Positions 1 to 64,000 of a stretch of 64,000 bases of DNA are shown piece after piece. The stretch is from contig NZ_UNOZ01000013.1 in the NCBI RefSeq assembly GCF_900536025.1, positions 124,001-188,000 of the forward strand, read 5' to 3'. Under the pieces are notes generated by a model that saw nothing but the letters and a program-made list of their open reading frames with translations, did not search any database and had not been told where the DNA came from. Source of the DNA: Pseudomonas reidholzensis. Lineage in GTDB: Bacteria; Pseudomonadota; Gammaproteobacteria; Pseudomonadales; Pseudomonadaceae. Each line of letters opens with the position of its first letter. Positions within the stretch are counted from its first letter, which is position 1. The position numbers and the translations under genes are program-made.

Positions 1-190
1 GGTGACTTTGGGTGGCTATTCGGGGCATGCGGATCAGGCGGGGTTGGTGGGGTTTGCGATGGGGGGGAAGAGTCCTGCGAAGCGGGTGGTGTTGGTGCAT
101 GGGGAGGCTGGGGCGAAGCGGGTGCTAGCCGACGCGCTCCGTAAACGACATCCAGAATGGGCGGTTGTAAGCGGTGTCACAATTGCATGA
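1..190 (+). CDS. C-terminal end of an MBL-fold (beta-CASP) metallo-hydrolase, cut by the window edge
   Basis: Only the last ~62 residues are present and the reading frame is open to the left edge. The start of the visible part, GGYSGHADQAGL, matches the conserved 'sGHaD' motif near the C-terminus of beta-CASP metallo-beta-lactamase proteins (RNA-specificity domain family). That family consists of Zn-dependent nucleases or hydrolases. The following VVLVHGE segment is the usual last beta-strand and motif C-like histidine of the family. It ends at TGA 188-190. It lies just outside the O-antigen genes and is probably conserved flanking chromosome. The family call is fairly secure, but the substrate is unknown. 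Confidence 0.75.
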   Translation, partial: VTLGGYSGHADQAGLVGFAMGGKSPAKRVVLVHGEAGAKRVLADALRKRHPEWAVVSGVTIA

Positions 191-404
191 CCCGTCGACG
201 AAGTTAGGGTGGGTAGCCGCCGAACGTGGGAGCTTGCTCATCTCGGCTATCTCTACTATTGGTTAATGCGAATGTGCAAATCTGGGCAGGCACACTCACG
301 GATTGCCGCTACGCTTGAGGCGAGGGTGCAATCCCCTTTTTGAGCTCGGCATTGGCAGCCGGGGAGTGGATGCAGTTCGACTGACTCGAGGGAAACAAGA
401 ATAA

Positions 405-1451
405 ATGCGTAATGAGACCGGGCGTCTGAGTAGTGATGAGGTTGATCTGCTGGTTCTGATCAGGGGTATATGGAGGCAGAAGTTGCTGGTCTTCATCGTG
501 ACGGCGCTGGCTGTCGCCGTCGCTGTCAGCTACGCGCTCCTTGCCACTCCGGTATATGAGGCCAAGGCTTTCATCCAGCCACCCACCAACAACGAAATCG
601 TCAACCTGAATTACGGGCGGGGTGGGGAAGGAGGATTGAAGCTACTGTCCGCCAAGGATGTGTATGAGGTGTATCTTTCTAACCTGACTTCCGAATCATT
701 ACGTCGTCAGTTTTTCCGAGAGCAGTACCTGCCGTATGTTCAGGGTGCCCGTAATGGCTCGCGGGATGATCTCTATGTGCGCTTCAATACTCAGGTTGTT
801 GCCACCGTTGCGAAGGATGGGGTTGGGCGTTCATCTGTGTCTGTGCTTCTCAATGACCCTGAAGTGGCCGCTGGCTGGGTGGATGAATACCTGAAGATCG
901 CCAGTGAGCGTGCCAAGCTCGAGATCATCGGTAACGTCAGGGCTGATGCAACAATCAAGGTCGGTAATCTACAGCAGCAGATCTCGGAAGCGCGCAAGTC
1001 AGCGCAGAAGCAGCGGGAAGACCGTATTGCACAGTTGAATGAGGCGTTGAGGGTTGCCAAGTCGATTGGGCTGGAGCGTCCGCCTATTATTTCCAATTCG
1101 ATATCGACCGAAATCACCGCGGGCATGACCGGCTCACTGGCTTACATGCGCGGCTCGAAGGCGCTTGAGGCAGAGATCGAGAACCTGCGCCAGCGCACGT
1201 CTGATGATCCCTTTGTGGACGATCTGCGTGAATGGCAAGAACAACTGGAGTTTTATCGGACGCTGCATGTCGACCCGCAGTCGATCGATGTGTATCGCCA
1301 AGACGGGGCGATTCAGATGCCAGATGCTCCGATCAAGCCTAAAAAAGCCATCATCATCACCCTGGGGGCGATTTTTGGCTTGCTGCTTGGCGTGTTGATC
1401 GCCTGCGTGCGTACCCTGTTGCTACGTGATTCGCCCGCTCGACTTCAATAG
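405..1451 (+). CDS. wzz: O-antigen chain length determinant Wzz
   Basis: Wzz is an inner-membrane polysaccharide co-polymerase that sets the modal length of O-antigen chains made by Wzy. The 348-residue protein has the expected layout: a short cytoplasmic N-terminus, TM1 at about residues 26-47, a long periplasmic region rich in helix (about 150-290), a proline-rich stretch (PDAPIKPKK) and TM2 at about 314-335. Length and topology match the family. ATG 405 follows a purine-rich GAGGGAAAC at 388-396. It is the first gene of the island and is separated by 271 bp from the sugar genes, so it may have its own promoter. Confidence 0.92.
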   Translation: MRNETGRLSSDEVDLLVLIRGIWRQKLLVFIVTALAVAVAVSYALLATPVYEAKAFIQPPTNNEIVNLNYGRGGEGGLKLLSAKDVYEVYLSNLTSESLRRQFFREQYLPYVQGARNGSRDDLYVRFNTQVVATVAKDGVGRSSVSVLLNDPEVAAGWVDEYLKIASERAKLEIIGNVRADATIKVGNLQQQISEARKSAQKQREDRIAQLNEALRVAKSIGLERPPIISNSISTEITAGMTGSLAYMRGSKALEAEIENLRQRTSDDPFVDDLREWQEQLEFYRTLHVDPQSIDVYRQDGAIQMPDAPIKPKKAIIITLGAIFGLLLGVLIACVRTLLLRDSPARLQ

Positions 1452-1722
1452 GCAATGCATTCGCGCTTGCATTGCAGCGGGATCGTAGCAAAATTGAGGG
1501 TCATTTCGGATGTCGGTCATGTAGACGGTGGTTTTTGGGCGCCGGCGCTGGCAAGCGAGGGGGGCTGTACCCGCTGCCTGCCGTCAGACGCTATGGGTAG
1601 AGGCGTCAAGAGAGCCTCTTGACTCTCCCTGACACCGGTTGCGATTGAGGATCTGCACCTTCGATAGAGCGGTGCAAGCTTCAACATGACAGATGTTAAC
1701 AACGCTGGAAGGAGCGATTTTT

Positions 1723-2706
1723 TTGAAACTTGTACAAACCCGAATCCCCGATGTCGTCGTCATTGAACCGACTGTGTATGAAGACGACCGTGGCTGGTTC
1801 ATGGAGAGTTTCAACGAGCCCGCTTTCCACGCCGCTTTGCGTGGGCTGGGTTTGCCGCTTCCGCGCCCATTTTTGCAAGACAATCATTCCAGCTCACGCA
1901 AAGGGGTATTGCGGGGGCTGCATTTTCAGCTGGAGCCGCGTGCTCAGGGCAAGCTGGTCCGGGTGATCAAAGGCGCTGCTTGGGACGTTGCTGTTGATAT
2001 CCGCAAGGGTTCGCCTACGTACGGGCAATGGGTTGGAGAGACTCTCAGTGCCCATAACGGCCGCATGATGTGGATTCCCGAAGGCTTTGCCCATGGTTTC
2101 ATCGCGCTGGAGGATGACACTCAGTTCCTCTACAAGAGCACCAATGTCTACAGCAAGGAGCACGAGGGCAGCCTGGCCTGGGATGATCCGGACCTGGCCA
2201 TCGACTGGCCCGACGTCGGGGGGCGGATCATCAGCGAAAAGGACCGAGACGCTGCACCGTTCAAGGGGTTCCCTGGGGTAGAGGTGCCAGCCGCCAACTC
2301 GGACGTGGAAACGTATGGGTTCCGGGTTATCGGTGACGAGCGCGGTAGCCTGATCGCGCTTGAAAGCGCTGGCAGCATCCCGTTCGATGTGAAGCGGGTG
2401 TACTACATTTTCGCTACGCAAAGCGATGTCAGCCGCGGGTTCCACGCCCACAGAGATTTGCAGCAACTGGCTATTTGTGTTTCCGGTAAATGCCGCATGA
2501 CGCTCGATGATGGCACCGTGCGTCAGGACGTGTGGCTGGACTCGCCGGACAAAGGGGTGCTGATCAGAAATCTTATTTGGCGCGAAATGCATGATTTCAG
2601 TGAGGACTGTGTACTTCTGGTGCTCGCCAACGCCCATTACGATGAGACCGACTACATTCGTGACTACCAGACATTCCTGGGGGAAGTAGCAAATGGAAAA
2701 AAATAA
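1723..2706 (+). CDS. Fusion of dTDP-4-dehydrorhamnose 3,5-epimerase (RmlC) and dTDP-4-keto-6-deoxyglucose 3,4-ketoisomerase (FdtA/QdtA/WxcM-like)
   Basis: Two cupin-type sugar-nucleotide enzymes are joined in one 327-residue protein. Residues 1-185 are a full RmlC: RGLHFQ (His67), Lys77, the WIPEGFAHGF block (His124), Tyr137, Tyr143 and Asp174 in ISEKD sit at the spacing of the RmlC catalytic set. Residues about 196-320 are FdtA/WxcM-C-like, with RGFHAHRDL (His241, His243) and conserved tyrosines. The TTG at 1723 is preferred over ATG 1693, because GGAAGGAGCG (1707-1716) is well placed for it and MKLVQT resembles RmlC N-termini. No stand-alone rmlC follows rmlA in this window. The downstream FdtB-like aminotransferase and acetyltransferase fit the FdtA half. 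Whether both halves are active is untested. Confidence 0.85.
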   Translation: MKLVQTRIPDVVVIEPTVYEDDRGWFMESFNEPAFHAALRGLGLPLPRPFLQDNHSSSRKGVLRGLHFQLEPRAQGKLVRVIKGAAWDVAVDIRKGSPTYGQWVGETLSAHNGRMMWIPEGFAHGFIALEDDTQFLYKSTNVYSKEHEGSLAWDDPDLAIDWPDVGGRIISEKDRDAAPFKGFPGVEVPAANSDVETYGFRVIGDERGSLIALESAGSIPFDVKRVYYIFATQSDVSRGFHAHRDLQQLAICVSGKCRMTLDDGTVRQDVWLDSPDKGVLIRNLIWREMHDFSEDCVLLVLANAHYDETDYIRDYQTFLGEVANGKK

Positions 2707-3367
2707 AAAGCTGGTCATTGTCGGGGCGGGTGAGTTGGCGATGATTGCCTACGAGTATTTCACCTACGACTCAAGCTATGAGGTTGTCGGGTTTGCGGTT
2801 GAGCGAGAGTACCTCCGGGAGACCTCCCTGTATGAGCTACCTATCGTGCCGTTTGAAGAACTCGAGGCGTCATTCGCTGTGCATCAGCACGAGGCCTTCG
2901 TGGCGATCCCAGCGTCGGGGCTGAACCGGCTCAGGACGCGCTTGTATGAGGCTGTCAAAGAAAAAGGCTATACCTGCGCCACCTATATCAGCTCCCGTGC
3001 GTTCGTCTGGCGAAACGCCAAGATCGGCGACAATTGCTTCATCTTCGAACACAACACCGTGCAACCATTTGTTGAAATCGGTAATAACGTGATCCTCTGG
3101 AGTGGCAATCACATTGGCCATCGCAGTGTCATTGAAGACAACTGCTTCCTGTCCTCCCATGTGGTTGTTTCAGGCTACTGCAGGATCGGTAATTCCACGT
3201 TCATTGGTGTGAACGCTACCATCAATGATCGCATCAACGTGGCGCGTGACTGCGTCATCGCCTCCGGATCGCTGGTCAACAAGCACCTTCAGGAGCCGGA
3301 GCGTATCTACTACGGCGCGCCCGCCCAAGAGCTGCCGAAGAAAAGCGCCCTCAAGGTCAAATTTTAG
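2693..3367 (+). CDS. Sugar O/N-acetyltransferase, NeuD/PglD-like left-handed beta-helix family
   Basis: Residues 6-95 form the small Rossmann-like domain of NeuD/PglD proteins (KLVIVGAGELAMIAYEYF near the start). Residues about 97-200 are hexapeptide-repeat beta-helix (IGDNCF, IGNNVI, IEDNCF, IGNSTF). His143 in GNHIGHRSVI sits where PglD has its catalytic histidine. The enzyme would transfer acetyl from acetyl-CoA to a sugar nucleotide. It overlaps the end of the fusion gene by 14 bp and lies in the same operon as an FdtB-type aminotransferase, so N-acetylation of a dTDP-3-amino-3,6-dideoxyhexose is a reasonable inference. O-acetylation of another residue is possible. Confidence 0.8.
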   Translation: MEKNKKLVIVGAGELAMIAYEYFTYDSSYEVVGFAVEREYLRETSLYELPIVPFEELEASFAVHQHEAFVAIPASGLNRLRTRLYEAVKEKGYTCATYISSRAFVWRNAKIGDNCFIFEHNTVQPFVEIGNNVILWSGNHIGHRSVIEDNCFLSSHVVVSGYCRIGNSTFIGVNATINDRINVARDCVIASGSLVNKHLQEPERIYYGAPAQELPKKSALKVKF

Positions 3368-3375
3368 GAAGTTGC

Positions 3376-4293
3376 ATGAACTGGAAAAAGCTAGGGCTGG
3401 TGTTTACCCAGGATGGCACGGTGGCCTGGCGGCGTAACTCTGCCCTCACGCCTACGCCGTTTCTTCTGAACGATAACGTCATTCGCGTCTACGCGGGCTT
3501 TCGGGATGATGAAGGGATCAGCCGGATTGGCTATGTCGATGTCGATAGCCGGGACCCAACCCAGGTAATTGGTGTATCCGCCGCGCCGGTACTGGATCGC
3601 GGGCGCGATGGTTGTTTCGATGACAATGGCGTCATTCTCGGCGACGTCGTGCGCGACGGAGACCGCCTGCGGATGTATTACGTGGGGTTCCAGTTGGTGA
3701 AGCGCGCTAAGTTTCTGGCATTCACCGGCCTTGCCGAAAGCACTGACGGTGGGGAGACATTCCAGCGCGTCAGCGAAGCGCCGGTGCTCGATCGCTCGAT
3801 CGAAGGCAACACTATTCGCGCGGTGCACACGGTGCTGTTCGAGGAAGGTGTATGGAAGATCTGGTATGCGGTTGGCGATGACTGGCAGATGATCAACGGC
3901 GTGCCCTATCCAAAATACAACATCTGGTATGCGCAATCCGCCGATGGCAAAGCATTCCCTGCGAACGGGGTGCTGTGCGTCGATGTGGAAGGGGATGAGT
4001 ACCGTATCGGCAGACCCTCTGTCTACAAGACGGCAGACGGTTACATGATGTTCTATACCAAAGGTGGCACCAGTGGTGAGGATTACTTCCCCGGTGTGGC
4101 CTATTCAACGGACGGTGTCCAGTGGCAGCGTCGCGACGCGTCGTTTGGCTTGAGCCTGGGTGAGCAAGGCTTTGATGACCGCCACCTGTGTTACCCGCGG
4201 TTGGTGACGGCCGGACATCGCACGTTCTGTTTCTACAACGGCAACAACATGGGTGCCGAGGGCTTCGGTGTGGCGGAGTTGCTTGAAGCATGA
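3376..4293 (+). CDS. Beta-propeller glycosidase-like protein (GH43/GH130-like fold), function unknown
   Basis: The 305-residue protein has repeated blade-like segments with YxG/YV and WY...SADG patterns (IRVYAGFRDDEG, LRMYYVGFQLV, WKIWYAVGDDW, NIWYAQSADG, YMMFYTKGGTSG, RTFCFYNGNNMGAEGFG). These are typical of five-bladed propellers of the GH43/GH32/GH130 type. There is no signal peptide, so it should be cytoplasmic, which is odd for a hydrolase. It overlaps the next gene by 4 bp (ATGA) and sits between sugar-modifying enzymes. Proteins of this kind in polysaccharide loci may act on sugar-phosphates or lipid-linked intermediates. The fold call is moderate and no function is assigned. Confidence 0.6.
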   Translation: MNWKKLGLVFTQDGTVAWRRNSALTPTPFLLNDNVIRVYAGFRDDEGISRIGYVDVDSRDPTQVIGVSAAPVLDRGRDGCFDDNGVILGDVVRDGDRLRMYYVGFQLVKRAKFLAFTGLAESTDGGETFQRVSEAPVLDRSIEGNTIRAVHTVLFEEGVWKIWYAVGDDWQMINGVPYPKYNIWYAQSADGKAFPANGVLCVDVEGDEYRIGRPSVYKTADGYMMFYTKGGTSGEDYFPGVAYSTDGVQWQRRDASFGLSLGEQGFDDRHLCYPRLVTAGHRTFCFYNGNNMGAEGFGVAELLEA

Positions 4294-5225
4294 AGTGCGT
4301 TGCCTACAGTGCTGAGCATCGTGATGTCTGGGATCAATGGGTGGGTGCGTCGCGCACGCCTCTGTTTTTCTTCAAGCGTGACTTCATGGAGTACCACGCC
4401 GACCGTTTCGAGGATGCTTCACTCCTGTTTTACGACGAGGACGACCTGCTCGCCGTCCTGCCGGCCTCGCGCCATGGCGATGTGCTGAGCAGTCATGGTG
4501 GGCTGACATTCGGCGGCTTGATATTCGGCCCCAAGGTTCGGGCTGATAGCGTGCTGGCAGTGTTCGATAGGCTCGTCGCTCATGCGCGTGAAATGGGCTA
4601 CAGGCGCATTCTGTACAAATCCATCCCGTACATTTTTGCCAGTCAGGGGGCGCAAGAAGACCTCTATGCGCTTACGCGCATAGGTGCGAATCTGGTGCGC
4701 CGCGACCTGTCCAGCGTCATTTACCAAGGCAACCGGCCAAAGATGTCCAAGGGTCGCAAATGGCTGGTCGCGCGTGCGGCCAAGCTAGGCCTGAAAGCCG
4801 AAGTGTCGCAGGACTGGGATCAGTTCCATGACCTGTTGGCTACCGCTCTGCAGCGGCACGGCGCCCAGCCTGTGCACAGCGCCGAAGAGCTCAAGCTGCT
4901 GCAGTCGAGGTTTCCAGACAACATACAGCTCAACGTGATCCTGCATGAACAGCGCATGGTCGCGGGCGCGGTACTGTTCCGTTTTGGCCACGTGACCCAC
5001 ACCCAGTACCTGGCCACCAATGATGAAGGCAAGGATATGGGTGCGCTCGATGCGTTGATCGAGCACTGCATTCGCGAGGGTGAAGAGCGCCGCGAAACGT
5101 TTTTCAGCTTTGGCATATCCACGGAAGACGGCGGCAAGGTGCTCAATTCCGGGCTGATCAATCAGAAAGAGAATTTTGGCGCCCGCGGTATTGTTCTGGA
5201 TTTTTACGAGATCAACATAAATTGA
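4290..5225 (+). CDS. FemAB-like GNAT-superfamily acyltransferase
   Basis: This 311-residue soluble protein has the double-GNAT arrangement of FemAB-related proteins. The N-terminal half contains [24 protein letters not shown], and the C-terminal half contains the acyl-CoA or aminoacyl-binding-like strand-helix unit around [18 protein letters not shown], ending in FSFGIS. Such proteins add amino acids or acyl groups to amino sugars or peptides. ATG 4290 overlaps the preceding stop (ATGA) and its own stop overlaps the start of the aminotransferase, so translation is coupled. It may acylate the 3-amino sugar made by the neighbouring enzymes; this is inference from context. Confidence 0.65.
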
Positions 5226-6322
5226 TTACCTTCCTCGATCTAAAGAAACTGAATGGGGTCTACGCTGCGCAGTTGCGCGAGGCCTGTGCCCGGGTCATCG
5301 AATCGGGTTGGTACATTGGGGGGCAGGAACTGGCTGCCTTCGAGCAAGAGTTTGCCGCCTATTGCCAGGCCGAGCACTGCGTCGGCGTGGCCAATGGCCT
5401 GGACGCGTTGACCCTTACGCTTCGCGCCTGGAAGGAACTGGGGTTGCTGCGTGAAGGCGACGAGGTCATCGTACCGGCAAACACCTACATCGCCAGTGTC
5501 CTGGCGATCACCGAAAACCGCTTGATACCCGTGCTGGTCGAACCGGACGCTGGCACCTACAACCTGTCTGGCGCAGGCGTGCAGGCTGCGCTGACCGAAC
5601 GCACCAAGGCGGTAGTGGCCGTGCACCTTTACGGTCAAATGGCCGAAATGCCAGCAATCATGGACCTGGCCAAGGCCAATGGCCTGCTGGTGCTCGAAGA
5701 TGCTGCGCAGGCTCATGGCGCCAGCATAGAGGGTCGCAAGGCGGGAACATGGGGGCATGCAGCGGGCTTCAGTTTCTATCCTGGCAAGAACCTCGGTGCG
5801 CTCGGCGATGCGGGTGCGATGGTGACCCATGATGCGCAATTGGCCAAAATGGTTCGCGGCCTGGGTAATTATGGGAGTTACCGCAAGTACGAAAACGCGT
5901 TTCAGGGGGTGAACAGCCGTCTCGATGAAATCCAGGCCGCGATGTTGCGGGTCAAGCTCGAGCACCTGGACCAAGAGATAGCGGCACGCCGTCAGGTTGC
6001 CGACAGTTATCTGCAGGGCATTGATAATCCGCTCATCCAGCTGCCCCAGGTCACTGCTGGTGAAGCGCACGTATGGCATCTGTTCGTCGTGCGCTGTGAG
6101 CGTCGCGACGAACTCCAGCGTTTCCTTCAGGAGCAGGGTGTACAGACCCTCATCCATTATCCCATCCCGCCTCACAAGCAGCAGGCGTATGCCGAATATG
6201 CTGCGTTGACGTTGCCGTTGACGGAGGTCATCCACGAACAAGTGCTGAGCTTGCCGATCAGTCCGGTGATGAGCGAAGACGACGTGAAAGCCGTCATCTG
6301 CGCCGTTAACGCTTTTTCCTGA
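5222..6322 (+). CDS. DegT/DnrJ/EryC1/StrS aminotransferase, probably FdtB/QdtB-like (dTDP-3-keto-6-deoxyhexose 3-aminotransferase)
   Basis: This is a PLP-dependent sugar aminotransferase of 366 residues, the usual family length. Lys189 in [17 protein letters not shown] is the Schiff-base lysine, Asp160 and Gln163 ([10 protein letters not shown]) contact the cofactor ring, and VANGLDAL is the phosphate-binding loop. It should aminate the 3-keto sugar released by the FdtA half of the fusion at 1,723-2,706, giving dTDP-Fuc3N or dTDP-Qui3N. The start is TTG 5222, overlapping the upstream stop (TTGA); the Shine-Dalgarno is weak, consistent with translational coupling. Whether the product is galacto or gluco cannot be decided from sequence by eye. 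Confidence 0.85.
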
Positions 6323-6381
6323 TTTGCGTCCTGTTGGCCAGTGCGAGAAGGTTCGCCTGGCCGGCAAATTGCCTTGGTCGA

Positions 6382-7638
6382 GTGCGTTTGAACATTTTCA
6401 AAACAAGTATCCTCACTGCAATCGCCACCCTGGCGCGCCTGCTTTCCGGTTTCATCGTGATGAAACTGGTGGCGCTGCTCGCCGGGCCGGAAGGTGTTGC
6501 GCAGCTGGGGCAGTTCATGAGCCTGACGGCATTGCTGGTGGTGTTTGCCGGTGGTGGCGTGGGGCCGGGCGTGGTCAAGTATCTCGCCGAATACAAAGGC
6601 GATGATGCGAGGGTAGCCAGCCTGCTGCGGACGGCGTTCAGCTTTACAGTGATTGCTTCGCTGGGCATGTGCCTGCTGGTGCTGCTGTTCAGTCGGCCGA
6701 TTGCAGGCTGGTTGCTGGAAAGCGACCAATACCAGTGGTTGATTGTCGTGTTGGCGGTAGCGCAGATGTTCGTAGCCCTGCACAACCTGGTGATCGCCAC
6801 TGTCAATGGGATGATGGATGTCAAGCGGCTCGCCGTTATTCATGTCTGTGGTGCGGTGGTGGGTGTCCTGCTGCCGGCGCTGCTGGGTTATTTCTACCAG
6901 TTGCCGGGGGTCTTGCTGGCGTTCGTCCTATCCCAGGCCGCACTGCTGATCATCAGTTTCATCGCCTACCGACGCAGTGATTACTTCAGCTGGGGCAATA
7001 TTGGCTGGCAGGTGGACCGTGACAACTTTGCCAACCTGGCGCGTTTCTCCTTGATGACACTGACCTCGGCATTGCTTGCGCCCATCGTTCAGATTGCCGT
7101 GCGTAACTATCTGGCCGGTGAGTTTTCCTGGGAAGATGTCGGTTACTGGCAGGCGGTGTCCAAGGTGTCCGAGGCCTACCTGTTGTTCATCACCATGGCG
7201 ATCAGCGTCTACTATTTGCCCAAGTTGTCGGCGATCACCGACCGTGGACTGTTTGTCGACGAGATTCGCAAGGGGTTCACCGTACTGATGCCCCTGGTGG
7301 TGCTGTCAGCGCTGCTGATCTACCTGTGTCGTGACTGGGTCACTGAACTCTTGTTTTCAGCTGAATTTCACGGCGCCTTATACCTGTATGCTCCGCAGTT
7401 ACTCGGTGATGTAATAAAAATCGCCGCCTTTCTGCTCTCTTACATCATGCTGGCTAAAGCCATGACCCGGGTTTTCTTCTGGTCGGAGGTGACCTTTGGG
7501 TGCATGTATTTCGGCTGGGTGGTGCTGCTGACGCAACAATTTGGCCTCGTGGGATCCATGTACGCATTTATCGTAAATTATGTAATTTACTTTATATTTT
7601 GCGCGGTTGTGGCCTCTCGCTATATCACTAAAATGTAA
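6382..7638 (+). CDS. wzx: O-unit flippase Wzx (MATE/PST superfamily, WzxE-like)
   Basis: A highly hydrophobic protein with about 12 predicted membrane helices that should flip undecaprenyl-PP-linked O-units to the periplasm. The N-terminal part (TSILTAIATLARLLSGF, MKLVALLAGPEGVAQLGQF) matches the start of WzxE-type flippases. The frame is open from GTG 6334, but similarity begins at about residue 19 of that reading. GTG 6382 or TTG 6388 is therefore a more likely start; no strong ribosome binding site decides between them. It is the only flippase recognised in the window and is followed by a glycosyltransferase and the polymerase candidate, a usual O-antigen arrangement. Confidence 0.85.
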   Translation: MRLNIFKTSILTAIATLARLLSGFIVMKLVALLAGPEGVAQLGQFMSLTALLVVFAGGGVGPGVVKYLAEYKGDDARVASLLRTAFSFTVIASLGMCLLVLLFSRPIAGWLLESDQYQWLIVVLAVAQMFVALHNLVIATVNGMMDVKRLAVIHVCGAVVGVLLPALLGYFYQLPGVLLAFVLSQAALLIISFIAYRRSDYFSWGNIGWQVDRDNFANLARFSLMTLTSALLAPIVQIAVRNYLAGEFSWEDVGYWQAVSKVSEAYLLFITMAISVYYLPKLSAITDRGLFVDEIRKGFTVLMPLVVLSALLIYLCRDWVTELLFSAEFHGALYLYAPQLLGDVIKIAAFLLSYIMLAKAMTRVFFWSEVTFGCMYFGWVVLLTQQFGLVGSMYAFIVNYVIYFIFCAVVASRYITKM

Positions 7639-7682
7639 TGACCTGGACAGCGCAGCTTGTTCGGGTTAAGGAGTAAGGGCCT

Positions 7683-8642
7683 ATGGCCGTGATCAGCGTC
7701 ATGATGCCTACGTATAATGCCGAGAACTATATCGTCGCGGCGTTGGATTCGATTCTTCAGCAGGATTACCCTGATCTGCAGGTTGTCGTTTCCGACGACG
7801 CTTCGAGCGATGGTACCCAGGCCATTATTCGCCAGTATGCCGAGCGCTACCCCTCGAAAATTACTGCGATCTACAATCAGACCAACTTGGGCGTCACCCG
7901 TAACTGCAACCTTGCGTTGAGTCATTGTACCGGTACGTACATTTCGCTGTTTGCCGGCGATGACATCATGCTCCCTGGGAAGCTTTCACGTCAGGTCGCA
8001 CTGATGGAGTCGGACCCCGAGTGCGTGCTGTGCTATCACCCCGTGGAGATCTTCGACTCCGCGACTGACAAGACCTTGTTCGTGACCAACCAGCACCCGC
8101 GCGAAGACGTGTATACGTGCCAGGATCTCCTGCTTAAAGGCGGGATTCCCGGTGGTTGCTCCATTGTCCTGCGCCGCAGCGCCCTGCCTGAGGGGGGGTA
8201 CGACAGTCGCCTGAAGACGGTCAGTGACTGGCTGTTTTTCCTGGAAATTTCACTCAAGGGTCGCTTGCGCAAGCTGGATGCGGTGCTCGCCCGCTACCGC
8301 AAGCACGCAGGCGGTGCCAGTCGCCAGACCTATGAGCTGCTCGCCGAATCGCTGTTTGCTCTGGACCTGTTCGAGCAGAAGCATCCTGAGCGCCACGACC
8401 TGCAGCCGTTCATTCGCCAGGCCAAGGCGCGTTATGTGGCGGGCGAGGCGTTTCGTCAATTGAGCACGGACCCTGCGCTGGCGCTAAGGTTGTCCAGGGA
8501 TGTGCTGGGTTTCCAGGCGAGCGGCAAGTACCGCTTGCTGCAGGGGGTGGCCTGGTGCAATTGCCATGTTCCGGGTGCGAGGTTCGTATTGGCGGGGGTG
8601 ACCACCCGGCTTAAATACTTCCTCAAGCGAATTGCAGGTTAA
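7683..8642 (+). CDS. Glycosyltransferase family 2
   Basis: A GT-A fold inverting glycosyltransferase of 319 residues. ISVMMPTYNAENYI at the N-terminus, VVSDDASSDG (Asp38, Asp39) and the nucleotide/metal site FAGDDIML (residues about 90-97) are the GT2 hallmarks. SDWLFFLEIS further on resembles the acceptor-side D-W-motif. The C-terminal helix is basic and could sit on the membrane surface. ATG 7683 is preceded by AAGGAG at 7669-7674. It lies between wzx and the wzy candidate, so it should add one sugar of the O-unit; donor and acceptor are unknown. Confidence 0.88.
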   Translation: MAVISVMMPTYNAENYIVAALDSILQQDYPDLQVVVSDDASSDGTQAIIRQYAERYPSKITAIYNQTNLGVTRNCNLALSHCTGTYISLFAGDDIMLPGKLSRQVALMESDPECVLCYHPVEIFDSATDKTLFVTNQHPREDVYTCQDLLLKGGIPGGCSIVLRRSALPEGGYDSRLKTVSDWLFFLEISLKGRLRKLDAVLARYRKHAGGASRQTYELLAESLFALDLFEQKHPERHDLQPFIRQAKARYVAGEAFRQLSTDPALALRLSRDVLGFQASGKYRLLQGVAWCNCHVPGARFVLAGVTTRLKYFLKRIAG

Positions 8643-8665
8643 GTCAGGCGGACGGGATTCAGAGC

Positions 8666-9820
8666 ATGGGTAATCCAGTCTTCGTATTCGGAGCGGTGTG
8701 GGGTGGCGTATTGCTGCTCTACCTGCTGGGCGCCACGTCCAACCTGGTACCGGTCAATGTCATCGGCCTGAGTTTGATCGCACTGAACATCCTCAGTGCT
8801 GCTTTGTTTTATGTGATGCTCGCTGGCGGGCGCCGCAAGGCGCTCATCAGTGAGCAGCAAGCCATGGAATACCGCCAGGGCGCCAAGACCTACGCGCGTA
8901 TCCTGTTCTGGCTCTGGCTGCTGGGTAGTTGTTTCGAAGTGTATATCCAGCGCGGTTTTCCGCTGTACTGGAACTATGTAGGCGACGGCCGCTTGTACAC
9001 CGATTTTGGTATCCCTTCGTTCCATGGGATCATGAACGCGATGTACCTGCAGGTGGTCACGGTGTTGGCCTATCTGTACTTCATGCGGCCGCGCAAGCTC
9101 TACATCCTGATGATTCTGTTGCTGCTGTGCTGGCCCGTACTGATGCTGGGGCGTGGGATCCTGTTGAGTGCGATCATTCAGATCGTGGCGGTCTTTTTCG
9201 TCCTGCGGCGGTTGAGTGTGCGGGTAGTAGTTACCCTGTTGATGAGCGCGCTGGTGGCGATTTTCCTGTTCGGCTACGTCGGCGACTTGCGGCAAGTGGT
9301 CAACCCCTTTGGTTATCTGGTCAAGCCAGAGTACGTGGAGTTTTTTTCGGCGCTGCCCAGTGGCTTCCTGTGGTTTTATGTTTATTTGACTTCAGGCATG
9401 AGCAACCTGTTCTACAATGTTGAAACGTTGCAGCCGGCGTATGACTTTCGTTACTCCATGTATAATCTGTTTCCAAGTGCAGTGAAATTGTGGCTGGGGT
9501 TGGATCAGCGTAACGACCTGTTCGTATTCGTGGACGGTAACCTCAATGCGGCGACGTTTTATTCAGGATACATTTCGGACTTTGGCGTGGTGGGGGCATT
9601 TTTCCTCGCCGCGTTCGTACAGTTCTGTTGTTGCTTGGCCTACGCCCAGGCGACTAAAGGTCGACCGTGGGGGATATTTGCCTACGCGGTGGCCTTCCAG
9701 ATCTTAATTTTTTCCATCTTTTATGATATGTTTTTCCTTTTGCCCGTGCTCATGCAATTTGTGCTAGTCATGTTCTACTGCCTGGCCTGCAGGCTCAGGC
9801 GTCGACTTTTTAATCAATAG
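8666..9820 (+). CDS. Probable O-antigen polymerase Wzy (oligosaccharide repeat-unit polymerase)
   Basis: A 384-residue integral membrane protein with about 10-11 hydrophobic helices and a large loop around residues 205-300 (GDLRQVVNPFGYLVKP...LDQRNDLFVFVDGNLNAATFYSGYISDFG). Wzy proteins are poorly conserved and are recognised mainly by topology and position. This one follows wzx and a GT2 gene, and the GYISDFG...GAFFLA segment near a late helix resembles the pattern in O-polymerases. It is the only candidate polymerase in the window. Family membership is inferred from topology and context, not from a strong motif. Confidence 0.65.
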   Translation: MGNPVFVFGAVWGGVLLLYLLGATSNLVPVNVIGLSLIALNILSAALFYVMLAGGRRKALISEQQAMEYRQGAKTYARILFWLWLLGSCFEVYIQRGFPLYWNYVGDGRLYTDFGIPSFHGIMNAMYLQVVTVLAYLYFMRPRKLYILMILLLLCWPVLMLGRGILLSAIIQIVAVFFVLRRLSVRVVVTLLMSALVAIFLFGYVGDLRQVVNPFGYLVKPEYVEFFSALPSGFLWFYVYLTSGMSNLFYNVETLQPAYDFRYSMYNLFPSAVKLWLGLDQRNDLFVFVDGNLNAATFYSGYISDFGVVGAFFLAAFVQFCCCLAYAQATKGRPWGIFAYAVAFQILIFSIFYDMFFLLPVLMQFVLVMFYCLACRLRRRLFNQ

Positions 9821-9881
9821 AATTGTCCCTGCGCATTTAAAACCGGCGACGGGTGCGTATGCTGAACCCTAGGAGACGAAT

Positions 9882-11018
9882 ATGACAAAAACAGTGCTTG
9901 TAACCGGTGGAGCAGGATTTATCGGTTCACACCTCATTCCGAAGCTGCTGGCCGATGGCTTTCAGGTGCGCGTGCTGGATTCACTCTCCCCGCAGATTCA
10001 TGGCGCCGTTGCGCGCAATCTGGAGTGGCTCGAGGACGACGGCATCGAATTCATCCGCGGCGATGTCACTCGTCGTACTGACTGGGAGCGTGCACTGCTG
10101 GATGTCGATGCGATCGTCCACTTGGCAGCAGAAACCGGCACGGGCCAGTCCATGTATGAGATTGCTCGCTACAACGATGTGAACAGCCAAGGCACTGCAC
10201 TGATGTTCGACGTGCTTGGTAAAATGAATACGCATCGTGTCACGCGTGTAGTGCTGTCCTCCAGCCGCTCCATTTATGGCGAGGGAGCGTATGTCCATCC
10301 TGTCAGTGGCGCGCGGGTCTATCCAGGTGCCCGCAGTGCTGAGCAGCTGCGGCAGGAGCAATGGGAGCCGGTGTGTCCGCAAACCGGCGTCGCGCTGCAA
10401 CTGGTGGCGACCCAAGAGAGCGACCTGATTCAGCCTGCGTCGATTTACGCGGCGACCAAATACGCCCAGGAAGACCTCGTGCGCATTGGCTGCCAGTCAA
10501 TGGGCATCGGCTTCGCGATGCTGCGCCTGCAGAACGTGTACGGTGAGCGGCAGTCGCTGAATAACCCGTATACCGGGATCCTGTCGATCTTCTCCACCAA
10601 GATCCGCCGTGACTCCGAACTGCCGCTGTTCGAGGATGGCAAGGAAAGCCGCGACTTCGTCCATGTGGAGGACGTCACCGACGCGCTGTTGGCTGCCCTT
10701 ACCGTCGCCCAGGCACCCGATGCCGCCATCAACGTCGGCAGCGGTGTTGCCACGTCGGTGCGGGCTGTTGCCGAGGAACTTACCCGAGCGTTCGGCAAGT
10801 CGCCGAACGTCGTCGTCACGGGGCAGTTCCGCATTGGTGATATCCGTCACAACTACGCCGACATCAGTCGTCTGCAGAGCCTGCTGGGCGTGACCCCGAA
10901 GGTTTCGCTGGCTGACGGCCTGCAGCGTTTCGCGGCATGGGTCAGCTCCCAGCCACTTCCCGAGGATCAGCTGGAAAAGGCAAACCAAGAACTGCGTGAA
11001 CGCAAGTTGATGAATTGA
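9882..11018 (+). CDS. NAD-dependent epimerase/dehydratase, dTDP-L-rhamnose 4-epimerase-like (WbiB/Tll type)
   Basis: An extended SDR of 378 residues. GGAGFIGSH binds the dinucleotide; LSSSRSIYGEG provides the Ser, and YAATK (Tyr-x3-Lys) the catalytic pair. The insert between them with CPQTGVALQLVATQESD, and VYGERQSLNNPYTGILSIF later, match dTDP-L-rhamnose 4-epimerases that make dTDP-6-deoxy-L-talose. The full RmlA-RmlB-RmlD set lies downstream, so its substrate could be dTDP-L-rhamnose. ATG 9882 has TAGGAGACG just upstream (9869-9877). Other 4-epimerase substrates are not excluded. Confidence 0.75.
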   Translation: MTKTVLVTGGAGFIGSHLIPKLLADGFQVRVLDSLSPQIHGAVARNLEWLEDDGIEFIRGDVTRRTDWERALLDVDAIVHLAAETGTGQSMYEIARYNDVNSQGTALMFDVLGKMNTHRVTRVVLSSSRSIYGEGAYVHPVSGARVYPGARSAEQLRQEQWEPVCPQTGVALQLVATQESDLIQPASIYAATKYAQEDLVRIGCQSMGIGFAMLRLQNVYGERQSLNNPYTGILSIFSTKIRRDSELPLFEDGKESRDFVHVEDVTDALLAALTVAQAPDAAINVGSGVATSVRAVAEELTRAFGKSPNVVVTGQFRIGDIRHNYADISRLQSLLGVTPKVSLADGLQRFAAWVSSQPLPEDQLEKANQELRERKLMN

Positions 11019-11026
11019 GGCCTGCC

Positions 11027-11593
11027 ATGAGTTCGGATCAAGTCGGGTTGTGTGGTCTGCTGCTGTGTGATGCGAGACGACACAGAGCGTTGCTGGGTGC
11101 TGATGTGAATGCGTCGGTGGCCAGGCTCGTGCTAGGCATGTTTTCTCCCCGTTTTGCGCCGGTCTTGCTCTACCGCCTGGCCTACGCCTGCCAGCGCCAT
11201 CGGCTATCGCCCTTGGCCAAGGTGTTTTCCCTGATGAACTTTCTGCTGTTCGGGATCGAGATCGCTGTCGCATGCCGTATTGGGCCGGGTCTGTTCTTTC
11301 CGCATACCCATGGCACGGTAATCGGCGCATACAGCATCGGCAGCAACGCGGTGATCTACCAGGGCGTCACCGTGGGTGCACGCGACCTTGATTTTACCTA
11401 CGACGAAGCGCACAGGCCGGTGCTCGGTGACGGTGTGATGCTGGGTGCCGGTGCCAAAGTACTGGGCGGCATTCGGCTTGGTGACGGTGTTACAGTCGCC
11501 GCCAATGCCGTGCTCCTGATGTCGGTGGCCGATCACTGTGTGGTGGGCGGCATCCCGGCGAAAATCCTGAAAACGCGGAATGAAGCGGCGTGA
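11027..11593 (+). CDS. Serine acetyltransferase-like (CysE/WcaB type) hexapeptide acetyltransferase
   Basis: This 188-residue protein has a helical N-terminal part (residues 25-75) and a left-handed beta-helix (about 80-180) with IGPGLFFPHTHGTVIGA, IGSNAVIYQGVTVGA and LGDGVMLGAGAKVLGGIRLG. That is the arrangement of CysE and of polysaccharide O-acetyltransferases such as WcaB; the histidines in FPHTHG include the catalytic candidate. ATG 11027 is preferred over TTG 11015, because TTGAGG (11015-11020) is then the ribosome binding site. It overlaps the next gene by 4 bp (GTGA). Probably it O-acetylates an O-unit sugar; the acceptor is unknown. Confidence 0.8.
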   Translation: MSSDQVGLCGLLLCDARRHRALLGADVNASVARLVLGMFSPRFAPVLLYRLAYACQRHRLSPLAKVFSLMNFLLFGIEIAVACRIGPGLFFPHTHGTVIGAYSIGSNAVIYQGVTVGARDLDFTYDEAHRPVLGDGVMLGAGAKVLGGIRLGDGVTVAANAVLLMSVADHCVVGGIPAKILKTRNEAA

Positions 11594-12582
11594 AGTTTTC
11601 TCTTGCAAACAAAAAGGTCCTGCTCATAGCTCCCCAGTTCTTTGGGTACGAGCAGGAGATCCGCGGCGAGATCGAGCGCAGGGGAGCCAAAGTCGATTTT
11701 CTTCTTGATCGGCCGTTCACCTCGCCCTTCCTCAAGGCTGTGACGCGCTGGCGCCGGCAGTGGGTGATGGCTGCAGCGCAGCGCTATTACCGCGAACATA
11801 CCGACACCACGGCAGATTACGACTACGTCTTTGTGGTCAATGGCCAGACGCTGTCGTCCGAGGTGCTTGAGGAGTGGCGCAGCTGTTTCAAACGAGCCAA
11901 GTTCTTCCTGTACATGTGGGACTCGTTTGGCAACCGCAAGGATGTGGTGAACAACCTGCGCTACTTCGACCATGCCTTCACATTCGATCGGCAGGATTCC
12001 CAACAGCATGGCATTCACTTCCGGCCGTTATTTTTTTCCTCCGGTTTCGAGGATGCAGGTGAGGCGCCAGCACGCTGGGACATCAGTTTCATCGGTACGG
12101 CGCACACCGATCGCTACGCCATCGTGTCGCGTGTCGCAGCGGGGCTCGGTGCCGAGGTGAACGCCTACTGGTACCTGTATTTGCAGGCACCCTGGGTATT
12201 CTCCCTGTACCGGCTGATCAACCGTGGGTTCCGCGGTGCGAAAAAGGACCAGTTCCGTTTCGACCCCCTGACCAAGGCCGATGTGCAGCATGTGTTTTTT
12301 TCTTCGCGGGCAGTGCTCGACATCGAGCACCCGCAGCAGACCGGCCTGACCATGCGGACGCTGGAGACGCTCGGTGCACGCAAGAAGTTGGTGACCACCA
12401 ACGCCAGTGTGCGCGGCTACGATTTTTTCCACGCGCAAAACATCTGCGTGATCGACCGCGACGATCCTGTTGTCCCGGTTGGCTTTCTCGATTCGCCTTA
12501 TGTCGATGTAGCGCTGGCTACTTACCAGCGGTACCGGCTTGAGGGCTGGCTGGATGAGATTCTGGAAAAGGAGCTGCCATGA
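11590..12582 (+). CDS. Putative glycosyltransferase of LPS/capsule clusters (CgeB/Eps11J-like)
   Basis: A soluble 330-residue protein with a GT-B-like layout: an N-terminal Rossmann start (KVLLIAPQFFGYEQEI), a middle segment FFLYMWDSFGNRKDV, and a C-terminal GLTMRTLETLGARKKLVTT resembling the nucleotide-sugar binding helix (…E.LasGk.liT) of GT4-type enzymes and CgeB proteins. No exact family can be named by eye. Its GTG start overlaps the upstream stop and its stop overlaps the start of the WbpV-like gene, so it is translated with the operon. Probably it adds one sugar to the O-unit. Confidence 0.6.
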   Translation: MKFSLANKKVLLIAPQFFGYEQEIRGEIERRGAKVDFLLDRPFTSPFLKAVTRWRRQWVMAAAQRYYREHTDTTADYDYVFVVNGQTLSSEVLEEWRSCFKRAKFFLYMWDSFGNRKDVVNNLRYFDHAFTFDRQDSQQHGIHFRPLFFSSGFEDAGEAPARWDISFIGTAHTDRYAIVSRVAAGLGAEVNAYWYLYLQAPWVFSLYRLINRGFRGAKKDQFRFDPLTKADVQHVFFSSRAVLDIEHPQQTGLTMRTLETLGARKKLVTTNASVRGYDFFHAQNICVIDRDDPVVPVGFLDSPYVDVALATYQRYRLEGWLDEILEKELP

Positions 12583-13517
12583 AGTATCTGGTGACCGGTG
12601 CGAGCGGTTTCATTGGTCGAGCCACTTGCCAGGCACTCGTGGCGCGTGGCGACGAGGTAGTGGCGTTGGTCCGCTCCTCAGCCTTCGAACTGCCCGGTTT
12701 GCAGGTGGTTCACGCCGAGCTGGCTGATGAGGATCGACTGCGCCAGGCACTGGTGGGGGTTGATTGTGTCGTGCACCTCGCTGGGCGGGCGCACCTGTTG
12801 GCGGATGATGCAGCGGATCCGTTGGCCGAGTTTCGTGCGGTCAACCGCGACGCGACGTTGCGCCTGGCAGCCCTGGCGCGTGAGGCCGGGGTCAGGCGTT
12901 TTGTGTTCATGAGCTCGATCGGGGTGAATGGATCGCACACCCAGGGTGAGCCCTTTTGCGAAACGAGCCCGGTGGCACCCCGTGCCGACTACGCCCTGTC
13001 CAAGCTTGAAGCCGAACAGGGGTTGATCCGGTTGCTGGGGAGCGACACGATGGAGTGGGTAATCATTCGCCCTCCGCTGGTCTACGCGGCGCAGGCTCCG
13101 GGGAATTTCCAGCGTCTGCTGAAACTGGTCGCCAGTGGGATGCCACTGCCATTTGGCTGGGTACGCAATCGGCGCAACATGGTCGCGCTGGATGACCTGG
13201 TGAGCTTCATCCTGCTCAGCAGCGTGCATGCCAGGGCGGCCAACCAGCTGTACCTGGTTGCCGATGCCCAGGCGGTCTCGACCCAGGACATCGTGGTCTC
13301 GCTCGCACAAGGCATGGGGCGCAAGGTGATCAACCTGCCAGTGCCGCCCATCTTGCTGCGCCTGGGGCTGGCGGTACTGGGTAAGACATCGCTCTATACC
13401 CAGTTGTGCGGCTCGCTGGAAGTCGATGCGGCGAAGGCGCGGGAATTGGGCTGGGTTTCTCGCTCCAGTGCCCAGCAGAGCCTGATCGCGGTCGGCCAAG
13501 GCTACCGCCTCAAATGA
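12579..13517 (+). CDS. wbpV: WbpV/WbpK-like NAD-dependent epimerase/reductase for UDP-N-acetyl-6-deoxyhexosamine
   Basis: An extended SDR of 312 residues: VTGASGFIGRA at the N-terminus, HLAGRAHLL, the catalytic Ser in FMSSIGVNG and the YALSK motif (Tyr-x3-Lys). WbpV/WbpK proteins reduce the 4-keto-6-deoxy product of WbpM to UDP-QuiNAc or UDP-FucNAc, the primer sugar for WbpL. The order wbpV-wbpL-wbpM here is the usual Pseudomonas arrangement. The stereochemistry of reduction (Qui or Fuc) cannot be told from sequence. A degraded second copy of this type lies at 33,164-33,345. Confidence 0.82.
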   Translation: MKYLVTGASGFIGRATCQALVARGDEVVALVRSSAFELPGLQVVHAELADEDRLRQALVGVDCVVHLAGRAHLLADDAADPLAEFRAVNRDATLRLAALAREAGVRRFVFMSSIGVNGSHTQGEPFCETSPVAPRADYALSKLEAEQGLIRLLGSDTMEWVIIRPPLVYAAQAPGNFQRLLKLVASGMPLPFGWVRNRRNMVALDDLVSFILLSSVHARAANQLYLVADAQAVSTQDIVVSLAQGMGRKVINLPVPPILLRLGLAVLGKTSLYTQLCGSLEVDAAKARELGWVSRSSAQQSLIAVGQGYRLK

Positions 13518-13554
13518 TTTTTGCGGCTTGTGACAGATCAATCGAGATCGAAGT

Positions 13555-14571
13555 ATGAATGTTTGGTGGCTCGTGCCGGTGATTGCCGGCGCATCGTTGT
13601 TGATCACCGGCCTTTTGCGCCGTTATGCCTTAAGCCGTAGCCTGATAGATGTGCCCAATGCGCGCAGTTCTCACACGGTTCCGACGCCCCGGGGGGGCGG
13701 GGTGGCGATCGTCCTGAGTTTTCTTGTGGGGCTGCCGATCGCCTGGTGGTCAGGCAGTATTTCACTGGCGGTGATGGCCGCGTTGGCGGGCGCGGGAGGT
13801 CTGGTAGCGGTTATCGGCTTCATGGACGATCATGGCCATATCGCTGCGCGCTGGCGATTGCTTGGGCACTTTGTTGCAGCCATCTGGGCCTTGTTCTGGT
13901 TAGGGGGGGTTCCCCCGCTGCAGGTGTTCGGGATGCACCTTGATCTTGGCTGGCTGGGCGTGATCCTGGCGGCCTTGTACCTGGTGTGGATGCTCAACCT
14001 GTACAACTTCATGGATGGCATCGACGGCCTGGCCAGTGTTCAGGCGATGTGTGCCGCCCTGGGCATGGGCGCCATCTATCTTCAAAGTGGGCATGCCGAA
14101 CTGGTCTGGCCGGTGCTCTCGCTGGGCGTAGCGGTTGCAGGCTTCCTGTTCTGGAATTTCCCGCCCGCAAAGATTTTCATGGGCGATGCCGGCAGTGGTT
14201 TCCTCGGTTTCAGTCTCGCCGTGCTGTCTCTGCAAGCGGCGTGGGCTGATAGCCAGCTGTTCTGGTCGTGGCTGATCCTGATGGGCGTGTTTATCGTCGA
14301 TGCCACGTTGACCCTGGTACAGCGCCTGCGCCGTGGTCAGAAGGTTTACGAAGCCCATCGCACCCACGCCTATCAGTATGCCTCGCGGCGCTATGGCCGA
14401 CACCTGCCGGTAACCCTGGCGGTGCTGGGGATCAATCTTCTGTGGTTGCTACCGCTGGCCTGGGCAGTTGCATACCTGGGCCTCGATGGCCTGATCGGCG
14501 TGCTGGTGGCCTATTTGCCATTGCTGGCCTTGGCGATCAAGTTCGACGCGGGCACGCCGGAAGCGCAGTAA
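13555..14571 (+). CDS. wbpL: Initiating UndP sugar-1-phosphate transferase WbpL (WecA/MraY family)
   Basis: A polyprenyl-phosphate N-acetylhexosamine-1-phosphate transferase of 338 residues with about 10-11 membrane helices. Family hallmarks are present: PTPRGGG near the start, GFMDDHG (Asp-Asp), NLYNFMDGIDGLA, MGDAGSGFLGF, and the cytoplasmic HRTHAYQYASRR loop. It starts O-antigen (and in Pseudomonas also common-antigen) synthesis by loading the first sugar on undecaprenyl phosphate. ATG 13555 follows GAGATCGAAGT. It lies 37 bp after wbpV and 74 bp before wbpM. Confidence 0.92.
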   Translation: MNVWWLVPVIAGASLLITGLLRRYALSRSLIDVPNARSSHTVPTPRGGGVAIVLSFLVGLPIAWWSGSISLAVMAALAGAGGLVAVIGFMDDHGHIAARWRLLGHFVAAIWALFWLGGVPPLQVFGMHLDLGWLGVILAALYLVWMLNLYNFMDGIDGLASVQAMCAALGMGAIYLQSGHAELVWPVLSLGVAVAGFLFWNFPPAKIFMGDAGSGFLGFSLAVLSLQAAWADSQLFWSWLILMGVFIVDATLTLVQRLRRGQKVYEAHRTHAYQYASRRYGRHLPVTLAVLGINLLWLLPLAWAVAYLGLDGLIGVLVAYLPLLALAIKFDAGTPEAQ

Positions 14572-14642
14572 CATCACCGCCTAAGGGAGTGCGCCGCACG
14601 CGGATCGCAGCTACCTTTGCAATAGACTTTTAAGGAACGAAC

Positions 14643-16655
14643 GTGATGTTTGACGGAGCTATGGGAACGTTCAGGACTTACCTGCTAGGCCTGCCGCGCG
14701 GGCGCAAGCGCCTGATTCAGGTGGCCGTGGATATCGTGCTGGTCTGGCTCGCGTTGTGGCTGGCGTTCATCGTGCGCCTGGGCATCGATGACATGGTCAA
14801 TCCGGTGGTCCATCACACCTGGTTGTTCATTGCCGGTCCTCTGGTAGCCATCCCACTGTTCATTCGTTTCGGCATGTACCGGGCGGTCATGCGTTATTTT
14901 GGCAATGATGCCCTAATTGCCATCATCAAGGCCGTGAGCCTGTCATCCCTGCTGCTGACCCTGGTGGTCTACTGGTACAGCAACCACCAGACCGTGGTGC
15001 CGCGTTCGATCATCTTCAATTACTGGTGGCTCAGCCTCATCATGATTGGTGGATTGCGCCTGGCCATGCGTCAGTACTTTCTCGGTGACTGGTTCGCCGC
15101 TGCCCAACATGTGCTGTTCTCCACGCATGATGACGGCCTTCCCAAGGTGGCGATCTACGGCGCAGGTGCCGCCGGTAATCAGTTGGTCGCGGCCCTGCGC
15201 ATGGGCCGTGTGATGAGGCCAGTGGCATTCATCGACGACGATCCGAATATTGCTGATCGGGTCATTTCGGGCCTGCAGGTCTACCGGCCGACCGATCTCC
15301 ACAAGTTGATGGACGCCATCGAAATCCAGGAGGTACTGCTAGCCATTCCTTCGGCCAGCCGTGCGCGGCGGCGCGAGATACTCGGTACTCTCGAGGGCTT
15401 CCCCCTGCATGTGCGAAGCGTACCTGGCTTCATGGATCTGGCCAGTGGCCGGGTGCAGGTCGATGATATCCAGGAGGTTGATATTGCCGACCTGCTCGGC
15501 CGCGACGCCGTACCTGCCCAGCAAGACCTGCTGGCGCGTTGCATCAAGGGCAAGGCGGTACTGGTGACTGGCGCCGGTGGCTCCATCGGTTCAGAGCTGT
15601 GCCGGCAGATCATCAGCGCTGAACCCGTGACCCTGCTCTTGCTCGAGCACAGTGAATACAATTTGTACTGCATTCTCTCCGAGCTCGAGCAGCGTATTGC
15701 CCGCGAGTCGCTTTCAGTACGCTTGGTGCCGATTCTGGGCTCAGTGCGCAACGCTCCGTTGTTGCTCGACATCATGCAGACCTGGCGCATTGAAACGGTG
15801 TATCACGCCGCCGCCTACAAGCATGTGCCCATGGTCGAGCACAACATCGCCGAAGGTGTCCTGAACAACGTCATCGGTACCCTGAACACCGCCCAGAGTG
15901 CCTTGCAGGCGGGCGTGTCAAACTTCGTGTTGATCTCCACCGACAAGGCCGTGCGGCCTACCAATGTGATGGGCAGTAGCAAGCGCCTGGCAGAAATGGT
16001 CCTGCAGGCCCTGAGCAAGGAAATGGCGCCTGTGATGTTCGGTGAGGATGGCAATATTTCCAGGGTCAACAAGACCCGTTTCACCATGGTGCGATTCGGC
16101 AATGTGCTGGGTTCCTCGGGTTCGGTCATCCCGTTGTTCCATAAGCAGATCAAGGCGGGGGGGCCGCTGACCGTGACCCACCCGAAAATCACGCGTTACT
16201 TCATGACCATTCCCGAGGCCGCCCAACTGGTTATCCAGGCGGGCTCGATGGGGCTTGGTGGGGATGTGTTCGTACTCGACATGGGCGAACCGGTGCGGAT
16301 CGTCGAACTGGCCGAAAAAATGATCCACCTTTCCGGTTTGAGCGTGCGTTCGGAGAAGAATCCTCTGGGCGACATCCCCATAGAGTTCACCGGTCTGCGT
16401 CCCGGCGAGAAACTCTACGAAGAACTGCTCATCGGCGAAAATGTGGTCGCCACCCAGCACCCGATGATCATGAGTGCTCATGAAGATTACCTGGAGTGGG
16501 AGCTGCTCAAGTCCAGGATCCAGGAGTTGCTCACCGCCATTCGCCAAGACGACTATCCCAAGGTGCGACAGTTGCTGCGAGAGACCGTGAGCGGCTACTC
16601 GCCGGATGGCGAAATCGTAGACTGGATCTACCAGCAACGGCGACAGGACATCTGA
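14643..16655 (+). CDS. wbpM: UDP-GlcNAc C6 (4,6-)dehydratase WbpM
   Basis: A membrane-anchored nucleotide-sugar dehydratase of 670 residues, as in other Pseudomonas. It has four N-terminal helices (about 25-130), a first Rossmann domain (VAIYGAGAAGNQL), then the catalytic SDR domain (VLVTGAGGSIGSELCRQ). In the active site Met replaces Tyr (TNVMGSSK), the known Ser-Met-Lys triad of WbpM, with LISTDKAVRPTN before it. It makes UDP-4-keto-6-deoxy-hexosamine for WbpV and WbpL. Both GTG 14643 and ATG 14646 are possible starts behind AAGGAACG; the ATG is as likely. Confidence 0.95.
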   Translation: MMFDGAMGTFRTYLLGLPRGRKRLIQVAVDIVLVWLALWLAFIVRLGIDDMVNPVVHHTWLFIAGPLVAIPLFIRFGMYRAVMRYFGNDALIAIIKAVSLSSLLLTLVVYWYSNHQTVVPRSIIFNYWWLSLIMIGGLRLAMRQYFLGDWFAAAQHVLFSTHDDGLPKVAIYGAGAAGNQLVAALRMGRVMRPVAFIDDDPNIADRVISGLQVYRPTDLHKLMDAIEIQEVLLAIPSASRARRREILGTLEGFPLHVRSVPGFMDLASGRVQVDDIQEVDIADLLGRDAVPAQQDLLARCIKGKAVLVTGAGGSIGSELCRQIISAEPVTLLLLEHSEYNLYCILSELEQRIARESLSVRLVPILGSVRNAPLLLDIMQTWRIETVYHAAAYKHVPMVEHNIAEGVLNNVIGTLNTAQSALQAGVSNFVLISTDKAVRPTNVMGSSKRLAEMVLQALSKEMAPVMFGEDGNISRVNKTRFTMVRFGNVLGSSGSVIPLFHKQIKAGGPLTVTHPKITRYFMTIPEAAQLVIQAGSMGLGGDVFVLDMGEPVRIVELAEKMIHLSGLSVRSEKNPLGDIPIEFTGLRPGEKLYEELLIGENVVATQHPMIMSAHEDYLEWELLKSRIQELLTAIRQDDYPKVRQLLRETVSGYSPDGEIVDWIYQQRRQDI

Positions 16656-16759
16656 ACCGTATCGTCTTTCGGAGCCATGGTGGGCATGCGTTCACGCTGA
16701 AAGAGCGGCATGCCGCATCGTGGCTTGTTTATCGCGACTTAACATAAAAGATTTCGAAG

Positions 16760-17830
16760 ATGACTATTCTCGTTACCGGCGGTGCCGGGTTCATCGGCGC
16801 CAACTTCGTGCTCGACTGGGTTGCTCAATCCGACGAGCCTGTGATCAATCTCGACCTGCTGACCTACGCGGGCAACGTACAGACCCTTTCCAGCCTGGAG
16901 GGTAACCCGCAGCATGTCTTCCAACAGGGTGATATCGCCGACTCTGAGCTGGTCAAGCGTCTGCTCACCGAGCACCAGCCGCGCGCCGTGCTCAACTTCG
17001 CTGCGGAGTCGCACGTGGACCGCTCCATCCATGGCCCGGAAGACTTCATCCAGACCAATATCGTTGGGACCTTCCGCCTGCTCGAAGAGGTGCGTGCCTA
17101 CTGGAAAGACCTGCAAGGGGAGGCCAAGGATGCATTCCGCTTCCTGCACGTTTCCACTGATGAGGTCTACGGATCGCTGGCCGCTGACGCGCCGGCCTTC
17201 ACCGAAGAACACCGCTACGAGCCCAATAGCCCCTATTCGGCGAGCAAGGCGGCGAGCGATCACCTGGTGCGCTCCTACCACCACACTTACGGGCTGCCGG
17301 TCCTGACCACCAATTGCTCGAACAACTATGGCCCATATCACTTCCCCGAGAAGTTGATCCCGCTGATGATCGTCAATGCGCTGGCTGGCAAGCCGCTGCC
17401 GGTATACGGCGACGGTCAGCAGATTCGTGACTGGCTTTACGTCAAGGATCACTGCAGTGCCATTCGCCGGGTGCTTGAAGCAGGCCGTACGGGGGAGGTG
17501 TACAACGTCGGGGGCTGGAACGAGAAGCCCAACCTGGAAATTGTCGAACGTATCTGCGGCCTGCTGGACACGTTGCGCCCACGCGCTGATGGCCAGCCCT
17601 ATGCAGGGCAGATCGCCTACGTCACTGACCGTCCGGGACATGATCGCCGGTACGCCATCGACGCCCGCAAGCTTGAGCGTGAGCTTGGCTGGAAGCCCGC
17701 CGAAACTTTCGAAACCGGTATTCGCAAGACCGTCGAGTGGTACCTCGACAACTGGCAATGGGTCGAGAATGTGCAGTCCGGCAATTACCGGGATTGGGTC
17801 GAGAAGAATTACAGCGGGCGTTCGGCATGA
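16760..17830 (+). CDS. rmlB: dTDP-glucose 4,6-dehydratase RmlB
   Basis: An SDR of 356 residues with the standard RmlB set: VTGGAGFIGANFV, NFAAESHVDRSI, the catalytic TDEVYG (Thr-Asp-Glu) and PYSASKAASDHLV (Tyr-x3-Lys), and RDWLYVKDHC near the C-terminal part. It converts dTDP-glucose to dTDP-4-keto-6-deoxyglucose, which can feed both L-rhamnose synthesis and the FdtA/FdtB 3-amino branch. The stop overlaps the rmlD start (ATGA). Confidence 0.96.
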   Translation: MTILVTGGAGFIGANFVLDWVAQSDEPVINLDLLTYAGNVQTLSSLEGNPQHVFQQGDIADSELVKRLLTEHQPRAVLNFAAESHVDRSIHGPEDFIQTNIVGTFRLLEEVRAYWKDLQGEAKDAFRFLHVSTDEVYGSLAADAPAFTEEHRYEPNSPYSASKAASDHLVRSYHHTYGLPVLTTNCSNNYGPYHFPEKLIPLMIVNALAGKPLPVYGDGQQIRDWLYVKDHCSAIRRVLEAGRTGEVYNVGGWNEKPNLEIVERICGLLDTLRPRADGQPYAGQIAYVTDRPGHDRRYAIDARKLERELGWKPAETFETGIRKTVEWYLDNWQWVENVQSGNYRDWVEKNYSGRSA

Positions 17831-18723
17831 AAATTCTGCTGTTAGGCAGAAACGGCCAGGTCGGATGGGAGTTGCAGCGCAGCCTTGCCCCATTGGGCCA
17901 GGTGCTTGGGCTGGATTCCCGGAGCCGGGATTATTGTGGTGACCTGGCTGACCTTGCAGGGCTTGGCGCAACGCTGCGCAGTTATGCACCCGACGTGATC
18001 GTCAATGCGGCGGCGTACACGGCGGTAGACAAGGCAGAGTCAGAGCCTGAGCAGGCGTTTCGGGTAAATGCCGAAGCGGTCTCGGTGCTCGCCCATTACG
18101 CGGCCGCCAGTGGTGCCCTGCTGGTGCATTACTCGACTGACTATGTGTTCCCCGGGCAGGGTACTGAGCCGTGGCGTGAGGGCAACCCCACCGGCCCGCT
18201 CAACGTCTACGGTGAAAGCAAGCTGGCTGGGGAGCAGGCGATTCTCGTTGCGGGTTGCGCGCACCTGATCCTGCGCACCAGCTGGGTCTATGCGGCGCGT
18301 GGTAACAACTTTGCCCGCACGATGCTGCGCCTGGCTTCGGAGCGCGAGACCCTGGGCGTCATCGATGATCAGTTTGGTGCGCCTACCAGCGCCGAGCTGA
18401 TCGCCGATGTGAGCGCCCACGCGATCGTCGCCGCACGCCGCGATCCGGCCTTGAGTGGGGTCTATCATCTGGCTGCGGCGGGTGAAACCAGCTGGTGCGG
18501 CTATGCTCGTTTTGTGCTGCAACAGGCTTCGGCTCGCGGCGTGGTATTGAAGGTTCTGGCCGAACAGGTCAATGCGTTGACCACCGAGGCCTACCCGACC
18601 CCAGCGAAGCGGCCAGCCAACTCGCGACTGAACACTCAGAAACTGCAGGAAGCTTTTGCCCTGGTGTTGCCGGACTGGCGTCTGGGCGTGGCAAGAATGC
18701 TGACCGAAATACACGAGAAGTGA
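17827..18723 (+). CDS. rmlD: dTDP-4-dehydrorhamnose reductase RmlD
   Basis: A 298-residue NAD(P)H-dependent reductase that completes dTDP-L-rhamnose. KILLLGRNGQVGWEL is the dinucleotide site, DVIVNAAAYTAVDKAE is the RmlD signature, HYSTDYVFPG carries the Thr and VYGESKLAGE the Tyr-x3-Lys. The frame is open further upstream, but ATG 17827 overlaps the rmlB stop and gives the normal N-terminus. It is followed 6 bp later by rmlA. Confidence 0.96.
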   Translation: MKILLLGRNGQVGWELQRSLAPLGQVLGLDSRSRDYCGDLADLAGLGATLRSYAPDVIVNAAAYTAVDKAESEPEQAFRVNAEAVSVLAHYAAASGALLVHYSTDYVFPGQGTEPWREGNPTGPLNVYGESKLAGEQAILVAGCAHLILRTSWVYAARGNNFARTMLRLASERETLGVIDDQFGAPTSAELIADVSAHAIVAARRDPALSGVYHLAAAGETSWCGYARFVLQQASARGVVLKVLAEQVNALTTEAYPTPAKRPANSRLNTQKLQEAFALVLPDWRLGVARMLTEIHEK

Positions 18724-18729
18724 TCGATT

Positions 18730-19611
18730 ATGAAACGTAAAGGCATCATCCTCGCGGGCGGCTCGGGCACCCGTCTGCACCCGGCAACCCTGTCGATATC
18801 CAAGCAATTGCTGCCGGTCTACGACAAACCGATGATCTACTATCCACTGACCACGCTGATGCTGGCGGGGATTCAAGACATCCTGATCATCTCCACCCCC
18901 CAGGACACGCCGCGTTTCGAGCAACTACTGGGTGACGGCCATCAGTGGGGGATCAACATCTCCTATGCGGTGCAGCCATCGCCGGATGGCTTGGCGCAGG
19001 CGTTCCTGATCGGTGAGCAATTCATCGGTAATGACTTGTCGGCGCTGGTGCTGGGCGACAACATTTTTTATGGCCATGATTTCCAGCTACTGCTGCGCAA
19101 CGCCATGGTCCGCAGTGACGGCGCGAGTGTCTTCGCCTACCACGTGCAGGATCCCGAGCGCTACGGCGTGGTGGACTTCGATCAGCACGGCAAGGCCAGC
19201 AGCCTCGAAGAGAAACCGGCGCAACCCAAGTCCAACTATGCCGTCACCGGTTTGTACTTCTATGACAAAGACGTGGTTGAGATCGCCAAGGGCATCAAGC
19301 CGTCCCCACGCGGCGAGTTGGAAATCACCGACCTCAACCGTGTTTACCTCGAGCAGGGGAGGTTGTCGGTCGAGATCATGGGCCGTGGCTACGCGTGGCT
19401 GGATACCGGAACTCATGACTCATTGCTCGAGGCCAGTGGTTACATCGCCACGATCGAGCGCCGGCAAGGGTTGAAAGTCGCTTGTCCGGAGGAGGTGTCC
19501 TTCCGTCAGGGATGGATCGATGCGGCCCAGCTTGAAGCGTTGGCTGCGCCGTTGTCGAAGAATGGCTATGGCCAGTACTTGAAGCGTCTGCTGCAGGACA
19601 GGGTCTACTGA
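18730..19611 (+). CDS. rmlA: Glucose-1-phosphate thymidylyltransferase RmlA
   Basis: This 293-residue nucleotidyltransferase makes dTDP-glucose. [11 protein letters not shown] is the nucleotide-binding signature, [17 protein letters not shown] follows, LGDNIFYGH binds metal and sugar, and [16 protein letters not shown] closes the active site. Length is normal. In many Pseudomonas rmlC follows directly; here it is followed by almost 900 bp without a recognisable gene, so the operon ends as rmlBDA. Confidence 0.96.
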
Positions 19612-19629
19612 AATCGATGGGCTTTGCTC

Positions 19630-19656
19630 GCCTGCCGTGTGCGATCACACGGAGGC
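19630..19656. terminator. Hairpin 19 bp after rmlA, possible transcription terminator or attenuator
   Basis: CCGTGTG-CGAT-CACACGG (19635-19652) is flanked by GCCT/AGGC, giving an 11-bp stem with one bulged G. There is no T-run behind it on the + strand, so it is not a classical intrinsic terminator, but it lies right at the end of the rmlBDA operon. Confidence 0.4.
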
Positions 19657-20430
19657 GGGCAGTCAGCCCGGCATCCGGCATTCAACGAGAATGCTCCATA
19701 TGTCACATATCACCGCGCTTGTGCTCCCGCCCATCAGTCCGTAATCCCCCCGCCTGACACAGCATTCGCCCCCATTCGCTATTTCGAGATTGGATTGTTG
19801 GTAACCGCTCGGCCAGCGCGTCTGCTATGGCCGCCCATGCGTTAGCTGCTCTGCAATGTCACTGGCCGGCTTCGTCGGGAGGCGCGTAGCCCATCCTTGT
19901 AAGCCGGACGCATACGCACGGTTGAGCAGATGGACCGCGCTTAGGTCCTGAAGATGAGTTTTGTTACAGTTGATGTCGGAATCTGCCTATCAAGACGACA
20001 TCTGACTGGCAGTGCCCGTTCGTCAAGGTTGGACGGCGATGCATATCGCGTCTGTGATGAGCATCTCAAAATCGAAACAGTCTTCGAATGAGTTGGGGCT
20101 TTCCTTCCGGTGCCAAGTCGTTGCTGGGTATTGCCCCATGTTCATGATAACGGCTTGGCGAGAGAGGGTGAATGTGATGAAGATCTGATGCGAGTAGGCT
20201 TTGGGCTTCTTACAAGCTCTGTCAAGAGGCATGCGGGTGGGGCCTTCCCTGTGATCAATGGTGACGTGGGCGGCGACCGGCCACCGGTCGATTGGCGGAG
20301 GAGTTGGGCAGAGTGCCATCAATCAAGACTCATGCCCCTTATTGGGGCGATGGTACAGAACGCTCAGCGACATGCCATGCGCTCAGCACGAGGTTAGCCG
20401 ATACAGTGGGTGTGTGGCCTTGATATCGGG
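19657..20430. other. Gene-free stretch between rmlA and wbpA
   Basis: About 800 bp hold no ORF with recognisable protein features on either strand; short open frames here (for example 20023-20322 on the minus strand) show no family motif. The place corresponds to where rmlC usually follows rmlA, but no RmlC motif (RGLHxQ, GFAHGF) can be read in any frame. It is also the boundary between GC-rich rml genes and the AT-richer wbpA block, so it probably contains old recombination debris. Confidence 0.6.
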
Positions 20431-20459
20431 TTGTTATTTATCGCCTTCCTGTGTATTAT
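20431..20459 (+). promoter_or_regulatory. Sigma70-like promoter upstream of wbpA
   Basis: TTGTTA (20431-20436), a 17-bp spacer and TATTAT (20454-20459) match the -35/-10 layout. Transcription would begin near 20466, which supports the ATG at 20508 rather than the longer reading from GTG 20451. The surrounding AT-rich stretch is the first marked composition change of the second half of the island. Confidence 0.5.
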
Positions 20460-20507
20460 TTAAACAATTTTTCACTTGACTTACTAGACTTGGAAGCGGA
20501 ACTCCTG

Positions 20508-22837
<2,330 letters not shown>

Positions 22838-23242
22838 CGATAGTTGCTGGGTGGCCCGGCGTGACCACCCAAGCCCGAAAACGTGAGTGCTCGATAGGTC
22901 GGGGAAACCTGGCCAGTAGCGAGTGTAGACCCGGTATCGGTCGTGCTCACGTTTTTCAGGTTCAGGGTGCCCCAGTATCACGCGTATAGTACAAAGCGCC
23001 TCATTGAGTACGCTGCCGTTCGAGTGTCAGCACGTCACTACTTCAGCACCCAATTGTGTCTAGCGTGTGCGCGGATGCTGGATTTTCCCGCGGTCAAGTC
23101 AGTGTGTGGGTAGTCGCACGCTGTACCACTGTGGGTTGGCCGGGTTGGCGTTTCGGCGTTGGACGGCTAAAGGTGCCGATGAGTCGAAGGTCGCGGCGCC
23201 GCATGCGCTCAATCAATATCAGTCTCGTGTGAGTTCCTTATC
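22838..23242. other. Gene-free gap where wbpC stands in P. aeruginosa O5
   Basis: This 405 bp between wbpB and wbpD has no ORF with recognisable features. It contains an inverted repeat TGGGTGG (22848-22854) / CCACCCA (22865-22871) just after the wbpB stop. In the O5 wbp cluster the acyltransferase gene wbpC lies between wbpB and wbpD, so the gap may mark its deletion; no clear wbpC fragment can be read. Confidence 0.55.
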
Positions 23243-23824
23243 ATGAACTATTTTCAGCATCCCAGTGCAATTGTCGATGAAGGCGCCCAGATCGGCAGTG
23301 ACTCGCGAATTTGGCACTTTGTACATATATGTGGTGGTGCCCGAATCGGCGAGGGCGTTTCGCTCGGCCAAAATGTCTTCGTGGGAAACAAGGTTGTCAT
23401 TGGCGATCGGTGCAAAGTCCAAAATAACGTATCGGTCTATGACAATGTGACATTGGAAGAAGGCGTATTTTGTGGCCCCAGCATGGTCTTCACCAACGTT
23501 TACAACCCACGCTCCCTGATTGAACGCAAAGATCAGTACCGCGCGACCGTGGTCAAGAAAGGGGCGACCTTGGGTGCTAATTGCACAATTATTTGCGGTA
23601 TCACCATTGGTGAATACGCGTTTGTGGGTGCTGGCGCGGTGATCAACAACGATGTCCCAGCCTACGCGCTGATGGTGGGCGTGCCGGCTAGGCAGATTGG
23701 CTGGATGAGCGAGTTTGGTGAGCAATTGGAGTTGAGCGACCGGGGGGAAGCCGTCTGCGCTCATTCGGGGGTGCGGTACATGTTGAAGGACAATATCTTG
23801 AGTAAAGTGGAGATATCAGGGTGA
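23243..23824 (+). CDS. wbpD: UDP-GlcNAc(3NH2)A N-acetyltransferase WbpD
   Basis: A hexapeptide-repeat acetyltransferase of 193 residues that converts UDP-GlcNAc3NA to UDP-GlcNAc3NAcA using acetyl-CoA. Left-handed beta-helix repeats run through residues 10-150 ([54 protein letters not shown]), and [16 protein letters not shown] is the WbpD/WlbB C-terminal signature. Its stop overlaps the wbpE start (GTGA). Length and order match P. aeruginosa WbpD. Confidence 0.92.
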
Positions 23825-24909
23825 TAGAGTTTATTGATCTGAAGGCTCAGCAATCGATACTTAAGACAAAAATTGATGCGGGCATCCAGCGGGTCCTCGA
23901 GCATGGGCAGTACATCCTTGGGCCAGAGGTCGAGCAGCTCGAAGCACAGCTTGCCTCCTTTGTTGGCGCTAAATATTGTATTACCTGTGCCAATGGTACC
24001 GACGCCCTGCAGATCGCCCAAATGGCACTGGGTATCGGTCCTGGCGATGAAGTGATTACCCCAGGTTTTACCTACATAGCGACCGCAGAGACAGTTGCTC
24101 TACTGGGAGCTAAGCCGGTGTATGTGGACATCGATCCCAACACGTACAATTTGAATCCGGCGCTTCTCGAAGCCGCGATTACTCCCCGTACTAAAGCTAT
24201 TATCCCGGTTTCGCTGTATGGGCAATGTGCTGACCTCGATGCGATTAATGCCATCGCGGCTAAGCATGGAATTGCCGTTATTGAGGATGCCGCGCAGAGC
24301 TTTGGCGCCACCTACCGCGGAAAACGCTCGTGCAACGTATCGACAATTTCTTGCACAAGCTTTTTCCCAAGCAAGCCGCTTGGCTGTTACGGTGATGGTG
24401 GGGCGATTTTCACCAATGATGACGAATTGGCCATCATTCTTCGTCAGATCGCCCGGCACGGCCAGGATAGACGCTATCACCACATCCGTGTAGGCGTGAA
24501 TAGCCGACTGGATACGCTGCAGGCTGCTATTTTGCTACCAAAGTTGGAGATTTTTTCGCAAGAACTCCAGCAACGCCAAGAGATAGCACTGCACTACAGC
24601 CGGCAGCTCAGTGACGCCGGCTTTGTTCCCCCGCATATCGAAGCACACAACCAAAGTGCGTGGGCGCAGTTCACCGTGCAGGTGGCTGACCGGGGCCAGG
24701 TACAAGATAAACTGAAGACCTTCGGTATCCCCAGTGCTGTGCACTACCCTATACCGCTCAATAAGCAGCCCGCCGTAGCGGATGCGTCCATCAGCTTGCC
24801 GGTTGGCGACGCGGTTGCGGGGCGTGTGCTGAGCCTCCCCATGCATCCGTATTTGACAACTGAAGATGTCGAGCGGGTGGTCCAGGCGCTCCAGCGTGCG
24901 TGCAGCTGA
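23821..24909 (+). CDS. wbpE: UDP-3-keto-GlcNAcA 3-aminotransferase WbpE
   Basis: A PLP-dependent DegT/DnrJ family aminotransferase of 362 residues. Lys185 in [15 protein letters not shown] is the PLP lysine, at the residue number reported for P. aeruginosa WbpE. Asp156 ([10 protein letters not shown]) and CANGTDAL complete the cofactor site. It works with WbpB in a coupled cycle and its product is acetylated by WbpD. The GTG start overlaps the wbpD stop. Confidence 0.93.
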
Positions 24910-25026
24910 ATGACGGTGCGGATTGAGTGGCCGGTCCTACAATCTGGCTATCGGGGCCATTGACGTAAATGGATTATTACACATCCATTCAATGGGTGAT
25001 GTCATCGTGTATATAGAACTGAAAAA

Positions 25027-26637
25027 ATGAAACTTGGATATAGCTACAGGAAAAAAATAGGGCTCACCAGGCAGCAAATGGTCAGCTTTCTACGAAGCTA
25101 TAAAAAAATAGCACATAAAAGTGTGCGTGACCTGCACCTCGACTACCAGAAGAAAATTGGCGATCTCACTGATCACGCTCGCGAAAAAGGCGTGAAAGTT
25201 GAAAACTTGAAACGGCATGTGGCAACGCACCGTGCTCGGGCAGAAACGCTAAAAGTGTACGTGGCGGCGCACCGCCTGAAAGTTGAAGCGATGAAAGGCT
25301 ATGTCGCCAAGAACCGTGAGAAGGTGGAGGTGATGCGCCGCTATCTGGTGGCGATGAGCGATAAGGTCGAAGTGCTTAGGCAGTATATTAAAGCAGACCG
25401 TGCCAAGTTGGCGGTAATGAAGCAGCGCTCAATCGAATTTCGCCAGAAATTTGATCAGTTGCGTAATTTCTACCGTGCCGCTCGACCGTTTTTTCCTCTG
25501 TATTTCCAGGGGTTGCTGGCCGAGGCGGCGACACGATCTGCGGAGAACTTGAAGTCAGACTGCTACATCGCTCTATTGCCCAGCAGCTTGCCCACTGCCT
25601 TTGAGTTGAGGCGGTTGAATGGCGGCGGGAGTGTCTTCTGCGATAATGTTGAAAACGTAGATGTGCACATGCATTCCGCAGCGCCCAAATGGTCACCGAT
25701 CACATTGGGCATGGTCAATTACGCGGCCTATGGCGCGATGCTCCAGACGGACGGGCTCATCACGATTGGTGACGCCTTAGCGAAGACACTGGACCGGTTT
25801 AGCCGGCCCGTTCATGTGCTGAAAAATTTCCGAGAGTTTTCGGTCTCAACGCCAAATGACGAGCTCAGAACGATGTGTGGCGTATCGGCCGATGACACAC
25901 TTCTGTTTGCCAGTGGCAACGTGGTGATCGGGTTCGAACCGGTGCTCAGAGCACTGGTTGATTTACCTGAAAGTTATCACCTTGCGGCGTTTGTCAGGCT
26001 GGTGCCTGTTTCCTATCGAGAGTCGATCGAGAGCCTGGTTATTGAATTGGGGCTACAACATCGGGTCCATTTTTTTGCATTTGTCGATTATGGGAGATTG
26101 GCTCATCTTGCCGCAGGAGCTGATATCGGGCTGATTACCAGTGATATCGCCAACCCTAATGGGGCTGTTGGTTTGCCCAACCGCTGCTTCGATTACATTG
26201 CTGCCGGGCTGCCGGTCATCGCGCCGGCGATGCCTGACGTCAAAGCGCTGGTGTCCGAGTATGGCTTTGGTGAAATTCTTGAAAGTACGACGGCTGAAGC
26301 GTGGGCAGCAAGTATCCAGCAGGTCGCGGCGCGCAAGACGCATTACCGTATGCAGTCCCAGTTGGCCAGAGAATCCTTGACGTGGGAAAGCCAAGAAGAC
26401 GCGTTGTACGAATTCCTCGGAGAGCCAAAATCGGTCACGCTGATTGCCTTCCGCGACCTGACCAAATATCAACGATATAAGCGCTTGTCTCGGACTCTGC
26501 TCAAGCGCGGTTGTAAGGTCAGGGCGGCGTTTGTGTCGATGGATCCTGATCTGGAGAACCTGGTTGACGGTGTGGAGTACTACGTCACTAATGAGCGCCA
26601 TCAGGTAGTAAACGGTTTGGTTAAATTAAACGACTAG
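25027..26637 (+). CDS. GT4-like glycosyltransferase with an N-terminal 14-residue repeat stalk
   Basis: A protein of 536 residues in three parts. Residues 57-154 are seven consecutive 14-residue units of the form K-V-E-x-M/L-K/R-x-Y-V-A-x-x-R-x, with a weaker unit at 43-56; two heptads per unit suggest a long basic coiled coil. Residues about 160-465 are GT-B/GT4-like (ASGNVVIGFEPVL, GLPNRCFDYIAAGLPVIAPAMP). Residues about 469-536 (VTLIAFRDLTKYQRYKRL...) look like the start of a second Rossmann domain that stops early. It lies in the cassette between wbpE and wbpI. The donor sugar is unknown. Confidence 0.7.
   Translation: MKLGYSYRKKIGLTRQQMVSFLRSYKKIAHKSVRDLHLDYQKKIGDLTDHAREKGVKVENLKRHVATHRARAETLKVYVAAHRLKVEAMKGYVAKNREKVEVMRRYLVAMSDKVEVLRQYIKADRAKLAVMKQRSIEFRQKFDQLRNFYRAARPFFPLYFQGLLAEAATRSAENLKSDCYIALLPSSLPTAFELRRLNGGGSVFCDNVENVDVHMHSAAPKWSPITLGMVNYAAYGAMLQTDGLITIGDALAKTLDRFSRPVHVLKNFREFSVSTPNDELRTMCGVSADDTLLFASGNVVIGFEPVLRALVDLPESYHLAAFVRLVPVSYRESIESLVIELGLQHRVHFFAFVDYGRLAHLAAGADIGLITSDIANPNGAVGLPNRCFDYIAAGLPVIAPAMPDVKALVSEYGFGEILESTTAEAWAASIQQVAARKTHYRMQSQLARESLTWESQEDALYEFLGEPKSVTLIAFRDLTKYQRYKRLSRTLLKRGCKVRAAFVSMDPDLENLVDGVEYYVTNERHQVVNGLVKLND
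25195..25488 (+). repeat. Seven in-frame 42-bp (14-residue) repeats inside the glycosyltransferase gene
   Basis: Each 42-bp unit encodes a variant of KVExMKxYVAxxRx, beginning at codons 57, 71, 85, 99, 113, 127 and 141. Conservation is clear at protein level and partial at DNA level, so the array is diverged rather than freshly duplicated. Copy number could vary between strains. Confidence 0.8.
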
Positions 26638-26647
26638 GGATTGCAGC

Positions 26648-27283
26648 ATGTTTTTAGATGAACGACCGATTTTGGTGCTTGCCCCGCACACGGATGATGG
26701 GGAGTTGGGCTGCGGTGCAACAATCTCGAAACTGACCAGCCTGGGCCATCAGGTCCACTACGTGGCGTTCTGCAGCTGTGATGAGAGCCTGCCAAAGGAG
26801 TTCGAACCGGGCTCGCTGCGCCGGGAGCTACTGGACGCAACCGAAGTGCTAGGGATCCCTGCGGATAACGTAACCGTTCATAACTTTACGGTAAGGAAGT
26901 TGTCCTACAGTCGGCAGGATGTGCTCGAAGAGTTAGTGCGGTTGAATCGAAATTTAAACCCGCAGCTCGTTTTTTGTCCGACCGTCGATGATCTCCATCA
27001 GGACCATGCGGTAATTGCGCAAGAAGCATTACGTGCCTTCAAGACGAAAACGGTTCTGGGGTATGAAATCCCTTGGAACAATATCGAGTTCCATGCCAAT
27101 TACCTGGTGACCGTGACCGAGCGCGATCTGGAAACTAAAATCGCTGCGTTACGCATGTACACCTCTCAGAAGCACCGGCCCTATTTCAGTGAGAGATTTC
27201 TGCGGGCACACGCCCACTCTCGGGGTGTGACGATAGGCGCTGAATATGCAGAGGCCTTCACGCTGTATCGGGCGGTGTATTGA
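26648..27283 (+). CDS. PIG-L family N-deacetylase
   Basis: A Zn-dependent de-N-acetylase of 211 residues. LAPHTDDGELGCG (His14, Asp16, Asp17) is the family metal motif and VDDLHQDHAVIAQEAL (His117, His120) supplies the other ligand. PIG-L enzymes remove acetyl from N-acetylglucosamine-type sugars in lipid or nucleotide linkage. Its neighbour carries acyltransferase-type domains, so the pair may swap an N-acetyl for another acyl group. The stop overlaps the next start (TTGA). Confidence 0.85.
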   Translation: MFLDERPILVLAPHTDDGELGCGATISKLTSLGHQVHYVAFCSCDESLPKEFEPGSLRRELLDATEVLGIPADNVTVHNFTVRKLSYSRQDVLEELVRLNRNLNPQLVFCPTVDDLHQDHAVIAQEALRAFKTKTVLGYEIPWNNIEFHANYLVTVTERDLETKIAALRMYTSQKHRPYFSERFLRAHAHSRGVTIGAEYAEAFTLYRAVY

Positions 27284-28443
27284 ACCAGGTGAGTATGAAT
27301 ACTGAAATTGATAAAAGTACGATCGCGTTTGGTCAGCTGACCGAGGCGGGTATGTTGAGCCTATGGCCAGTCTTGGAAGGGCTTTCCTCTGATCAGCAGT
27401 GGATGGCGTGGGGGGAGGCCAACTACACAAAAACGCTACCGCGCAAGTGGGAACTTTCGAGAACGGTTGTGGTCAATGACCAAGTACTAGGGTATTGCTT
27501 GTGTTCGGTGCGGGGTGGGTTTCTCTGGATACACCGCTTGGTGGTAGGTCAGGCGTCCCGAGGCAAAGGGCTTGGCGGCGTGTTTGTTCGAGAAATGCAG
27601 CGGGTTGCTAAGGGGGCCGGACTGTTAGGGATTTTCCTGAAAACACCGGTAGAGAATGTTCAGGGCGTTCTGTTTTACAAGGACAATGGTTTTCGTGAGG
27701 TCTCGAACGAGAACGGACATGTTGTGCTCATGGCGGAGTCTGCAGGGGACGTTGCGGTCGGTATTCACCAACCCAATTATCTTCCGTGGCTCGGCTATTT
27801 TTATAAAATGAGCATTTCCAATGTTTTCATTTTCCTGGACGACGCCGACTTCCCCAAGGGTAGTTATGTGAATCGTAATAAGATTTGCATAAATGGCGAG
27901 GGCAAGTGGTTGACTGTGCCTACCGGGGGTGGTTTAAAAACCCCGATTCTCCATGTATGCCCTGCCGGTTCGGAGTGGGCGCAGAAGCACATCCGAACCT
28001 TAGAGGTGGTGTACGGACGTGCTCCGTTTTTCAATGAGTACTTCCCTGCGATCTCTGCGATCTTGAGCGAGAAAGGGTCTCTGAATTTTGCCGACCTGAA
28101 CATCGCCTTGATCAAGTATGTCGCGTCGCACGTCGGGGTAGACTGCATCTTCCTTCGCTCCTCTGAAATGAATGTGAGTGGCCTCAGTGATGCCAGGTTG
28201 GTTCAGTTGGTGTCGAAGGTGGGAGGTCATACCTATATTTCGGGTAGTGGGGGTGCCAACTACCAGACTGAAGAGATCTATCAGGAACACGGTATAAAGC
28301 TGCAATACTCTAATTATAAGGCTGAAGCCTACCCTCAGGGCACCTCCGAGTTCATAGCGGGGCTCGGTGTGCTGGACGCGCTGTTTAACGTGGGGGCGGA
28401 GCAGATTGCCGCTACGTTCAAGCAGCTTGCGCAAAATCGCTAG
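27280..28443 (+). CDS. Fusion of a GNAT acetyltransferase domain and a WbqC-family domain
   Basis: Residues about 12-155 are a GNAT domain: HRLVVGQASRGKGLGGVFVREM contains the acetyl-CoA pyrophosphate loop (R/Q-x-x-G-x-G/A-like, SRGKGLGG) and VLFYKDNGFREV is the usual last strand. Residues about 158-385 are a WbqC-like domain, beginning VGIHQPNYLPWLGYFYKM and containing FLDDADFPKGSYVNR and ISGSGGANYQ. WbqC proteins occur in O-antigen and capsule loci, where a role in acylating or aminoacylating amino sugars is suspected. The start is TTG 27280 overlapping the upstream stop; ATG 27295 is an alternative. Confidence 0.8.
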   Translation: MNQVSMNTEIDKSTIAFGQLTEAGMLSLWPVLEGLSSDQQWMAWGEANYTKTLPRKWELSRTVVVNDQVLGYCLCSVRGGFLWIHRLVVGQASRGKGLGGVFVREMQRVAKGAGLLGIFLKTPVENVQGVLFYKDNGFREVSNENGHVVLMAESAGDVAVGIHQPNYLPWLGYFYKMSISNVFIFLDDADFPKGSYVNRNKICINGEGKWLTVPTGGGLKTPILHVCPAGSEWAQKHIRTLEVVYGRAPFFNEYFPAISAILSEKGSLNFADLNIALIKYVASHVGVDCIFLRSSEMNVSGLSDARLVQLVSKVGGHTYISGSGGANYQTEEIYQEHGIKLQYSNYKAEAYPQGTSEFIAGLGVLDALFNVGAEQIAATFKQLAQNR

Positions 28444-28462
28444 CTATAAGGTTTAGTCTGCT

Positions 28463-29398
28463 ATGAATAGAGCTGATTGGTCGCTGTTTCTCGGGAGCGC
28501 CATTAATAACAGAAGTGTCGTTGCGGCTCATGCGCTGTCTGGTCTTGTCGTTATCGGTTCAACGATTTCGTTTACTGCGCTGATTGCGCTCTATTTTGGG
28601 GTGGATATCTTCCACCTGGCAGACCGCATTGGGCAGGTTGCACTATTACGCAACAAGGATGCGCTGATATTGTCTGCCCTGGGTGCCTCTCTGGTTCTCT
28701 TGTCGGCAAGAATAGTTCAGGTCGTGATTGAGGCTCGGGTAGTGGTCACCCGAGAGAAATGGTTTGCGGAAAAACTCAGGCATGACGTCAAGCAGGTAAG
28801 CGGTAATGTAAGTCGAGCATCAAATTATTATGGGCGAATGTCCTCGGCCAGCATGAAAGCAGCCAGCATGACCCTGCTGTTGGTTATCAGCTTCATTGCG
28901 ATGGTTGTTCTGTTGCCTTTCCCTTACTTGCTGGGTGCGGCCGGGTTTGTGCTGATCTGCGCAGTGGGCCTGTTCTTGGCAATGCGGGCATTGTCCATTG
29001 TCATGTCTTCCTCGTCCCGTGGGTTGGCTGAAAACGGAAAAAAAATGGCGGCGTGGAAGCAGGATGCGAGTGTGCCGTACGAGGGTGCAGTCGATAAGTA
29101 CTATAAGTCATATTTTAACCGTATTTTTATCTCGTCAATATTCGGGCTTACGCCTGCGGTGTTCTCGTTGATATTTTGTATCATAATGGTTCTGGTTCAA
29201 GAGTTTGGTTTTGTTAAGTTTGGGATCAGGGAGGTATTCCTGGCAGTGGTGTTGCTGCAGTCCTATGTTGGAATCATGGGTAAGTTTTTTGGTTCTTTTG
29301 TCCAGGCGTCTGCCTTTTTGCCTGCAATACGAGCCTGTCTCGAAGGGGAAGGCGTGCCTTCTAAAGTCCCCCAGTATGACGGCGTGGACGGATTCTAA
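28463..29398 (+). CDS. Six-helix membrane protein resembling an ABC-exporter membrane domain without ATPase
   Basis: This 311-residue protein has hydrophobic helices at about 18-44, 68-92, 131-152, 155-177, 220-247 and 255-278, paired 1-2, 3-4 and 5-6 with long basic cytoplasmic loops (VVTREKWFAEKLRHDVKQ after helix 2). The final segment (SFVQASAFLPAIRACLEGE) is like the stretch that precedes the nucleotide-binding domain in ABC exporters. No Walker A or ABC signature is present here or in adjacent ORFs. It is not a convincing Wzx or Wzy (too few helices). Its stop overlaps the next ATG (TAATG). The function is unknown and the ABC likeness is inference. Confidence 0.6.
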   Translation: MNRADWSLFLGSAINNRSVVAAHALSGLVVIGSTISFTALIALYFGVDIFHLADRIGQVALLRNKDALILSALGASLVLLSARIVQVVIEARVVVTREKWFAEKLRHDVKQVSGNVSRASNYYGRMSSASMKAASMTLLLVISFIAMVVLLPFPYLLGAAGFVLICAVGLFLAMRALSIVMSSSSRGLAENGKKMAAWKQDASVPYEGAVDKYYKSYFNRIFISSIFGLTPAVFSLIFCIIMVLVQEFGFVKFGIREVFLAVVLLQSYVGIMGKFFGSFVQASAFLPAIRACLEGEGVPSKVPQYDGVDGF

Positions 29399-30690
29399 TG
29401 ATTACAGTTGCAGCGTCGAGTAAGGGGGTTCTGGTGAGCAAAAGCGATTATAGGGTTCTTCATGGTTTTGGCCCGTCAGCAGGCCAGCCCGCGATGATGG
29501 CGAGTGCATTAAGAAGTATTGGTGTCGATGCCTGTAATGTGGTGATGGGTTACAATAAGTTTTCCTATCCTTCGGACTACAATTTTCCCGACGCTGGCGT
29601 AGCCGACAAATGCCGAATGCTGGCGGACCTTGGTGGTCAGGCGGACGTCATCCATATCCATGCCATTACCCTATTCTTTAATAAAGGCATGCCGCGTTTT
29701 CCAATGGGGACTGATCTCCTTGCATTGAAGGCGGCGGGGAAGCGGATTGTGATTCACTTCCGTGGCAGTGAGATACGTATGGCAAGTTTATTCGCTGCCA
29801 ATAATCCGTATCATTACGTGAATGACGATCCAGAACGCTTGATGGCCAAGTTTCCTGAGTCGAGCCAAATTGCGTATGTGGCCATGTGCCGTGCGCTGGC
29901 TGATGAGTTGGTCGTTTCTGATCCCGAATTGGCGACATATGTGCCTGACGCGAGTGTGATCCCCAGGGTGATCGATTTCAATACCTGGAAGTATGTAGGG
30001 ATCCAAAAAAGCGATAGGCCCCTGGTCGTGCATGCGCCCAGTCGTCGGGGGGTGAAGGGCACCGAGCACGTGCTCAAGGCCGTGGAGGCACTCAAGCTAG
30101 AAGGTTTGGACTTCGACTTTGTCCTGGTGGAAAATCTTTCGCAGTCGGAAGCGCGCGCCGTCTTTGAAAAGGCCGATATTATCGTTGATCAGCTCCGCAT
30201 AGGCTGGTATGGCGTATTGGCGGTTGAAGCTATGGCGCTTGGTAAAACAGTTGTGTCCTATGTACGTGATGATCTGCTCGATCATTTTGGTGGCGAGCCG
30301 CCTATTGCCATCGCTAATCCAGACACGGTTGAGCAGGTGTTGCGTGAACTGGTAAGTTCTTATGACCTGCGCAAAGACATTGCCGAGCGCGGTTATCGGT
30401 ATTGCTGCCAAACGCATGATCCGGTTGCAGTAGCCAAGACCTGTCAGGTCGTTTATCAGCGGGTACTTGAGCGGCCGCAACAGATCGATTTGGGTGCGTA
30501 CCTGGAATTCAATCATCAGCAAATCAGGGCACAAGGCAAGCTGCAGAAAAAGCTAATTGCCCGAACACTTCTCGATACCTCCAAGGATGCATTGAGGAAG
30601 GCCTATTGGCGTGAAGTGTATGAGTTCTATAAACGAGTGGGTTTCACCCGTTTTATCAAGCGTCTGATCGAGAAAGTTGGCTCGGCGTGA
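29398..30690 (+). CDS. Glycosyltransferase family 4-like
   Basis: A GT-B protein of 430 residues. The N-terminal half starts VLHGFGPSAGQPAMMASALR, with ADVIHIHAI and VIHFRGSE as Rossmann strands; the C-terminal half has VVHAPSRRGVKGTEHVLKA and GWYGVLAVEAMALGKTVVSYV, the equivalent of the GT4 nucleotide-sugar E-x7-E region. Residues 370-430 are an added basic helical tail. GTG 29434 behind AAGGGGG (29422-29428) is an attractive alternative start, giving a protein 12 residues shorter. It belongs to the cassette between wbpE and wbpI; specificity is unknown. Confidence 0.8.
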   Translation: MITVAASSKGVLVSKSDYRVLHGFGPSAGQPAMMASALRSIGVDACNVVMGYNKFSYPSDYNFPDAGVADKCRMLADLGGQADVIHIHAITLFFNKGMPRFPMGTDLLALKAAGKRIVIHFRGSEIRMASLFAANNPYHYVNDDPERLMAKFPESSQIAYVAMCRALADELVVSDPELATYVPDASVIPRVIDFNTWKYVGIQKSDRPLVVHAPSRRGVKGTEHVLKAVEALKLEGLDFDFVLVENLSQSEARAVFEKADIIVDQLRIGWYGVLAVEAMALGKTVVSYVRDDLLDHFGGEPPIAIANPDTVEQVLRELVSSYDLRKDIAERGYRYCCQTHDPVAVAKTCQVVYQRVLERPQQIDLGAYLEFNHQQIRAQGKLQKKLIARTLLDTSKDALRKAYWREVYEFYKRVGFTRFIKRLIEKVGSA

Positions 30691-30820
30691 TTATCCGTAC
30701 TGCCTGTTTTTGTGGTGGGCTCACTGTCCATGTGTTCATGGCGACGCATAGCGGCTGGCAACTGAACGGACGCTATTGGGCGCAGTCAAACAGCGACCTC
30801 CCAAAACAGCGAGCGTGGGT

Positions 30821-31885
30821 ATGAAAATCGTCACCGTTATCGGTGCGCGCCCTCAGTTCATCAAGGCGAGCATGGTTTCCAAAGCCATCCTTCACCATGA
30901 TGCTCTTTCGGAAGTGATTGTACACACCGGCCAGCATTTCGATGCCAATATGTCGGCCATCTTCTTCGAGCAGCTGTGCATCCCGCGCCCCGACTACCAA
31001 TTGGGTATTCACGGCGGCACTCACGGCCAAATGACCGGGCGCATGCTGATTGAAATCGAGACCGTCATTCAGCAAGAAAAGCCGGACTGCGTGCTGGTCT
31101 ATGGTGATACAAATTCGACGTTAGCGGCAGCGCTTGCGGCCTCTAAATTGAACGTTCCCATTGCGCACGTCGAGGCCGGTCTACGCAGCTTCAACATGTG
31201 CATGCCTGAGGAGGTCAATCGAATTTTGACTGATCAGGTGAGTGAAGTGCTGTTTTGCCCGACCCAGACGGCCTTGAGCAATCTCAAGAATGAGGGGTTT
31301 GAGCGCAGGGGCGCCACGATGCTCAACGTCGGCGATGTCATGCAAGACAGCGCCATGTTCTTTGCTCAGCATGCCATTGCGCCCGCCGGGCTGGCGCATC
31401 AAAAGGATTTCATACTGGCGACCCTACACCGCGCGGAGAACACCGATGACCCGGGTCGTCTGAGCTCAATTATCGACGCATTGAATGAAGCTCATCACGA
31501 CATCGCGCCGGTGGTGTTGCCCTTGCACCCTCGCACGGCAGGGATGATAGAACTGCACGGCCTGAAACTGGATATGCACGTCATCAATCCGGTGGGCTAT
31601 CTACAAATGGTCTGGTTGCTGCAGCGCAGCAGCTTGGTCGTCACTGACAGTGGCGGTGTTCAAAAAGAGGCGTTTTTCTTCGCAAAGCCCTGTGTCACGG
31701 TGCGTGATCAGACTGAATGGGAGGAGCTTGTCACGTGTGGGGCCAATGTCTTGGCCGGCGCGGAACGAGAGACGATTGTGAGGATGATTCGTGCGAACTT
31801 GGGCAATGTGGTCCGGGACGACGCGCAGCTTTACGGCGGTGGGCAAGCGTGCGGCAAAATCGCCGAGTACTTGGCGAATATGTGA
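30821..31885 (+). CDS. wbpI: UDP-GlcNAc3NAcA 2-epimerase WbpI
   Basis: A non-hydrolysing UDP-sugar 2-epimerase (WecB/WbpI family) that turns UDP-GlcNAc3NAcA into UDP-ManNAc3NAcA. TVIGARPQFIKA, HTGQHFD, VYGDTNSTLAAALAA, HVEAGLRSFN, PEEVNRILTDQ, LATLHRAENTDD and VTDSGGVQKEAFFF are all family blocks. From ATG 30821 it has 354 residues, the usual length; the frame is open from 30776, but similarity begins at MKIVTVIGARP. A 130-bp gap separates it from the preceding GT gene. Confidence 0.92.
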   Translation: MKIVTVIGARPQFIKASMVSKAILHHDALSEVIVHTGQHFDANMSAIFFEQLCIPRPDYQLGIHGGTHGQMTGRMLIEIETVIQQEKPDCVLVYGDTNSTLAAALAASKLNVPIAHVEAGLRSFNMCMPEEVNRILTDQVSEVLFCPTQTALSNLKNEGFERRGATMLNVGDVMQDSAMFFAQHAIAPAGLAHQKDFILATLHRAENTDDPGRLSSIIDALNEAHHDIAPVVLPLHPRTAGMIELHGLKLDMHVINPVGYLQMVWLLQRSSLVVTDSGGVQKEAFFFAKPCVTVRDQTEWEELVTCGANVLAGAERETIVRMIRANLGNVVRDDAQLYGGGQACGKIAEYLANM

Positions 31886-31925
31886 AGTGTGATGGGTGCG
31901 CCAAAAGATAAGGTTTATCGATAAA

Positions 31926-33167
31926 ATGAACATCTGGTATGTGCATCCCTACGCCGGCGGTCCAGGTATCGGACGCTATTGGCGTCCCTATTATTTCTCA
32001 AAAATCTGGAATCAAGCGGGACACCGGTCGGTCATCTTTACTGCTGCGTACCACCACCTGCTCGAGCCTGATGCACGTCGTGTGGGTAGTGCGACGGTGG
32101 AGGGGGCAGAGTATTCGTATGTTCCGACCTTGCGCTATCGAGGCAATGGCATGGGGCGCGTGCTCTCCATGCTTGTTTTTGCAGCCTTGCTCTTGCCTTT
32201 TTGTATGATTCAGGCCGTTAGGCGCGGTCGCCCAGATATCATTATCTATTCATCGCCGCATCCCTTTGGGGTGCTGAGTTGTTGGCTTGCTGCTCGATTG
32301 CTAAGGGCAAAGTTTGTGTTCGAAGTACGCGATCTCTGGCCGTTGAGCCTAATCGAGTTAGCCGGCTTGAGTGAAACTAACCTCCTGGTTCGCGCCACGG
32401 GACTTATTGAACGATTTGCCTATGCCCGTGCCGACAAGGTGATCAGCCTTTTACCCTACGCTGAGCCGCATATGCGAGGCAAAGGCCTTTCGGCTGGTAA
32501 ATTTCTATGGGTGCCCAATGGTGTGGTGGCAAGCGATGCGGGTACGCGCGCTGACACGCACGATAGCCCCTTCATTCGGCACGTGAGGGACCTGAGGCAG
32601 CAGGGTGTTTTCGTGGTTATTTACGCCGGTGCGCACGGTAAGCCCAATTCGCTGGACGGGCTTGTACGCTCGGCAACCATACTCAAGCAACGTAATGCGA
32701 ACGTTAGAATCATCCTGGTAGGTAAGGGGGAGAGCAAAGCGCATCTCTCGAGCCTGGCGGCGCGCGAGGCCAGCGGCATAGTCGAGTTCTTTGCTCAGCA
32801 ACCCAAGGAGGATGTGATGGCTGCGTTGGCGTTCGCCTCGGCGGGGTATATATCGCTGAAGTCCGAGCCACTGTTTCGCTTTGGCGTGAGCCCGAACAAG
32901 CTATGGGATTACATGCGGGGAGGCATGCCGATCATCTTCGCCTGCACGGTGAATAACAATCCGGTGGATGAGTATGATTGCGGCCTGTCCGTGGACCCCG
33001 ATTCGCCCGACGAGATCGCGTCAGCGATCATTCAACTGATGCGCTTGACTGAACAGCAACGCAAGGCTATGGGCCTGAAGGGACGTGAAGCAGTGTTGGA
33101 GCATTACACCTATGAGACACTGGCGCCTAAGCTATTGCAGGGGCTGGGCAGTGGGCGTCCTGCATGA
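31926..33167 (+). CDS. wbpJ: Glycosyltransferase family 4, WbpJ-like
   Basis: A GT4 retaining enzyme, 413 residues from ATG 31926, the length of P. aeruginosa WbpJ. MNIWYVHPYAGGPG at the start, VFEVRDLWPLSLIELAGL, WVPNGV, VIYAGAHGKPNSLDGL and SLKSEPLFRFGVSPNKLWDYM are GT4/WbpJ-like. It should transfer a ManNAc3NAcA or related residue. GTG 31896 would lengthen the protein by 10 residues, but the homology-like start is the ATG; ATAAGG (31907-31912) is rather far upstream. Its stop overlaps the start of the wbpK remnant, as in an intact operon. Confidence 0.85.
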   Translation: MNIWYVHPYAGGPGIGRYWRPYYFSKIWNQAGHRSVIFTAAYHHLLEPDARRVGSATVEGAEYSYVPTLRYRGNGMGRVLSMLVFAALLLPFCMIQAVRRGRPDIIIYSSPHPFGVLSCWLAARLLRAKFVFEVRDLWPLSLIELAGLSETNLLVRATGLIERFAYARADKVISLLPYAEPHMRGKGLSAGKFLWVPNGVVASDAGTRADTHDSPFIRHVRDLRQQGVFVVIYAGAHGKPNSLDGLVRSATILKQRNANVRIILVGKGESKAHLSSLAAREASGIVEFFAQQPKEDVMAALAFASAGYISLKSEPLFRFGVSPNKLWDYMRGGMPIIFACTVNNNPVDEYDCGLSVDPDSPDEIASAIIQLMRLTEQQRKAMGLKGREAVLEHYTYETLAPKLLQGLGSGRPA

Positions 33168-33345
33168 GCCGAATCCTGGTAACGGGTGCATCCGGACTCG
33201 TGGTTTCGGCCCTGTGTGAAGAGCTCGCGCGCTCCGGATGCCCTGACAAGCGCCACGCCCTTCATCAATGGATGCCCTGCGGTCGATTGGATTATCCACT
33301 TGGCGGGGCGTGCTCATGTGATGAGTGAGCACGCCAAGGGCAGTT
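33164..33345 (+). pseudogene. Frameshifted, truncated remnant of a WbpK/WbpV-like epimerase
   Basis: ATG 33164 overlaps the wbpJ stop and opens MSRILVTGASGLVVSALCEE, an SDR N-terminus in which the glycine motif GASGFVGSA is damaged. After a frame change between about 33,240 and 33,275, a second frame reads AVDWIIHLAGRAHVMSEHAK, aligning with the VDCVVHLAGRAHLL block of the intact gene at 12,579. Nothing recognisable follows. In P. aeruginosa O5 the gene after wbpJ is wbpK, so this is probably its relic. Confidence 0.8.
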
Positions 33346-33602
33346 TTCCCAAATCCAGGCGTCTGAGAATCTCCGGGACGTGAAAAACCGCCCCTCAGCA
33401 TAGCCGTCCTCATCCTATTTGGCGACGTTTGCCCTGGTCAGCACCCCTGAGCCCACGTGGGCGGACAGGCTCCAGGCAGAGGTCGTCAGGCGTGTCAGGT
33501 GTTTCATGGGCGCTAGCGATCATCCTGCGCAGCAGGTGTCCATTCATATTCAGTTGCTGTAAAACGCCCTTCAGATGATTAGCGTGAGCCGGGAGCGGCG
33601 GA
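33346..33602. other. Non-coding stretch between the wbpK remnant and the acyltransferase
   Basis: Together with the remnant this leaves about 430 bp without an intact gene. No further SDR block, transposase fragment or repeat could be read here. GGGAGCGGCGGAG just before 33603 provides the ribosome binding region of the next gene. Confidence 0.5.
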
Positions 33603-35465
33603 GTGGAAGCAGTGAGCGGTCAAAGAAATGATATTCAGGGGCTCAGGGCGCTGGCCGTGCTCGCGATTATCGTGTTCCATGTAAACCAACATTGGCTACC
33701 GGGCGGCTTCGTCGGTGTCGATATTTTTTTTGTAATTTCGGGGTTCTTGATAACGGGTATCCTGGCGCGGCAGAAAGTACGCGGCAGTGTCAATGTGCTC
33801 TCATTTTACACTTCACGACTGCGGCGGATTGTCCCGGCCTATGTGTTTTTGCTTGCGATTGTTACAGTGGTCATGGCGATTCTACTTATCCCCAGGGACT
33901 TTGATTCGTTTTTTGACTCGCTGAAGTCTGCGCTTTATTTCAATAGCAATAATTATTTCAACAGCCAAAACGATTATTTTGCTGCAGCCTCTTATGAGCG
34001 CCCCCTCCTGCATACCTGGTCGCTCGCGATCGAGATGCAGTTTTACCTGGTATTGCCTGTACTCGTTGTGCTGATGCCGGTGCGCTTTGTCAAACCTGCG
34101 CTCGTCATTCTTGCGGCTATTTTCGTGCTCCACGCCGAATACCAGTTGGTCAACGATGAAAAGCAGAGCGTTTACTTCTCCCTGCTCGCGCGCGTCCCGG
34201 AATTCTTGATCGGTAGCCTGTTGGCCGTTTCAGCATCAGGTACGCTGGGTGGCCACAACAACCTGAAAGCCTGGGCAGGTACAGCCCTTCTGATCTTCAG
34301 CGTGGTGTGCATTTCCGAGGCGTCTCGGTTCCCAGGGTTTCTGGCATTGGCACCTTGCATCGGTACCGCGCTTCTGCTAAGCGCACCCGATAGCTTGGTC
34401 AACCGCTGGCTTGCCGGCCGAGTGATGGTGTTTATCGGAGGATTGTCGTATTCGCTTTACCTTTGGCATTGGCCGGTCCTAGCAGGGCTTCGCTACTTTC
34501 TGGAGGTGTATGAGCTGTCGCTGAGCGCGCTTGTCTTGTTTGCCGTCCTCACACTCGCGTTATCAATGTTTTCCTATTATTTCATTGAGCATCCGTTTCG
34601 CCGCCCCAGCGTGCCCAACGTTCAGTACAAGCTCGCGGCGTTTTCCGCATTGGCGGCAGCTTTGATACTGGCAGCCAAAGTAACAAACCCATTGCTGGTC
34701 CCGCCGATGGCAGTCGAACTTACCCGCTATGCGCTGCCGGAAACTATCTGCCACGGTCAGATAGTGGGTGAGTGTTTACGTGGAGACCCACAGGGTTCAA
34801 GAGAGATTCTGCTACTGGGTGACAGTCATGCCGCACAGTTGAACTATTTCGCAGACGTCGTGGGGAGGGCGATCAATGCCCGGATCAGGGTGATCACAGC
34901 AAGCAGCTGTATTCCAATCGCCGGGTTTGACAAGGAGCGGATAACAGAGCGGGCCAGACGGCCTTGTGAAGAGCAAACGTTAGCTCTTCAGCGGTATCGC
35001 GATTCAGCGGATGCTGTCTGGTTGGCCGGAATGTGGCAGTACCACGTACCGAGTGAGAAATTCCTGAGATCGTTTGAGCGCTTTCTGAGCGAGACAGAGG
35101 CACGCCGACAGCCACTGATTGTGTTGGCTCAAGTTCCAATGCTGACGTCGAACGTGCAGCGTATGCATCGCTTCAATGAACTGGGTAGCGCACGGACGGC
35201 GCACTTGGAAAATACATGGGCTAGTGCCAATCAGCAAATTGCAAATCGGGTAGCCCAGCATCCGAACGCCGCCTTCTTTGATCCCGCAGTGTTGGCGCTG
35301 TTTTCCACACCGCCCATCGCGGACGGTCGATTGATCTACAGAGACAACCATCATTTGAATGAGGTTGGTTCGAACGCCTACGGGCGGGTTGCTGCAGACC
35401 TTCTAGCCAGTGAACTCAGTCGGCTTCAGCAGGTGACCTCGGAGCTCAAGATAGCTGCTCCATGA
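33603..35465 (+). CDS. OafA/YrhL-type acyltransferase with C-terminal SGNH domain
   Basis: An inner-membrane O-acyltransferase of 620 residues. Residues about 8-345 are the acyltransferase-3 domain with about 10 helices: IQGLRALAVLAIIVFHVN (catalytic-type His), GGFVGVDIFFVISGFLITG and LLHTWSLAIEMQFYL. Residues about 385-610 form a periplasmic SGNH domain: ILLLGDSHAAQLN (Ser) and DNHHLNEVGSNAY (Asp/His). It should O-acetylate O-antigen sugars. Its size resembles WbpC of P. aeruginosa O5, which would normally lie between wbpB and wbpD; relocation is possible but unproven. GTG 33603 or GTG 33612 is the start. Confidence 0.88.
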   Translation: MEAVSGQRNDIQGLRALAVLAIIVFHVNQHWLPGGFVGVDIFFVISGFLITGILARQKVRGSVNVLSFYTSRLRRIVPAYVFLLAIVTVVMAILLIPRDFDSFFDSLKSALYFNSNNYFNSQNDYFAAASYERPLLHTWSLAIEMQFYLVLPVLVVLMPVRFVKPALVILAAIFVLHAEYQLVNDEKQSVYFSLLARVPEFLIGSLLAVSASGTLGGHNNLKAWAGTALLIFSVVCISEASRFPGFLALAPCIGTALLLSAPDSLVNRWLAGRVMVFIGGLSYSLYLWHWPVLAGLRYFLEVYELSLSALVLFAVLTLALSMFSYYFIEHPFRRPSVPNVQYKLAAFSALAAALILAAKVTNPLLVPPMAVELTRYALPETICHGQIVGECLRGDPQGSREILLLGDSHAAQLNYFADVVGRAINARIRVITASSCIPIAGFDKERITERARRPCEEQTLALQRYRDSADAVWLAGMWQYHVPSEKFLRSFERFLSETEARRQPLIVLAQVPMLTSNVQRMHRFNELGSARTAHLENTWASANQQIANRVAQHPNAAFFDPAVLALFSTPPIADGRLIYRDNHHLNEVGSNAYGRVAADLLASELSRLQQVTSELKIAAP

Positions 35466-35733
35466 ATTTCACAGTCAAGGGCGCTTATTACTGCGAAGTT
35501 GTGACCGAGGCAAGGCCGGCCTAAGGCCTCACCTTTCAGTGCTGGTGGCTGATCATGTCTCTGGGCACCTTTCCGCTTGGTGTGTAGGGCGTTTGGACAT
35601 GAGGCTTAGGACGTCTGATTCGGTAACGATTGCACGCTGATCAGTGCTGGGAGACAAGCCGTTGAGGCGCTAGGTTGTCAGGGCAGCCAAGGCAACGCTG
35701 CCTGGCAAATCTACCCACAGGAGTGATCCCGCC

Positions 35734-36060
35734 ATGCGTAATACCGTCCTTTCATACCTGCTCTTGCCGCTGTTCGCCAGCCTGTCTTTCTCGCTTTCCG
35801 CTGCCCCCGCCAACCCGGCTCCAGAGTCGATGCCGATGGTCAGCGAAATGCGATCGCAGCAGTCGATGTTGAATTTGAATACCGCCGACGCGGCAATGCT
35901 GCAGCAGTCGCTCAACGGCATCGGCAAGGCCAAGGCGGAAGCCATCGTCGCTTACCGCGAAGCCAATGGGCCGTTCACCTCGGTGGATGAGTTGCTGGAG
36001 ATCAAGGGTATCGGCAATGCACTGCTAGAGCGCAACCGCGACAAATTGATGGTGGAGTAA
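35734..36060 (+). CDS. ComEA-family helix-hairpin-helix DNA-binding protein
   Basis: A 108-residue protein: an N-terminal signal peptide (about residues 1-24, LLLPLFASLSFSLSAAPA) and a C-terminal (HhH)2 domain with LNLNTADAAMLQQSLNGIGK and VDELLEIKGIGNALLER. ComEA proteins bind incoming DNA in the periplasm. In Pseudomonas a gene of this type lies next to wbpM at the edge of the O-antigen locus, so it marks the return to conserved chromosome. ATG 35734 follows ACAGGAGTG. Confidence 0.9.
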   Translation: MRNTVLSYLLLPLFASLSFSLSAAPANPAPESMPMVSEMRSQQSMLNLNTADAAMLQQSLNGIGKAKAEAIVAYREANGPFTSVDELLEIKGIGNALLERNRDKLMVE

Positions 36061-36075
36061 GGGGAGCAGAGGGTG

Positions 36076-36102
36076 GGGCTGGGCACCTCGGTGGGCCAGC
36101 CC
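36076..36102. terminator. Hairpin after comEA
   Basis: GGGCTGG...CCAGCCC with an inner CAC/GTG forms a stable stem 16 bp after the comEA stop, followed by TGATTTG. It lies between converging genes (comEA + and the DUF2897 gene -), so it could terminate both; the T-run is short. Confidence 0.5.
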
Positions 36103-36151
36103 TGATTTGACAAAGCGCTAATCTGCCAGTCTCTGAACTTGCCGGGGTTAG

Positions 36152-36319
36152 CTAACGATCCTGCGCATCCTTGGCATCCGCCTCGGCATTACGCTCATGC
36201 ACCTTCCTCAACTGCTCATCAGTCAAGTCCACCTTCTTCGCGGTATCGCGCAACATCATCAGCCCACCTACGATCGAGCCAATGGCGACTATCAATATCA
36301 GCCAGGCATACCAAGGCAT
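36152..36319 (-). CDS. DUF2897-family small membrane protein
   Basis: A 55-residue protein starting MPWYAWLILIVAIGSIVGGL, a single membrane helix followed by a charged tail (LTDEQLRKVHERNAEADAK). This is the DUF2897 pattern; its role is unknown. The start is placed at the ATG at 36317-36319 because AGGAG stands 7 bp before it; the longer open frame has no similarity upstream. Confidence 0.8.
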   Translation of the reverse strand: MPWYAWLILIVAIGSIVGGLMMLRDTAKKVDLTDEQLRKVHERNAEADAKDAQDR

Positions 36320-36501
36320 TGTCGTTCTCCTAAAGGCGGGGTTGGCACCGCGTCTATCAATTTTGAGCAAAACCCGCGTGCGTTGGTTCAATTATAGGAC
36401 TCGCCACCGCCCGGGCCAATTCTGCTGATCCGCGGCCCCCAAACTGCGGCCTACATCGTTTACAATGCGCGCCGATTTCGACTTGCCAAGAGACCCTGAC
36501 C

Positions 36502-37203
36502 ATGTCCGTCTGCCAGACGCCCCTGATCGTCGCCCTGGATTACCCTACCCGCGAGGCCGCCCTGAAGCTGGCTGACCAGCTCGATCCGGCCCTGTGCCGG
36601 GTCAAGGTGGGCAAGGAGCTGTTCACCAGCAGCGCCTCGGGGATCGTCGAGACCCTCTGCGCGAAGGGTTTTGAAGTGTTCCTGGACCTCAAGTTCCACG
36701 ACATCCCCAACACCACGGCGATGGCGGTCAAGGCCGCCGCCGAGATGGGCGTGTGGATGGTCAACGTGCACTGCTCCGGCGGCCTGCGCATGATGTCGGC
36801 CTGCCGTGAAGAGCTGGCCAAGCGCAGTGGCCCGCAGCCGCTGTTGATCGGCGTGACCGTGCTCACCAGCATGGAGCGTGAGGACCTGGCGGCGATCGGC
36901 CTGGATATCGAGCCGCAAGAGCAGGTGCTGCGCCTGGCTGCACTGGCCGAGAAGGCGGGCATGGACGGCTTGGTCTGCTCCGCGCTGGAAGCGACTGCCT
37001 TGAAGGCTGCGCATCCTTCGCTGCAACTGGTGACACCGGGGATTCGTCCGGCCGGCAGTGCGCAAGATGACCAACGTCGCATCCTGACGCCGCGTCAGGC
37101 TCTTGATGCGGGCTCCGACTACCTGGTGATCGGGCGTCCGATCAGCCAGGCAGCCGATCCGGCTCAGGCTTTGGCAGCCGTTGTGGCTGAGATTCGCGGT
37201 TGA
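36502..37203 (+). CDS. pyrF: Orotidine 5'-phosphate decarboxylase PyrF
   Basis: This enzyme decarboxylates OMP to UMP, the last step of pyrimidine synthesis. The 233-residue protein has [22 protein letters not shown] and the catalytic [12 protein letters not shown] (Lys-x-His-Asp type). DGLVCSA and [17 protein letters not shown] are the C-terminal phosphate-binding blocks, and YLVIGRPIS completes the barrel. It is a conserved housekeeping gene marking core chromosome. Confidence 0.97.
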
Positions 37204-37249
37204 TGTGAAAGTGCTGGGGCTGCTTTGCAGCTCCTTCGATCACAGCCCG

Positions 37250-38362
37250 CTACTTCACAATCGCATCCAGCACGACTTCGGCGATGATCCTGTGGCCGAA
37301 GTCGTTCGGATGATTGAGCCCGTTGCCGGTTACGTCGTAATAGCGCTTGTTCTCGAGAATACGGTCCCACGCGGCCGTGAGGTCGACCACCGCCACGCTG
37401 CTATATTCGTAGGCCAGTGAGGTCAGTGACTCTAGATACCCGTCAACGTACTGATGTTTTTGAATAAAACTCTGCGGATTGGCGCGTATCGGCGTCGCCA
37501 GCAATATTGCACTGTCAGGCTGTTTTGCGCGGATCGAGTCGATCAGCCTCTTGATGTGTTTGCGGTACTCGGCAGGCGCATAGGCGCCCGCGTCGTTCAT
37601 CCCAAAGGCCAGCACCACCAGGTCGGCTGGCAGGTCGTTGACGCGCTTGTCTACCGCCTTAGCGGCGTTGATGGCACTCCAGCCGCCCACCGAATTGTTG
37701 CGGTACTCGACCCTGCCGGGGTACAGCTCGCTCAGTCTCGCCATGACCAGCTCGGGATAAGCTGGCTGATGAGGAGGTGCGTAGCTGCTGGTGGCGTTAG
37801 CGCCTTGGGTAATCGAGTCGCCATAGAATGTGATGCGTACAGTGGCATTACCTAGCTTCGAGGCAAGGCTACCCAAACTGCCGTAGATCTTGGGGTAAAA
37901 CACTGACTCTTTCGAGTAGGTAATATCGTACTGATACGCTTGGAACTCTGTGGTTACCCTTACCCCGTAGTTTTTGATTTCTTCAGGCGTAGCGGTCGTG
38001 ATGAAACCTTTTGGTGCAAAGGCAATAGCGGAGTGTTCAGGGATCGTGATGCCCGTAGCGGAGGGTAAGTAATCGACGCCGGACTTATACAGCTGGCCCG
38101 TGTTGTGGTTGTGGACGGCGATGATTTTTTTTGGCGGGAACGCAGTGTTGAACGATCTGTTCGAGTCGGCATCGGCAAAAAAGGATTCGCCTTCAATGGA
38201 CCTGCCTGTAAGAAAGCTGTCGCCCATCCTGAACTTGCTTGAGGTATAGGCGCTGCAGTCACGATTCTCGCACTTTATGAAGTGGTCCTGCAGCGGGGTG
38301 TCATCTTTGCCCGCCATCGCCTGTAGCGAGAACAAGGCCAGGGCAATCAGGCAGTAGCGCAT
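37250..38362 (-). CDS. Secreted SGNH/GDSL hydrolase
   Basis: From the ATG at 38360-38362 this is a 370-residue protein with a signal peptide (MRYCLIALALFSLQAMA). A beta-rich N-terminal domain (about 20-170) is followed by an SGNH esterase domain: ITFYGDSITQGANA (Ser), NNSVGGWSA (Gly), LVVLAFGMNDAGAY (Asn) and NHPNDFGHRIIAEVV (Asp, His). It probably removes O-acetyl groups from a polysaccharide in the periplasm or outside. It lies near, but outside, the O-antigen genes and is AT-richer than neighbours. The substrate is unknown. Confidence 0.85.
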   Translation of the reverse strand: MRYCLIALALFSLQAMAGKDDTPLQDHFIKCENRDCSAYTSSKFRMGDSFLTGRSIEGESFFADADSNRSFNTAFPPKKIIAVHNHNTGQLYKSGVDYLPSATGITIPEHSAIAFAPKGFITTATPEEIKNYGVRVTTEFQAYQYDITYSKESVFYPKIYGSLGSLASKLGNATVRITFYGDSITQGANATSSYAPPHQPAYPELVMARLSELYPGRVEYRNNSVGGWSAINAAKAVDKRVNDLPADLVVLAFGMNDAGAYAPAEYRKHIKRLIDSIRAKQPDSAILLATPIRANPQSFIQKHQYVDGYLESLTSLAYEYSSVAVVDLTAAWDRILENKRYYDVTGNGLNHPNDFGHRIIAEVVLDAIVK

Positions 38363-38421
38363 CGTGGTTTGGCTCTGAATTTGCGGGGTCGCCCATGAGT
38401 ATACAAACAACCCGCCCATCC

Positions 38422-38447
38422 TGCGGGGGCTGAAATGGCAGCCCCCG
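38422..38447. terminator. GC-rich hairpin downstream of the NADP oxidoreductase gene
   Basis: GCGGGGGCTG-AAATGG-CAGCCCCCGC is a perfect 10-bp stem with a 6-nt loop, 17 bp beyond the stop of the minus-strand oxidoreductase gene. No clear T-run follows on the minus strand, so termination is plausible but not certain. Confidence 0.5.
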
Positions 38448-38463
38448 CCCCCGCCTCAGCCAA

Positions 38464-39465
38464 TCAGACCTTCAACACCAACTTGCCAAAGTTCTCCCCG
38501 CTAAACAGCTTCAGCAGCGTCTCCGGGAACGTCTCCAGCCCGTCCACCACATCTTCCTTGCTCTTCATCTTGCCACTGGCCAGCCACCCGGCAATCTCCT
38601 GCGCGGCCTTGCCATACTCCTTGGCATGGTCCATCACCACAAATCCTTCCATCCGCGCACGGTTCACCAGCAGTGACAGATAGTTGGCCGGCCCTTTCAC
38701 CGCCTCTTTGTTGTTGTACTGGCTGATCGCACCGCAAATCACCACCCGCGCCTTGAAGTTGAGACGGCTGAGCACGGCATCGAGGATGTCGCCACCGACG
38801 TTGTCGAAGTACACGTCGACGCCTTTAGGGCACTCGCGCTTGAGCCCGGCCAGCACGTCTTCGGCCTTGTAATCGATCACGCCATCAAAGCCCAACTCGT
38901 CGATGAGGTACTGGCACTTCTCCTTGCCACCGGCAATGCCGACCACGCGGCAGCCCTTGATCTTGGCAATCTGCCCGGCGATGCTGCCGACCGCGCCGGC
39001 TGCACCGGAGATCACCACGGTTTCGCCTTCCTTGGGTTGGCCAACGTCCAGCAGGGCGAAATAGGCCGTCATGCCGGTCATGCCCAGTGCAGAGAGGTAA
39101 CGCGGCAGCGGCGCGAGGGTAGGGTCGATCTTGTGCAGGCCCTGGGGCTCGCCGGTGAAGTAGTCCTGCACGCCGAGGGCCCCGCTGACGTGATCACCGG
39201 GCTTGAAGCTTGGGTGCTTGGATGCGACCACTTCGCCCACGCCGAGGGCGCGCATGACCTGGCCGAGGCCGACTGGGGGGATGTAGGACTTGCCTTCGTT
39301 CATCCAGCCACGCATGGCCGGGTCGAGCGATAAGTAGAGGTTCTGGACCTGGATCTGGCCTTCGCCGGGCTCGGCAGCGGGGGCCTGCTCGTAGGTGAAG
39401 TCGTCACGCGTCACGGCGCCGACCGGGCGTTTGGCGAGCAGGAAGCGGCGGTTGGTCTGGGTCAT
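38464..39465 (-). CDS. NADP-dependent oxidoreductase of the zinc-free MDR family (CurA/YncB-like)
   Basis: A 333-residue protein from the ATG at 39463-39465. LSLDPAMRGWMNEGKSYIPP in the N-terminal domain, VISGAAGAVGSIAGQIAKIKGCRVVGIAGG (NADPH site) and VDVYFDNVGGDILDAVL are characteristic of the curcumin reductase/leukotriene B4 dehydrogenase-like MDR group. It should reduce alpha,beta-unsaturated ketones or aldehydes. The frame is open far upstream, but similarity begins at MTQTNRRFLLAKRPVG. A single REP element lies upstream. Confidence 0.9.
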   Translation of the reverse strand: MTQTNRRFLLAKRPVGAVTRDDFTYEQAPAAEPGEGQIQVQNLYLSLDPAMRGWMNEGKSYIPPVGLGQVMRALGVGEVVASKHPSFKPGDHVSGALGVQDYFTGEPQGLHKIDPTLAPLPRYLSALGMTGMTAYFALLDVGQPKEGETVVISGAAGAVGSIAGQIAKIKGCRVVGIAGGKEKCQYLIDELGFDGVIDYKAEDVLAGLKRECPKGVDVYFDNVGGDILDAVLSRLNFKARVVICGAISQYNNKEAVKGPANYLSLLVNRARMEGFVVMDHAKEYGKAAQEIAGWLASGKMKSKEDVVDGLETFPETLLKLFSGENFGKLVLKV

Positions 39466-39605
39466 GGGACGTCTCGCTGAGAAAGGCAAAGCCTTTTGAT
39501 AGCGATACGAGAAGCAGGTTGCAAGGTTTTTGAGCGGGGCGAATGGTGGAGGATCGATTGGGGTGATGCCGGTCTGCAGAGGAAATGGTCGTCTGTGCTG
39601 ACGCT

Positions 39606-39632
39606 TTCGCGGGGCAAGCCCGCTCCCACAGG
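39606..39632. repeat. Single REP element
   Basis: TTCGCGGGGCAAGCCCGCTCC followed by CACAGG is the P. putida-type REP core with its own small stem (GCGGG-GCAAG-CCCGC). It stands alone between two minus-strand genes. Confidence 0.8.
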
Positions 39633-39726
39633 ATCCTGCAATGCCCGAAGTCCGGGTCTGCCACAAATCCAGGGGGAGCGGCGGTGCGACTTGCTCCGCG
39701 AAGGGCTGCAAAGCAGCCTCAAAGGC

Positions 39727-40590
39727 TCAACCCTGCAGAGTCGCCTTGAACGCTTGCTGGGCCTGCGCGCAGGTGAGGATCGAATAGCGCGTGGTGCGCG
39801 ACACCTTGGTGGTCAGGAAGCGTTCGAACACAGGGCCGAATACGGCCTTGTCCAAGCCAGGCTGCTCGGCGTCAAGGTACGCCTGGCAAGCGCGGCGGTA
39901 GTCTTCCAGCGGCACGTAGCGCTGGACCCAGTAATGGTAGAAATAGCCCATCAGGAAGCCCAGGCTGAAATCGCGGTCGATCACTGTGTGTGCGCAGCAC
40001 TCGAAGTCGATCAGGCGGAGCTCGCCCTGCGGGCTGATGAGGATGTTCTTGGGGTGCGGGTCCATGTGCACGAAGCCGTCCGCGAGCATCTGGCTGAACA
40101 GGCCGAAGACCTGCGGTAGCAGCGCCGAGGCGCACTCGGGGTGGGCGATGAGGCGTTCGTCGACATTGCTGTGGTCGTCGAGGTACTCGATCAGCAGGTA
40201 CTCGTCGCGCAGCAGCGGGAAGCGCGCGGTGTAACCAAACGCGGCCACCTTGGGCACCAGCGCGGATTTGCGGCCGGTGACGGAGAGGTTGATGAACTCG
40301 TTGGTGAGGTCATGCAGGCCGTAGGTCCTTTTCAGGCCCAGGTAGTTTTGCAGGCGTTTCTTCCAGTGCTCCAAGCGGTTGTACTTCAGCACCCACTTGC
40401 GCTCGCCCTGCAGCAGGTAAACGCCGCGCGTGGCCTCGGGGATGTCCAGCGTCTGGTGCTGGTCGGGTGCGGCCAGAAAGCGCTGAACCACCTGGTGAAG
40501 GTCGCCCGCGTGGGTCGGGTCGACATGAAAGGTGTGGCCGTTGATGCGCTGCCGGGTAAAGGGACGGGTCAGGGCGTTCAGGTGACGCAT
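39727..40590 (-). CDS. LPS-kinase-like phosphotransferase (RIO/InaA/WaaP-type), first of two
   Basis: A soluble kinase-fold protein of 287 residues. VYLLQGERKWVLKYNRLEHWKKRL contains the ATP-site lysine, FVHMDPHPKNILIS is the catalytic loop (H-x-D-x4-N) and LRLIDFECC the metal-binding Asp (DFE in place of DFG). WaaP, KdkA and InaA proteins of this fold phosphorylate LPS core sugars or act in stress. It ends near the REP and lies 35 bp downstream of a second protein of the same fold, so the pair is probably an operon. The substrate is unknown. Confidence 0.78.
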   Translation of the reverse strand: MRHLNALTRPFTRQRINGHTFHVDPTHAGDLHQVVQRFLAAPDQHQTLDIPEATRGVYLLQGERKWVLKYNRLEHWKKRLQNYLGLKRTYGLHDLTNEFINLSVTGRKSALVPKVAAFGYTARFPLLRDEYLLIEYLDDHSNVDERLIAHPECASALLPQVFGLFSQMLADGFVHMDPHPKNILISPQGELRLIDFECCAHTVIDRDFSLGFLMGYFYHYWVQRYVPLEDYRRACQAYLDAEQPGLDKAVFGPVFERFLTTKVSRTTRYSILTCAQAQQAFKATLQG

Positions 40591-40625
40591 TCGGTACTCC
40601 AGGAAACAAAACGTGAAAACCGCGC

Positions 40626-41468
40626 TCAGCAGCCTGCCACGTGGCCTTTGAGGAAGATTTCACGGCGGTCCAGGCGACCGATGTGCTCATGCTTGGCGAA
40701 GGTGTAGATACGGTTGAACGCAGCTTTGTCGACGTCGGGCGCGAACTGCGCCAGGGCTTGGTCTACCCAGCGGTCGTATTCGGCTTCGGTGATGTAGCGG
40801 TAGATTTCGCGCAGGTACAGAAACCCGAACTGGAAGCCCAGCGTCTCGCTGGTGTAGGCCGTGGGCACAAAGAAGCTGTTTTCCAGGTCGATCGCCACGG
40901 GCGGGGTGGCCTGGGTGTCGCACAGCATGACGTTGCCGGCCCACAGGTCCATGTGGGTGATGCCTTGGCTGTGCAGCGAGAACATCAGTTCGGTCGCGGC
41001 CAGGAACACGCGGTGCACGTTGGACGGGTCCTTGCGCAGGACGGTCAGGGCGTCGGTGTGGTGTTCAAACAGCCGGGTGATGACGAACAGGTCCTGGATC
41101 AGGCCGATCTTCGAGCGGGTGAAGCCAAAGCCGAGCAGTTCGGGCACGCGTGCGCCGCGGCGGTGGGCTTCGCGGGTGTTTATCATCTCTTCGATGGCCC
41201 AGTCGTACAGCCCATCACGCCGGGCAGTGCCGCGCTGCACCCGCCATTGCTTTCTGAAGGTGTCGAGTTGCTCGCGCTTGGTAAACAACCGGCTGCGGTT
41301 GCAGTCGAGCGGGGCGCTGATGCGTTTGGCGTGGGGTGCGCGCTCTACCAGGCGCTCGAGGGCGCTGCGGGTATGGGGCGCCAAGGCGGTACGAAAGTGC
41401 AGCGTGGTCCGGCAGTGCTTGAGGGTGAAGGGGAAATCTTTGGTCCAGGTTCTGGGGTCAGGTGACAC
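40626..41468 (-). CDS. LPS-kinase-like phosphotransferase, second of two (InaA/KdkA-like)
   Basis: A 280-residue protein with the same fold as its neighbour: GITHMDLWAGNVML is the catalytic loop (H-x-D-x4-N) and PVAIDLENSF carries the metal-binding Asp (DLE). RSRLFTKREQLDTFRKQWRVQ is the N-lobe region. It is the upstream gene of the pair on the minus strand. It may act on LPS core heptose or Kdo, or be a stress-linked InaA homologue; the sequence does not decide. Confidence 0.78.
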   Translation of the reverse strand: MSPDPRTWTKDFPFTLKHCRTTLHFRTALAPHTRSALERLVERAPHAKRISAPLDCNRSRLFTKREQLDTFRKQWRVQRGTARRDGLYDWAIEEMINTREAHRRGARVPELLGFGFTRSKIGLIQDLFVITRLFEHHTDALTVLRKDPSNVHRVFLAATELMFSLHSQGITHMDLWAGNVMLCDTQATPPVAIDLENSFFVPTAYTSETLGFQFGFLYLREIYRYITEAEYDRWVDQALAQFAPDVDKAAFNRIYTFAKHEHIGRLDRREIFLKGHVAGC

Positions 41469-41557
41469 GCAACGTCCTTGGTGTAATCAAAATGCTACTA
41501 CTTTTGTGTGCGGCATTTTCACAACAAATTCACAATTTTCCTACAGCTTATTTGACG

Positions 41558-42712
41558 TCAATTTGCTAGCGGAACCGCTCTCCGGCGCGGATAGAGGGCG
41601 GCGGCGGTGATCAGGCAGCCACCGAGCAACACCGCGCCGAACGCCAGCAGCGCCACGCGCGAGCCCAGGTAGTCGCTGAGCAAGCCGGTAAAGATCACGG
41701 GCAAACTGAATCCCAGGTACGCCAGCAGAAAGAACCCAGCACTGGCGCGGGTCTTTTCCGTCCCGGCCAACTGGTTCACCGCCGCCAGCCCGCCCAGGTA
41801 GATAAACCCATAGCACGCACTACTGGCCGCCACCGCCCCAAGCAACACCGCCACCAGCTGACCGCTGTCCGCCCCCCACGCCAGCAGCGCATAACTACAA
41901 GGCAGGATCACCAGGCCGAGCAACGCCGCCTGCGCGCTGGCCATGCGCCGCGCCATCGGTTGAAACAGCAACCCGCAGTTGATCACGCAGAAGGTCGAGA
42001 AGCCCGACCAGGCGCTCAAGCCGTGCTGGCGCAAGATCCCCGGCAGCAGGGCGATGACCAGGCCGACGCAGGCCCAGGCGAGCAGGATGGCAAAGCCGTA
42101 GGCCAAGCTCCCGGCCGGATAATACGGCAGGCGCAGCATGGCGCCGCGCTGCGCCGGGCGTGGGTCGGGCAGGCGCCACACCAGCACCACGGCGACGGCG
42201 GCGAGCAGCAGTTGCAGGTGGAAGCTGCCGGGCGTCAGGCTGGGGCCGTTGAGCAGGAACAGGCTGGTCAGTGCGGCGCCGAGGCCAAAGCCCAGCGAGG
42301 TGCTGGCGGTGACCCAGTTGGCGGCGCGGCTGCTGTCGCTGGCGGCCATCAGCTCGCTCATGTAGGCGGTGGCGGTGGCAGACGCCAGGCCGGTGCCGAG
42401 GCCGAGGAACAGGCGGGCGATGCCGAGGGTTTGCAGGCTGGGGGCGAGCAGCATGAGCAGGGTGGCGATCATCGACAGGGCGAGGGCGGCGATGATCAGC
42501 GGGCGCCGGCCCACGCGGTCGGCCAGGCCGCCGAGTGCCAGGAGTACGGGGAGGACACCGAGCACGTAGCCGGAGAAGGCCACCGCGGTGGCGGCGGCGC
42601 CGCGTCCGGAGAGGTCGGCGTAGGTGATGTACAGGGGCGCCTGCAGGTTCACCGCCAGGGTGATCATGCACAGGGCGAAGGCGAGCAGGGCAGGGGCGTT
42701 GCGGGTGGGCAT
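41558..42712 (-). CDS. MFS transporter (drug or metabolite efflux type)
   Basis: A 12-helix major facilitator of 384 residues. The loop between helices 2 and 3 reads GGLADRVGRRPLIIAAL, the MFS signature, and LFLGLGTGLASATATAYMSEL follows on helix 4. It is transcribed away from the MocR-type regulator at 43,218 across an intergenic region with a large inverted repeat, so it could be that regulator's target. The substrate is unknown. Confidence 0.85.
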   Translation of the reverse strand: MPTRNAPALLAFALCMITLAVNLQAPLYITYADLSGRGAAATAVAFSGYVLGVLPVLLALGGLADRVGRRPLIIAALALSMIATLLMLLAPSLQTLGIARLFLGLGTGLASATATAYMSELMAASDSSRAANWVTASTSLGFGLGAALTSLFLLNGPSLTPGSFHLQLLLAAVAVVLVWRLPDPRPAQRGAMLRLPYYPAGSLAYGFAILLAWACVGLVIALLPGILRQHGLSAWSGFSTFCVINCGLLFQPMARRMASAQAALLGLVILPCSYALLAWGADSGQLVAVLLGAVAASSACYGFIYLGGLAAVNQLAGTEKTRASAGFFLLAYLGFSLPVIFTGLLSDYLGSRVALLAFGAVLLGGCLITAAALYPRRRAVPLAN

Positions 42713-42804
42713 CTGGGGTGGTCCCTGGGGGAGTGGAGGGGCTTGAGTGCTTTTGGGCGTGTTGCGGCGGACAGGTGCTTGCCACAGGCTTCTTTAGCGT
42801 CGTT

Positions 42805-43088
42805 GAGATCGAGCGCCGCCCGCGCGGCGCATCGCGGGCAAGTCGGATCGCCGCACCGCCGCTCCTACATTTGTTGCAACGCGCCATGGCCTGATAGGCC
42901 GACGTCTTAGCCTTGTTTGTACGCCGACGTCCTTGAGTCGACCCTAATAGCCTTGCTGCTGGCTTTCGACCTGCACCAAGGCTGGCAACGCCTCTCTCAC
43001 AGGCCATGGCGCGTTGCAGCAAATGTAGGAGCGGCGGTGCGGCGATCCGACTTGCCCGCGATGCGCCGCGCGGGCGGCGCTCGATCTC
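42805..43088. repeat. Long inverted repeat: two 89-bp arms with one mismatch
   Basis: The left arm 42805-42893 and right arm 43000-43088 are reverse complements except at one position (42874 versus 43019). They are separated by 106 bp that is not repeated. Each arm contains a REP-like core (CATCGCGGGCAAGTCGGATC...GCCGCTCCTACA). The structure could fold into a large cruciform or, if transcribed, a long hairpin. It sits in the divergent region between the MFS gene and the MocR regulator. The rest of 42713-43217 shows no gene. Confidence 0.92.
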
Positions 43089-43217
43089 AAAGGCGCCGAA
43101 TTAATCAAGGCATGCATCTCGCAACCACAACTGTGATCTCAGCCCCCGCCTGCAACAAGGCACACACCCATCCCATTTATGATTAACTGTTCGCTCAAAA
43201 CCCGCGAACACTTAGCC

Positions 43218-44609
43218 ATGAACCTGCACCTCGACCGTCTCAGCCCCACCCCCCTGGTGCAGCAGCTCACCGACCAGCTCCAGGCCTGGATCGAGCACCA
43301 GCGCCTGCGCCCCGGTGCGCGCCTGCCGTCGATCCGCACCCTGGCCAAGACCCACGCCGTCAGCCCGTCCTGCGTCATCGAAGCCTACGACCGCCTGGTC
43401 GCCAGCGGCTGGCTGGACGCCCGCCACGGCACCGGCTTCTTCGTCGCCGAGCGCAAGCCAGCGTTGCCCGACGCCGAACAGGAAGCCTGGGGCGAAGCGG
43501 TCGACGGCAGTTGGCGGCAGTTCCGCGAGGGCTTCGACGAGCTGCTCAAGCTCGGCTGCGGCTGGCTGCCGAACGCCTGGCGCGCCACTGACGAGCTGGC
43601 CCTGGCCGTGCGCCAGGTCAGCCGTGGCAACCCCGCCGACCTGTTCGACTATGCGCCGCCCCTGGGCCTGGCCAGCCTGCGCCAGCAACTGCATAAACGT
43701 CTGGAGCGCCTGGACATCCCGGCCGGCCCCGAGCGCATCCTCACCACCCACGGCGCCAGCCACGCGCTCGACCTGCTGGTGCGCACGCTGCTGCGCCCAG
43801 GCGACACGGTGCTGGTGGAAAACCCCGGCTACTACAACCTGTTCAACCTGCTGCGCGCGCACCAGGTGCACATGCTGCCGGTGCCGCGCACGGCCAACGG
43901 CCCGGACCTGCACGCCCTCGAGCGCTTGCTCGCCGAGCACCGCCCGCGTTGCCTGTTCATCAACAGCCTGTACCACAACCCGACCGGCACCAGCCTGACG
44001 CCGAAGGTTGCCTATCGCTTGCTGGAGCTGGCCCGCGAGCATGACCTGCGGATCATCGAAGACGACATCTATGCCGACTTCCAGGAAGGCCCGGCCACCC
44101 GCCTGGCGACCCTCGACAGCGAGCAGCGGGTGATCTACCTGGCCAGCTTCTCCAAGACCCTCAGCAGTGCGCTGAGGGTCGGCTACCTGGTGGCCGACGC
44201 GCCCCTCACGGCGCGCCTGGCCGAGTTGAAGATGGTCAGCAGCATCGGCACTTCGCGCTTCGCCGAGCAGGTGGTGGGGCAGATGTTGGCCAATGGCAGC
44301 TATCGCAAGAGCGTGCAGCGCTTGCGCGTGCGCCTGGCCCAGCACATGGCCAAGCTGCTGGGGCAATTGGAAGGCTTTGGCTGGGAGGTGTTCTGCGAGC
44401 CGTATGGCGGCATGTTCGTCTGGGTGCGCGCGCCGGGGCGCGACTTCGCCAGCCTCGAGCGCTTGGCGCTGGCGCACGGGGTGCTGCTGACGCCGGGGAG
44501 TGCCTTTGATTATCAGGGGGCGGCGAATGAGTGGCTGCGGATCAATGTGGCGTATGCGCAGGATGTGCGGGCGCAGGCGTTTTTGCGCGAAGGTGGGAGT
44601 CCGCAGTAG
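43218..44609 (+). CDS. MocR-type regulator: GntR winged helix fused to PLP aminotransferase domain
   Basis: A 463-residue protein. Residues 1-75 are a GntR helix-turn-helix (PLVQQLTDQLQAWIEHQRLR, LPSIRTLAKTHAVSPSCVIEAY). Residues about 105-460 are an aminotransferase class I fold, with LTTHGASHALDLLVRTLLRPGD, YHNPTGTSLT, IIEDDIYADF and YLASFSKTLSSALRVGYL, where Lys in SFSKTLS is the PLP lysine. MocR proteins use PLP binding to control nearby genes, often a divergent transporter as here. ATG 43218 is chosen because the GntR pattern begins there; ATG 43179 upstream is less likely. Confidence 0.9.
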   Translation: MNLHLDRLSPTPLVQQLTDQLQAWIEHQRLRPGARLPSIRTLAKTHAVSPSCVIEAYDRLVASGWLDARHGTGFFVAERKPALPDAEQEAWGEAVDGSWRQFREGFDELLKLGCGWLPNAWRATDELALAVRQVSRGNPADLFDYAPPLGLASLRQQLHKRLERLDIPAGPERILTTHGASHALDLLVRTLLRPGDTVLVENPGYYNLFNLLRAHQVHMLPVPRTANGPDLHALERLLAEHRPRCLFINSLYHNPTGTSLTPKVAYRLLELAREHDLRIIEDDIYADFQEGPATRLATLDSEQRVIYLASFSKTLSSALRVGYLVADAPLTARLAELKMVSSIGTSRFAEQVVGQMLANGSYRKSVQRLRVRLAQHMAKLLGQLEGFGWEVFCEPYGGMFVWVRAPGRDFASLERLALAHGVLLTPGSAFDYQGAANEWLRINVAYAQDVRAQAFLREGGSPQ

Positions 44610-45105
44610 GTCGCGAGCCCTCCGGGCATCAGAAGGCTGCTGGTTTCGGTTTCGTCAGGCGCACGCGCTTCGATGCAATGCTTCGGTATGCATCGTCATG
44701 CTTGGAATAGCGGGTGATTTCTGAGGTGTTTTCGACGCCTTCCAGGGGGCCGAATATCCCCCCTCCGACGTACGCTAGTCGTAAGACTTTTCCCAATCTG
44801 AAACCAAATGCTTCAGATTGGCTGGCCTTCGGAACTATCCTACGCGCCTTGCCGAACCTTCCATGTTGTCGGGGAAATGCCTCAGGGATACCGTCCTTGG
44901 GTCGCCATTTTCAGGTGACCGGGTGTGAGAACCCGTTGATGAATCAAATCGGCAAGCTGATATGGCGGCCGTGCGCGGGCGGACTTCGGTCTGGCCGAGT
45001 TTTCCTTGATTCCCTCGGTTTCTCACTCCGCGCACGGCTGCCACCCTTGATCCATGAGAAGGTCAAAGCGGCAGCCTCCTTCAGATGGAATCAGGGAGTA
45101 TTGCC
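44610..45105. other. Gene-free, hairpin-rich region upstream of the small DUF3077 operon
   Basis: There is no convincing gene: an open frame at 44714-45109 has no family features and runs through the hairpins. A perfect 10-bp inverted repeat CCAATCTGAA/TTCAGATTGG with a 9-nt loop lies at 44793-44821. GGCGGCCGTGCGCGG (44964-44978) pairs with CCGCGCACGGCTGCC (45028-45042) with one mismatch. The second structure ends about 64 bp before a micro-ORF, so it could lie in the 5' leader of that transcript. Confidence 0.7.
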
Positions 45106-45186
45106 ATGAAAAAGATCGTACCCGACCCACCCAAACTCACCCCCTTCCACGCCTCCGTCCACCCCGACCAAGGAGTGATGCGATGA
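45106..45186 (+). CDS. 26-residue micro-ORF, translationally coupled to the DUF3077 gene
   Basis: ATG 45106 has a good ribosome binding site (AGGGAG at 45093-45098) and encodes a 26-residue peptide beginning MKKIVPDPPK. It ends with TGA overlapping the ATG of the next gene (ATGA). The first residues resemble the N-termini of DUF6124-type Pseudomonas small proteins, so it may be a decayed relative or a leader peptide. It is too short to judge by motif; the support is the strong ribosome binding site and the coupling. Confidence 0.5.
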   Translation: MKKIVPDPPKLTPFHASVHPDQGVMR

Positions 45187-45455
45187 GCGACGATCCCGAA
45201 ACCAACGTCACGGTAGGCGTCGAAACCTTCTTCGAGGCCGGCGACAAGCCCTGTCACATCTTCCGAGCCATGCCCGGCGTGCCCTTCGAACATGCCTATG
45301 AGCAGGTTTCGGTGCTGCTCGGCTACATCAAGCACTTGGTGCGCGAGGGCGATATGGAGGACGACCACAAGTTCCTCGGCGCCGCGGACTACCTGAGTGC
45401 CTTCGCCAAGGCGATCATGGACGACATCGAGATCGCCCGTAACCGGCTGCACTGA
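45183..45455 (+). CDS. DUF3077-like small protein
   Basis: This 90-residue acidic protein has FRAMPGVPFEHAYEQVSVLLGYI and FLGAADYLSAFAKAIMDDIE, the pattern of DUF3077 (small proteins frequent in Pseudomonas, function unknown). ATG 45183 overlaps the stop of the preceding micro-ORF; GGAGTG at 45173-45178 could serve as its ribosome binding site. It has no signal peptide or membrane helix. Confidence 0.7.
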   Translation: MSDDPETNVTVGVETFFEAGDKPCHIFRAMPGVPFEHAYEQVSVLLGYIKHLVREGDMEDDHKFLGAADYLSAFAKAIMDDIEIARNRLH

Positions 45456-45636
45456 CCGCTGCGTCGCCCGGGGTCGCGCTGCGGCCCCGGTCACCCTCAA
45501 GACGACCTCGACACGCCCGAAAACGACAAGACATAGCTATTTGACACTATTCTGGCGCCAGGCCCTTGTGAGCGGGCTGGCGCCGTTGTCACTCTTGCCC
45601 TTCGCAACAGCCTGACAAGGCGAGGGGGAAGCAGCG

Positions 45637-47574
45637 ATGGCGGCGAGCAAGCACGGTGTTCTGGCCAACCTGGGCATGGCCCGCAAACTCGGCCTGGGCT
45701 TCGCCCTGGTGCTGCTGTTGACCCTGGCGGTGGCGGCCATCGGCGTCGCCGCGCTGTACAGCGTCGGCCAGCGCTTCGACAGCCTGCGCCAGATGACCCA
45801 ATTCAATACCGACCTGCTGCGCCTGCGCCAGCACGAGCAGGGTTTTGCCCAGCGCTCCGACATGCAGGACGCCGAAGCCTTGCGCAGCGGCGTGCAGGGC
45901 CTGATCGAGCGCGCCCGTGGGGTGGCCCAGCTGCGTGCCAGCGAGGCCGACCTGGCCGCGTATGGCCAGGCCTTCGACACCTTTGTCGAAGCGGTGCAGG
46001 CCAAGGAGCTGGCGCTGGACACGGCCAGTTGGTCGGTGTCCAGCGTCGCCAACAACCTCGACGTGTTGCAGGCGGGCCTGGGTGATGACGGCACCTATAC
46101 CCTCAAGCAGTCGCAGGGCCAGCAAGGCGGGGAATTTCTCGAGCAGGCCGCGCAGGTCGTCCAGGTCTCGCGGCTGATGCTGCAGGCGATGGACGCGGCG
46201 CGGGTGCGCCTGGAGCAGAGCCGCAAGGGCGAGGAGGCCGAGCAGGGGCGCATCGCGCAGACGGTCGAGGCGGCGGGGCTGGTCGAGCAGTTGCGCGGCT
46301 CGGTCGCGGACAGCGGCTACCAGAGTGTGCTCGGCGAGGTGGCCGGGCATATCGCCAGCTTCTCCGAGAAGCTTGACGAATACACCGACCTGCTCGCCAA
46401 GGAGCAAGGTATCAAGGCCCAGTTGCAGGCCAGCGCCGAGCAGGCCACCGCACGCGTCGAGCAGGCCTACGCCGGCCAGGAGCAGGCGATGCAGGACGAG
46501 CTCAAGCGCAATGCGCTGGCGATCGCCGTGGCCACGGCGCTGGCGCTGCTGGTGGGCATCCTGGCGGCGTGGCTGATCCCCCGGGCGGTGGTCGGCCCGC
46601 TCAAGCGGGTGATCGCCCGCGCCCAGCGGATCGCCGCCGGCGACCTGGGCATGGACGCTGAAGCGGCCCGTCGTGACGAAGTGGGGCAACTGATGCAGGC
46701 CATGCAGCAGATGGCCGAGGGCTTGTGCGGGATTGTCAGTGGCTTGCAGCAGGGCATCGAACAGTTGGCCGGCAGTGCCCAGTCGCTGTCGGCGGTGACC
46801 GAGCAGACCAACCGCGAGGTCGGCAACCAGAAGGAAGAGACCGAGCAGGTCGCCACGGCGATGCAGCAGATGACCGCCACGGTGCATGACGTTGCACGCA
46901 ATGCCGAGCAAGCGGCAGAGGCGGCGCAGGCGGCCGACGAAAAGGTCGCGTCTGGCCAGCAGGTGGTGCGCCAGAGCATGCAGCGTATCGAGCAGCTGGC
47001 CGAGGCGGCGGAAACTGCCAGTGCCGGGATCGACAGTTTGAGTGCCGAGATCCATACCATTGGCGATGTGCTGGAGGTGATCAAGAGCGTCGCCGAGCAG
47101 ACCAACCTGCTGGCGCTCAACGCCGCCATCGAGGCGGCGCGTGCCGGTGAGCAGGGGCGCGGCTTTGCGGTGGTGGCCGATGAGGTGCGTGCGCTGGCGC
47201 GGCGCACCCGGCAGTCGACCGAGGAGATCGAGCGGTTGGTGGCCAGTTTGCGCGGCAATGCCCAGCAGTCGGTGGCGCAGATCCGTGGCAGTACCGAGCT
47301 GGTGCGCTTGGCGGTGGCGGACACGCTGCACACCGAGAGTGCCCTGGGCAGTATTGCGGCGGCGGTGTCACTGATTCAGCAGATGAACCAGCAGATTGCG
47401 GCGGCGGCGGAGCAGCAGAGTTCGGTGGCCGAGGAGATCAGCCGCAGCGTCACCCAGATTCGTGGCAGTGCGGATCAGGCGGCGCTGGCGATGCAGGACA
47501 ATGCGCGTTCGAGTGTCGAGCTGGTGCAACTGGGGGATGAGCTGAAGGGGATGGTGGGGCATTTCAGGTTGTGA
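45637..47574 (+). CDS. Methyl-accepting chemotaxis protein with helical-bundle (HBM-like) sensor
   Basis: A 645-residue transmembrane chemoreceptor. TM1 lies at about residues 18-42, a long all-helical periplasmic domain (about 43-292, about 250 residues, the size of the HBM domain of McpS/McpQ) follows, and TM2 at about 295-315 ([20 protein letters not shown]). HAMP (about 316-370) and the signalling domain (about 380-645) follow, with [20 protein letters not shown] and [18 protein letters not shown] as the CheA/CheW-contacting tip. HBM receptors sense organic acids; the ligand here is not known. ATG 45637 follows GAGGGGG. Confidence 0.9.
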
Positions 47575-47619
47575 GCGAGGGCAGATCGTTACGCGTCATC
47601 AGCCTCATCAGCGCTTGAG

Positions 47620-48945
47620 TCACACCAGCGCTTCAGCGAGATAGAGTCTGTGAGTCTGCTCTATCTGTTCGATCAGTTGCTCATTTTCAATCCCCGCTGT
47701 GGCTGCAAAATCACGCCAACGGCGGACGGCATCAGCCACTTCCTTGATGATCTGTTTCGCGGGGATGCGGGGTATCTGATTGGCCAGCGAAAGCAGGTCA
47801 TCCAGAGTGAAATCGTCCCTTTTCCCATTGATGCTCATTTGGTGGCTGGATACCCATTCCGAGTCAGCGCGGTAAGCCCAGCACATGTCATAGGCGGGTG
47901 TGAGTCGCCATACGCCGTCTCGCCACACTTGGAATGCAATGTTGCGGGTGTGGTCGTCCTGGTTTCGTGCAATGACGTTGAACACGGCGCGGCGGAACAG
48001 CTCGATGCTGTCTTCTCGGGGGAGCCCGAGATCCCGTGCTACCAAGAGTGCTTGCTCGTACGAGTAAGCGCCCGGTTTGGTGTAGTCAGCGATGTCCATT
48101 GCACACAATGTCTGGACATGGAGCTTGTCACCATCCTCCATCCGGTCGAAGCGGCGAGTCATGAAATGAGCGCGTGGGCCCTCAAGGTGCAAACGGCACT
48201 CCATCATGTTGATACCCGCGGCCACGGTCATCAGGTGATAGGCGTATTCCACCCGCCCGAAACCCGCAGGATCACCGAGTGAGTCTGCCTGTTTGGGGAC
48301 ATCGAACTTGAACAGCCAGTAGCTGTAGCCGCCGGGTGCTGTGATTTGGCCTGAGCAAAGCTCGCCGGTCTTTTCGTTGATGGCGATGATGGCTTTTGGC
48401 CGCTGGCCGCCCGCAGACGAACCGACCTGGAACAGGTGTTTGATCGCCTCCTCATGCCGTTCGCCGCCCCCCAGTTGCAGCCCTGTATATTGCTGCTGGC
48501 GCTGTTGGAGGATTTGCCCGGCAAGCTCGACCAGCGACTCCACCTGCAACTTCTCGATCTTGGTTTTGATCCTGTCGACGGCTGGCCTGAACTCCAGCGC
48601 TCCCATCCCGCGAGCGCCAATGTAGAGCAACCGTTCGACCGGGGTGAAGCTTTTCGGATCACGCCCTTCCTTGGCAAGCCAGGCGTCGATCACAGCGTTA
48701 CCGAAGTCGTCGGGCAGCGAATCCGAGAGGCAGGGCGGCAAAGATTTGAACGCGGCAGGGTTCAGTGACGGGAATGCGTACACCTCGCCGGGTACAGCCG
48801 GCATGGTCAGTGGGGCAATCTCAAGCCCGATATCGGTAAACGCTGGGTCGAACTCGAATGTGCCTGTTGCAGGTGCCTGACTGTCATCCCAGAGCACTGC
48901 GCCCACTTTGACGTCCCACATCCAGACTTCTGCCGTTATCGCCAT
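47620..48945 (-). CDS. hipA: HipA-family serine/threonine kinase toxin
   Basis: A 441-residue protein. The N-terminal subdomain contains YAFPSLNPAAFKSLPPCLSD and FTPVERLLYIGARGMGALEF, the glycine-rich ATP loop is VGSSAGGQRPKAIIAI, the catalytic motif is NVIARNQDDHTRNIAF, and LTPAYDMCWAY provides the metal site. HipA kinases phosphorylate targets such as glutamyl-tRNA synthetase and cause growth arrest; HipB neutralises them. It starts 1 bp after the hipB stop. It is longer at the N-terminus than the shortest HipA forms but intact. Confidence 0.9.
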   Translation of the reverse strand: MAITAEVWMWDVKVGAVLWDDSQAPATGTFEFDPAFTDIGLEIAPLTMPAVPGEVYAFPSLNPAAFKSLPPCLSDSLPDDFGNAVIDAWLAKEGRDPKSFTPVERLLYIGARGMGALEFRPAVDRIKTKIEKLQVESLVELAGQILQQRQQQYTGLQLGGGERHEEAIKHLFQVGSSAGGQRPKAIIAINEKTGELCSGQITAPGGYSYWLFKFDVPKQADSLGDPAGFGRVEYAYHLMTVAAGINMMECRLHLEGPRAHFMTRRFDRMEDGDKLHVQTLCAMDIADYTKPGAYSYEQALLVARDLGLPREDSIELFRRAVFNVIARNQDDHTRNIAFQVWRDGVWRLTPAYDMCWAYRADSEWVSSHQMSINGKRDDFTLDDLLSLANQIPRIPAKQIIKEVADAVRRWRDFAATAGIENEQLIEQIEQTHRLYLAEALV

Positions 48946-48946
48946 G

Positions 48947-49363
48947 TCAGTGCTTCCTTGGAATCAGCAAGGGTTTGACCTTGTCGGGTTGGGCGTCGTG
49001 ACCGCCTTGAGGGTGGTGGGGCTCAGGCGACGTGGTATAGGTACGAATTCGACCCTGACTGTTGCGAGTCACGCCAAGTGCTCGCACACGTCCAGTTTTC
49101 CCTGTCTGGGCTGCAGCAATCGGGCTGATGCGCGGGAGCTCCACCAGGCTGGACAGCAGGTCCAGTGCGCCAAGCTCTCGGAGCACTGCAATCAGTAGCT
49201 GTAACGTGCCTCTACCTTTTTCCATTTTCTGAAGCGTTGGGGTGCTGACGCCGACCTGTGCTGCCAGCTGGTCCTGGGTGATGTTTTGGCGTAGCCGGCG
49301 CTCGCGTAATGCTTCGCCGAGTTGGGCGGCGATCGCGTCATCACTCTTTCGTTGGATTCTCAT
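48947..49363 (-). CDS. hipB: HipB-like XRE-family antitoxin and repressor
   Basis: From the ATG at 49361-49363 the protein has 138 residues. Residues about 10-70 are a helix-turn-helix: LGEALRERRLRQNITQDQLA, AAQVGVSTPTLQKMEKGRG. The C-terminal tail (about 85-138) is basic and probably disordered, longer than in E. coli HipB. AAGG stands 8 bp upstream of the ATG. It precedes hipA by 1 bp and should bind the operator-like repeats upstream. Confidence 0.85.
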   Translation of the reverse strand: MRIQRKSDDAIAAQLGEALRERRLRQNITQDQLAAQVGVSTPTLQKMEKGRGTLQLLIAVLRELGALDLLSSLVELPRISPIAAAQTGKTGRVRALGVTRNSQGRIRTYTTSPEPHHPQGGHDAQPDKVKPLLIPRKH

Positions 49364-49403
49364 AAAGAAAACCTTACTTGCTGTTAAGGCCTGTGGGTGC
49401 TGG

Positions 49404-49523
49404 TTAAGCAAAAAAATCTTTGCTTTATAGGATGATTGTAGCTCAGGCCTTCTGAGTCGTGTAAGGCAAAAATATCTTTATAAGCATGGCTTAAAACAGC
49501 CATAAGGCAAATATTTCTTTGTG
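49404..49523. promoter_or_regulatory. Three operator-like repeats upstream of hipBA
   Basis: Three related AT-rich 20-bp sites stand at 49406-49425 (AAGCAAAAAAATCTTTGCTT, palindromic arms AAGCAAA/TTTGCTT), 49463-49482 (AAGGCAAAAATATCTTTATA) and 49504-49523 (AAGGCAAATATTTCTTTGTG). They lie 43-160 bp upstream of the hipB start, a usual layout for autoregulation by an XRE antitoxin. The shared core is AAGGCAAA-N6-TTT. Confidence 0.65.
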
Positions 49524-49555
49524 TTGCAGAATCCTCCTGAAAAGGAGCATGAACC

Positions 49556-49620
49556 TGTAGGAGCGGCCTTGCCGGGGCGCCGGACCGGTCGGAAAGGGCC
49601 GCGCAGCGGCCCCGACTATC
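49556..49620. repeat. Degenerate REP and hairpin upstream of hipBA, at the end of benE
   Basis: CCTGTAGGAGCGGCCTTGCC is a REP half-site and is followed by GGGCCGCGCAGCGGCCCC, a short stem. It lies directly after the stop of the benE-like gene on the minus strand and may end its transcript. Confidence 0.6.
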
Positions 49621-50811
49621 TCAAGCCTTGCGCGGGTTCAGAATCAACAAGGTAATCACCCCCGCCACAATCCCCCAAAACGCCGAGCCAATCGAAAACA
49701 AGGTCAACCCGGACGCCGTCACCATAAAGGTGATCAACGCCGCCTCACGCTCACGCGGCTCGCTCATGGCCACGCTCAACCCGTTCATGATCGAGCCAAA
49801 CAGCGCCAGCGCCGCAATCGACAACACCAACTCCTTGGGCAACGCCGCAAACAACGCCGCCAAGGTCGCGCCAAACACCCCGGCAATGCCATAGAAAACC
49901 CCGCACCAGACCGCCGCGGTATAGCGCTTGCTCGGGTCTTCATGAGCATGCGGCCCGGTGCAGATCGCCGCACTGATCGCCGCCAGGTTCACCCCGTGCG
50001 AGCCAAACGGCGCCAGCAGCAACGAAGCAAACCCGGTCGCTGATATCAGTGGCGAAGCCGGCACCTGGTACCCGTCAGCGCGCAACACCGCGACCCCAGG
50101 CATGTTCTGCGAGGTCATCGCCACCACGAACAACGGGATGCCGATACTGATGGTCGCCGCCAGCGAGAAGCTCGGCGTGGTCCACACCGGCGTGGCCACT
50201 TGCAGGTTGAAGCCACTGAAATCCAGCAGGCCCAACGCCCCCGACAATGCGGTGCCGACCACCAGCGCAGCGAGCACGCAGTAGCGCGGCGACAGGCGCT
50301 TGACCAGCAGGTAACTGAAGAACATGCCCAGCACCAGCAAGGTGCGGTGCTGCGCGGCGACAAAGATCTCGCTGCCGATCTTGAACAGGATCCCGGCCAG
50401 CAACGCCGAGGCCAGCGAAGCCGGAATACGCTTGACCAGCCGCTCGAAACTGCCGGTCAGGCCGCAGATCAGCACCAGCACCGCGCAGGTGACGTAGGCG
50501 CCGATCGCCTCGCCATAACTCACCCCGCCCAGGCTGGTGATCAGCAACGCCGCGCCGGGGGTCGACCAGGCCACGGTGATCGGCGTGCGGTAGCGCAACG
50601 ACAGGCCGATACTGCACACGGCCATGCCGATCGACAGGGCCCAGATCCACGACGAGATCTGCGCCGTGGTCAACCCGGCGGCCTGGCCGGCCTGGAACAT
50701 CAACACCAGCGAGCTGGTGTAGCCGGTGAGCATGGCGATAAAGCCGGCGACCACTGCCGACGGGGAGCTGTCTGCCAGGGGGCGCAGGCGCGCGGAGGTG
50801 GCATCGGTCAT
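49621..50811 (-). CDS. BenE-family transporter (benzoate/H+ symporter-like)
   Basis: A 396-residue membrane protein with about 12 helices. VAGFIAMLTGYTSSLVLMFQ at the start, YRTPITVAWSTPGAALL, FVVAMTSQNMPGVAVLRADG and APFGSHGVNLAAISAAICTG are the BenE family blocks. BenE proteins are thought to import benzoate; no benABCD genes are nearby, so the natural substrate may differ. It is transcribed away from the GST gene. Confidence 0.9.
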   Translation of the reverse strand: MTDATSARLRPLADSSPSAVVAGFIAMLTGYTSSLVLMFQAGQAAGLTTAQISSWIWALSIGMAVCSIGLSLRYRTPITVAWSTPGAALLITSLGGVSYGEAIGAYVTCAVLVLICGLTGSFERLVKRIPASLASALLAGILFKIGSEIFVAAQHRTLLVLGMFFSYLLVKRLSPRYCVLAALVVGTALSGALGLLDFSGFNLQVATPVWTTPSFSLAATISIGIPLFVVAMTSQNMPGVAVLRADGYQVPASPLISATGFASLLLAPFGSHGVNLAAISAAICTGPHAHEDPSKRYTAAVWCGVFYGIAGVFGATLAALFAALPKELVLSIAALALFGSIMNGLSVAMSEPREREAALITFMVTASGLTLFSIGSAFWGIVAGVITLLILNPRKA

Positions 50812-50953
50812 GGTGCAGTCCTTGTACAGGTAAGCGTTTTTTTCAGGCTAACGCGGCTGAGGTTGATCCTTGCCATACAGCGACCATTGCTTTTAGCCGT
50901 ACAGTCGCCAACTATTGGCCGGGTATCGGCAACTGCACGAGAGGGGAGGAGCG

Positions 50954-51556
50954 ATGTACAAGGTCTATGGCGACTACAAGTCGGGCAACTGCTACAAGGT
51001 CAAGCTGATGCTCAGCCTGCTGGGCCGGGAATGCGAGTGGCACCCGGTGGATATTCTCAAGGGCGAGACCGAGACGCCCGAGTTTCTGGCCAAGAACCCC
51101 AACGGCAAGGTGCCGGTGCTGGAGCTCGAAGACGGCACGTGCCTGTGGGAGTCGAATGCGATTCTCAACTTTCTCGCCGATGGCAGCGAGTTCCTGCCGA
51201 GCGAGCCGCGCTTGCGTACCCAGGTGTTGCAGTGGCAGTTCTTCGAGCAGTACAGCCATGAGCCGTATATCGCCGTGGCGCGGTTTATCCAGTATTACCT
51301 GGGGCTGCCGGATGAGCGGCTGGAGGAATACAAGGGGCTGCACAAGGGCGGCTATAAAGCGCTGCGGGTGATGGAGAAGCAGCTGCAGATGACGCCGTAT
51401 CTGGTCGGCGAGCAGTACTCGATTGCCGATGTGGCGTTGTATGCCTACACCCATGTGGCGCATCAGGGTGGGTTTGACTTGGCGGCGTATCCGGCGGTGC
51501 AGGCCTGGATTGCCAGGGTCGCCTCGCATCCGCGGCATGTGCCGATGGGTGAGTAG
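50954..51556 (+). CDS. Glutathione S-transferase
   Basis: A 200-residue protein with the two GST domains: the thioredoxin-like N-terminal domain (YKSGNCYKVKLMLSLLG, NPNGKVPVLELEDG with the cis-Pro, LWESNAILNFLAD with the glutathione-binding Ser) and an all-helical C-terminal domain (QYSIADVALYAYTHVAHQGG). Serine at the start of helix 1 suggests the Ser-type (beta/theta/nu-like) bacterial GSTs. ATG 50954 follows GGGGAGGAGCG, a strong ribosome binding site. Confidence 0.92.
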   Translation: MYKVYGDYKSGNCYKVKLMLSLLGRECEWHPVDILKGETETPEFLAKNPNGKVPVLELEDGTCLWESNAILNFLADGSEFLPSEPRLRTQVLQWQFFEQYSHEPYIAVARFIQYYLGLPDERLEEYKGLHKGGYKALRVMEKQLQMTPYLVGEQYSIADVALYAYTHVAHQGGFDLAAYPAVQAWIARVASHPRHVPMGE

Positions 51557-51563
51557 AGTTGAT

Positions 51564-51639
51564 GGCCCCATCGCGGGCAAGCCCGCTCCTACACGTAGAC
51601 CGCGAGCCCTGTAGGAGCGGGCTTGCCCGCGATAGGGCC
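51564..51639. repeat. Inverted REP pair (BIME)
   Basis: Two REP units ATCGCGGGCAAGCCCGCTCC and its reverse complement face each other with a short spacer, between the converging GST and glutaredoxin-like genes. They may act as a bidirectional terminator. Confidence 0.85.
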
Positions 51640-51658
51640 CTCGCGGGCCCTACAAATC

Positions 51659-52030
51659 TCAGGCCTGGGCGAAGCGCTGGTCGAGGTAGGCAATAATGGC
51701 CTTGGACTCATACATCCAGGTCACCTGCCCTTGCTCTTCAATACGCAGGCACGGCACTTTCACCCGGCCGCCACCCTCGAGCAGCGCCTGGCGGTGCACG
51801 GGGTCGTTCTTGGCATCACGCAGTGCCACCGGCACATTCAGGCGGTGCAGGTTGCGCCGGGTCTTGACGCAGAACGGGCAGGCATGGAACTGGTACAGCG
51901 CCAGGTCCTGGGCCGCTTGCTCGACCTTGGCCTGGGCCGCCGGGTCACGCTTTTGCTTGGCCGGGCGGCTGATCCAGTCGCCGAACACGATAAGCTGGCC
52001 GAGGCCGACCCGCAGGGCTTTGACGATCAT
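51659..52030 (-). CDS. Glutaredoxin/GST N-terminal-like protein
   Basis: A 123-residue protein with an N-terminal hydrophobic or amphipathic segment (VKALRVGLGQLIVFGD), then a thioredoxin fold with the redox motif HACPFCVKTRR (Cys-Pro-Phe-Cys), VKVPCLRIEEQ (cis-Pro) and MYESKAIIAYLDQRF. This is the pattern of membrane-associated glutaredoxins with a GST-N-like domain. The ATG at 52028-52030 has AGGAG 6 bp upstream and is preferred over the TTG 6 bp further out. Confidence 0.85.
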   Translation of the reverse strand: MIVKALRVGLGQLIVFGDWISRPAKQKRDPAAQAKVEQAAQDLALYQFHACPFCVKTRRNLHRLNVPVALRDAKNDPVHRQALLEGGGRVKVPCLRIEEQGQVTWMYESKAIIAYLDQRFAQA

Positions 52031-52046
52031 GGGCAACTCCTGAACA

Positions 52047-52078
52047 AATAAAAAGCCGACCCCTCAGGGTCGGCTCGG
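52047..52078 (-). terminator. Intrinsic terminator of folE
   Basis: On the minus strand AGCCGACCC-TGAG-GGGTCGGCT forms a 9-bp stem with a 4-nt loop (52054-52075), followed by TTTTTATTT. It lies 16 bp beyond the folE stop and separates folE from the glutaredoxin-like gene. Confidence 0.9.
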
Positions 52079-52090
52079 GTCAGCGGCCGA

Positions 52091-52636
52091 TCACTTGATC
52101 AGGCTGAGGAACTCGCTGCGGGTGGCGGCGTTTTCACGGAACTCGCCCAGCATCACCGAGGTGATCATGCTCGAGTTCTGCTTCTCGACACCGCGCATCA
52201 TCATGCACATGTGCTTGGCTTCGACGACCACGGCCACGCCCGCGGCGCCGGTCACTTTCTCGATCGCCTCGGCGATCTGGCGGCTGAGGTTTTCCTGGAT
52301 CTGCAGGCGACGGGCATACATGTCGACGATCCGCGCGACCTTGGACAGGCCGATCACCTTGCCCTTGGGCAGGTAGGCAACATGCGCCTTGCCGATGAAC
52401 GGCAGCATGTGGTGCTCGCACATCGAGTAGAGCTCGATGTCCCGGACCAGCACCATCTCGCTGTTGTCGGAGCTGAACAGCGCACCGTTGGTGACTTCTT
52501 CCAGGGTCTGTTCATAACCGCGGCAAAGGTACTTCATCGCCTTTGCAGCCCGCTTGGGCGTATCGAGCAGGCCCTCACGGGAGACGTCCTCGCCGATCTG
52601 GCTGAGGATCTCGGTGTAGTTCTGTTCCAGGGACAT
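52091..52636 (-). CDS. folE: GTP cyclohydrolase I FolE
   Basis: This is the first enzyme of tetrahydrofolate synthesis, GTP to dihydroneopterin triphosphate. The 181-residue protein has the family blocks: [32 protein letters not shown] (Cys and His Zn ligands), [19 protein letters not shown] and [17 protein letters not shown] (third Zn ligand Cys). ATG at 52634-52636. A clear terminator follows. Confidence 0.97.
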
Positions 52637-52706
52637 GGATCTACCTGTGGGAATAATCGCAAATAAAGAAGGGTACGGCGGCGCGGGCGGCGCTGCAAGC
52701 GCGGCG

Positions 52707-53267
52707 TTATTCGTCGCGGCCGTCGAGCATGGTCCGTTTGAGGATCACGTACACCGCGCCGGTGCCGCCGTGGCGGGCCTGGCACGAGGTAAAGCCGAGC
52801 ACTTGCGGGTGTTGGCGCAGCCAGGTGTTGACGTGGCTCTTGATCATCGGCCGCCTGCCGTCGATGCGCGCGGCCTTGCCGTGGGTGACGCGCACGCAGC
52901 GCACTTCGAGCTTGGTGGCTTCGGCGAGAAACGCCCAAAGGATCTCGCGGGCTTTTTCGACGTTCATGCCGTGCAGGTCGATGCTGCCTTCAAAGGCGAT
53001 CTGGCCGAGCTTTAGCTTGCGCAGCTGGCCTTCCTGAACGCCGTCGCGGCGCCACATCAACTCGTCTTCGGCGCCGACATCGATGACGAACTGATCGGAC
53101 ATGCCATCGACCACCAACGGCTGGTCGGTGCGCACCGTGGCCGACTGGCGCAGGCCAGCCAGCTGCTTGCGGTCAGCCTTGGCCTTGCCGACCTCGGCAC
53201 GGTCGTGCTTGATCGGCTTGACGCCGCGCACTTCGGCATGGAACAGGGAAAAATCGTCGTCTTGCAT
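52707..53267 (-). CDS. Smr-domain protein (MutS2/SmrA-type nuclease)
   Basis: A 186-residue protein. Residues about 88-180 are the Smr domain: [20 protein letters not shown] (DLHG motif), [10 protein letters not shown] (H-G-K motif) and [12 protein letters not shown]. An N-terminal region with conserved [19 protein letters not shown] precedes it, as in the YdaL/SmrA group. These have nicking endonuclease or RNA-cleaving activity. The ATG at 53265-53267 with GGAGG upstream is the start. Confidence 0.9.
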
Positions 53268-53325
53268 GCAGGCCTCCACGTGGCGGCGTAGTTTACGCGA
53301 GTGCGCGCCTGCGTACACCTGTGCG

Positions 53326-53421
53326 GGCCTCTTCGCGGGGCAAGCCCGCTCCCACAGGATCTCCGCTGACCGTTACAGCGGCGCAGAACCTGTGGGAGCG
53401 GGCTTGCCCCGCGAAGAGGTC
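53326..53421. repeat. Inverted REP pair (BIME)
   Basis: GGCCTCTTCGCGGGGCAAGC with CCGCTCCCACAGG, and its inverse ending GCGAAGAGGTC, flank a short non-repeated middle. It lies between the smr gene and a small membrane protein gene, both on the minus strand. Confidence 0.9.
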
Positions 53422-53437
53422 GGCACTGACACCTTGC

Positions 53438-53758
53438 CTAGTCGTGTTTCTTCATCAGGTGCGGCGAAAGGTTGAGCTCGCGCCCACGGCGCAGACGGAT
53501 CCGGCTCCGCCGCCAGAACCGCACCCCCGCCCACAGCAACAACAACCCCACCGCCGTCAGAATCCCCGACAACGGCCGGTTGGCATTGAGTTCGGCCAGC
53601 GCCTCGTAATTGCCCAGCAGCCCCGCAAACCCGGCCATCGCCAGGAGAATCCCCAGCGTGGCCAGCAAGGCAGACAGACCGGCGGCCAAACGGGCGCCCC
53701 AGTTGCGCGGTTGGCGCGGGCGGAGACGCTTGGCATCGAAACTGTCAGAGAGCTTCAT
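53438..53758 (-). CDS. Small membrane protein, function unknown
   Basis: A 106-residue protein with a basic N-terminus (KRLRPRQPRNWGARL), two hydrophobic helices at about 26-48 (AALSALLATLGILLAMAGF-like) and 63-80 (LSGILTAVGLLLLWAGVRF), and a strongly basic tail (RRSRIRLRRGREL). No family is recognised. The length and clean codon use suggest a real gene. It lies upstream of the smr gene on the same strand, with REPs between. Confidence 0.65.
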   Translation of the reverse strand: MKLSDSFDAKRLRPRQPRNWGARLAAGLSALLATLGILLAMAGFAGLLGNYEALAELNANRPLSGILTAVGLLLLWAGVRFWRRSRIRLRRGRELNLSPHLMKKHD

Positions 53759-53852
53759 TCCCGATTTCCTCTATGGGTATCCGGAATTCGACCGGTGCGC
53801 CGCCCGCGGGTTCCGCCCGACCGCCGGGCGGTAGCCGTTGCGAGCGGTGCCG

Positions 53853-54443
53853 TCAGACCAGGCTGGCGGTCGGCGCGACGCAGGCGAAGTTGTCGGCCAT
53901 CACGGCCATTTCACCCTGGTGGATCTGGGCGGCTGGGATGACGCCGTCCTTGAAGGCCAGATCGCGGGTCGCCGAGGCGTCCTCGACCAGGGTGCACCGA
54001 TAACCATAGTCCTTGGCGCGGCGCACGGTGGTGCTGACGCTGGAATGGCTCATGAAACCGCAGACGATCAGGTCCAGGTGGCCCTTCTCCTGCAAGGTTT
54101 CGTGCAGTTGGGTGTTCTTGAAGGCGTTGGGCATGCGCTTTTCGATGACGACTTCATCGCCACGCGGCTCCAGGCCTTCGATGAACTGGCCGCGCGGCCC
54201 TTGCGGGTCGAACAGGCCGCCAACGGTGCCCAGGTGACGGACGTGGATGATCGGACGGCCGGCCTTACGCGCGGCGTCGAGCAACCTGGCGATGTTGGCC
54301 ACGGCCTCGTCCATGCCCGACAGCGCCAGGGGACCACTGAGGTACTCCTTCTGCGCATCGATGATGATCAGGCTGGCGTTGCCCAGCTTGGCCGGCGGGT
54401 AGTCGCGGCCACTGAGGCGGAACATCGTGGTTGGAACGGACAT
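53853..54443 (-). CDS. Isochorismatase-like (cysteine hydrolase family) protein lacking the usual catalytic Cys
   Basis: A 196-residue protein. SLIIIDAQKEY (Asp29) and EKRMPNAFKN (Lys102) match two of the three catalytic residues of the family. At the third position, GFMSHSSVSTTVRRAKDYGY, Ser135 stands where nicotinamidase-type members have Cys. Isochorismatases such as PhzD also lack this Cys, so a hydrolase of vinyl-ether type or a non-thiol mechanism is possible. The ATG at 54441-54443 has AAGGAG 6 bp upstream. The substrate is unknown. Confidence 0.85.
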   Translation of the reverse strand: MSVPTTMFRLSGRDYPPAKLGNASLIIIDAQKEYLSGPLALSGMDEAVANIARLLDAARKAGRPIIHVRHLGTVGGLFDPQGPRGQFIEGLEPRGDEVVIEKRMPNAFKNTQLHETLQEKGHLDLIVCGFMSHSSVSTTVRRAKDYGYRCTLVEDASATRDLAFKDGVIPAAQIHQGEMAVMADNFACVAPTASLV

Positions 54444-54621
54444 CAAGGGCTCCTTCAGTAGGGCTTTTGTAGGCCTATTCTCCCTTGCTTGGCCGCTAAT
54501 GGGAATGGTTGACAACGCAAGCGGCGTAATTACTGGCTTGGGGCGTGTCGGCGAGCGCGCGGTGGAACATTTCAGCGGGTGGGCCTGTTAGACTTTTGGC
54601 CTGTCTGAAAAGGAGTACCCC

Positions 54622-55530
54622 GTGATCACATCCCGCCTGCGCACCCTGCGCGACCACATCCGCTGGGCGGTCAGCCGCTTCCACGAGCACGAGCTGTTCT
54701 TCGGCCATGGCGCCGACAATGCCTGGGACGAGGCCCGCCTGTTGGTGCTGGGCGCCGTGCACCTGCCGTGGGAAATCGCCGACAGCTACCTGGACTGCCA
54801 GCTCGAGGACGATGAGCGGGTGCGCTTGCAGCACCTGTTCAAGCGCCGTATCGAAGACCGCGTACCCACCGCCTACCTGTTGGGCGAGGCGTGGTTCTGC
54901 GGCATGTCGTTCGTGGTCGATGAGCGGGTGCTGGTGCCGCGTTCGCCGATTGGCCAGCTGATTGAAAAACGCTTTGAGCCGTGGCTGGCGCAGGAGCCGG
55001 CACGCATCCTCGACCTGTGCACCGGCTCGGGCTGCATCGGTATCGTTGCTGCGGATGTGTTCCCGGAGGCCGAAGTGGTGCTGGCCGACCTGTCGTTCGA
55101 CGCGTTGGAAGTGGCCAACCAGAACATCGAACGGCATGGCCTGGATGAGCGCGTGTACACCGTGCAGGGCGATGGTTTCGGCGGCCTGCCGGGGCAGCGC
55201 TTCGACCTGATCCTGTCCAACCCGCCGTATGTCGATGCCGAAGACTTCGCCGACATGCCGGCCGAGTACCAGCACGAGCCGGAGCTGGGCCTGGCGTGCG
55301 GTAACGATGGCCTGGACCTGGTGCGGCGGATGCTCGCCGAGGCGGCTGATCACCTGACCGAGAAGGGCTTGCTGATCGTCGAGGTGGGCAACAGCCAGGT
55401 GCACGTCGAGGCGCTGTACCCGGAGGTCGACTTTGCCTGGATGGAGTTCGAGCACGGTGGGCACGGGGTGTTCATGCTGACGGCCGAGCAGTGCCGCCAG
55501 CATCAGGAGCTGTTCCAGTCACGCGTTTGA
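54622..55530 (+). CDS. prmB: Ribosomal protein L3 N5-glutamine methyltransferase PrmB
   Basis: A SAM-dependent methyltransferase of 302 residues. [19 protein letters not shown] is SAM motif I and [18 protein letters not shown] contains the NPPY motif that binds the target glutamine; the N-terminal helical domain (residues 1-110, with [17 protein letters not shown]) binds the substrate protein. PrmB methylates ribosomal protein L3. The GTG 54622 start follows AAAAGGAG. It lies upstream of aroC, an order common in Pseudomonas. Confidence 0.93.
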
Positions 55531-55544
55531 GGTGAGCCGGGGGG

Positions 55545-55650
55545 CTGCTGCGCAGCCCATCGCAGGCAAGCCAGCTCCTACAGGGGGCTGTGCAACGCGG
55601 TCTAATTGTGGGAGCGGCCTTGTGTCGCGAAAGGGCCGCGAAGCGGCCCC
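55545..55650. repeat. Diverged REP cluster
   Basis: A REP-like unit (CATCGCAGGCAAGCCAGCTCC) is followed by an inverted one (GTGGGAGCGGCCTTGTGTCG) and the stem GGGCCGCGAAGCGGCCCC. It lies between the convergent prmB and the next minus-strand gene. Confidence 0.7.
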
Positions 55651-55665
55651 ACTGGATTTCAACCC

Positions 55666-56451
55666 CTAGCGCGTAGCAATCCATATCAACAACCCCGCCT
55701 GGAACATGGCAAACGCCACCAGGCAGGTAATGGTAAACCGCAGCCCGCCATCCTCCCGCCGGTACTTGGCCACGCGCTCATCACGCTCGCGCAGCTGCGC
55801 TTCCTTCTCCAGCAAGGTCTGTTCAGCCTGCTGCAGCATGCCAGCCGACTCCAGCGTGTCGACGCGCTGGACCTTCTCGGTGTTCCAGCCGCCTTTGAGC
55901 TGGCCAACAGCCAACTCCACAGTGCTGCCCTTGAGCACCTGGCCCTCGGCGTACGCCACCTCGACGCCGACATGGCGCAGCACATTGTCACGCCGCAGGC
56001 GGGTGTCTTCGTTGAGCGCGTCCTTGTTCGGCAGGGCCATGCCTTCGACCCGGTAATGCGACCAGTTGGCCTGCAGCCACTGCACGGCCTGGGCCAGCAT
56101 GAAGCGGCCAAGGCCACGGTTGAGCGGCTCCAGTTGCAGGCCCGCTTCGGCACCGATGCGCACGAGGTGCTCGGTGTGGTCGACGCGGATATCCAGCTGG
56201 TTCTGCTCCTTGCGCACTTTTTGCCCGGGCAGGTTGATCTGCATGCGCAGCAGGCTTTGCTCGCGGTTGTGCCGCTCGGCATAGCCGAACTGCACGAAGC
56301 GCAGCGGCCGCGCACCGCTGTTGCGGTCGGTGGGCAGCGGCGCCAGGCGCAACAGCTGGAAATGTTCGGCGGCCAGGTCCGCCCACGGCAGCGCGGCGCT
56401 TTCCGGGGCTTGCGGCTCTTCGGTCGCCTCAGCGACGGGGGCATCGGTCAT
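55666..56451 (-). CDS. Conserved hypothetical protein with C-terminal membrane anchor
   Basis: A 261-residue protein from the ATG at 56449-56451. It has an acidic start, a soluble region with FVQFGYAERHNREQSLLRMQ and RFMLAQAVQWLQANWSHYRV, a coiled-coil-like stretch (about 205-235, AGMLQQAEQTLLEKEAQLRERDE), and a final helix (FTITCLVAFAMFQAGLLIWI) that should anchor it in the membrane. No family is recognised. GAGG upstream of the ATG supports the start over the longer frame. Confidence 0.7.
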   Translation of the reverse strand: MTDAPVAEATEEPQAPESAALPWADLAAEHFQLLRLAPLPTDRNSGARPLRFVQFGYAERHNREQSLLRMQINLPGQKVRKEQNQLDIRVDHTEHLVRIGAEAGLQLEPLNRGLGRFMLAQAVQWLQANWSHYRVEGMALPNKDALNEDTRLRRDNVLRHVGVEVAYAEGQVLKGSTVELAVGQLKGGWNTEKVQRVDTLESAGMLQQAEQTLLEKEAQLRERDERVAKYRREDGGLRFTITCLVAFAMFQAGLLIWIATR

Positions 56452-56544
56452 CAGGGTCGTCCTCACAGGCACACGGCGGCCCATCAGTCGCGGGCCCGAT
56501 GCTTGCTTATCGGCAGATGCCGCCAGGACCTGAGGGCAAACTGC

Positions 56545-57507
56545 TCAGGCCGGCGGCAACTGACGAATAAACGCGACGATCCGCTCACCCAGCTCACGTG
56601 CCAACGGCAACTCGGGGTTCTGGTAGCTCTCGCGCTGGCCGCTCATCGCCCGTGGGCTGATGCGCAGCATGTGGTTCATGCCGTCGATCAACACCAGTTG
56701 GGCATCCGGCTTGGCCGCCTTCAGCCGCTCGGCGTCAGCCACTTCGACCTGCACATCGTTGCGCCCCTGCAGGATCAGCGCCGGTACCCCCAATCGCGCA
56801 AAGGCAGCGGCCGGGTCTTGGCGCAGCAGCGAAATCAGGTACGGCTGCACGCTCGGGCGAAACACCTCGCGCAGTGCGGGCGGCACATCGAGGCTGGTCT
56901 GCCCGGCCTGCAGGCGGTCGATCAGGGCAGCGCCTGCCGTCAGTTGCGCCGGCGGCAGGCGCTGGGCCAGCTGCTCGCGCAGCACCTCGGCCACCGGCCG
57001 GCCGCTGCCGGCGACGGTGATCACCGCGCTGGCGCCGGCTTGTTCAGCGGCCAGGGTGGCGATCAGCGCGCCTTCGCTGTGGCCGAGCAGGATCAGCGGG
57101 CCGAAGCGTGGGTCGGCCTTGAGCTGCTGCGCCCAGGCGACGGTGTCGGCGACGTAGCGCTCGACGCTGAGGTCGCGCTCGTCCGGGGTGGCCGGCTGGC
57201 TGGCGGCCACGCCGCGCTTGTCGAAACGCACGCTGGCGATGTGTTCGCCGGCCAGCAGCAGGGCCAGCCGCTTGAGGTTGTCGATGCGCCCGCCCGCGGG
57301 GTTGTTGCCGTCGCGGTCGGTCGGGCCGGAGCCGGCGATGATCAGCACCACGGGCGGCGGGGTGGCTTGCTGGGGCAGCAGCAGGCTGCCGTGCAGCACG
57401 CCCTGGCCGGTGTCGAGGTCGATCGGGCGCTGCAGGACGGTCGGGGCGGCGGCGTGGGCGAGGCTGGTGCACAACAGCAGGAGGAGGGCGGCGAGGCGCA
57501 GCATCAT
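56545..57507 (-). CDS. Secreted alpha/beta hydrolase
   Basis: From the ATG at 57505-57507 (or the next ATG at 57502-57504) it has about 320 residues with a signal peptide (MLRLAALLLLLCTSLAHA). VVLIIAGSGPTDRDGNN is the oxyanion region, LILLGHSEGALIA the nucleophile elbow (Ser in G-H-S-E-G), VPALILQGRNDVQV the acid region and DGMNHMLR the catalytic His. Esterase or lipase-like activity in the periplasm is likely; the substrate is unknown. Confidence 0.88.
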   Translation of the reverse strand: MMLRLAALLLLLCTSLAHAAAPTVLQRPIDLDTGQGVLHGSLLLPQQATPPPVVLIIAGSGPTDRDGNNPAGGRIDNLKRLALLLAGEHIASVRFDKRGVAASQPATPDERDLSVERYVADTVAWAQQLKADPRFGPLILLGHSEGALIATLAAEQAGASAVITVAGSGRPVAEVLREQLAQRLPPAQLTAGAALIDRLQAGQTSLDVPPALREVFRPSVQPYLISLLRQDPAAAFARLGVPALILQGRNDVQVEVADAERLKAAKPDAQLVLIDGMNHMLRISPRAMSGQRESYQNPELPLARELGERIVAFIRQLPPA

Positions 57508-57572
57508 GGGGGCTTCGTGGGGAGATGAGGGTTGGACCGGGGCCGCAGGGGAAGGTTCGTGTAGCCAGTGCC

Positions 57573-57675
57573 GGCCTCTTCGCGGGTAAACCCGCTCCCA
57601 CAGGGTTCTGGGCAAGGTCCAAAACCCAGGCATTGCAAAGCGCCCTGTGGGAGCGGGTTTACCCGCGAAGAGGTC
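57573..57675. repeat. Inverted REP pair (BIME)
   Basis: GGCCTCTTCGCGGGTAAACC with CGCTCCCACAGGG, and its inverse ending CGCGAAGAGGTC, are about 37 bp apart. They lie between the divergent hydrolase and aroC genes. Confidence 0.9.
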
Positions 57676-57772
57676 AGCCTGGGCGACAAATCCCTTGGAT
57701 TGTTGCTCGCAAGGCAGCCGCTTTCCGTATACTGCCCTCTCATCCAAATTCAGGCTGATTCGCGGAGCGTCC

Positions 57773-58864
57773 ATGTCCGGCAATACCTACGGCAAGCTGT
57801 TCACTGTCACCACCGCAGGCGAAAGCCATGGCCCGGCGTTGGTCGCCATTGTCGATGGGTGCCCGCCCGGCGTGGAAATCTCCCTGGCGGACCTGCAGCA
57901 CGAGCTCGACCGGCGCAAGCCCGGCACCAGCCGGCACACCACCCAGCGCCAGGAGCCCGACGAAGTCGAGATCCTTTCCGGGGTGTTCGAAGGCCGTACC
58001 ACCGGCTGCTCGATCGGCCTGCTGATCCGCAACACCGACCAGAAGTCCAAGGACTACTCGGCGATCAAGGACCTGTTCCGCCCAGCCCACGCCGACTACA
58101 CCTACCACCACAAGTACGGCGAGCGCGACTACCGCGGCGGTGGCCGCAGCTCGGCGCGGGAAACCGCCATGCGCGTGGCGGCCGGCGCCATCGCCAAGAA
58201 GTTCCTGGCCAGCCAGGGCATCACCGTGCGCGGCTACATGAGCCAGCTGGGCCCGATCGAGATCCCGTTCAAGACCTGGGACTCGGTCGAAGAAAACGCC
58301 TTCTTCAGCGCCGACCCGAGCAAGGTGCCGGAGCTCGAGGCGTACATGGACCAACTGCGCCGCGACCAGGACTCGGTCGGGGCGAAGATCACCGTGGTTG
58401 CCGAAGGCGTGATGCCGGGCCTGGGTGAGCCGATCTTCGACCGCCTGGACGCAGAACTTGCGCATGCGCTGATGAGCATCAACGCGGTCAAGGGCGTGGA
58501 AATCGGCGCCGGCTTCGCCAGTGTCGCCCAGCGCGGCACCGAGCACCGTGACGAGCTGACCCCGGAAGGCTTCCTCAGCAACAACGCCGGCGGCATCCTC
58601 GGCGGTATCTCGTCGGGCCAGCCGATCGTCGCGCACCTGGCGCTGAAGCCGACCTCGAGCATTACCACCCCGGGCCGTTCGATCGATGTCGACGGCAACC
58701 CGGTCGAGGTGATCACCAAGGGCCGTCATGACCCGTGCGTGGGCATCCGTGCGACGCCGATCGCCGAGGCCATGATGGCGATCGTGCTGATGGACCACCT
58801 GCTGCGTCATCGGGCACAGAATGCTGATGTGCGGGTGAATACGCCGGTGCTGGGTCAGCTTTAA
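57773..58864 (+). CDS. aroC: Chorismate synthase AroC
   Basis: This is the last step of the shikimate pathway, EPSP to chorismate with reduced FMN. The 363-residue protein has [41 protein letters not shown] and GGIEIGAGF-like [19 protein letters not shown], plus [20 protein letters not shown]. These are the three family signatures. ATG 57773 follows CGGAGCG. The frame is open further upstream through the REP pair but has no similarity there. Confidence 0.98.
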
Positions 58865-58876
58865 TCCGCTATCGCC

Positions 58877-58971
58877 TGTACTGGCCTCTTCGCGGGTAAA
58901 CCCGCTCCCACAGGATCTGCAGCGCTGCAAAACCCTGTGGGAGCGGGTTTACCCGCGAAGGGGCCAGTACA
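58877..58971. repeat. Inverted REP pair (BIME)
   Basis: Two REP units of the GCGGGTAAACCCGCTCCCAC type face each other, closed by GTACTGGCC/GGCCAGTAC arms. They separate aroC from the MFS gene. Confidence 0.9.
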
Positions 58972-58996
58972 GTCAGTCCACAATGAACTGACCCCC

Positions 58997-60151
58997 ATGC
59001 CCGCAATCCCTTACTGGCGCCTGTCCAGCTTCTACCTGTTCTACTTCGCCCTGCTCGGCTCCACGGCGCCCTTCCTGGCGCTGTACTTCGACCACCTGGG
59101 CTTCTCCCCGGCGCGCATCGGCGAGCTGGTGGCGATCCCCATGCTGATGCGCTGCATCGCCCCCAACCTGTGGGGTTGGCTGGGTGACCGCAGCGGCCAG
59201 CGCCTGCTGATCGTGCGCCTCGGTGCGTTGGCGACCCTGGCCACCTTCTCGCTGATCTTCTTCGCCAAGAGCTACGCCTGGCTGGCAATGGTCATGGCCT
59301 TGCATGCGTTTTTCTGGCACGCGGTACTGCCGCAATTCGAGGTCATCACCCTGGCCCATCTGCACGGCCAGACCTCGCGCTATAGCCAGGTGCGGCTGTG
59401 GGGCTCGATCGGCTTCATCCTCACGGTGGTCGGCCTGGGCCGGTTGTTCGAATGGTTGAGCCTGGACATCTACCCGGTGGCGCTGGTGGCGATCATGGCG
59501 GGCATCTTCCTCGCCAGCCTGTGGATCCCCAACGCACAGCCGGTCGAGCAGGCCGAACGCAGCGGGGCAGGGGGCTTCCTGCGGCAACTGCGTGCGCCCG
59601 GGGTGCTCGCCTTCTACCTCTGTGTGGCGCTGATGCAGCTCAGCCACGGGCCGTACTACACCTTCCTCACCCTGCACCTGGAACACCTCGGCTACAGCCG
59701 CGGCAGCATTGGCCTGCTGTGGGCGCTGGGGGTGGTGGCGGAGGTGCTGGTGTTCATGGCCATGAGCCGCATCTTCGCGCGCTTCTCGGTGCGCCGGGTG
59801 CTGCTGGCGAGCTTTGTCATCGCCGGGCTGCGCTGGTTGCTGTTGGGCAACCTGGCGGACCTGCCGGGGGTGTTGATCCTCGCGCAGGTCATGCATGCGG
59901 CGACCTTCGGCTGCTTCCATGCCGCCGCCATCGCCTTTGTCCAGTCCAGCTTCGGCGCGCGCCAGCAAGGCCAGGGCCAGGCGCTGTATGCGGCATTGTC
60001 CGGCACCGGCGGCGCGCTGGGCGCTTTGTATTCGGGTTACAGCTGGAACCTGCTGGGCCCGCACTTCACCTTTGGTATGGCCAGCGTCGCGGCGTTCGCT
60101 GCAGCCGTTATCATTGCCACTCGAATGTCCGATAGCAGGAACAGCCCCTGA
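58997..60151 (+). CDS. MFS transporter (MFS_1-like, HcaT/nucleoside-permease-like group)
   Basis: A 384-residue protein with 12 helices. YWRLSSFYLFYFALLGSTAP opens helix 1, PNLWGWLGDRSGQRLLIVRL is the loop 2-3 MFS signature, and RYSQVRLWGSIGFILTVVGL is typical of the HcaT/LacY-like MFS_1 group. The start ATG 58997 lies after the REP pair. It overlaps the next gene by 1 bp (TGATG), so both act together. The substrate is unknown. Confidence 0.87.
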   Translation: MPAIPYWRLSSFYLFYFALLGSTAPFLALYFDHLGFSPARIGELVAIPMLMRCIAPNLWGWLGDRSGQRLLIVRLGALATLATFSLIFFAKSYAWLAMVMALHAFFWHAVLPQFEVITLAHLHGQTSRYSQVRLWGSIGFILTVVGLGRLFEWLSLDIYPVALVAIMAGIFLASLWIPNAQPVEQAERSGAGGFLRQLRAPGVLAFYLCVALMQLSHGPYYTFLTLHLEHLGYSRGSIGLLWALGVVAEVLVFMAMSRIFARFSVRRVLLASFVIAGLRWLLLGNLADLPGVLILAQVMHAATFGCFHAAAIAFVQSSFGARQQGQGQALYAALSGTGGALGALYSGYSWNLLGPHFTFGMASVAAFAAAVIIATRMSDSRNSP

Positions 60152-60687
60152 TGAGCACCCTCAGCGTTTTCCACACCTCCAGCCCTGGCCTGCCGTACAA
60201 GCTGCTGACCCACCACGACGACGTCGTCGCGACCTTGGCCGAGCAGGGCGTGCGTCTTGCCCACCAGCCGCATGACTTGCGGATTCGCCCGGGCACTTCG
60301 CGCGATGAGGTGCTGGAGGCGTGCCGTGCGCCGCTGGACCGGTTGATGACCGAGCATCGCTGTGCGGCGTTCGAATTGCTTAATCGCGAGGGCGTGGCGG
60401 CGGATCAGGTCGACCTGCGGGACGAGCATGTGCATGCCGGCGACGAGGTGTTCGCGGTGATCAGCGGGCGGGCTCAGGTCAGCCTGCGGGTGGGCGAGTA
60501 CGTGTATGGGGTGCTGTGCGAGAAGGGTGATGTGCTGGTCGTGCCGGCTGGGGCCCGGCGCTGGATCGACTTGGGGGAGACACCGTTTTGCCTGGCGTTG
60601 CGTTTGTTCAGCGATGAGCAGGGGAAGCAGGCGAGCTTTACCGGGGATGACAGTGCCCGTGAATTCCTCGGCATGGATGAGTTCTGA
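60151..60687 (+). CDS. Acireductone dioxygenase-like cupin lacking one metal ligand
   Basis: A 178-residue cupin whose second half follows acireductone dioxygenase (ARD, methionine salvage): DEHVHAGDEVFAV gives His93, His95 and Glu99, and VYGVLCEKGDVLVVPAGA and LALRLFSDEQGKQASFTGDD match ARD blocks. The fourth ligand, His in the ARD motif (H-W-F-D), is Arg137 here (ARRWID). Metal binding may therefore be altered and the reaction different. It is coupled to the MFS gene by a 1-bp overlap. Confidence 0.8.
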   Translation: MSTLSVFHTSSPGLPYKLLTHHDDVVATLAEQGVRLAHQPHDLRIRPGTSRDEVLEACRAPLDRLMTEHRCAAFELLNREGVAADQVDLRDEHVHAGDEVFAVISGRAQVSLRVGEYVYGVLCEKGDVLVVPAGARRWIDLGETPFCLALRLFSDEQGKQASFTGDDSAREFLGMDEF

Positions 60688-60694
60688 GGATTTT

Positions 60695-60804
60695 GGGGCC
60701 GCTTTGCGGCCCATCGCGGGCAAGCCCGCTCCTACAGGGCGCGCGCCGCTCTTGATTGCGGCGCGGTACCTGTAGGAGCGGGCTTGCCCGCGATGGGCCG
60801 GCCC
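60695..60804. repeat. Inverted REP pair (BIME)
   Basis: REP units ATCGCGGGCAAGCCCGCTCC and the inverse flank a GGCGCGCGCC/GCGGCGCGG-rich middle. It sits between converging genes (cupin + and DUF3509 gene -). Confidence 0.9.
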
Positions 60805-60814
60805 AAATTCTGGA

Positions 60815-61087
60815 TCAACGATACGTCGGCAGGGCAAACCGCTGTTGGCTCTGCAGCATGGTGATCACCGGCAACTCACTGGCCTGCTCGGCCAGGTCAC
60901 GGCGGATCGCGCTGATCGCCCAGGACAGCTGCTCGGCGCTGTGCATTTGCCCATAGGTCAGCACCCGACGCGTCACTTTGCCATCGGCTGCACGCAGGGT
61001 CAGCAGGATGCCCCCATCCGGGCGAGGCTGAGTAGCGACCTGGTAGGCGGAAAACACCGAGGTGAACTTTTGCTGGATGAGGTCCAT
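60815..61087 (-). CDS. DUF3509-family protein
   Basis: A 90-residue soluble protein starting MDLIQQKFTSVFSAYQV, with GGILLTLRAADGKVTRRVLT and LSWAISAIRRDLAEQ. This is the pattern of DUF3509, small proteins found in Pseudomonas, of unknown function. ATG at 61085-61087 with CAGGAG upstream on the minus strand. Confidence 0.85.
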   Translation of the reverse strand: MDLIQQKFTSVFSAYQVATQPRPDGGILLTLRAADGKVTRRVLTYGQMHSAEQLSWAISAIRRDLAEQASELPVITMLQSQQRFALPTYR

Positions 61088-61354
61088 ATCAACTCCTGAC
61101 TGTTGTATTGGCAGACGTGAGTTGAAGGTTGCAGTGACCGTGCCAGCTTTCCTCGTGTAAAAAACCCTTATAAATCAGTCACTTAAAATAAGTTGCCGAA
61201 GCCCGCCTCGTGCATTGTGCATGGTCATGCATTTTGCATAGTGCATTTTGCAAGGCCATAGACTGCGCCTCTGGCCCCCATAGAATCTGAACCTTTGACC
61301 CCACGGTGGTGCCTGACAAACACTTGGGCTATCCAATGTGCCAGGAGGTTCCCG

Positions 61355-61879
61355 ATGTCCGCTCACCCGTCCGCCACCCCGATGAACGATGACGAGGCTG
61401 CGGCCTTTGCCGATGAAGTCTTCGAGCGTGCCCGCCGTGGCGACGCCGCCATGCTCGAGCGCCTGCTCGCCAGCGGCTTGCCGGCCAACCTGCGCAACCA
61501 CAAGGGCGACACGCTGCTGATGCTCGCCAGCTACCACGGCCAGCACGAGGCGGTGCGGGTGCTCCTGGCACACGGCGCCGACCCGCTGATCGCCAACGAC
61601 AACGGCCAGTTGCCGATTGCTGGCGCGGCGTTCAAGGGCGACCTGCCGATGATCCAGCTGCTGCTGGAGCACGGCGTGCCGGTGGACGCCGCCGCTGCCG
61701 ACGGGCGCACCGCCTTGATGCTCGCGGCGATGTTCAACCGCAACGAGATCCTCGACTACCTGCTGGCCCAGGGCGCCGACCCGGCGCACCAGGACGCCCG
61801 TGGCGCAAATGCCCTGGCCGCAGCGCAAACCATGGGCGCGGTGGACACCGCCGCGCGCCTGCAGGCGCTGGCCGGCTAA
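61355..61879 (+). CDS. Ankyrin repeat protein
   Basis: A 174-residue cytoplasmic protein. Residues about 15-165 contain four to five ankyrin repeats, recognisable by GDTLLMLASYHGQHEAVRVL, LLAHGADPLIANDNGQLPIA, GRTALMLAAMFNRNEILDYL and LLAQGADPAHQDARG. There is no signal peptide, so it differs from AnkB-type periplasmic proteins. ATG 61355 follows AGGAGG. It probably mediates protein contacts; the partner is unknown. Confidence 0.9.
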   Translation: MSAHPSATPMNDDEAAAFADEVFERARRGDAAMLERLLASGLPANLRNHKGDTLLMLASYHGQHEAVRVLLAHGADPLIANDNGQLPIAGAAFKGDLPMIQLLLEHGVPVDAAAADGRTALMLAAMFNRNEILDYLLAQGADPAHQDARGANALAAAQTMGAVDTAARLQALAG

Positions 61880-61938
61880 CCCTCAGGGGGCGTTTGCGGC
61901 TATCCTTGGTGACTTTTTCACCACTGCAGAGCCCCCTC

Positions 61939-62469
61939 ATGAAAGACCAGTTGCGCGAATTCATCAGCCTCATCGGCGCCGGTTGCATGCCCGATGAAGA
62001 CATCGAGCGCATCGCCGACGAGGCGGCCCAGGCGTACGCCGACCCGGCCGCCTTCCTGGCCGCCAATCCGGACATCATCTACGACGACAGCTTCCCGATC
62101 CCGCTGGGTGAATGGGTGGTGCTCGGCAGCCTGCCAGAAACCGTGGTGTTCCTGGGCGACAGCTACCAGGAGCTGTTCCAGAGCATTACCGACTCGTTCG
62201 ACAAGAGTGTGGCGCTGAACCTCAAGCCCAAGCAGCTGGCCAAGACCGAGGCGCTGACCGCGCTCAATCGCATCCAGGTGCAGATGGGCGCGTTGAACAA
62301 AGAGGCGGGGGGGTATGTGCTGCTCAACTTCAGCCAGTTGCTGGATGACGAGCTGCAGATGGTGATGGTCGGGCAGAACGACCTGGCGCGGGTGCTGGAG
62401 CTGGGTGAGGCGGTGGGCATCAAGGTGGAGCCGGCGTTGGAAGCCCTCAAGGTCGCCGTTCACGTTTAA
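61939..62469 (+). CDS. Conserved hypothetical acidic protein
   Basis: A soluble, acidic 176-residue protein (FISLIGAGCMPDEDIERIAD, PIPLGEWVVLGSLPETVVFL, GGYVLLNFSQLLDDELQMVM). It has no membrane segment. The general look (alternating strands and helices, with LGEWVVLGS) recalls SMI1/KNR4-like or phage-related small proteins, but no family is assigned. ATG 61939 follows a weak GAG (61929-61931). It lies 59 bp after the ankyrin gene, possibly in one operon. Confidence 0.65.
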   Translation: MKDQLREFISLIGAGCMPDEDIERIADEAAQAYADPAAFLAANPDIIYDDSFPIPLGEWVVLGSLPETVVFLGDSYQELFQSITDSFDKSVALNLKPKQLAKTEALTALNRIQVQMGALNKEAGGYVLLNFSQLLDDELQMVMVGQNDLARVLELGEAVGIKVEPALEALKVAVHV

Positions 62470-62480
62470 ATCGGTGTACT

Positions 62481-62583
62481 GGGGCGGCTGCGCCGCCCTT
62501 CGCGGGTGAACCCGCTCCCACAGGGGTTAGCGGCGATCCCTGTGGGAGCGGGTTCACCCGCGAAGGGCCGCAAAGCGGCCCCA
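62481..62583. repeat. Inverted REP pair (BIME)
   Basis: Two REP units of the CGCGGGTGAACCCGCTCCCA type are inverted and closed by GGGGCGGCTGCGCCGCCC and GGGCCGCAAAGCGGCCCC stems. It lies between converging genes. Confidence 0.9.
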
Positions 62584-62587
62584 ATGC

Positions 62588-63526
62588 TCAACCCAACGCG
62601 GTGTCGAGAAACATCATCACCGCAAACCCGCCCATCAACCCCAGGGTGGCCGCCGTCTGGTGCCCATTGCGGTGGGTCTCCGGAATCACTTCGTGGGACA
62701 CCACAAAAATCATCGCCCCCGCCGCCAGCCCCATGCTGATCGGGTAAGCGAGGGCAAACCCGGTCGAAATCCCCAGCCCCATCACCGCCCCCAACGGCTC
62801 CATCATCCCGGAACCAACCGCCACCAGCGCCGCCTTCAGATTCGACAACCCGGTAGCCCGCAACGCCAGCGCCACGGCCAGCCCTTCAGGAATGTCCTGG
62901 ATCGCGATGGCACTGGTCAGCGGCAGGCCGATGTTCATGTCGCCATTGGCAAAGCTCACCCCAATCGCCATGCCCTCCGGCAGGTTGTGCAAGGTAATCG
63001 CCAGCACGAACAGCCACACCCGGTTGATCCGCGCGGCGTCTGGCCCGCACGGCCCGGTGCTTTCGTGCTCATGCGGGGTAAAACGGTCGAGGCCAAGCAT
63101 CAACAGCACGCCCAGGCCCATGCCGAGCACCACGGTAAACGCCGCCGCCGGGCCGTTGCCGGTGATCTCGCGGGCCGCGTCCAGGCCCGGCAAAATCAAT
63201 GAGAACGAGCTGGCGGCGAGCATCATCCCCGCGGCAAAGCCGAGCATCACATCCTGGCTGCGGGCGCTGACATCGCGCAGCACCACCGCCAGCACCGCGC
63301 CCAGCGCCGTGGCGCCAAAGCCGGCGAGGCCACCCAGCACGGCCAGGTGCAGGTGCTGCGCGTGATCGCCGTTGACCGCGTTCCACAGGCTCGCCAGCAG
63401 CAGCGCGATGATCGCGACCAGGCTCAGGCCCAGGCCGGCACTGAGCCAGGGCGTGTTGCTCGCTTGCTGGCGCCAGGCGCTGAGCATCGAGGAGGGGGCG
63501 GCGCTTTCGGTGTGGGCGGGGGGCAT
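62588..63526 (-). CDS. ZIP-family divalent metal transporter
   Basis: A 312-residue membrane protein with eight or nine helices. The metal-translocation motifs are ITLHNLPEGMAIGVSFAN (His-Asn-x-Pro-Glu-Gly) and AIQDIPEGLAVALAL on helices 4 and 5, and a histidine-containing loop (FTPHEHES) lies between helices 3 and 4. ZIP proteins import Zn, Fe or Mn. The ATG at 63524-63526 has GAGG upstream. Its length matches the GufA-like subgroup. Confidence 0.92.
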   Translation of the reverse strand: MPPAHTESAAPSSMLSAWRQQASNTPWLSAGLGLSLVAIIALLLASLWNAVNGDHAQHLHLAVLGGLAGFGATALGAVLAVVLRDVSARSQDVMLGFAAGMMLAASSFSLILPGLDAAREITGNGPAAAFTVVLGMGLGVLLMLGLDRFTPHEHESTGPCGPDAARINRVWLFVLAITLHNLPEGMAIGVSFANGDMNIGLPLTSAIAIQDIPEGLAVALALRATGLSNLKAALVAVGSGMMEPLGAVMGLGISTGFALAYPISMGLAAGAMIFVVSHEVIPETHRNGHQTAATLGLMGGFAVMMFLDTALG

Positions 63527-63653
63527 GCGGACCTCAGGGCAGGGAATCAAGGCAGTCTACCCAGTGACCTGCGCGAGCGGCCAAGGATTCCCTTCTATCG
63601 ACGTGATAGCCGCTATGCTCAGGCTCACAGCGATCGACGGCGGGAGCGGCGAC

Positions 63654-63845
63654 ATGGGTTCGACATTCAATGGGTTGGTGGGGCTGATCATTCTGGCCTT
63701 GGACATCTGGGCGATTCTCAATGTGGTCAAGAGCGGGGTCGGGGTGGGGGCCAAGGTGCTGTGGATTCTGCTGATTTTGTTACTGCCTGTGATTGGCCTG
63801 ATCATCTGGGCGATTGCCGGGCCGCGGGGCAATATCCGTATCTGA
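63654..63845 (+). CDS. Small membrane protein with PLDc_N-like domain
   Basis: This 63-residue protein has two membrane helices (GLVGLIILALDIWAILNVV and AKVLWILLILLLPVIGLIIW) and the ending IAGPRGN. That is the pattern of the PLD nuclease N-terminal domain found alone in small bacterial proteins. ATG 63654 follows GGGAG (63642-63646). The function is unknown, probably membrane-associated. Confidence 0.8.
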   Translation: MGSTFNGLVGLIILALDIWAILNVVKSGVGVGAKVLWILLILLLPVIGLIIWAIAGPRGNIRI

Positions 63846-63857
63846 TTCTGCAGGGTT

Positions 63858-63953
63858 GGCCTCTTCGCGGGGCAAGCCCGCTCCCACAGGTACCGCGTCG
63901 CTCTGAAGGTATGCGGGGATCCTGTGGGAGCGGGCTTGCCCCGCGAAGAGGCC
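63858..63953. repeat. Inverted REP pair (BIME)
   Basis: 33-bp arms 63858-63890 and 63921-63953 are perfect reverse complements with a 30-bp spacer. They follow the small membrane protein gene; no gene is visible after them to the window edge. Confidence 0.92.
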
Positions 63954-64000
63954 GTTGCTGACACCCCGCCTAAATCCCCGTGACATAATTTTCACACTGG

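Follow-up and report, generated by a model that had tools for sequence, protein, structure and literature searches.

A recurrent gene fusion of predicted RmlC and FdtA enzymes at the fork of two dTDP-sugar pathways in Pseudomonas

The stretch of 64,000 nucleotides from Pseudomonas reidholzensis analysed here (the window) contains a gene that joins RmlC and FdtA, two enzymes acting at the same metabolic fork, in one predicted protein. Judged from sequence, the fusion is real and it recurs; two enzymes that are well known are joined in a surprising arrangement, while the parts themselves are ordinary. RmlC and FdtA share the substrate dTDP-4-keto-6-deoxy-D-glucose, which is the product of RmlB. 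RmlC catalyses epimerisation at C3 and C5, and RmlD then leads to dTDP-L-rhamnose; FdtA shifts the keto group to C3, and FdtB is the aminotransferase of the 3-amino-sugar branch. O antigens that contain L-rhamnose together with D-Fuc3NAc are known from P. syringae. We consider it likely that the fusion is a bifunctional branch-point enzyme with halves working in parallel, that it stems from a merged rmlC-fdtA gene pair, and that in this strain it adds a further RmlC to the housekeeping one.

The fused gene and its two domains

Domain profiles and alignment place the fused gene at positions 1723..2706 of the plus strand, with a TTG start and 327 amino acids. The open reading frame is uninterrupted from 1693 to 2706 and would encode 337 amino acids from the ATG at 1693 or 327 from the TTG at 1723. 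Since a Shine-Dalgarno-like motif read from the sequence (GGAAGGAG, 1707..1714, plus strand) precedes the TTG, and since an alignment of 12 fusions has a methionine in the relatives at the place of this TTG or at most two residues away, TTG 1723 looks like the better start. Residue numbers below refer to the 337-residue form, which is the numbering of the 327-residue form plus 10.

The RmlC domain (dTDP-4-dehydrorhamnose 3,5-epimerase; 1735..2262, plus strand, residues 15-190) matches PF00908 with 240.1 bits (cut-off 27) and passes the NCBIfam RmlC equivalog TIGR01221 (243.0 versus a cut-off of 155.75 bits). The FdtA domain (sugar 3,4-ketoisomerase; 2302..2682, plus strand, residues 204-330) matches PF05523 with 160.0 bits (cut-off 23), and its HAH histidine pair (251/253) is intact. 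Both profiles being above cut-off, the preliminary description was right that a single frame carries a complete RmlC and a complete FdtA. The six RmlC residues that it listed as His67, Lys77, His124, Tyr137, Tyr143 and Asp174 are all present; they correspond to H77, K87, H134, Y147, Y153 and D184, which we take to be the catalytic residues of RmlC. A profile search of the fusion (E up to 0.001) returned PF00908 and PF05523 and no acetyltransferase domain of the kind found in FdtD/WxcM. Among the NCBIfam models, only those for the RmlC half recognise the protein.

An AlphaFold model of the fusion, based on the 12 aligned fusions, had a mean pLDDT of 79.3 and a pTM of 0.55; residues 185-197 and 201-217 were below a pLDDT of 50. 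Because of the pTM value, the mutual placement of the halves in the model is unreliable. Taken singly, the modelled RmlC half superimposes on 1dzr over 178 residues with an rmsd of 1.6, and the FdtA half on 2pa7 over 132 residues with an rmsd of 2.3. His251 and His253 align with residues that were altered in the FdtA mutants 2pae, 2pak and 2pam. The positions that separate FdtA from QdtA give mixed signals: Arg217 of the fusion corresponds to the Arg of FdtA as against the Tyr of QdtA, and Arg297 to the Arg of QdtA as against the His of FdtA (structure 4zu7 is described as QdtA Y17R/R97H). At the second of these positions other loci have Arg or His, with and without RmlC alike. A prediction of the amino sugar from these determinants was dropped for both reasons, and with R217 and R297 mixed, a galacto or gluco product (the configuration at C4) is not readable from the sequence.

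The rml genes of the strain and the neighbours of the fusion

Downstream of the fusion, the plus strand of the window carries rmlB (16760..17830; TIGR01181, 501.4 bits), rmlD (17827..18723; TIGR01214, 333.9 bits) and rmlA (18730..19611; TIGR01207, 525.1 bits), each above the equivalog cut-off. As had been described, this group lacks an rmlC: tblastn with two RmlC queries over the 64-kb window found no RmlC or rmlC remnant besides the fusion. The genome as a whole has two PF00908 matches, the fusion and an intact rmlC on another contig (C30:430388-430894), which sits in a complete rmlB-rmlA-rmlC-rmlD operon (L003; order from the open reading frames). Thus rmlC is not missing from this strain. 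Of the two findings that the preliminary description named as evidence against its idea, a second intact rmlC is present, while the conserved residues argue here against the other, a lack of epimerase activity. The earlier idea that the fusion replaces a missing rmlC does not apply to the genome of the window, and it does apply to relatives that have no other RmlC than the fused or adjacent one (15 of 33 cases, see below). By its sequence the strain carries two sets of rml genes, a "housekeeping" rmlB-A-C-D operon and the rmlB-D-A genes of the O-antigen locus with the fusion as putative C. A relative without the fusion (G360) has a similar rmlB-D-A group, 86, 73 and 84% identical to that of the window, followed directly by rmlC (L141).

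The 3′ end of the fused gene is overlapped by a gene at 2693..3367 (plus strand) for an acetyltransferase of the NeuD/PglB/VioB family (TIGR03570, 184.9 versus 160.8 bits), a candidate N-acylating enzyme. A DegT/DnrJ aminotransferase gene at 5222..6322 (plus strand; PF01041, 357.5 bits) is a candidate fdtB, and its relatives adjoin FdtA in other loci that were fetched. Window positions 2693-6322 form a cassette of the NeuD-type acetyltransferase, a GH130-like protein (39.5 bits to the beta-1,2-mannobiose phosphorylase model, cut-off 450), a FemAB/GNAT-like protein and the aminotransferase. The cassette recurs in loci with and without RmlC, and its content hints that the amino sugar bears an unusual N-acyl group. 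After rmlA, a second sugar cluster (20451-24909) contains a nucleotide-sugar dehydrogenase, a weakly Gfo/Idh-like protein and a PseC-like aminotransferase, which looks wbpA/B/E-like and suggests a route to a diamino-uronic acid.

Distribution, origin and conservation of the fusion

PF05523 matched in 121 of 398 Pseudomonas genomes, in 108 of them above cut-off and in several barely. We searched for PF00908 in the 46 genomes (the strain's own included) that have a strong FdtA match in a frame of at least 293 residues. RmlC and FdtA share one frame in 12 of these 46, which is 12 of the 398 genomes (G000, G265, G217, G315, G103, G368, G174, G390, G323, G186, G250 and G033). For the stand-alone FdtA loci from the Pseudomonas scan, rmlC lies directly upstream in 8 of 51 (L179, L180, L183, L187, L190, L191, L194 and L195). 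In one further genome (G216, C2:153314-153693) the FdtA match runs over two overlapping frames, probably a frameshifted gene. A scan of named genomes, in which 80 of 101 loci were kept, added fusions from further Pseudomonas and from three species of Legionella (L039, L043, L046). It also added unfused pairs from a MAG of Paucimonas, one of Moraxellaceae and other sources. The gene order in L039 and L043 is rmlB-rmlD-rmlA-fusion-...-fdtB, with the fusion in the place that rmlC takes in an rmlBDAC operon. In the Legionella genus sample of G401, PF05523 matched in 3 of 45 genomes and was above cut-off in two, G401 itself (fused) and G424 (a 328-residue frame), so the fusion is rare in this genus. 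Among plasmids, 691 records matched the fusion query. Within the best 10 of these 691, two covered at least 80% of the query, and neither is a fusion: both are stand-alone rmlC genes after rmlA in Rhizobium. The alignment extends past the rmlC gene in both, and in L206 rmlC is in pieces.

The unfused pairs suggest how the fusion came about. In 15 of 15 pairs, of which 13 are distinct, the stop codon of rmlC and the start codon of fdtA overlap or adjoin (ATGA, GTGA, TAATG), and in all 15 fdtA is in frame +2 relative to rmlC. The fused gene probably arose by merger of two such overlapping genes; the pair would have been translationally coupled, and a short insertion or deletion near the junction would join rmlC and fdtA. 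In a tree of the concatenated halves the fusions fall into two groups, which requires 2 changes (a single change in 4% of 200 bootstrap trees), and in the AU test on this tree one fusion clade is not rejected against two (p 0.279).

For a comparison of fused and adjacent genes we used 33 cases (20 fused, 13 adjacent) that are distinct in the FdtA segment, after removal of 9 rows with identical segments. The fused or adjacent RmlC is the sole PF00908 match of the genome in 15 of them, 7 fused (G315, G174, G401, G404, G405, G406, G408) and 8 unfused (G391, G296, G191, G252, G032, G007, G411, G416); of these, the MAGs G411 and G416 may be incomplete. RmlD is above the equivalog cut-off in all 15 (in the RmlD check, G174 appears as G409 and G191 as G413). 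Considering this retention of RmlD and the presence of RmlC in 393 of the 398 Pseudomonas genomes, the fused or adjacent RmlC very probably serves L-rhamnose synthesis in these bacteria. Two of them have, at another place in the genome, rml operons of the order rmlB-rmlA-rmlD that lack C (L139 5992-8961 in G174; L197 from 7101 onward on the minus strand in G413), and here the only RmlC of the genome adjoins or is joined to FdtA. The six RmlC residues are intact in 31 of the 33 cases, including all 15 with a sole RmlC, and the FdtA HAH is intact in 33 of 33. With RmlD kept beside a sole RmlC and both active sites conserved, the comparison supports the earlier proposal that one protein may serve both branches.

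The two exceptions are fusions with a damaged RmlC half, and both genomes have another RmlC. In G033 (L126 9404-10393, minus strand) the RmlC half has H77R, K87N, Y147C and Y153R, with H134 and D184 kept, and in G250 it has Y147C; the residues checked in the FdtA halves are all kept. Between these two fusions pN is 0.137 for the FdtA halves and 0.354 for the RmlC halves. Pfam still matches the RmlC half of G033 (144.9 bits), which is a candidate pseudoenzyme half. Degraded RmlC halves next to conserved FdtA halves suggest that the FdtA half can function without catalysis by the RmlC half attached to it, and active-site losses in 2 of 33 cases mean that bifunctionality would not be universal among the fusions. 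Loss of residues was not significantly linked to having another RmlC (0 of 15 sole versus 2 of 18 not sole, Fisher p 0.49, the two cases being related). To see whether the RmlC half is relaxed in genomes with another RmlC, the identities of the two halves were compared: on average the RmlC half exceeded the FdtA half by 7.4 in the 15 sole and by 4.6 in the 18 other cases (one-sided Mann-Whitney p 0.014, kinship ignored).

Action of the two halves and comparison with known systems

In the arrangement that we favour, the two halves would act in parallel on the common RmlB product. The RmlC half would epimerise it at C3 and C5 for RmlD, giving dTDP-L-rhamnose; the FdtA half would move the keto group to C3 and thus supply the aminotransferase encoded at 5222-6322, giving a dTDP-3-amino-3,6-dideoxyhexose that is probably N-acylated by the product of 2693-3367. 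In the genome of the window the fusion would be the RmlC of the O-antigen locus. What the sequence shows are domains, residues, neighbourhoods, frames and trees; we infer the presence of both activities, the resulting sugars, how the genes fused and a possible gain from fixed 1:1 expression.

A joining of two genes by frameshift or assembly error is extremely unlikely. A small shift near the overlap of an unfused pair would suffice to create such a frame, but the 20 distinct fused cases come from separate assemblies of Pseudomonas and Legionella, and the nearest relative (L036), 80% identical to the window protein, is fused as well. It is also unlikely that the RmlC half of the window protein is a non-catalytic scaffold and that FdtA alone works. 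By sequence this is the likely state in G033 and possibly in G250, which both have another RmlC, as does the genome of the window, and because of this second rmlC the RmlC half may be dispensable here. However, all six RmlC residues of the window protein are intact, and the comparison with L036 shows similar constraint on the two halves (pN 0.138 for RmlC and 0.131 for FdtA, pS about 0.7 for both). A doubtful but possible variant is a flux divider: the fusion would set a fixed branch ratio at the dTDP-4-keto-6-deoxyglucose pool, matched to an O-antigen repeat that requires both sugars, and where another RmlC exists, the RmlC half would be freed from catalysis and could become a pseudoenzyme scaffold for FdtA (compare G033).

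The preliminary description had also offered action in series, in which the RmlC half forms a 4-keto-L-rhamnose intermediate, the FdtA half isomerises it and a 3-amino-3,6-dideoxyhexose of L configuration leaves the aminotransferase. The domain order of the fusion fits this scheme, and the presence of some RmlC in all tested genomes with FdtA (46/46, 19/19 and 50/50) leaves room for it. Moreover, in some loci rmlA adjoins rmlC-fdtA-fdtB and the fetched flank contains neither rmlB nor rmlD; these include unfused (L060, L065, L072, L179, L190, L191, L195) and fused cases (L040, L041, L044, L045, L124). Nevertheless, RmlD is encoded elsewhere in 4 of 4 tested genomes with rmlA-rmlC-fdtA loci (G413, G391, G296, G032). 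FdtA and FdtB also occur without a neighbouring RmlC: some rmlB/rmlA-fdtA-fdtB loci lack rmlC (L163, L172, L173, L182, L186), and in others the acetyltransferase-GH130-like-FemAB-fdtB cassette accompanies a stand-alone FdtA, the stretch that was fetched containing no rmlC (L196, L160, L153-L155). Trees of FdtA and FdtB mix sequences from loci that have RmlC with sequences from loci that lack it. For the FdtA tree (136 columns), 8 changes of the label "RmlC-associated" are required. As this tree is weakly resolved, an FdtB tree was added (a short search; L167 was dropped as it has no fdtB match, and 4 WxcM-type rows were left out), in which the label needs 11 changes. A single clade of the 33 RmlC-associated rows against the 42 others was rejected for FdtB (lnL 151.9 lower, AU p 2.2e-6); the well supported FdtB branches alone force just 2 label changes, so it is chiefly the AU test that supports this mixing. 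L168 lies inside the adjacent-pair clade in both trees, yet has no rmlC at its locus. L156 (G284 C118) was counted as "no RmlC", a label that is unsure, as the short contig with its fdtA also carries, next to this gene, a 55-residue RmlC fragment, which may be a remnant or an assembly break. The G033 fusion, with its degenerate RmlC half and intact FdtA half, also speaks against the series. Together with the published pair of Salmonella Dakar, these observations make action in series very unlikely.

In the O28 cluster of Salmonella Dakar (rmlB-rmlD-rmlA-orf2.9-rmlC-fdtA-fdtB), as given in parts of PMC2905691, rmlC immediately precedes fdtA as in the window; rmlC (3884-4435) and fdtA (4428-4829) overlap by 8 bases, but encode two separate proteins. 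The Dakar O antigen contains rhamnose and Quip3NAc, with the configuration unstated in those parts, and in the authors' scheme rmlABCD account for the rhamnose, the amino sugar being made from the product of RmlA and RmlB (PMC2905691). The same parts describe S. Pomona O28 as having fdtA and fdtB without rmlC and rmlD; the Results passage on the Dakar pair names S. Pomona, and from the table and the Discussion it is clear that S. Dakar was intended (PMC2905691). In an E. coli O cluster, fdtA, fdtC and fdtB follow rmlB, rmlD and rmlA with rmlC distant, and according to the authors fdtA, fdtC and fdtB together with RmlA and RmlB lead to dTDP-D-Fuc3NAc (PMC9705854).

The N-terminal half resembles RmlC/RfbC of Salmonella (1DZR) and P. 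aeruginosa (1RTV/2IXI) in fold (Z 28.0 and 27.4), equivalog score and active-site residues, but those enzymes stand alone, while here RmlC is joined to a ketoisomerase. Likewise, the C-terminal half resembles FdtA of Aneurinibacillus (2PA7) and QdtA of Thermoanaerobacterium (4O9E) in fold (Z 19.7 and 19.1) and paired histidines, and differs from them by the fusion to RmlC and the mixed product determinants. FdtD/WxcM of Shewanella denitrificans (4MZU) is also bifunctional with a C-terminal FdtA half; its partner half, however, is an N-acetyltransferase of the same pathway, whereas the partner in the window protein is the first enzyme of a competing pathway. A literature search covering titles and the starts of abstracts, with few subscription journals included, found no paper on an RmlC-FdtA fusion.

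The gene illustrates cleanly how a fusion can form at a metabolic fork instead of along a pathway, and its stages are visible together: the overlapping pair, the fusion, the fusion as sole RmlC and the fusion with one decayed half. It also calls for care in annotation. As NCBIfam recognises the RmlC half alone, the amino-sugar branch can be hidden, and the absence of a separate rmlC need not imply the absence of L-rhamnose.
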